From: Rhypophila decipiens
Taxonomy: Eukaryota > Ascomycota > Sordariomycetes > Sordariales > Naviculisporaceae
Direction of reading: 5' to 3'
Assembly (NCBI GenBank): GCA_033297075.1
Contig: MU858319.1
Coordinates: 1-28,756, forward strand
Length of the DNA stretch: 28,756 bases
In this document: positions 1 to 28,756 of the stretch, piece by piece
How positions within the stretch are numbered: the first letter of the stretch is position 1
Layout of the letters: every line of letters begins with the position of its first letter
Notes under the pieces: generated by a model
The model's input: only the letters and a program-made list of their open reading frames with translations
Told to the model about the DNA's origin: nothing
Database searches by the model: none
Position numbers and translations under genes: made by a program

Positions 1-306
1 GTAGTGCAGAGCTGGTGGAGCCAGCAGTCACGTGGCGGAGCACGTGACTCCCGATTCTGGCTCACCAGCCAGGTGTGGATATAGATCCACCAACATGCAG
101 CAATTTATTTACTTTGTTGTTTTTGTTCTGTTGGATTTCTCTGAGGTAAATTGGATTAGTGCCAGGTTACGAAAGGATTAGTGCCTGAATACGAGAGTAT
201 TAGTGCCTGTTTATTAACTCTCTATGTATATAATAAAATTGTGTAGAATAGATAGATAATTGGAGGCCCAAGGTCTACTTTGCGGCTTCTTACCCCATCT
301 ACAACA
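1..306. repeat. possible LTR / repeat remnant with 22-bp tandem units
   Basis: No credible gene. The stretch contains three evenly spaced copies of an 11-bp core (GGATTAGTGCC or GTATTAGTGCC) starting at 153, 175 and 197, so a 22-bp tandem unit. It then becomes AT-rich with a TATATAATAAAA-like stretch near 228-238 and finishes with CTACAACA at 299-306. Fungal LTRs often end in similar CA-terminal sequences, so this could be the 3' part of a solo LTR whose start lies left of the window. No second LTR, primer-binding site or gag/pol frame is visible, so the class is uncertain. Confidence 0.3.
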
Positions 307-904
307 TCTCTAGTCTCTCGCACGGCCACCTTGACGTGATTAGGCGCAATACCCATGTATCATCGCATTCCCCTATAAATTCCCATCTGAAACATTTTCC
401 ACACACTCGGTACCTCTCCAGACTCTCAAATCCGCAGAGGTCTTTTACGTTTTACAAGGCTGGCCAAAGGCTAGGGCCTCGCATGACGGACGTATCACCA
501 CAATTCTCAAATCCAATGGACAAAAAAATAATATGATGCTAATTATATATAGTGTTGTCTCTACTTCATACTTCTTGTAGTAGAGACTTCACCTGAAGAA
601 GCCCAAGACAAGCAAACAGAATATTCTTTTTTTTTTATCTCGGACATCAATTACTAGGTGTTCTCACGTGCTCCTTCAGTTGGGGTAGATTGGTGATGAC
701 CGTGATGACCAATGCCCTGAGAATTCACTGAATGACCCAGGAGAGTAGGCGGTAAAAGTAGACTACGTCAATAAATTCAAATAACCATTCTAAACTGTCC
801 TCCTCGATTCAGTAACCATCCTCAGTCCTTGTGAACTTTCTACAACCCAAGGCGACAATCATCGTACCCAATGAAAAAGTGCTAAAATAGAGACAGGGGT
901 TGGG
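307..904. other. intergenic, no gene recognised
   Basis: Moderately AT-rich spacer between the repeat-like left edge and the 3' end of the ankyrin gene on the minus strand. The only open frame here is 66 codons long and looks like chance. Poly-T and TATATATAG stretches occur near 545-550 and 629-638. Confidence 0.4.
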
Positions 905-3632
905 CTAATTCTCCACAGCGTCAAAGAATTCGACATCCGAGTCAGTCTCATCACCTGCCGGGTCTTCATCGCCATCCCCTTGGTTCCCTTGATCTTCTTG
1001 ACCAGGGACACCAGCGATGTGGTTGTTATTTCCAACAGTATCCACCTCAACCTCGACCGGATCCTGATTGATACTCCCCAGGAGTTTTCTCCAAGCTTCA
1101 ACGAGCTCTCGCTTCGTCTTTTGCTCGGCGTCTTCTTCCTCTTCCGGGGGACTCGGTATATAACAACCGGGCCTGACATAGACTCCAGTCCTCGCTTGGA
1201 AAAGGTCCAAAGCCGTCTTCCCATGAATGTCCCTGAAGGTACTGACATCAGGCATCCCCGTCATTCTCAGCTCAGTGAAGATCTCCATAGTCTCTTGATC
1301 TCCCACTTCAGCAAGGGAGTGACATGTTCCCCGGCCCCGTTTGGGGTTCACATAACGGTACCTCTGTTCCAGCCCCTTCTTCACCAGGCTCGCAAGCTCA
1401 GGCTGTTGATCGTTCAACCCAAGGAGTGTCCTGGCTGACTGGTGGGCATTCCAAAAAATAGCACTTTGAAGCGGTGTATACCCAGTAGGGTCAATGATGT
1501 CTATGTCTGCTTCCCGCTCGATGAGCCAGCCCACTGCCTCGAAGTTATCGTAACCCACTGCGCACGTTATCGGGGTTATACCCCAATAATTGACTCCGTT
1601 TATATCCACACCATTTTCAGGTCTTAGAATTTTGTCAAACAACCCCGGTGAGCACAGTGCGCGGACTGTTACGAGGCAGTCGAGCACGTTTGGGTCGGGG
1701 CCAAGTTGTGTAAAGGCAGTAGGAGGCGAGGTTCCTGCTTCGAGGAGAGCCTCTACTACCGCTTCATTGCCACTTAAACACGCATAGCTCAAGGGCGAGT
1801 GGCCGTTAGTTGTTACATCATTTGTCCTGGCGCCGGCTGCCAGCAGAAGCTCTATCTCTGTTCTGGTGGTTTTGTGATACTGTGCGGCGAGGTGAAGAGG
1901 CGTCAGGCCCGATGCCGTCTTGCTGTTAATCTGAGCCCTAAAGGTGGGATTCGCGAGGGCGGCTTCCAGTTGGATGGGAAGGAAACCGATAACAATCCGG
2001 TGAAGCTCAGTAAAGTTATCTTCTTCCATGGCCCTGGAAAACGGCATGATGTCAATCATGTGACTTCCACCTATCTCATTGGTGTCATTACCGCGAAGCC
2101 ATAAACAAAGTGCCTGTAATGCAGGGGAGAGCCCGTCATCACACTGTTGGAATGGGTCAGCTCCGGCCTGAAGAAGGACTTGCGTGATGTCCGTTCGACG
2201 GTGCGTGATGGCGTGAAGAAGACCCGACCTGCCGTCCGTGGATACAGTTATGACCGAGGAGGGGCAACATGCCAGTATATTCTTCACTGCTTCCAAGTCA
2301 TTCAGCCAGATCTTTCCGATGAGACTCTGTGTAAAGCAGTCCTCGGTTGATGAGACGACTCGATTGATGCGTATGAGCAACTCAGGTTGACCGTAATGGG
2401 TGAAATACATCGAAAAGATGGCGTTCATGAGCCACGGCGGGAACGAGTATTCGACCCGAACCGCGCTGTATGCGTGTGGTTTGATACAACTACAGAACCC
2501 ACAACTCCGAGAGTGGCACTCATCTCGTATACCCAGAGATTGTATGAAGCTGTGGTTCAACGTTCGGTAGATAATTCTCAATGATCCGAACACATGCCGA
2601 AGCCATGACACCTGCCAGCTGCCGGCCAAAGGTCTGTCTGGGCTGTAATGACACATGCATTGGCATCCACTCCCAGCGCCAGATATAGCCCAACTCTGAA
2701 TATTAGCTCCGCGGCTAGAAGTAATACCAGGGCCCGCGTTCCATCCGGTTCGAGTAGGTGTACCTAACATGGCCGTCCGCGGAGTCTGATATCGATGCAA
2801 CCGATGGCGTCGGTTATTTCTCAACTCCACGAGTATGTTGTGCTCAAACCGGGTAGACATTGCAAGAAAGGACTCTTCCAGCCGGCGATCGATTGTTGCT
2901 TGTATGCTCTCTTGCACAGAAATCGCTGATCCCTCGATGGCGTTTTGGAGATCCTCTTTGGAAGACTCCACGGTATCCGTCAATCGTGCGATGATGTTCG
3001 CTTCAGATGTTTCAACAACGCTCGCTGTGCCTACCAGTCCGCGTGTGGCGTGTATTGCGGTAATTTTCCTACGTCAAGATTAGCATGTGTTTCTCCAAGG
3101 GAGGGTATTTTTATCGCTCACACGTTCATCATGGTCAGGCATAGCGCAATGTCGTCTGCAGTACGCCGGAGCATCTTCCTCAACTGAGAAACGGATTCCA
3201 GTCGTCTGAGCCAGAGCAGTTTCTTCCTCAACGCGAATCGCGTTCGTTCGGTAACATCATTCCTCCTGTCGCTTTCTCCTCCAGCTCCAGAGGTATACGC
3301 ATGTTCGCCCAGGAGCTCTATCAATATATCTCCGAGGCTCTGTGCAATTTGCTCACCCCTACGCAGCAGAACCTTCAATGCTTCTCTCTGCAGGCCTCCT
3401 ACGCTCCCTGCGCCGTGGTGGTTCTCGAGATCGTTGATCAGCGATGATTCGACAGTGATGATTCGACAATTCCACTCTGGATTGATTCGTGAAATGTCTT
3501 GCATGTATCAAGCTCGTCGCGGAGTTTGAAAATATCCCGTGGTGCATCCTTCCATATCACGGCGAGCTTGCGTGCCTGGAGGGTCGTGGTGGTAGTAGCA
3601 CGGACGAGTGCAATTATTGCAGCGGCTTCCAT
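905..3632 (-). CDS. ankyrin-repeat protein with Helo-like N-terminal domain (apparently frameshifted)
   Basis: Model: complement(905..3068, 3122..3632), with a 53-nt intron (3121-3069, donor GTGAGC, branch GCTAATC, acceptor GTAG). The N-terminus (from MEAAAIIALVRATTTTTLQ) looks like the helical Helo-like/Fungal_N domain of fungal STAND-type and ankyrin proteins. The middle has the Cys-rich CQCMCHYS and FPPWLMNAIF region common in these proteins. It is followed by ankyrin repeats such as GLTPLHLAAQYHKT, GHSPLSYACLSGNEAVVEAL and GYTPLQSAIFWNAHQSA, then an acidic C-terminal tail. Ankyrin repeats bind proteins, and the Helo-like part may oligomerise or signal; the true function is unknown. The reading frame is broken near 3443-3470 by an imperfect 14-bp tandem duplication that puts a TGA at 3438-3440. 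The remaining ~720 codons are intact, so this is either a recent pseudogenising event or an assembly error. Confidence 0.72.
3443..3470. repeat. 14-bp tandem duplication that breaks the ankyrin gene frame
   Basis: GATGATTCGACAGT (3443-3456) is followed directly by GATGATTCGACAAT (3457-3470). Fourteen is not a multiple of three. The N-terminal frame runs into a stop just after the duplication, while the downstream frame continues for more than 100 codons. Counting one copy only makes the two frames continuous (SGIVESSLINDLE). No GT..AG pair of believable intron size removes the extra bases. Confidence 0.75.
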
Positions 3633-5318
3633 TATTCAATTTACTCGGCGTAATGAGCAAGACAAGTCCTGACTGCGCGTTCGATCAAGGTATCGCCGCC
3701 CAGAATCGAAGGAGGGGGATTGTGCCAAATACCTGTTTCTCATGGGCCCCTCAACGCATGGGTCGCGCTCCAGCTGGTTGCCGCCTCTCGTGATGGTGCG
3801 TCGCACAACCCAATATAGTATATCACGGTTATCAATATCCATGTTCTGTCACTTTGCCGATGGTTTTACCCGGTCCAGGAATAGCGCAATATCCATAGTC
3901 TGACATCCAGAGCTAGAGCGACGTAATATCCACCGAGGGGGCTGCTCAATCTCCCATGTTTGCCTTGCCTCAGAATGGATCCAATCCAATAGGCGCTGGA
4001 TATTTGTCGACCGTTCTGGTGTTGAATGGCACGAAGGGCATGCATGTCGTTCTCAAATGTCGCAGCGCCTTGTCGTTGGCCGCAGCTGTCTGGTTTGTCG
4101 AATGTGCCGAATTGTCAGCGAGCGAACTGACGAGGAGGATAGTGTATGTGACGATGTTGTATCGACTGATGGCTGACGGGTGTAAAAAGCAAAAACTGGT
4201 GTTGATAGATCGGGCAACGACAATTGTCAACCCAATTCTTCCTTCCTGTAGAAGGTGGAGATAGGGAGAAGGCTGGTAGACCGTAGTCTTGGCTCGGCAC
4301 TCTACACCTCGTTGACGACGGTCCATTCCCCAGGTTAAAACTTTGCTTAACTTGCATGCATTTGCCTTCAAGGCCTTATTCAGTAGAAAAGGAGGTCCAC
4401 CCAGATCAAGTTACTCGGGGCAATCAACTTCAATCACGTCAAGCCAGTATGATCTGAATTAATTTGGGCGAACGTTGTAAAGTTCAATTGAATTGGTGTA
4501 TGTGTGACTTGACTTGGCTGCGAGCGGTGACTCATGTTCAACTTCACATGGTACGTGACATTGAATTTTCTTGGATCCGTTGGCGTCAAGTGTACACAAA
4601 AGCTCCAGAAAATAACCTGAAAGTTCTATTTTGAAGCTCCTATTGGCCCCAGCAAGTATGCGTGTTGACAGATGATCCCCTCAGGCAAAGGAAGACTTGA
4701 AAAAAGAAATAAATGAAAAAAAGATGAAGCAAAGGTTGCAGTGCAATCTTCAAGCGAGTTTCGAGTCAAACCAAATAGAACTGAGGCTCATAAAAATAAA
4801 AGTCAGAAAACACTAGAATTTGGGCGGAAGTGTTCAAGTTGGAGAGGGTGCTCGCCGCAAGTAGGCCTCTGTGGAAGGTACCCGAGATGAGATTCATGCC
4901 GGATCCTTCTTTACCCTCCTGATGTACACAGGATCTACCGAGAGTGGACGATGCCACGATCAAACCTTGGATATTATTCCCTTTTCTGCGTTGACAGAGT
5001 CCTGTTTCTCTTGGTCGAAAATACAAGGGTTGTTTGTCACGTCTCGTCCAGTACAGTCGCGATTGCTCTGTTTGAAAACACACGGACGCGGCTGCCGTCC
5101 TGGCCTCACGAAGCTCGGTCCACTTGCCGGAGGAGCTCCGGATTGGCCAGAGATTTTGACGTCACAGCTTCTCTAGATTTTCCTACCCCATGTTGGCGGG
5201 GCAGTTGTAGATTGACTCCCACTTTCAACAACCGTGACAACCGTCTTGGAGCTTCGCAGCTTGTCAGATATTCCACCATCCTTACCCTCCGTGATCCAAT
5301 CTGTCTCGCAAGTCTCTG
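3633..5318. other. intergenic, no gene recognised
   Basis: Upstream of the ankyrin gene and of the Pro-rich gene. Open frames of 60-133 codons occur on both strands (for example 3970-4371 minus overlapping 3956-4264 plus), but they overlap one another, show no domain and have no flanking splice structure that I can defend. Part of the right side (about 4.9-5.3 kb) is probably promoter and 5'UTR of the gene at 5399. Confidence 0.4.
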
Positions 5319-5378
5319 GTAAATACTTCGCCTTTGAACCCTGAAGCCCCCGGATGAGTTACTAACATCTGATCCTAG
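5319..5378 (+). other. 5'UTR intron of the Pro/Ser-rich gene
   Basis: A 60-nt intron in the leader: donor GTAAAT at 5319, branch-like ACTAAC at 5361-5366, acceptor CCTAG ending at 5378, 20 nt before the ATG at 5399. The signals are textbook for a filamentous fungus and place transcription start upstream of 5319. An upstream coding exon cannot be excluded, but the frame preceding 5319 shows nothing recognisable. Confidence 0.65.
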
Positions 5379-5398
5379 CAGTTATTCTTCATCGAACA

Positions 5399-6922
5399 AT
5401 GTCAAACTCCGAGGAAGAGACCGAGGTTCCCCCCAACGTTGTGTCCAATTTCTCCAGACCTGTTGGCCCGCCTCCCCCGCGACCGCGACGGCCAAGCTTT
5501 TACCAGCAGAACCCATCTCTCGCTCCCTCGCCAGAATTTATGCCGTCGCAAGATGCCAGTCGATTGATTGCCAACTATACTGCTGCTCAGGCCAGTTCCT
5601 CCGGTTCCAGCTCGCCACAACATGATCGTCAGTTGATTGTCAAATACAATGCTGCTCAGACCAGTTCCTTTGGTTCAAGATCCAGACTTCCTGCGCCGAT
5701 CTCACCAGTGGCGCAGCCGAGGGTTCACCTGCCCCCAACACAGCGCACCAACGCCTCGCCTGGTTCGGTCAAGGACAAGGGAATCATGCCTCCCAAAGAG
5801 TCCGCTGTCGCAGCCACTGCCAAACAGGACAGAGAAGGCGAGGGCAAATCCGATCCCGAAAAGCAACCCAAAACCCCAGTCCGACTGAGCCAGCAAAAGA
5901 ACCTCACCCTTCCTGGATCTGAAAACGTCTTCCCCGCCAAGCCTAAGCCCGCATTCATCCCGCCCAATATTGTCTTCAACCCCACACCCAAGTTGCGCGA
6001 ACTGCCTAAAAAGAAGTTCCAAGCACTTGTCAAGAGACAGAGCCGGCGGGAAATCAAGGAGCCGCCCAAGTCCCATTTTTCCCCTGACTCCTCTAACGAC
6101 GAGAGCACCGAAAGAGAGGAAAACGCGGGCACCCAAGCAGTCCGGCGAATATCTTCCGGGCTTTCTTTGGTGGGCGCACAGGTCAATAATCTCCGCCAGG
6201 AAATGGAAGATGCGGTTCAGAAGCTTAGTGATCGGGCATCCCAACGGCCCGAGCCTCATAGCTTGAGTAACTACTTGAAGAACCGCAAATCCTTCACTGC
6301 TATTCCTGGTCAGAGTTTTGGTTCCTCTTTTGAGCCTGCTCCAGCAACTCCTTCCAAGGATCCGAGAGCCGTGCCTTCCACGGATCCGAGAGCCGCGCCT
6401 TCCAAGAATCCGAGAGCCGTACCTTCCAAGAATCCAAGAGCGGGACCTTCCCAGCATCTGAGAGTGGGACCTTACCAGCATCCGAGAGCGGGGCCTTCCC
6501 AGCATCCGAGAGCCGTATCTTTGAAAGATCCAAGAGCCCGGGTCATAGAGCGACACGCACCGACTCTAAGCAGGACGCCGGTCATGACGGTTTATAGTAC
6601 ACCTCCGATCCACGTCCAGAGCCCTACTCGGGCACATGTCCCGCCCCGTGTTCCTTCCCGCTTGAGACACGTCCAGAGCATTTCCGATTTCCATGAGAGC
6701 GCTGAAATTTCGTATACCAAGAAAAATTTCGAATTAGTCAAGTCCCAGAGCGAGATCCACAGCGAAGTTACCGAGATCACCAAGATCATCACTGGCAGCG
6801 AGGTCGAAAAGAGCGACAAGGAGACTGGCAAGGACAATGCCAAGGTCAAGGAGCGTCGCTCTTTCAGTCAGCTACTCAAGGGCCAGATTGCCAAGTTTCG
6901 CAAGCCCAGTAAGTCGGAGTAG
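5399..6922 (+). CDS. disordered Pro/Ser-rich protein with tandem octapeptide repeats
   Basis: Single open frame of 507 codons, starting 20 nt after a 5'UTR intron. No enzyme domain recognised. The N-terminus is proline-rich (VGPPPPRPRRPS), which is typical of SH3- or WW-binding segments. Two related stretches (SRLIANYTAAQASSSGS and RQLIVKYNAAQTSSFGS) form an imperfect internal repeat at about residues 54-94. Residues ~317-382 are a run of 8-residue units of the type PSKDPRAV / PSKNPRAG / PSQHPRAG. A short helical segment (LVGAQVNNLRQEMEDAVQKL, about 258-277) could be coiled coil. The C-terminus is highly charged, ending KGQIAKFRKPSKSE. Composition suggests an intrinsically disordered scaffold or regulatory protein, probably cytoplasmic or nuclear; there is no signal peptide or membrane segment. 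Function unknown. Confidence 0.72.
   Translation: MSNSEEETEVPPNVVSNFSRPVGPPPPRPRRPSFYQQNPSLAPSPEFMPSQDASRLIANYTAAQASSSGSSSPQHDRQLIVKYNAAQTSSFGSRSRLPAPISPVAQPRVHLPPTQRTNASPGSVKDKGIMPPKESAVAATAKQDREGEGKSDPEKQPKTPVRLSQQKNLTLPGSENVFPAKPKPAFIPPNIVFNPTPKLRELPKKKFQALVKRQSRREIKEPPKSHFSPDSSNDESTEREENAGTQAVRRISSGLSLVGAQVNNLRQEMEDAVQKLSDRASQRPEPHSLSNYLKNRKSFTAIPGQSFGSSFEPAPATPSKDPRAVPSTDPRAAPSKNPRAVPSKNPRAGPSQHLRVGPYQHPRAGPSQHPRAVSLKDPRARVIERHAPTLSRTPVMTVYSTPPIHVQSPTRAHVPPRVPSRLRHVQSISDFHESAEISYTKKNFELVKSQSEIHSEVTEITKIITGSEVEKSDKETGKDNAKVKERRSFSQLLKGQIAKFRKPSKSE
6348..6541 (+). repeat. 24-bp minisatellite inside the Pro/Ser-rich gene
   Basis: About eight degenerate 24-bp units built around CCTTCC(A/C)AG(G/A)ATCCGAGAGCC. 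They keep the frame and encode the PS-(K/T/Q)-(D/N/H)-PRA-(V/A/G) octapeptide. Changes between units are mostly point substitutions, including His/Asn/Asp swaps and one LRV/PYQ variant. Because the unit is a multiple of three, copy-number change would alter protein length without breaking the frame. Confidence 0.8.
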
Positions 6923-7509
6923 GTAGACATCTCTCACTGCTCCTGTTTATTTCCTCTAGCGTAGTTTGGGTACGCGTTGGTTGCTTTTAGAAACTTGAGC
7001 GCCTACTTGTTAGATCTGGTATCCTTTTCCTGCAGGAATACCAAGCGTATGTTTTAACTTTATGAATTGAAATATTCTGAGCTCAAGTCCTCTGGTTATA
7101 TGTTGCGTGTCGAATTCATGTGTGCGGAGGGCGCCTCACGGCTGGATCCTCATGTGCCGAGAGCAAGCCTTGCCTCATGTGAAAGCTTAGCTAGCGACAG
7201 GGATGTGTAAGCCGGAGCGGAGAAGGGCAACCTGGTCGAGGCTGCAGTCCTCCAAGTAACGTTCTAGTTAAATATCAATCAAGAAGTCTTTTTTACGTCA
7301 CGCTAGTGGGACTCTCACGGGTCTCGAGGTGGCGCTTCTCAACAAGTCCACAGTCCACATCATGAGTCATTCCACACACGAGAGTCAGCCACCAGCCAAC
7401 TCAGATTATCCATGGAATCCACACTCCCCACAGAACTAGATACATATATCATAATACGAACCCACCTTTCCAACAATTAGCAATCATTTCGGAAGCCATT
7501 CCAGTCAAA
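6923..7509. other. intergenic between Pro/Ser-rich gene and tRNA-Glu
   Basis: Contains the 3'UTR of the upstream gene. No open frame of note, no repeat and no RNA gene seen before the tRNA at 7510. Confidence 0.45.
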
Positions 7510-7580
7510 TCGGGTATGGTGTAGCGGTAACATCAGTGACTCTCACTCACTAGCCCGGGGTTCGACTCCCCGTATCCGAG
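7510..7580 (+). tRNA. tRNA-Glu (anticodon CTC)
   Basis: Folds as a full cloverleaf: acceptor TCGGGTA with TATCCGA (one G-T wobble) and discriminator G; D stem GTGT/ACAT; anticodon stem AGTGA/TCACT enclosing loop CTCTCAC, so anticodon CTC reading GAG; T stem CGGGG/CCCCG with loop TTCGACT. The A box (TGGTGTAGCGG) and B box (GGTTCGACTCC) are both present. A T-rich Pol III terminator (TTTCTTTTT) follows at once. No intron. Confidence 0.95.
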
Positions 7581-7589
7581 TTTCTTTTT
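7581..7589 (+). terminator. Pol III T-run terminator of tRNA-Glu
   Basis: TTTCTTTTT directly after the discriminator base, as expected for RNA polymerase III. Confidence 0.7.
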
Positions 7590-7683
7590 GATCATTTTGC
7601 TCCTTGACAAGACTGTATTCCCACATTCATATTCATTTTGCAGTGCATCAAACTTTTATTCTTGAAGCGCACCGGGATACAGG

Positions 7684-10137
7684 TCATGAACTGCAAACGT
7701 TCCTACACATGGCAATTATACAAAATAGCCAGTAGACCACTACAACACTGGCCCAAATTACCAAAGCAAGGCCCAAAGTTCTCATTACCCATGACCACAT
7801 GGCGAGAGAAATAAGCCCAGCGGGTAGCATTACATGCGTCAACAAGCGAATCATAACCTTTCCCCGGGTTGAAGAAGACTCGTAAACACCCCGTGGATAA
7901 AATAACAGGTAAACAACGGAGTATGTGGGTGCAAAAAGAAACATCCACGGGAGTGCAAGTACGCGATCCTGGCCGGTGATTGCTGCTGATATACGCCCAG
8001 TGGTAGGTCCTCTGTAATCTCTCCAAAGGTAACTACCCCATGCGGCGCTAGCGTCATCATCGCCGCAACCAGCCACCTGAATATCCGGAAATAGACGAAG
8101 AAAATCCAGAATGTCATGAATACAAACCAGGCACATATTTGGATGATCAAGGGCGGAAAAGAGGATGTGTCCTCGAAGTACCCTAGGAATGGCTGCTCTG
8201 GCCGCTCTGGCGTTTTCTTGGTAGTTGTGTATATGGCAAGTGGCAGGGCGCTGATGATCGAGTATAGACTGGACTCCATAATCTCGGCGCGATCGACGAG
8301 GTTGATGTTTTCGGATTGATATGTTGATTCATCCGCGTTACCTCTTGGTTCCGTGGGAGATGAGGTACCGTTGACGGAGGAGTGTGGATATCGATTGGTA
8401 GGGTAGTTTGTGTGGTCTAATATCATCGCTATATGGGTAAGTATTTGCTCAGAGAGTGTTGGAAAAAGGAGAAAAGAAAAGAAAAGAAATAAGACAATAG
8501 TGGCGCTAGACACCAACGCTAGGACAAAGTATCATAAAAAGAACTATAGATCACCGCCGAATCGGGGTAGGTATTTGAGGCTCCTTTCCATTTATCCTGG
8601 GTCCCGGCTCAGAAACCCAACTTTCGAACCTGTACACAAGAATCGACATGAAAAAGAATATCTCACCTGAGTGGGCTATGGATTGGACGCTGGGAGGACC
8701 ATTCCATGTCTTGGCTATCGTGTCGGCGAGTGCTAAGACTGGGGCAAGGAACAATACGCATGGCACAATCTGGCCAAACGTCCAGTTGTTTTCTCCGGGC
8801 GGATTTATACCATTCCGAAGCTCTAGTAAGCTTAGAGTTCCCCAAAAGGCCGACACGAGGAGCCAGTATATCTGCATGGACATCAAAATGAAGTCAACAA
8901 GCGGCCATCTGGCACACTCTCGCCATGCATGGAAACATGAATTTGTTCCATCTTCAGCATTCACTCACCTCTGCTGTCATTGAAGTGTACACGAAATAGT
9001 AGGTCCTTGTGACCACAAGGCTAGCAATAAGTGGCTGAAATAGCATTGCGTACGTGGCTCTTTTCAGTCCGCGCATCCTTTTGTTTGACGTAGGTTTTGT
9101 GATATTGCGAAGGATAGTCCGCGTCACCGGCTCTGTTAGCCGGATCAACAACCGACGGATCTTACGAGGAATCCCTTCCGAGAAAGCCCGATGGAGTTTG
9201 AATGCGCGAAGTACAATATTATACATCAGCATAAGGACCGAGGCCACGACATCCAGATTCTTGAGCGCCGTATGTGACTTTGGGATGTTAAGAAAGCATA
9301 TTGCCGGGAGGTTATTTTGAAACGCGCTGTCGGCCGTTACTAGAGTGGCGAAGATAAGCATTATAGCAAGGCATCCCATCCAAATGAGCCTGATGGCGCG
9401 CTTGAGCTTGTTCCGGTGCAAGTGAGTGCGCAGACAGGAAAGGGCCGCAAGATGGGTGATGGTTGAGAACCACGCGACCCGGACCAGCATCCTCCAGTGG
9501 TAGCCAGACATCCCCCTTAAGGCCGCGCAGTACCCGCTAATGAGGATCGCGAGTCCCGTGACGATCTGGGCGTCACTGAGAGCCATAACGACCTATAAAG
9601 ACGTCCCATTGTGAGTAAACATGTGTCAACCTGAGTGTGATATGGACAGTGCAAAGATTTGGGGGAATTCAAACCTCAACAAATACGTCGTGGCTCCTGG
9701 GGCTTCGAATCTTGGCCCGAAAGTTTCTGACCATCTCATATCGTTCTTCCGCGGCATCGAGTGGGCTGAGTAGACATGCTATGACCCTATAAAATGTTAT
9801 ATCCACCGGATTCGGCTTCGCCAGCTTCTCCTCCAAGTTTTCGCTGAAGTAATCGATCGTCGGGTCATAAAATGCGATGGAATAGAAGACGAGGATAAAA
9901 ACGACTATCCAGGCTGTACCGAAAAAACCTATGATAACTTTGATAGGGTCAGCGTTTATCTTGTGAAGAACTTCAAACAGTGCCAGTGTGTCATCTTACC
10001 CCAATCCCGGCGACATCAGGGTCGACCTGAATCCCAGTTGTGTTATAGGTCTTCAAGCAGTCCCAGAAATCACTAGCCAACGGTTCGAAAGCTTTGCCGA
10101 CAGCGTAGCCTGGTACAGTGAAGTTCCTGCTTGCCAT
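7684..10137 (-). CDS. polytopic membrane protein of unknown function (six exons)
   Basis: Model on the minus strand: exons 10137-10000, 9959-9675, 9592-8969, 8916-8555, 8505-8037 and 7968-7684, giving about 720 residues. It starts MASRNFTVPGYAVGKAFEPL and contains VDPDVAGIG, then MALSDAQIVTGLAILISGY and YHWRMLVRVAWFSTITHLA. This pattern resembles a common but uncharacterised family of Pezizomycotina multi-pass membrane proteins. Around ten hydrophobic segments can be seen, with one (FGTAWIVVFILVFYSIAFY) in exon 2. Introns 2-5 (82, 52, 49 and 68 nt) have reasonable GT..AG ends and keep the frame. Intron 1 is doubtful: only a 40-nt intron keeps the frame, while a 62-nt version with a better branch site (GCTGACC) would be one base out after a G4 run. 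No enzymatic motif found; unrelated to the cluster on the right as far as I can see. Confidence 0.65.
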
Positions 10138-12724
10138 TTCTTCTTATCCCCTTCTGTCGCTGAAATGTCAATGCAGAACGATAGCTGGATTGTCCATTTG
10201 GAAAGCCTGCGAAAAGCATCGGCTTATATGTTCAGCAGCAAGTGGTATTTCTTATGCGCAAAGGAAATACAAACCCATGCATAGGCAGACTTTGCAAAGA
10301 ATTTCTCTCGTCAAGGAGGCATTGCGAGGTCTATTTTAAACCGCCAGGCGCTGCGAGGGGCCGCCGCTCATATGGAACATTCGTCCACAACAGATACATG
10401 CAGCAAGCAGGAGTCGTGTAACAGCCACTGGTTGATAAATTCGGCCGTTTCCATTTATCGACGACCGCAGCAACGAGACAGCCTAAGCCAAATCAAGACG
10501 GGGCGAGAGGAAAGCCATAGCCCCATTGGCCACATTAAGTCGTAACCAAGACTCAATCAATGCGGTGCTATCATATTCTTTCTCCTCCTCTTTCCTGCTG
10601 CTGCGTCCTTGGTATCCGCCCGATGCCCTCGGAGTCTCTCTCGACTGTTGCTCTTCTGAACTGACTCCAACTGAAGTAGCCTATGGACTTCGGTCCGAAT
10701 GGAAAGTGCCGCATGCTGAATATCGCGCCAGCAACATAAAACACCGCTGCAATGCTGGGCTTGCTCCACGCGGGCATAATCGAGGAGCCCGTATTCGGCA
10801 AGAAGCCCACTCGGTCATCGGTGCACCGTGTGACGTTCGCAATGGCGGTCGCGATGCTGAGAGGGTAGGTCGTGAGAATGGTAGACATGCCGCGAGGGAC
10901 GAATCGGGCTGTGAAGCTTGGAAGATACGGTTCACGTGGTCTCGTAGGTCGCTTCCCGCTGTAATCTTGCTTGCTTGATTCGATGCGACTCTTTTGTGCA
11001 CAAGGGGGCGGACAAACGTGTCTTCGCAGAATGTGAATCTTCGGGAGACTGTCGCCGAAAGGAGAGGAGCGACACGGAGGAGGGCCAGGGTTACCAATTG
11101 GTATTCGTTGGCGGGGAATGATGCGATTGTTGTTGGATTAATTGTCTTCGAGATCTTTTTGAGCAAGGTTCTTGTTGGTTGGCTGGGAAGACATTGTTGG
11201 CCGACTTCATCATCGTGTTGGCTGGGAATAAATGACGCTCGGGTTGGTAACGAGGAATAGGAGAGCCCGGTAGCTGATCGTATTTGAATTCGATGAGAGC
11301 GTTAGAAGCAGTTATTCCGGAGGGCAGCCGAATCGAGGGGTGTTACAGAGTTGGGTAGGATGCCGAAACCCGGAGCGTCTGCTATTGCACAGTAAGGGGG
11401 CTACGTGCCTTCCTACCTTTATTACAGACGTCACCTTGATTTTACGGACTTGCACCGACATGACCTTGCCCTCCGAAAGTTCAACCCCGCGGTGGACCCA
11501 CCGGTTGTCGATTTCGGACTGCCAACCGGGCTCGGAGGCTTGGCGAGTAAAAGCCAGCCCAGCACACCGGGGGACCTCGACAGTGTCAAGAAAATCGAAA
11601 TTAAGATCCACAACAACGGCCATCCCGGTGTGTCGCACATCCGTTAACCGATTCGACATGCGCGACGTGCCTGATCCTCATCCAGGCACCAACGGAAGAT
11701 AACAACCCCTGAGCTGAGTAACATTGACGACAATTTGAAGAATTCGAGACCTAGTCTATACGAAAAAATCGAATCCAGGTCTTTGTCCCGCGAAGCCCTC
11801 CGAATCAACGACCTCGCTGCCATTCTCTTGGCTGGATGGTTCAGGACGGAACTTGGTTGTCGACATCTGTCAAGCGAACAGAAGCAACACTGTCCGTGGC
11901 CGTCAGTTCAAACAGGAGGTCGAAGATGAAAAGGCTTGAATGCGACAGACCACTCCGACCCGTTCGGGCTTGACTACAATGCTTCTGTCTGTAAGGGGCA
12001 CGCAAACAACATACGAGACAGCCAGGTATCCAAGCAAAGAACTGACGAGGAAGAGCCCTCAGTCCACTGCATTCAGGATGACAGGAGAAAACCACAGCTG
12101 GTCACCAGCGAAGCAAATTCTCATCTTCGCAACCATGATTATTGACAATCACGAACATATCTCCTCCTTGAAGAGCAACCGTTCTGGGTCGCGCTCCTTG
12201 TAAGTTCTCACCGTTCCTGTCCAGCTTAGACTAGCCTTCCTGACCACCAATCGGTTTTTTCCTACGAGTTACTTATTAGCGGACAAGAACCTGAAAGCTA
12301 GTGATTGGTCGAAAAGGTGCTGACGGATCAGGAATCACTCATGACGTGGCCTGGAATATTCAACCTACCCCCGCCTCTGACCAAATCTCGTTTAGTCGAG
12401 AGCCTCGCCCCTCTCCCGTCGTCGAGTGAAGCGTGGCAGAAGTCTAAGCCAACCGATACGAAACCCATCTGCCTCGGTCGACGATATAATAGAATCAATG
12501 ACATTTCATGCGGCTCCTCAAAGCTGCTCTCGAGTCCGAGTTCAAATATCACTCAAGCCCCGCTCGCATTTTACGCATCCACGACACCCCGATAGCCGAG
12601 ACCAACACAAGTCACGACTAGCTTGAAGTGGAGGGACACCTTATGTCAAAAGTAACAAAAAGAAGAGGACAAATCCACCAAAAAAGGAACACCTGCCTGT
12701 TGAGGCGGGCTTCATACAAGATCA
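10138..12724. other. gene-poor region, no supported gene
   Basis: Promoter of the membrane protein gene lies at the left end. The rest holds open frames of 60-160 codons in all six frames that overlap heavily (for example 10681-11166 minus with 10526-10978 plus, and 11312-11659 minus with 11340-11702 plus). None carries a recognisable domain or clear splice pattern. A small or degenerate gene could be hidden near 10.55-11.65 kb, but I cannot support one. Confidence 0.4.
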
Positions 12725-12797
12725 CGATCCACCCAGGGCTCGAACCTGGAACCTCCTGATTCGTAGTCAGACGCTCTTCCAATTGAGCCAGCGGACC
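12725..12797 (-). tRNA. tRNA-Arg (anticodon ACG)
   Basis: Read on the minus strand: acceptor GGTCCGC with GTGGATC, discriminator G; D arm GCTCAATTGGAAGAGC; anticodon stem TCTGA/TCAGG with loop CTACGAA, so anticodon ACG (read as ICG, for CGU/CGC/CGA arginine codons); T stem CCAGG/CCTGG with loop TTCGAGC. The A box and B box (GGTTCGAGCCC) are intact and no intron is present. A run of six T's lies about 40 nt downstream on the minus strand (near 12680-12685). Confidence 0.94.
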
Positions 12798-13410
12798 TTG
12801 TTGTTTCTTGTGTTCGTGGAGCTGTGGTGGAGGTTTTGTGGCTGTTTCTGAGTCATGGTCATGAAGATGGCGGGCGCCTTTCCCGATCGGGAGGGTGGGT
12901 CCCGTCGGCCCGGTGCCCGGCAACACAAAGGGGTTTGTTTACTTTGCTCATTCCACCTTCGAGTATCGTTCACGGCACTGTTCAAAAGGAGACGGGTTCT
13001 TTACAACGAAAGAGGCTCCCCAAAATCAAGCACAAATTCGTCCCCGCGCTCCACAAAAGTCTCAAAGGTAGCGCGCCTACTACAAGCGAAACAACTTCAC
13101 GACGTAAGGGCCGCATTTGTCTTCGGAGGACGAGAACCGTCGGAGGAAAGGTTTTATAACATTGATAGCGAAGTCTTACTCCTTATCATGTCAAACGGCG
13201 CATGCTTCCGTCATTCAGCAGCTCCAAGACAGACACTTCAATCGCCCAGCTCTTGCACTCAATGAGTAAGAGAGCCGGGATCGGGAGCGGATACTCACTA
13301 TCGGGCGCATTCTTGGCTCTCTTCACACTGATCACGCCGGACGTTATATCAAAATTCACATGAAAGCGAGTAACGGACATGATCCGATACATCGATGACT
13401 CGAGACATCG
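12798..13410. other. intergenic, no supported gene
   Basis: Several overlapping frames of 70-136 codons without domains. Nothing recognised. Confidence 0.35.
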
Positions 13411-13443
13411 TTGCGGTTGCAGGGCTGCTACAGGCCAGGCCCA

Positions 13444-13536
13444 CTGCTCTTGCACCTTTCCGTCTTGACAGGGAGGAATCAAATGGTCGCCTTCTTACTC
13501 GATCAGGGTTTCAACATCCACACAGAAGTAAAAGGT
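13444..13536 (+). pseudogene. ankyrin-repeat-like remnant
   Basis: One short stretch translates as LLLHLSVLTGRNQMVAFLLDQ followed by GFNIHTEV, which fits one ankyrin repeat (LHLA..G...MV.FLLD.GA.I). No start codon, neighbouring repeats or splice sites make a full gene. It may be the relic of an ankyrin gene related in kind, but not by visible sequence, to the one at 905-3632. A single repeat could arise by chance. Confidence 0.3.
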
Positions 13537-13782
13537 GTCTGCGGCTGTGACCACCCTACAACATTCGCAAGATGTCTTCATCGGAGGCATAAACGGGGCA
13601 AAAAAGAGATCTTTTCTCCAGGACAAACAATGGTTCGCCCCCCGTTAGTAGTAGTTTGTACCATTACGACTGGTGCGACTCAGACAACTAAAATAAGAAT
13701 GCAGCTTACTCTGATTTCTCGGCCTTCACCGGACCGGACTCCAGGTTCTGGAACATAGGGGTAGTACCAATACTGTCTGGAC

Positions 13783-14526
13783 GTGATTCGGAGCCAGTCA
13801 AGGATTCTCCGCCTCCCTAGGCATTTGCATTTTGCCGAGCCCCCTTTACCCGACTGCCTTCGAGAGGGCCCACAGGTCCACAAGGACATCACAGGGTTCG
13901 CCTTGTCCATCATGCAAGAGAGGGTCAAGAACCTACAAGGGCTTGACATAGCCTACCTACCAGATACACACCTAATCATCGGGCGGCTAGCCAGTACTAG
14001 CCAAGACCTCCAGCGGCTAAGAGCTAGGCTCGACCTACTCGCAGACAGGACCAACAACATATTTTTATCGGCTACATCAAGGTACCTCCCTACTATACAG
14101 ACCCTGATATTAGATACGGGCAGCTCTAGCCGCTATCCAATAGAGTTGTTCATCCAGATCAGATTATACCAATTCTATCAATTAAGTGCTTCATTAGTAA
14201 CAGCAAGTTCCTCGATTGGACTACTTTCTCTCCTTACCGGGCATCTTACCTTCGCAGTCCGTATGCTGTGCAAGAGCCCCCCCGGACTCCCAAGACTTAT
14301 AACGCAACAAAGACAATGTAATTCCCCACGGTCAACCCGTTATTCACTTGGAGTGAATACGCCAAAGGTTTGCCCGCTCTGCCTGTCTCTCAATGCGGCC
14401 TTGCCATCTTTTTCTAACGCACACTTAGAGGGTCGCTCCCTTCTCCTTTTAATATCTTTCTCTTTCTCCAAGTATAACTGGTTAGTTAGTTGGACGATGA
14501 AAGCAGCAGCGGCAAGAAAGCAATGA
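13783..14526 (+). other. unassigned 247-codon open frame, possible mobile-element relic
   Basis: The open frame includes DITGFALSIMQERVKNLQGL and DLQRLRARLDLLADRTNNIF, which look helical. Codon use is unlike the neighbouring genes (many CTA, ATA and AGG codons), a bias often met in fungal transposable elements. There are no transposase, reverse transcriptase or integrase motifs and no terminal repeats. The second half becomes low-complexity and is probably not coding. Function and reality both uncertain. Confidence 0.2.
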
Positions 14527-15339
14527 CACAGGTTTGGTGGGGGATCGGGCTTGCGGGCGTCCTTTAGGCCATGGGAATGGAAGTGTGGCGCTGGTATGGG
14601 CGCAAGGGGGATTGGGGACGACGTGGACATAGGGAAACTTTTTCCAATACGATACAAGCCGCAAGGAAGAGCTCATCGACTGCAGATCAGTATCTGCCAT
14701 TTTGGCCTTTGAAAGTTGTCGAGGTTTCGAATGTGAAAACTGAACTTGAAAGAAGTTTATGTCGTGAACCATGGTCCCTTCCGCTTCGAAGACCGAGAAA
14801 GATGACTTTCTGCAGGTCAAGATCTTGTGGAAACATCATGTGCCGGATGACCTACGTACATGTACACAATGGAAGACGTTTGTTGATGAAGGGGTAGCCG
14901 CGGAGATGGCTACTCTTCGGGAGTAGAAAAGGCAGTGACATATCATGGCTAACAACAAGGCATAGAATTAGCATGGAACGGTGTTAAGCATGCCATCCTC
15001 TGAATGGGTATTGCATAAGTAGGAGCTATATACTACTAGAGGTGAAAGGTCAATTATTTGTCTCGTCTCACTTCATGTTAAATGACGTGAATCCTGTAAT
15101 TTTCGTTTATCACAAAACTGCGCTTCGCCCGGTATTCACCTTCAACAAGTTGAAGTTTCTAACGCTTCTATGTAGGCTAACAAATTGTTGCGGTGACCAT
15201 GGCGGAACTATAGCCGTCAACCTCTCCTCATCTACCCAACACCCAAGTATGTCCCCAGACATACGTCGGAGGTTTGAACCAAACTAGACATCAGACGGCC
15301 AATCCACCTCTCCATGATTGCCCCTTTGTTCAGGCCCAC
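14527..15339. other. intergenic downstream of the HDO gene
   Basis: No supported gene. Frames of 80-112 codons overlap on opposite strands without domains. The right end holds the 3'UTR of the HDO gene, which ends at 15340. Confidence 0.4.
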
Positions 15340-17606
15340 CTATAATTCCAGCGCCTTGATCATCCGACACAGGCCGCTGACATTCCCAGCTGTCTGCGCC
15401 AGCTCCCGACCACGCTCGTAGTCGCTATAACCCTGCTCCGTAGCCCTCTCGGCCTCGACAAAGATCTTGAAAGCGAGCCGCTCCGCCCAGATGATGTGGC
15501 GCAGCGTCTCGCGGTCCTCGGGCGGCAGCAGCTTGGACCTCAACACCGCCTCGTGCAGCTCCGAGAATGCCGAGGCGAGCCCCAAGAGCGTAGCGCGGTG
15601 CAGGTTCGGCCGCATGGCGAGGTGCAGCAGCGTAACCGAGAACTCGCACGGCCACATGTCGAGCGCCTCGCGGAGCGACGCCGGCTGCGGCAGCCCCGCC
15701 TGTCGCGCCATGTGCAGGCCCATCTCGACAAGCCCCAAAGTTTCGTCGGTCCGTCGCGCCTCGTCCATGCCCGACACGCCCTCTTCGATGTGGATGAAAC
15801 CGTTATAAGCTCTCAGGACCCGCGTCGCGGCTGCCATGCTCGGGTCGACTGTCCGGGAGGGCACCCCCATGAAGCCCTCCATGACGCACTGGTGTGTCAG
15901 CCAGAGCGGGAGCAGCCGAGCCAGGATCACCTTGGCGTCATGATGCTGCGACGGCGCCGGCCCGAGTTGGAGATGGTCAAGGTGGCTGTCAGTCATGTGG
16001 ATGTCGTTGGCGCTGACGACCTCGCCACGCGGCGAGAAGACCGGGTAGTCAAGACGTATGTCCTTCTTGCAGCCTAACGAGGTGGGCACGTGTGAGTCGG
16101 CCAAGAGGCCGAGGTAGGCCTGCGGGCTGGGGTTGGCCAAGTTGTCGATCCACCGCCGCACGAGATCGACCTCGGCCGAGGTAAAGGACCCAAACATCTT
16201 GCCGCCCCAGGAGAGCTCCTGGATCAGCCGGCTGTTGGCGCTGTTTCCAGCTCGCACCCAGGGCTTCATCCCAGCCAGCACGGAAAGGAACTTTTGCTGG
16301 TTCTGCACCGAGGCGAGGTTCTCGGGGACGAGCCACTGGCTCAGTCTTTGGCCGGCGATCTTGATCTGGCTGGTGCAGTGGATCTGCCCGACCGCGTCTA
16401 CCTTGGCCCTCAAGATCTTGATGATTCTGTCGTCCCATTCGTTGCCGGAGCTGGCCAGAGAGGAGAACTCGGGGTCGGAGAGCGCACGCGATAGGCAGTA
16501 CCCGGCTTGGATCCGCCGCCAGGCCGTCTGCGCGGCCACAGGCCCCTCCGTCACCTCGATGTGCCTGAGGTACTTGGCGACGGTGTTGACTGCCATGGCG
16601 GTGTGGCCGGAATGAGAGTTGTCAATGCTGATGTGGAGGAAGAAGTAGTAGCTGCTGATGTTCAGCTCTTCGAGCTCCCGAGCCGCCATCATGGTCTCGA
16701 GCTGGAGGAGCTCAAAGTGCATATTGTACCCGAGAATCTCTGGAAGGTAGTCGAAGGGGAACAGGGAGATCAGTAGCTGTGCGACGGCCGACTTCCATGT
16801 CCTGGTGTCGGTCATGCCGTGCCTCGGGTGGGTGAAGTCGGCCGAGTGTGCTGGGGGCAAGGAAAAGCCGACTTCTTGCAAGAGCTGGCTGTACAAGTGA
16901 ACATGGTGCTGCTCCAGCTGTCCGTCACCATACTCTTCTGTCATGACTTGCCAGGCGTCTTTGGTCACTTGACGTAGGTTGTACGGCGTGTTGACGCGGT
17001 GAACGTGGCCCAGCCAGGCTCCATCCACCAGCTTGAGTGGTGCCTTCTGCTTGATCCAGTCATGGGCTTCTGTCTTGGTTTGAAACAGTTCGCGCCCGGC
17101 CCCGGACTTCCGCTTCGTTGTGTATTGTTCCCATTGGGAGGCGACATGAGTATCGTGCCTGGTGACAAAGGCCTCCAGGGATTCTGGCTCGAAGCTGTCC
17201 AGAGCCAGGATCGAGCCGTGTCTCTTTTGCTCCCAGGATAGGCTCTTGGCCAACAAAGAGATTAGTATGTCGTTTGACTGTGAGAGGACATCATGGTGGT
17301 CCTCTAGATTGTGCAGTTTGAAGTACAGCCTCTTGTACAACTCAAGCTCGTTGTCTTCAGTAGTCTGTGCCGAAGCTTGCGGGACTGAAAAGGCTATTAG
17401 TAACGTTTATTTCCACGGTGTGTGTTGAGAAAGGGGACAGAGAACGAACCAACTGGCTTCAAGTCGCGCGGTAACTCCAATGGATGGGCAGATTGCTTTC
17501 TTCTCTGGAGCCCCCAGATCAAGATGGCGATTCCACAAAGACCCAATGTAATAGGGAAATAGGTAGACATTTTGGGAGACTGTGACAGACAGGCCTGATT
17601 TGACAT
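15340..17606 (-). CDS. membrane-anchored haem-oxygenase-like diiron oxidase (iron-containing redox enzyme, PF14518-like)
   Basis: Model: complement(15340..17384, 17450..17606), 733 residues, with one 65-nt intron (donor GTTCGT, branch TTACTAAT, acceptor TTTTCAG). The N-terminus carries one hydrophobic helix (YFPITLGLCGIAILIWGL, residues 16-33) followed by QRRK and a proline-containing linker, as in ER-anchored P450s. The HDO signature is in the first half: EEYGDGQLEQHH (Glu202/203, His212/213), an acidic helix (FELLQLETMMAAREL, about 276-290) and LHISIDNSHSGH (His303, Asp307, His310, His313), spaced like the Glu/His metal ligands of the family. Known HDOs use a non-haem diiron or iron site and O2 to N-oxygenate, desaturate, cleave C-C bonds or fragment amino acids. 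The C-terminal ~350 residues are helical and not assigned. It diverges from the flavin-protein gene at 19489. Its substrate is unknown; an amino acid or amine is my inference. Confidence 0.8.
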
Positions 17607-19488
17607 GATTTCCGGTCAGTTTGCTCGAGGGTAGCATGCTGTAGAGCAGATTTTGATATGATATATTATATCTAGGTTCCCAGATGACCACCTTAATCCT
17701 GATTACGAATCCGTATTTGCCTCACCTGGAGCCAGAGACCTCGCGTCAGGGGGTAATATAATGTCGGGATCCTGTCGGCCTGCCCCTTGAAGTCGTGATT
17801 CACCTTACCAGGGTTCCGAAGAAGCCAAGTCAGGTCAATTGAACCCCCATTTGGGTTAGCTTGAACGAATACAGGCCACATTAACTTGACAAATAGTTCA
17901 CTTTAATAGATTTGATTCATTCAAGCCCTCGAATAATAGCTGGGAAAATGGTAGGAAATGAAGCTATTCCTTGGTTTCAGCGGGCAAAAGTCGGTTCAGG
18001 GTTAGGGTTATGTTTGGTCGCTCGGACTCGCTCCACCAGGTCAAGTAATCCAAGTAGTTCAGTCAGTGGTCTGGCTAGATTGAGTTACTAGCTTGACAGT
18101 GTTTCGACCTCTTTAATTGGATTATGTTCAGTTGATTTGCCTATGCTTTCAAAAACTGGGCTTGTTCGGAGCCCGGCCTTGCACTGCCCTATTCCTTGTG
18201 CAACCTCTCGCATATATGGGCCGAGATGATGGTGTAACCTTCGATTCTAGACCTCCTCACCTGGACATCTAGGCCGTCCCCTGAATTTGGCTTACACTGG
18301 ATGTTCTTTCAGAACCACGGCCCTGACTCATAGTCGGCCGCAGGTTGGGCCTTGCATTGAATGGCTAAGAGTCCTGCTGTACCATGATAGGGTGGTCAGA
18401 CTGTGACACAATTACCTAAAGATGAACAACAGTAAAACTTGGCGATACGTAGTCGCTCCCGTATACGGAGCGTCGGGCCAAGAGAAAATCCCACTCTGAT
18501 CGTCCCCCTGCAAGAGTTGGTTCGCCAACACAGTGCTAACTGGAGTTTGTCGACTTTCGACCTTGGCATTAATATGGGCATGCAAGCCCCTGAGCCCCTG
18601 GTCAAGACTTTCTTTTGGCCCGAGGCTCCGTACTCTCGAACCATTGGTGTACAAGCCAACCCCAGAGGGTTTGTTGGTTTGGTACAAACAGTGGCAACGA
18701 TGCCAGGGCCTTTGAGCCATTGCCTTCAGATGCATAATATGGAAGCAAGAGCTGGTGTCTAATCTTATCGTTATTCTGCTGCGTTTTGAGTGAAAAGTGG
18801 ATTCGAGGTACAAAAAAGTGGAAAACAAGTGGGTTTTGTACCGATCTAACAAACCCTCCAGTGCTGGGTTGTAGCTCTTCATACTTGGTGGCGGACAAGG
18901 TTAAAGCTGCTATAATCATGTATACGGCCAACGAGGCTGAAATATCACATTTATCCGTATGAGATCTGCACTAGGCTTCATGGTCTAGTGCTGAAATAGG
19001 CTTTGCTCTATTTGGAAGGCGGTATTCTGTGGTCTACCGTCTTATGCACCTTGGGTCGCGGATCTCAACCGTCCTTCCCCGTAGGAAGTTCCCCACTACG
19101 AAAACCCCTGCATGCCGTGATCTTCCCGTCTTCGCAGGATTCCATGGCTTTGGGAGTCAAATCTGGTTGGGCCGCCAACGACCGGAATTTGGGAGCAAGG
19201 TGCAGAACTGCAGATCCCCGCCAAAGAGCGGGCATATGATTTTCGTAGTGTAACATTCAAGAACGAACAGTCAGCACCCCACATACTCGAGTACCCGACA
19301 TTCTTCGGAATAACTCGAACAAAATCGGGCCATCACATAATTCGTCATTCGTAATTAAAATTCTGTGCTTCCTCCTGCACTGCTCTTCTGCTCTGTAAGC
19401 AGACTTCTTTCTTGTCCTGTCCGGTGGAACTCCTCCTCATTCTCTTCACCGACAATTGATTCCTCACTTCTGAAATCACGACTGCAAC
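17607..19488. promoter_or_regulatory. long divergent intergenic region between HDO and NimA-like genes, with inverted repeats
   Basis: 1.88 kb without a supported gene. An AT-rich TATA-like stretch (ATATAATATATC on the minus strand) lies about 50 bp upstream of the HDO start. Two imperfect inverted-repeat pairs sit at 18464-18632 and 18665-18858. A GTCAGCAC octamer at 19270-19277 lies upstream of the flavin-protein gene. A short telomere-like GGGTTAGGGTTA is at 17999-18010. The minus-strand frame 18412-18882 lies over the repeats and is probably not a gene. Confidence 0.45.
18464..18858. repeat. two imperfect inverted repeat pairs
   Basis: Pair 1: TACGGAGCGTCGGGCCAAGA (from 18464) matches the reverse complement of 18611-18632 at 20 of 22 positions. 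Pair 2: GAGGGTTTGTTGGTTTGGTA (from 18665) matches the reverse complement of 18834-18858 at about 21 of 25 positions, and similarity continues weakly on both sides. A further diverged copy may lie at 18523-18552. This suggests a cluster of decayed small inverted-repeat elements (MITE-like) rather than one clean hairpin. Alignment by eye only. Confidence 0.5.
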
Positions 19489-20280
19489 ATGGAAGAATCC
19501 TATTCCTACCCAGTGGAAGCACGAAATACCGTTCGCCGCCATCGCGAGCGGGCCAAGTACGACTACGAGACGGTGCACGCCATTGTAGACGCGTCGTCAA
19601 TCTTACACGTCTCCTTTCTGCCTACGGACCCTGAGAATGACCCCTACCCGACCATCCTGCCCATGATCGGCTCAATGGGCTCGTTCAAGGGCGAATCATC
19701 GGATGGGGCTCAGGACCTGTACCTCCACGGCCACAGTGCCTCGCGGATCATGCGGCTCGCTGGTGGTGGCGGATCTGACGGCATCCCCGTCTGCGTTGCC
19801 GCCACGCAGCTCGACGGCATCAAGCTGTCGCTCACGCCCTTCAACAACAGCTGCAATTATCGAAGCGCGGTGCTGCACGGCGATGCCGAGGTGGTTACTG
19901 ACGAGGCCGAGAAGGACTTTGCCCTGCGCCTCATCACCGACGGCCTGGTGCCGGGGTGCTGGGATAACCAGCGCGTGCCGCCAACGCGCAGCGAGAACCT
20001 GAGCACCAGCGTCCTCCGCGTCCGCATCGCCACTGCCAGCGCCAAGATCAACCAGGGTGGGCCCGCCGACGACCGCAAGGATCTGCAGAACGATGAGGTG
20101 ACGGGCAAGGTCTGGACCGGCACCCTGCCCGTCTGGGAGTGTGTTGGCACCCCCATCGCCAGCGCCACCAACAAGGTCGCCAAGGTCCCTGACTATGTCT
20201 TGCGGAAGCAGCAGAATCAAAACGCGGAGAACGAGAAGTACGCACGAGAGACGGTTAGTGTAACCAAGGAGAAGAAGTAA
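19489..20280 (+). CDS. FMN-binding split-barrel flavoprotein, NimA / pyridoxamine-5'-phosphate-oxidase-like
   Basis: Single exon, 263 residues. The pattern RRHRERAKYDYETVHAIVDA, then PTILPMIGSMG, LYLHGHSASRIMR and GIPVCVAATQLDGIKLS fits the Pyridox_ox_2 (PF12900-like) flavin-nucleotide-binding family that includes the 5-nitroimidazole-resistance protein NimA. The YLHGHSASR element follows the usual position of the FMN-phosphate contact in these barrels. The strands after it (VLHGDAEVVTDEAEKDFALR) and the late GKVWTGTLPVWE motif also match. The last ~40 residues (KQQNQNAENEKYARE...) are a charged tail. No signal peptide. NimA-type proteins reduce nitro groups, and other members reduce diverse electrophiles using flavin. 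It ends 112 bp before the convergent TyrRS gene. Reduction of an N-oxidised intermediate made by the HDO is an attractive but unproved role. Confidence 0.8.
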   Translation: MEESYSYPVEARNTVRRHRERAKYDYETVHAIVDASSILHVSFLPTDPENDPYPTILPMIGSMGSFKGESSDGAQDLYLHGHSASRIMRLAGGGGSDGIPVCVAATQLDGIKLSLTPFNNSCNYRSAVLHGDAEVVTDEAEKDFALRLITDGLVPGCWDNQRVPPTRSENLSTSVLRVRIATASAKINQGGPADDRKDLQNDEVTGKVWTGTLPVWECVGTPIASATNKVAKVPDYVLRKQQNQNAENEKYARETVSVTKEKK

Positions 20281-20392
20281 TTTGGAACTTGTTAGTGTGT
20301 GGGGTAAACAAATAGACAGTGAGGCTTTGTCATTCCATCATCTATCTATCTCTCTCTCTCTCTATCTGTGTGTGTATGTGTATGTGGCGATT
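20281..20392. repeat. short convergent spacer with TC/TG microsatellite
   Basis: The 112-bp gap between two convergent stop codons carries a pyrimidine tract (TCTATC and TC repeats) followed by TGTG-type repeats at about 20340-20386. It probably forms the 3'UTRs of both genes. No function inferred. Confidence 0.7.
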
Positions 20393-21714
20393 TCAGTTTC
20401 CTTCTGGATAAGCCAATCTGTCTACCTCCTGCCATTCCCTGCTTTCCGCATAGGCTGCTCGAATCGGAGCCAAGAGCACATTGAAAGAGTCAATTACAGC
20501 CTGCTTTAGAGCTTCCGGATGCACCTGGCCTGCTACAAATGCCGTCTCGATTTCCTCGTACGAGGCAAAGTGCTTTTCCTCCACGTCGCCTCCGCCGACA
20601 GTGAAGATGGTGCCGGTCGGCGCCTTCAGGCTACAAAAGGGATGCTGCCCAACGGAATAGCCGCTATTCTCGTCATCGTAGAGCTCCGTCTTTCCCAGAA
20701 GCCTCTCGGCCCGCTGCTGACTGATGGGGAACAGGACGTCACGGAGCAGGCCTAGGACGCCGTTGTCGGCTACCTGCCGCTCTGGGCAAGCTGCCTTGGA
20801 AACCTTGTCACGCACAGTCTCGGGGTCGTCCAGGAACTCGATCTTGGTGTGAGCAGGCTTGGACGAGGACATCTTCAAGCCGTCGAGTCCCGCCACCATG
20901 ACGTTCATGATGTGTTCGCGGCGGCGATACCCAAGCTTGGGGATGAACTTTTTGGCGTGTTCAAACAGACCGGTCTAGAAAGCTTGGTCAGCTCTGTGAA
21001 CCCATGTGAATTTGGCAATTTTCTGAATCTACGAACCTGGTCCTCGCCGCCATACTGGATATCCAAGTCCAAGTACTGTTCCGAGAGCGACTGGTGGATA
21101 GAGCAGAGCAGGGGACTTATCATGTCGCATTCGGACACCTCGGTCGAGGTAGCTCGCGCATCGTCCTGCTTCATGATGGCGCAGAGGCGCTGCACGTCCA
21201 CGACGAACGGCTTGGTGTAGGCCAGGCTGGACTCGGCCACGAAGTGGACCTTGGATGGCGAGACCCCGAGCGCCTTCAGGATGGCGGTCACCAAGAAGTG
21301 GTAATAGCGCTGCCGGTAAGCCACTGTCTCCATGGAGTGGACATAGTTGACCAGGAACCCGTAGGTATCGAGGTAGTATACCGTCACCTAGAAGAAAAAC
21401 TATCAGCGTCCAGTTCAATCAACTGGTTGTCTTTGATGGGGCGGCGCACATCAAGCCCAGCCCTGAGAAAGTCAATCAGCTTGGCTATCGGTACAAAGTA
21501 GCCGACGTGGGCTACTCGGAAATGAGGTCAGCCAACTACATTCTCTCCTAGCAGCCATGGAGGAGAACATACGCTTGCCGGTGGGCGTGGTCTCCCAAGC
21601 CAACTTCAGCCTGGGTTTCTTTTCCAGCAGCTGCTTCAACGACTCTGCGTCGGCATCCTCGAGGAAGGATTGCCTCCTGGCAATGAGGTCAAACTTTTCC
21701 TGTGTCGAGAGCAT
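20393..21714 (-). CDS. cytosolic-type tyrosyl-tRNA synthetase paralogue with altered amino-acid pocket
   Basis: Model: complement(20393..20974, 21037..21387, 21450..21511, 21573..21714), 378 residues, with three introns of 61, 62 and 62 nt. The start is the ATG at 21714 (MLSTQEKFDL); upstream in-frame sequence has no ATG. It aligns end to end with eukaryotic/archaeal TyrRS (human residues 1 to ~350, without the EMAP-II tail). Both class I motifs are intact: PHVGY (48-52, HIGH equivalent) and KMSSS (219-223). The C-terminal anticodon-binding region is present (DNGVLGLLRDVLFPI, HPEALKQAVIDSFNVLLAPI). The tyrosine pocket is not: human Tyr39 is Ala39 (LAWETTPTGK), Asp173 is Ser170 (HQSLSEQYL), and four residues including Tyr166 are deleted; Gln170 is retained as Gln167. 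A TATA box (TATATAA, 21796-21802) lies about 85 bp upstream. It shares its promoter with the DHA2 exporter. Likely a cluster-borne enzyme activating a non-tyrosine amino acid, or a resistant copy; not a normal housekeeping gene. Confidence 0.88.
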
Positions 21715-22237
21715 TTTGAGGCTAATTAGGGCTGCTTGTTGTCTCTTGAACGTGGTCTTCAAACTTTGCACCGTGAGAAACACCTCAAAGTCGGCTTATA
21801 TATGCATCAACTCCGAGTCCGTTATATGCATATCGCTTTGGCCTCATGACCGCAGAAGGCCCTTTTCTCGTGCTCCCATCAGACTCTGGACCTCAGATTC
21901 TTCCAAACTGACATTAGACCTTGGCGGATCAGGGATCCTGATCCATCTATATTGTCCATGGTAGTACGGCCGGTGCTGACGGGGCAGGGATGTGCTGACA
22001 TTTGTCATTATTCATGAATAATCGAAGGAGGCACGTAACTGATTCGCGCCAAGTAAAAGGGGAAACAACAGAAAACTCACCTTTGAATCTTGTCCCCTTC
22101 TCAGGGACATCGTGAAATAGTATTATACACTCCCGCACTTTTGTTTCTTCGGTCTGATTGCACGGAACCAGTCATTTTGCCGGGTATTCAGCAATAGTGA
22201 TCAACCACATCGCCATTGGTACCCCCCACGTTCTACC
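21715..22237. promoter_or_regulatory. divergent promoter of TyrRS paralogue and DHA2 exporter
   Basis: A 523-bp shared region. It contains a TATA box for the minus-strand gene (21796-21802), a perfect 8-bp inverted repeat with a 3-bp gap (GGATCAGG-GAT-CCTGATCC, 21926-21944), two GTGCTGAC octamers (21973-21980, 21992-21999) and a perfect 16-bp palindrome (ATTATTCATGAATAAT, 22007-22022). Palindromes of this kind suit dimeric fungal regulators, so the pair may be co-induced. No regulator gene is visible in the window. Confidence 0.55.
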
Positions 22238-23954
22238 ATGGGGAAATCATCGAAGCATTACGATGGGCAATCTCTGCCTGCCAGCACTGCAGAACTGGTG
22301 AATGGTGCACCGGGCAATGCATCTGACCTCGATTCTCCCAACGAGAAATCTGTTCTCGAGTCCGGGTCCGTCCAGGATCAAGGGGAAGAACAAAAACTCC
22401 ATCTTCCACTCGTCCTCACTTTGGCGGGGGCAGCGTTTCTCAATGTAAGCTGTTTCGCTGTTTCATCCATACACCTACACACAAAATCTCATAAAGGCCC
22501 ATGGGCTAAAAACTTGATACAATCACCAGACCCTTGCCGTCCAGTCGACAGTCATTATCCTGCCCAGTATCAGCCATGACTTGGGGATACCAGCGGAGCG
22601 CCAGCAATGGGTCATCTCGGCCTACTACCTCACCTTTGGATGCTTCCTGCTGCTCTGGGGCCGGCTGGCGGACCTGTTCGGTCGGCGCCTGGTATTCCTC
22701 GTCGGCTCGGTTTGGTTGACGGTTGCCACCATCGTGGTCCCTTTTGCGCCGCACGAGATCGTCCTGGATCTGTTCCGCGGCTTCCAGGGCCTAGGCGCCG
22801 CCGCCAACGTGCCCACGGCCATTGGGATCCTCGGTGCCAAATTCAGACCCGGAAAGCAAAAGAACTACGCCTTCGCCATCTACTCGGCCGGTTCCTCGTG
22901 CGGCTCTGTCCTCGGCAACATCTTCAGCGGCGTGATTGCCCAGTTCGTCAGTTGGAAATGGATCTTTTGGATCTCGGCCGTATTTTGTGGGATCATCACT
23001 CTGGCTGGCTACTTTCTGATACCCTACGACGACGAAAAGGTTGAAGAGGTTGCGACGACTCTTGCTGCGTCGTCTTCCTCGCCTGTTCCCAGCATCTTGC
23101 TCAATGTCGACTGGTTGGGCGGCACCCTGGTGTCGGGCGGTCTGCTGTTGCTCCTGTTTACCCTGACACAAGGCAACGTGGTTGGATGGTCCAACTTCTG
23201 GGTCCCGCTGCTGTTGGTCCTCTCTGTCGCCCTGCTGGTCTTGTTCGCCCTGTGGATCTGGTACCTCGAGACAAGAACCAAGCGCCCGCCGCTCATGCGG
23301 ATTTCCATCTTCTACAACGCCCGCTTCAACGCCGCGCAAGTCATCATGGCCAGCTTCTTTGCCGCGTTCAACAACTATCTCGTCCACGCGACATACTTTT
23401 ACCAGGACTACCAAGGACTCGGACCCCTGGAGACGGCAATCCGTTTCATCCCGACAGGAATCATGGGCATCTTGGGGAACGTCGTCGCGGCCGTACTTCT
23501 CTCGCGGGTTCCAGGCTCGCACCTGCTCGTCTTTAGCTGTGCCTGCGTGAGCATATCGTGTCTGCTAATGGCGGTGCCGATCCCGCCCTCGGTCAGCTAC
23601 TGGGCCTACGGGTTCCCGGCCATGATGCTGTCAACACTGGGGGCCGATATCCTGCACCCTACTCTGAACCTCTTCACAGTGCAGTCTCTGCCACCAGACG
23701 ACCAGGCCCTCGGCGCCGCTGTCATCACCGCCGCCCTGCAGATTGGCCGCGCCATCGGGATTACCGTTGCCACCGTCATCCAGACTTCGGTAGAAGGAGC
23801 AGCCGCGTCTGCAAGACACGAGGATCCTCTTTATGCCTTGCTCCAGGGACTCCACGCGGCCCAGTGGTTTAACTTTTCGCTTGCTGTCGCATCTTGTATC
23901 GTGGTCTTGCTGTTTTTCCGAGGAAGAGAAAAGGTGGGGGCGGTCAAGAAATGA
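22238..23954 (+). CDS. MFS drug:H+ antiporter, DHA2-type (14-TM, Atr1-like)
   Basis: Model: join(22238..22444, 22530..23954), 543 residues; an 85-nt intron (donor GTAAGC, acceptor CACCAG) in phase 0 after AAFLN. A ~55-residue hydrophilic N-terminus precedes the membrane domain. MFS motif A is clear (GRLADLFGRR), followed by FRGFQGLGAAANVPTAIG (motif B region, with the Arg) and the antiporter-type motif C region (YSAGSSCGSVLGN). The central segment VDWLGGTLVSGGLLLLLFTL followed by TQGNVVGW is characteristic of fungal DHA2 members of the aminotriazole-resistance (Atr1) kind. About 14 hydrophobic helices can be counted. Probably a plasma-membrane proton-driven exporter. It is transcribed divergently from the TyrRS paralogue, which suggests efflux of the cluster product, or self-protection. 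Confidence 0.88.
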
Positions 23955-25460
23955 TGGGCCGGTTATGCTAATTACCGAGAGGCGGCGGGGGAGCATTACG
24001 TGCGCGTTTACGCCGAAGTAATTTAAAGCTAAGAAAACACCCCACTGCAACCATATTACACTAGACCCAAGACATGTCCATCCTTAGTGCTGTACTACCC
24101 GCAGCCACAAAGCTTGTTCTAATGTAACGAATGAGAACATGAAGGTGTTTAGGTTAGATTATGTTACAACTATTAAGGGCGTCTCGGAGTACTATTACAG
24201 AGAAGCAAGGTAGAGGTGGATCGAATTATGCTTGTAGTTAAATTCAACCATCAAGACCCGCATTTCGTTTTTGCGTAATAAACAAAGATTCCTCATCAAG
24301 CCGAGTAGCCGGCCGGCTACGGGTTACAGTCCCCCGGAGAACTGTTGGGCTGCATGCCCCGAGTAATTTATCGCAGTGGTAACAGATCCTAGCAGGGTTT
24401 ACTGCTTCGTCAATGTCACCCTGTTGCTCTTTGTCGTTTGCAACAAAATTATCCTAGGTAATCTGTCGAGTTCGGGGTAGAGGCTGACCGTCCCTTGGTG
24501 AGGCGGAACTTGGAATCGACTTGCCGAGAAGCAAGGCATAGATTCTAGGTTCCTTGGCGTTTCGGAGATATTCCATCTTCGCCGCAAACCGCCGTGATTT
24601 TACGTAAAAACTGGTGTCAGCGTAGCAATTTGCGGCCGAGGAAGCAGAACAAAGAATGATCGTGCATAGTCACGACAACCGTTGGAAGATTGACACCATC
24701 GGAGAAAATAAAGTTTTAGTGTATGTCCTAGTGGGGTGCGATCTGCGTCAGCACTGCCAAGGATTACCGTGACAGCGCATATTGGATCCACCTTCCGAGT
24801 CCCCCGAAGTTGATTTGCTTTTCGTTGCTAGGTACCCGCAGTTTGTATGTAAGCTCAAGTCCCTATAAGAGCCTTGTGGAACAGGACGGTGAGATGAGCA
24901 AGCACGTGGCAAATCCGATTATTTCTCCAAGTGGCGGTCAAGTCCCTACCTCTAGAGCCTGGTGACACAGGACGGTGAGATGAGCAAGTCCGATTATTGC
25001 TCCAATTGGTGGGGATGCGGGATCTGGAATTAGACGAGATTCTGGAACTTTTCGAAAGAAAAAGAAGCTCGCTTTTGCCCCACCAAATATCAGAAGCCCT
25101 ACTGTAACTACTGTATTGTACTCAAGGGGGTGTGTAAATAGGTATGTATGCATGGTACTTAAGGTATGCGTGGTGTTTGATCCTTCGGCCGCTGTTTGTA
25201 GATCGCTCAGCCGTGCCCCTTTCAGTCCACTTCGGCCTAATCTAAATGTTGGAACAAATGCCGACGGATTCCACTATTACCAAGGCATGTAGTGGAACCG
25301 TGGCTCCACCACAACTGGGCTTGAAAAGCAGGATTTTCCAGGTCGGAATAGTTACAATTCAGCAGACAAAATAGAGCCATTTGAGAGCAAAACAACGTTA
25401 TATTGGGCCTGCAGTCAGGCCAGTGCAATGGTCTGTTCCTAACTACCAGTCGTACCAACA
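23955..25460. other. convergent intergenic region with duplicated segment and palindrome
   Basis: 1.5 kb between the ends of the DHA2 and 2OG-oxygenase genes. No supported gene: frames are 60-70 codons, and those past 25237 on the minus strand are 3' flank of the oxygenase gene. It holds a perfect 16-bp palindrome (24305-24320), a GTCAGCAC octamer (24747-24754) and an ~80-bp tandem duplication (24857-25013). Confidence 0.45.
24857..25013. repeat. imperfect ~80-bp tandem duplication
   Basis: Copy 1 (24857-24939) and copy 2 (24940-about 25013) both run AAGTCCCTA...GAGCCT...GG...ACAGGACGGTGAGATGAGCAAG...TCCGATTATT..CTCCAA.TGG. The stretch ACAGGACGGTGAGATGAGCA is identical in both. Copy 2 lacks about 11 bp (CACGTGGCAAA) and has several substitutions, so the duplication is not brand new. 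Confidence 0.8.
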
Positions 25461-26477
25461 CTAATTTCCACCATCCAGCCGCCTGGCCCAGTCCGCCTTG
25501 GTAGCGTGCGAGGGGCGCAAAAAGTACGACAGGTAGAATCGCTTGTGGGCGCCATCCCGAGGCTGGGTGACGCGATGAAGCGGTGAGAGGAATTGACCGC
25601 CCGACAGGCGCTGCAGAGAGTCGGCCACGGTGACGAGGGCGCAGCCCGCTGGGGGCACGGGCGCGTACGCCCACCTGTTTTCGCGGGGCAGGTAGACGTG
25701 CAGGCCCAGCCGCTCGTAGAAGAGCAGAGTGAACGTGCCGCTGTCGGTGTGCTTGTTCTCCACCACGTCGGCCGCCGAGGCGAGCGTCGGCTCGCAAATA
25801 AGCTTGAGACCCGTGTCGCTGCTATCATCGGTCTGGTGGTACGTCTCGAAGCGCTGGGCCCCCTCGAGGCCCATCGAGTCAGACAGCGATGAGAGCATGC
25901 CCATGGTGGCGGCGTGGCAGACCCGGTTGAAGTTGCGAACTAGGTCGCTCTTTCCCTGCAGAGTGATTGGGAGCTTTATATCACCGCGAAAGAGCTCGTC
26001 GTCGGCAAACTTGCGAAACCACATTAATTAGCAAAAGTTCTATCCGTGAAATGAAAACAAATGAATGCATAATCGGTAATCACCTCGAATGTCTCGTCAC
26101 AGTCGCTTCGCTTGTACCTATCACAGAGCCAGTTAGGCGCGCGCAACATGGAAGCAAACCGGGATTGATGGAGATATTTACCCACGGTCCTGGGAGGGAA
26201 GTTGATCGTCACGCGCATCCCTTGATTTCTCCTCATCGGGGCGCTCAAAGTAGCGATCGGACAAGGCATACAACTGCTCGATAGTGTCAAGAATGTCCTT
26301 GTGGCTGCTTCGAAAGTCCAAAATGAAGCCTCCAGGCCGTGTAGCAGCATCGTAGAGCTTTTTCTGCTCTTGAGAGTCGCCAGCCACGATACGGGCCAGT
26401 TGGATTGTCGGCAGCTGGAGCGTATCGACGCCTGTCGTAGACTCGGATTCGTGCGTGAGTTGCATGGTGGTTGTCAT
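25461..26477 (-). CDS. Fe(II)/2-oxoglutarate-dependent oxygenase (isopenicillin-N-synthase-like)
   Basis: Model: complement(25461..26009, 26084..26117, 26182..26477), 292 residues. The introns are 64 nt (donor GTAAAT, branch CCTAAC, acceptor GATAG) and 74 nt (donor GTGATT, branch TGCTAAT, acceptor GCAAG); the middle exon is only 34 nt. The N-terminal DIOX_N-like part has LPTIQLARIV and GGFILDF. The jelly-roll core shows the iron triad: KHTD (His197, Asp199) and the distal His255 (PLHRV), then Arg267 (RFYLSYFLRP) for 2-oxoglutarate. The joined GYKRSDCDETFE segment matches the usual GYK region. At 292 residues it is slightly shorter than the ~330 typical of the family. Soluble, cytosolic. Such enzymes hydroxylate, desaturate, epoxidise or cyclise; free or carrier-bound amino acids are frequent substrates. 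It is divergent from the MFS gene at 27153, implying co-regulation. Confidence 0.87.
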
Positions 26478-27152
26478 TTCGTATCCTCAGTTTTGGGAAA
26501 AAGAGAATAGAAGTGGTGATGCGATCAAAGGCGCTTCGAACAACGACAATGAAACGGAGAAATTTTAAACCAAGACAGATTCGATAAGAAGAATTGTTAA
26601 TAAGAGAATGATCTCTTGGGGACTGGCTCAATCTCGATTGGTCAGTTCAATACGTCACCTCCAGCCTGCTGCACAGTCGAAACTGTAATGCCAAGCCCTT
26701 GGCGTTCTAAGTTACTTGTGGAATTTGTGGTGTGCTTCATGTAGATAAATACCGAGCTCGTTCCTCACTTCACTCTTATGCTCTTGCTCTTTAGTGCTGA
26801 GTATGGAGTAGATTCATTTAATTTAACCTCTCTTTTGTAGCTTTATTCCCATAAGAACCAGCGTTTCTTATGTTTGTTTCCAATGGCAAGAGAATGCGAC
26901 CCGGGGATGACGGGTATGAATGCCTCAAAGTGTCGATGACATATTAGTAAGCACAAGACGGGTTCCATCAATAGGGGCATGTTTATTCCCGCAGTAAATT
27001 CCGGCCAGTTTTTTTCTCACGACCCACTGCCGGCGTCTTTAAATACGTGACTCAATCGTCGCATCAGTTACGTTCCCCTACCTCGCATAAACCACATCTC
27101 CCCATGCAGTCTCTTCACCAGGAGTCATTACCTTCCTTTCACGTCGCTGGCC
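26478..27152. promoter_or_regulatory. divergent promoter of 2OG oxygenase and MFS transporter
   Basis: A 675-bp shared upstream region. A TTTAAAAT-like element lies about 90 bp upstream of the oxygenase start on the minus strand, and CTTTAAATAC lies about 110 bp upstream of the transporter start (27036-27045). A GC-rich ACTGCCGGCG (palindromic GCCGGC) is just upstream of the latter. No long palindrome like those in the 21.9-kb promoter was seen. Confidence 0.45.
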
Positions 27153-28526
27153 ATGGGTCCGGAGCCGCAGTCACTTTCAGACTCAAAGATTGATCAGCAG
27201 AATGACAGCAGCGACGGTGTCGACGGGAGGTCTGCCACAGTTCTCGTTTTGACCCATCCCCCTCCACCGGACGGAGGCTCCCAGGCATGGACGCAGGTCT
27301 TCGTAGGACACCTGGTCCTCATCAACGGTTGGGGCTATCTCAGCTCTTTTGGCCTCTTTCAGTCGCACTATACCTCGACTCTTGACGCGACACCTTCGGC
27401 CATCAGCTGGATCGGCTCTATCCAGATCTTTCTTGTCTATCTGATCGGTACATTCTCGGGGAGAGCTCTAGATGCCGGTCATTTCCACGCCACGATGCGT
27501 CTTGGATGCTTCTTGCAGGTGGTGGGCATCTTCATGACGTCCATCTCGACCCAGTACTGGCAGCTTTTCCTGTCGCAGGGTATCTGCAAGGGCATAGGCG
27601 ACGGTCTCGTATTCTGTCCCGCTGTTTCCCTTGTCGCAACTTACTTCTCCAAGAAGCGGTCCTTGGCCATGGCTTGTACAGCGTCGGGGGGAGCTACAGG
27701 GGGCATCATATTTCCGCTGATTGCCCGACAGATGCTCGAACCTCTTGGCTTTGGCTGGACGGTCAGGACCATGGGGTTTGTAGTCCTCTTTAACTCGATC
27801 ATTATTGTTCTCTTGGCCCGCGTCCGGCTCCCTGCTCGCAAGACCGGGCCCATTTTTGAGTGGGCTGCATTTCGAGAGCCATCTTATTCCTTGTTTTGCG
27901 CAGGCATGTTTCTCAACCTGTGGGCTGTGTATTTTGCATATTTCTACGTAAGCCCACATCATCATGGCGGCATCTGATTTTGGAAGCAAAACGCAACATG
28001 GCTGACAATTTCCCAGATTGGCACATTCGCAAAATCCATCATTCATGTCGACTCGGCCACGTCACTGACCGTTCTTTTGGTCATGAATGCTGTCGGCATC
28101 CCTGGCCGCCTTGTCTGTGGCCTCACGGCAGATCGGCTACTGGGCCCAGTCAATACGCTGATACCCGTCGCATTCTGTGCTGGGGTGTTATTCTACAGCT
28201 GGATGGCCGTTTCAACCCAGGCCGCGTTATATGTATTTTGTGTCATCTATGGTTTTTTTGGAGCCGGGATACAGAGTCTCTTCCCGGCTGCATGCGCAAG
28301 CTTGACCGCCGACCTGACAAAGATGGGTACGCGGACAGGAATGTGCTTTTCCATGGTCTCGGTGGCGTGCTTGACGGGCGCGCCGATTGCGGGCGCGCTG
28401 ATCCGGAGGCAGGATGGCGGCTTCCTGTACGCTCAGGCCTTTGGGGGATCAGCACTGCTGGGCGGCAGCTTGACACTTGTCGCAGCTAGGGTTTCCAAGA
28501 CTGGCTGGGCCATGACAAAAGCCTAG
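27153..28526 (+). CDS. MFS transporter, monocarboxylate-porter (MCT/Mch)-like
   Basis: Model: join(27153..27947, 28017..28526), 434 residues; a 69-nt phase-0 intron (donor GTAAGC, acceptor TCCCAG). The hallmark PPDGGSQAW precedes helix 1, as in fungal monocarboxylate porters and riboflavin-type transporters (Mch family). Also typical are WIGSIQIFLVYLIGTFSGRA (helix 2, loop), GDGLVFCPAVSLVATYFSKK and ASGGATGGIIFPLI, with KKRSLAMA as the cytoplasmic loop. About 12 helices are seen. Members carry monocarboxylates, amino-acid-like or vitamin substrates, in either direction. It pairs divergently with the 2OG oxygenase, so uptake of a precursor or 2-oxo acid, or export of a product, is plausible. 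The last gene before the contig-end-like sequence; the cluster may continue beyond. Confidence 0.87.
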
Positions 28527-28640
28527 GCGCGGCTAGTTAGTTAGACGGTGCTGTAGTGGAACCTCTTCTTGTCAAAAGAGCTCTGCATGTTATAGAGCGG
28601 GTACTCGAGATGATTCTCAATAAATGACACATGCCTAATA

Positions 28641-28679
<39 letters not shown>

Positions 28680-28756
28680 GGGACCAATGGGCAGAGCGGG
28701 GCCCACCCCGGGCCAATTGTTTTTAAAACCAGGGGGTGTGTTGCCCCACAAGTGGG
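28527..28756. other. 3' flank and probable contig end with G homopolymer
   Basis: The 3'UTR of the MFS gene, with AATAAATG (28618-28625) as a possible polyadenylation signal. Then a run of about 35 G's (about 28642-28676) followed by about 80 bp rich in GGGG/CCCC blocks. Such long pure G runs are rare in fungal genomes and common as sequencing or assembly artefacts. Confidence 0.6.

Follow-up and report, generated by a model that had tools for sequence, protein, structure and literature searches.

The cytosolic eukaryotic TyrRSs of yeast (2dlc) and human (1n3l, 1q11 and 7rou) share their fold and their HIGH- and KMSKS-type motifs with a protein encoded in the fungus Rhypophila decipiens (Sordariales, Naviculisporaceae), on the stretch of DNA analysed here (the window, one whole contig of 28756 bases). 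The fungal protein differs from these enzymes in that Tyr39, Tyr166, Asp173, His77 and Lys/Arg147 (human numbering) are replaced, and it has neither residues 153-155 nor the basic tail at the C terminus. Tyr39 and Asp173 are reported as pocket contacts in a complex of human TyrRS with resveratrol (PMC6207623). The equivalent residues of the Methanocaldococcus jannaschii enzyme (hereafter M. jannaschii), Tyr32 and Asp158, are described as hydroxyl contacts and as sites altered by engineering, as a sequence-only reading of this DNA had pointed out (PMC9499402; PMC11723616). Examples are oNBTyrRS (Tyr32Gly/Asp158Ser) and m-oNB-DOPA-RS (Tyr32Ala/Asp158Ala) (PMC9499402). The window protein resembles such variants in having small residues at both hydroxyl-binding positions, but its changes are natural, are common to a whole group of proteins and are accompanied by altered tRNA-reading residues.

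Several aaRS-related enzymes have been recruited outside translation. The MetRS-like domain of PyrN is described as joining glutamate to N6-hydroxylysine without tRNA (PMC8664883). The locus studied here may resemble those of the MetRS-like hydrazine synthetases PyrN, Spb40 and Tri28 in that an aaRS-derived enzyme is encoded alongside an N-oxygenating enzyme, an activity predicted for the haem-oxygenase-like diiron oxygenase (HDO) of the window (PMC8664883; PMC11705231). As these sources describe them, PyrN, Spb40 and Tri28 are bacterial, of MetRS ancestry, and partnered by lysine/ornithine N-hydroxylases and cupins, whereas the fungal system has TyrRS ancestry and an HDO partner, and no protein named cupin was recognised by Pfam among the 29 window ORFs scanned (the contig ends at 28756). 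Activation independent of tRNA is reported as demonstrated for PyrN, and is a working model for the fungal enzyme. ErdS, a fungal AspRS-DUF2156 fusion, and the cyclodipeptide synthases are likewise aaRS-related, but are described as using aminoacyl-tRNA; among the latter, AlbC is described as structurally similar to TyrRS/TrpRS and as lacking the tRNA-binding C-terminal domain (PMC9437257).

The TyrRS-like gene and its tyrosine pocket

The TyrRS-like gene (20393-21714, minus strand) has four exons in our splice model, separated by introns of 61, 62 and 62 bp, and encodes 378 residues:

21573..21714, minus: exon 1 (splice model), start codon through TGK, upstream of the HIGH-type motif
21450..21511, minus: exon 2 (splice model), carrying the PHVGY motif
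21037..21387, minus: exon 3, with Tyr77, Cys166, Gln170 and Ser173 (human numbering) and a three-residue deletion
20393..20974, minus: exon 4, with KMSSS, the anticodon-domain-like C terminus and the stop

The product differs from the R. decipiens protein P0001 at 5 of 378 residues. A structure model of it contains both the class Ic catalytic fold and an anticodon-binding domain, and aligns to yeast TyrRS across residues 3-375. P0001 scores below the cut-offs of two NCBIfam equivalog models, both made for prokaryotes (NF006330, 146.9 for a cut-off of 220; TIGR00234, 77.8 for 113.8), and the canonical fungal protein P0024 clears both. Several proteins of the divergent group defined below, including those closest to the window protein, carry the database label tyrosine--tRNA ligase.

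Alignment of 209 rows (203 database homologs, two reference TyrRSs, from yeast and human, plus the window protein and three further TyrRS-type genes of its own genome), divided by the identity of residue 173, gave 157 canonical rows (Asp), 50 divergent rows (Ser, Ala or Gly) and two unclassified. At human Tyr39, Tyr166 and Asp173 the window protein has Ala, Cys and Ser. Tyr39 is present in 147 of the 148 canonical rows with a residue at that position, versus 0/39 divergent rows, and Tyr166 in 156/156 versus 0/49 (Cys in 43, Thr in 5, Ser in 1). His77, found in 153/153 canonical rows, is Tyr (46 rows) or Phe (one row) in the 47 divergent rows covering it. Human Val153-Lys154-Gln155 reads VKQ in 154/157 canonical rows and is a gap in all 50 divergent rows. 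Columns that separate the two groups are enriched in human 142-163 (13/22, P 3.5e-7) and also among the listed pocket positions (6/13, P 0.005, counting residue 173, which is itself the grouping rule; 5/12, P 0.017, without it). In the window protein, bulk is lost at 39, 166 and 173 and gained through Leu72Tyr, Ala74Leu and His77Tyr; its pocket is not simply enlarged.

The residues Gln170 (157/157 canonical, 50/50 divergent), Gln182 (157/157, 48/50) and Gln188 (157/157, 49/49) are kept in both groups, as is the KMSKS-type motif (157/157 canonical and 49/50 divergent rows, the remaining row being gapped). Loss of specificity contacts is by itself consistent with decay into a pseudo-enzyme or a regulator devoid of activation chemistry. 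Conservation of the glutamines and the KMSKS-type motif over three subclades in which the pocket is still changed makes such an explanation very improbable.

These results partly bear out the sequence-only reading. As it had recognised, 20393-21714 encodes a TyrRS paralogue in which the PHVGY and KMSSS motifs are intact. It had assigned Ala to Tyr39 and Ser170 to Asp173 by eye, and had named multiple alignment as the place where these assignments might fail; both hold there. Its proposed four-residue deletion removing Tyr166 was mistaken: Tyr166 aligns with Cys, and the gap, of three residues, lies upstream at human 153-155. The central proposal, that the tyrosine-hydroxyl contacts are lost and the ATP motifs retained, is supported by the alignment, and extends to the whole divergent group examined.

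Nor is the window gene the sole TyrRS of the genome, a circumstance that would have spoken against the earlier reading. PF00579 matches occur on C16, C118, C10, C215, C85, C275 and C4; C118 encodes a canonical TyrRS with Tyr39, Tyr166, Asp173 and Lys147. Three of these contigs were classified in the alignment: C118 and C215 have the canonical residue at each of the seven trait positions, and C4 is divergent (LCQAQQE), with Leu39/Ala173 in place of the Ala39/Ser173 of the window protein. The canonical-looking copy at C215:1-1250 (L012, L030), which retains Tyr39, Tyr166, Asp173 and Lys147, adjoins an amino-acid permease gene; its frame is apparently broken once and its branch is long. A role in resistance, decay of a duplicate or a fault in the assembly might each account for this copy.

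Residues that read tRNA-Tyr

The position equivalent to human 147 (yeast 151) is Lys or Arg in 157/157 canonical rows and in 0/50 divergent rows, 38 of which have Asp or Glu. Arg151 of yeast TyrRS is reported to be an acceptor-stem contact that touches C1-G72. The C1-G72 pair is described as a eukaryotic identity element of tRNA-Tyr (PMC9976931; PMC6310243). At the anticodon end, G34 is reported to be bonded by Asp286 and stacked on by His283 in M. jannaschii TyrRS (PMC10135938), a motif that corresponds, through a shared HPxxLK pattern, to His337-Pro-Glu-Ala340 of the window protein. The complete His+Asp pair aligned with these contacts occurs in 145/153 canonical and 0/50 divergent rows; the window protein still has the His, and 15 divergent rows retain the Asp at 340. 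Among full-length rows, the median number of residues beyond the fold is 0 in divergent proteins (n=37) versus 53 in canonical ones (n=148), where the first 30 residues of the tail contain a median of nine Lys/Arg. The median charge of the catalytic part is -11.7 in divergent and -0.5 in canonical rows.

Both tRNA-reading ends are thus changed, and these sequence differences favour the view that the enzyme does not use tRNA-Tyr, a point on which the sequence-only reading had taken no side. The folded anticodon domain of the model and the retained His and Asp residues leave room for some tRNA use, which may persist. The enzyme could be a second tRNA synthetase, placing a non-tyrosine amino acid onto some tRNA for a subsequent tRNA-dependent biosynthetic step. 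Such a role would fit the anticodon-binding domain kept in the part of the model aligned to yeast TyrRS, and has a precedent in SbzA, described as an aaRS paralogue that uses Ile-tRNA in biosynthesis (PMC9437257). We consider it unlikely, given the replacement of Lys/Arg147 and the adjacent three-residue gap, each in every divergent row, the broken His+Asp pair and the missing Lys-rich tail; moreover, no transferase was recognised by Pfam among the 29 window ORFs scanned.

The same residues bear on a self-resistance role, in which the protein would shield the producing fungus against a cluster-made tyrosine mimic, much as the resistant duplicate TrpRS1 is described in connection with indolmycin (PMC9437257). 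A resistant copy needs both tyrosine and tRNA-Tyr, and no divergent row covering the hydroxyl contacts and residue 147 has them unchanged; the canonical-like C215 copy, beside its permease, is a better candidate. Self-resistance is thus a very unlikely function for the window protein.

The HDO gene and its association with TyrRS-like genes

The HDO gene starts 2.8 kb from the stop of the TyrRS-like gene. It and three further neighbours, candidate members of the same module, are:

15340..17570, minus: HDO (haem-oxygenase-like diiron oxygenase, PF14518; Pfam E 1.1e-30), 721 aa, intron 17385-17449
19489..20280, plus: PNPOx-like protein (PF12900; Pfam E 4.7e-31), between the HDO and TyrRS-like genes, candidate member
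22238..23954, plus: MFS transporter (Pfam E 1.5e-42 for 22581-23951), adjoining the TyrRS-like gene, with a start ATG and an open first exon, candidate member
about 25461..26477, minus: 2OG-Fe(II) oxygenase (Pfam E 6e-10 for 25461-26024, frames read), candidate member

No NRPS or PKS domain was found by Pfam among the 29 window ORFs scanned. Dispersed repeats of ~370 and ~225 bp (17809-18178 and 18650-18873) lie between the HDO and PNPOx genes; their longer copies are mostly 72-78% identical and are found on many contigs.

The splice model of the window HDO is identical to P0121 (0/721 residues different). Its fold model contains a haem-oxygenase-like fold, and the nearest solved folds are N-oxygenases, with weak Foldseek E-values (best 0.036, none at 0.001). 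Of the six ligand positions of a 3-His/3-carboxylate diiron site, five match SznF in spacing. The protein is only 13-16% identical to the HDO N-oxygenases RohS, HrmI and SznF, and has an extra C-terminal region. Residue 298 is Asp in 106 of 122 rows, a difference of most window-HDO relatives from these three enzymes, and His in 14; the combination His200/His298 occurs in ten rows, the window protein among them. The variation at 200 and 298 suggests that family members may not all share one metal site.

The genome yielded three HDO genes, in the window, on C4 and on C3. The C4 gene (open frame 579356-581782, minus) adjoins the divergent TyrRS-like gene of that contig (582968-584717, plus), and 5 kb on either side of the three HDO genes amounts by arithmetic to < 0.1% of the 45.7-Mb genome. 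The window and C4 proteins are 36% identical for HDO and 34-48%, by segment, for the TyrRS-like proteins, values that point to a pairing that is old or was made twice. Directly beside the C4 pair is an M20 peptidase gene (C4:577796-579217), which might release or trim a product. At the C3 HDO gene (503407-503973), no TyrRS-like neighbour was present among the ORFs scanned; a DHHC palmitoyltransferase and an ABC transporter gene lie near it.

In four other fungi, linkage is suggested by equal longest-contig sizes of the TyrRS-like and HDO records: Naviculisporaceae sp. PSN 640 (83798), Penicillium cosmopolitanum (4365462), Phyllosticta citrichinensis (2758609) and Lasallia pustulata (112195), where, on contigs as long as 4.4 and 2.8 Mb, such a match is a weak sign that the genes are close. 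Both genes thus fall on one contig in five of the eight organisms named in both match lists, R. decipiens being counted via the window, and on different contigs in Endocarpon pusillum, Geoglossum simile and Orbilia oligospora. The R. decipiens records in these lists (64788 and 36474) are themselves on different contigs, yet the window holds both genes. None of the 80 loci of bacterial HDO relatives examined has a TyrRS-like neighbour. A small-domain methyltransferase gene lies directly downstream of three bacterial HDO relatives (L031, L033 and L087, from two Pseudomonas and one Verrucomicrobiaceae MAG). The earlier description of the TyrRS-like gene as sitting among oxygenases holds for the HDO and the 2OG-Fe(II) oxygenase, and is strengthened by the second pair in the same genome and the equal contig sizes in four fungi.

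Spread of the divergent group and its probable function

In a tree with the seven trait columns masked, 46 divergent rows form one side of a single branch opposite 44 canonical rows (SH-aLRT 100), and the same split, with the same support, is obtained with those columns included; the trees were quick ones, made without bootstrap and hand-rooted on canonical rows. The divergent side comprises the subgroup of the window protein (22 rows), a second with Lasallia, Fonsecaea, Sclerotinia and the C4 protein (20 rows), and a small third of 5 rows (support 94) that includes Endocarpon, Arthroderma and Ophiocordyceps. All named divergent members in the match listings are fungi. Penicillium and Phyllosticta belong to other fungal classes than Rhypophila. 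Named homologs from Penicillium share 74-80% identity with the window protein, and that of Phyllosticta shares 70%, values that would fit horizontal transfer or patchy loss.

Retention of the ATP motifs and glutamines, loss of the tyrosine and tRNA contacts, a nearby oxygenase and the lack of NRPS or PKS domains among the window ORFs scanned are most simply read as formation of an aminoacyl-AMP for a small-molecule acceptor. We infer activation of a non-tyrosine amino acid, as the sequence-only reading had proposed, and consider it rather likely that the protein is a TyrRS-derived, amino-acid-activating biosynthetic ligase that works with the HDO and does not deliver its acyl group to tRNA-Tyr. 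This reading, which draws on sequence comparison and modelling of the TyrRS fold, the kept and changed residues and the HDO linkage, makes the enzyme probably neither tyrosine-specific nor a user of tRNA-Tyr. The TyrRS-like enzyme would form an aminoacyl-AMP from a non-tyrosine amino acid, the acyl group would be handed to a small acceptor molecule or a different carrier instead of tRNA-Tyr, and the HDO would oxidise either that amino acid or the acceptor. Members whose pockets differ, such as Ala39/Ser173 in the window and Leu39/Ala173 on C4, probably serve different amino acids. A more specific version, which we regard as rather unlikely, is an independently evolved fungal counterpart of the hydrazine synthetases, in which the HDO would make an N-hydroxy or more highly oxidised amine and the TyrRS-like enzyme would adenylate an amino acid and acylate the N-bound oxygen without tRNA, yielding an N-O- or N-N-linked product without an NRPS.

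The divergent group is apparently a natural re-coding of TyrRS, in which both specificity sites changed in the laboratory are altered group-wide in fungi, together with tRNA contacts. If confirmed, its members would provide natural scaffolds for new specificities, and would represent another path from tRNA synthetases to biosynthetic ligases. The TyrRS-like/HDO pair suggests an unstudied assembly of small molecules from amino acids and, if confirmed, would be a searchable marker for fungal metabolites that arise independently of NRPS and PKS.
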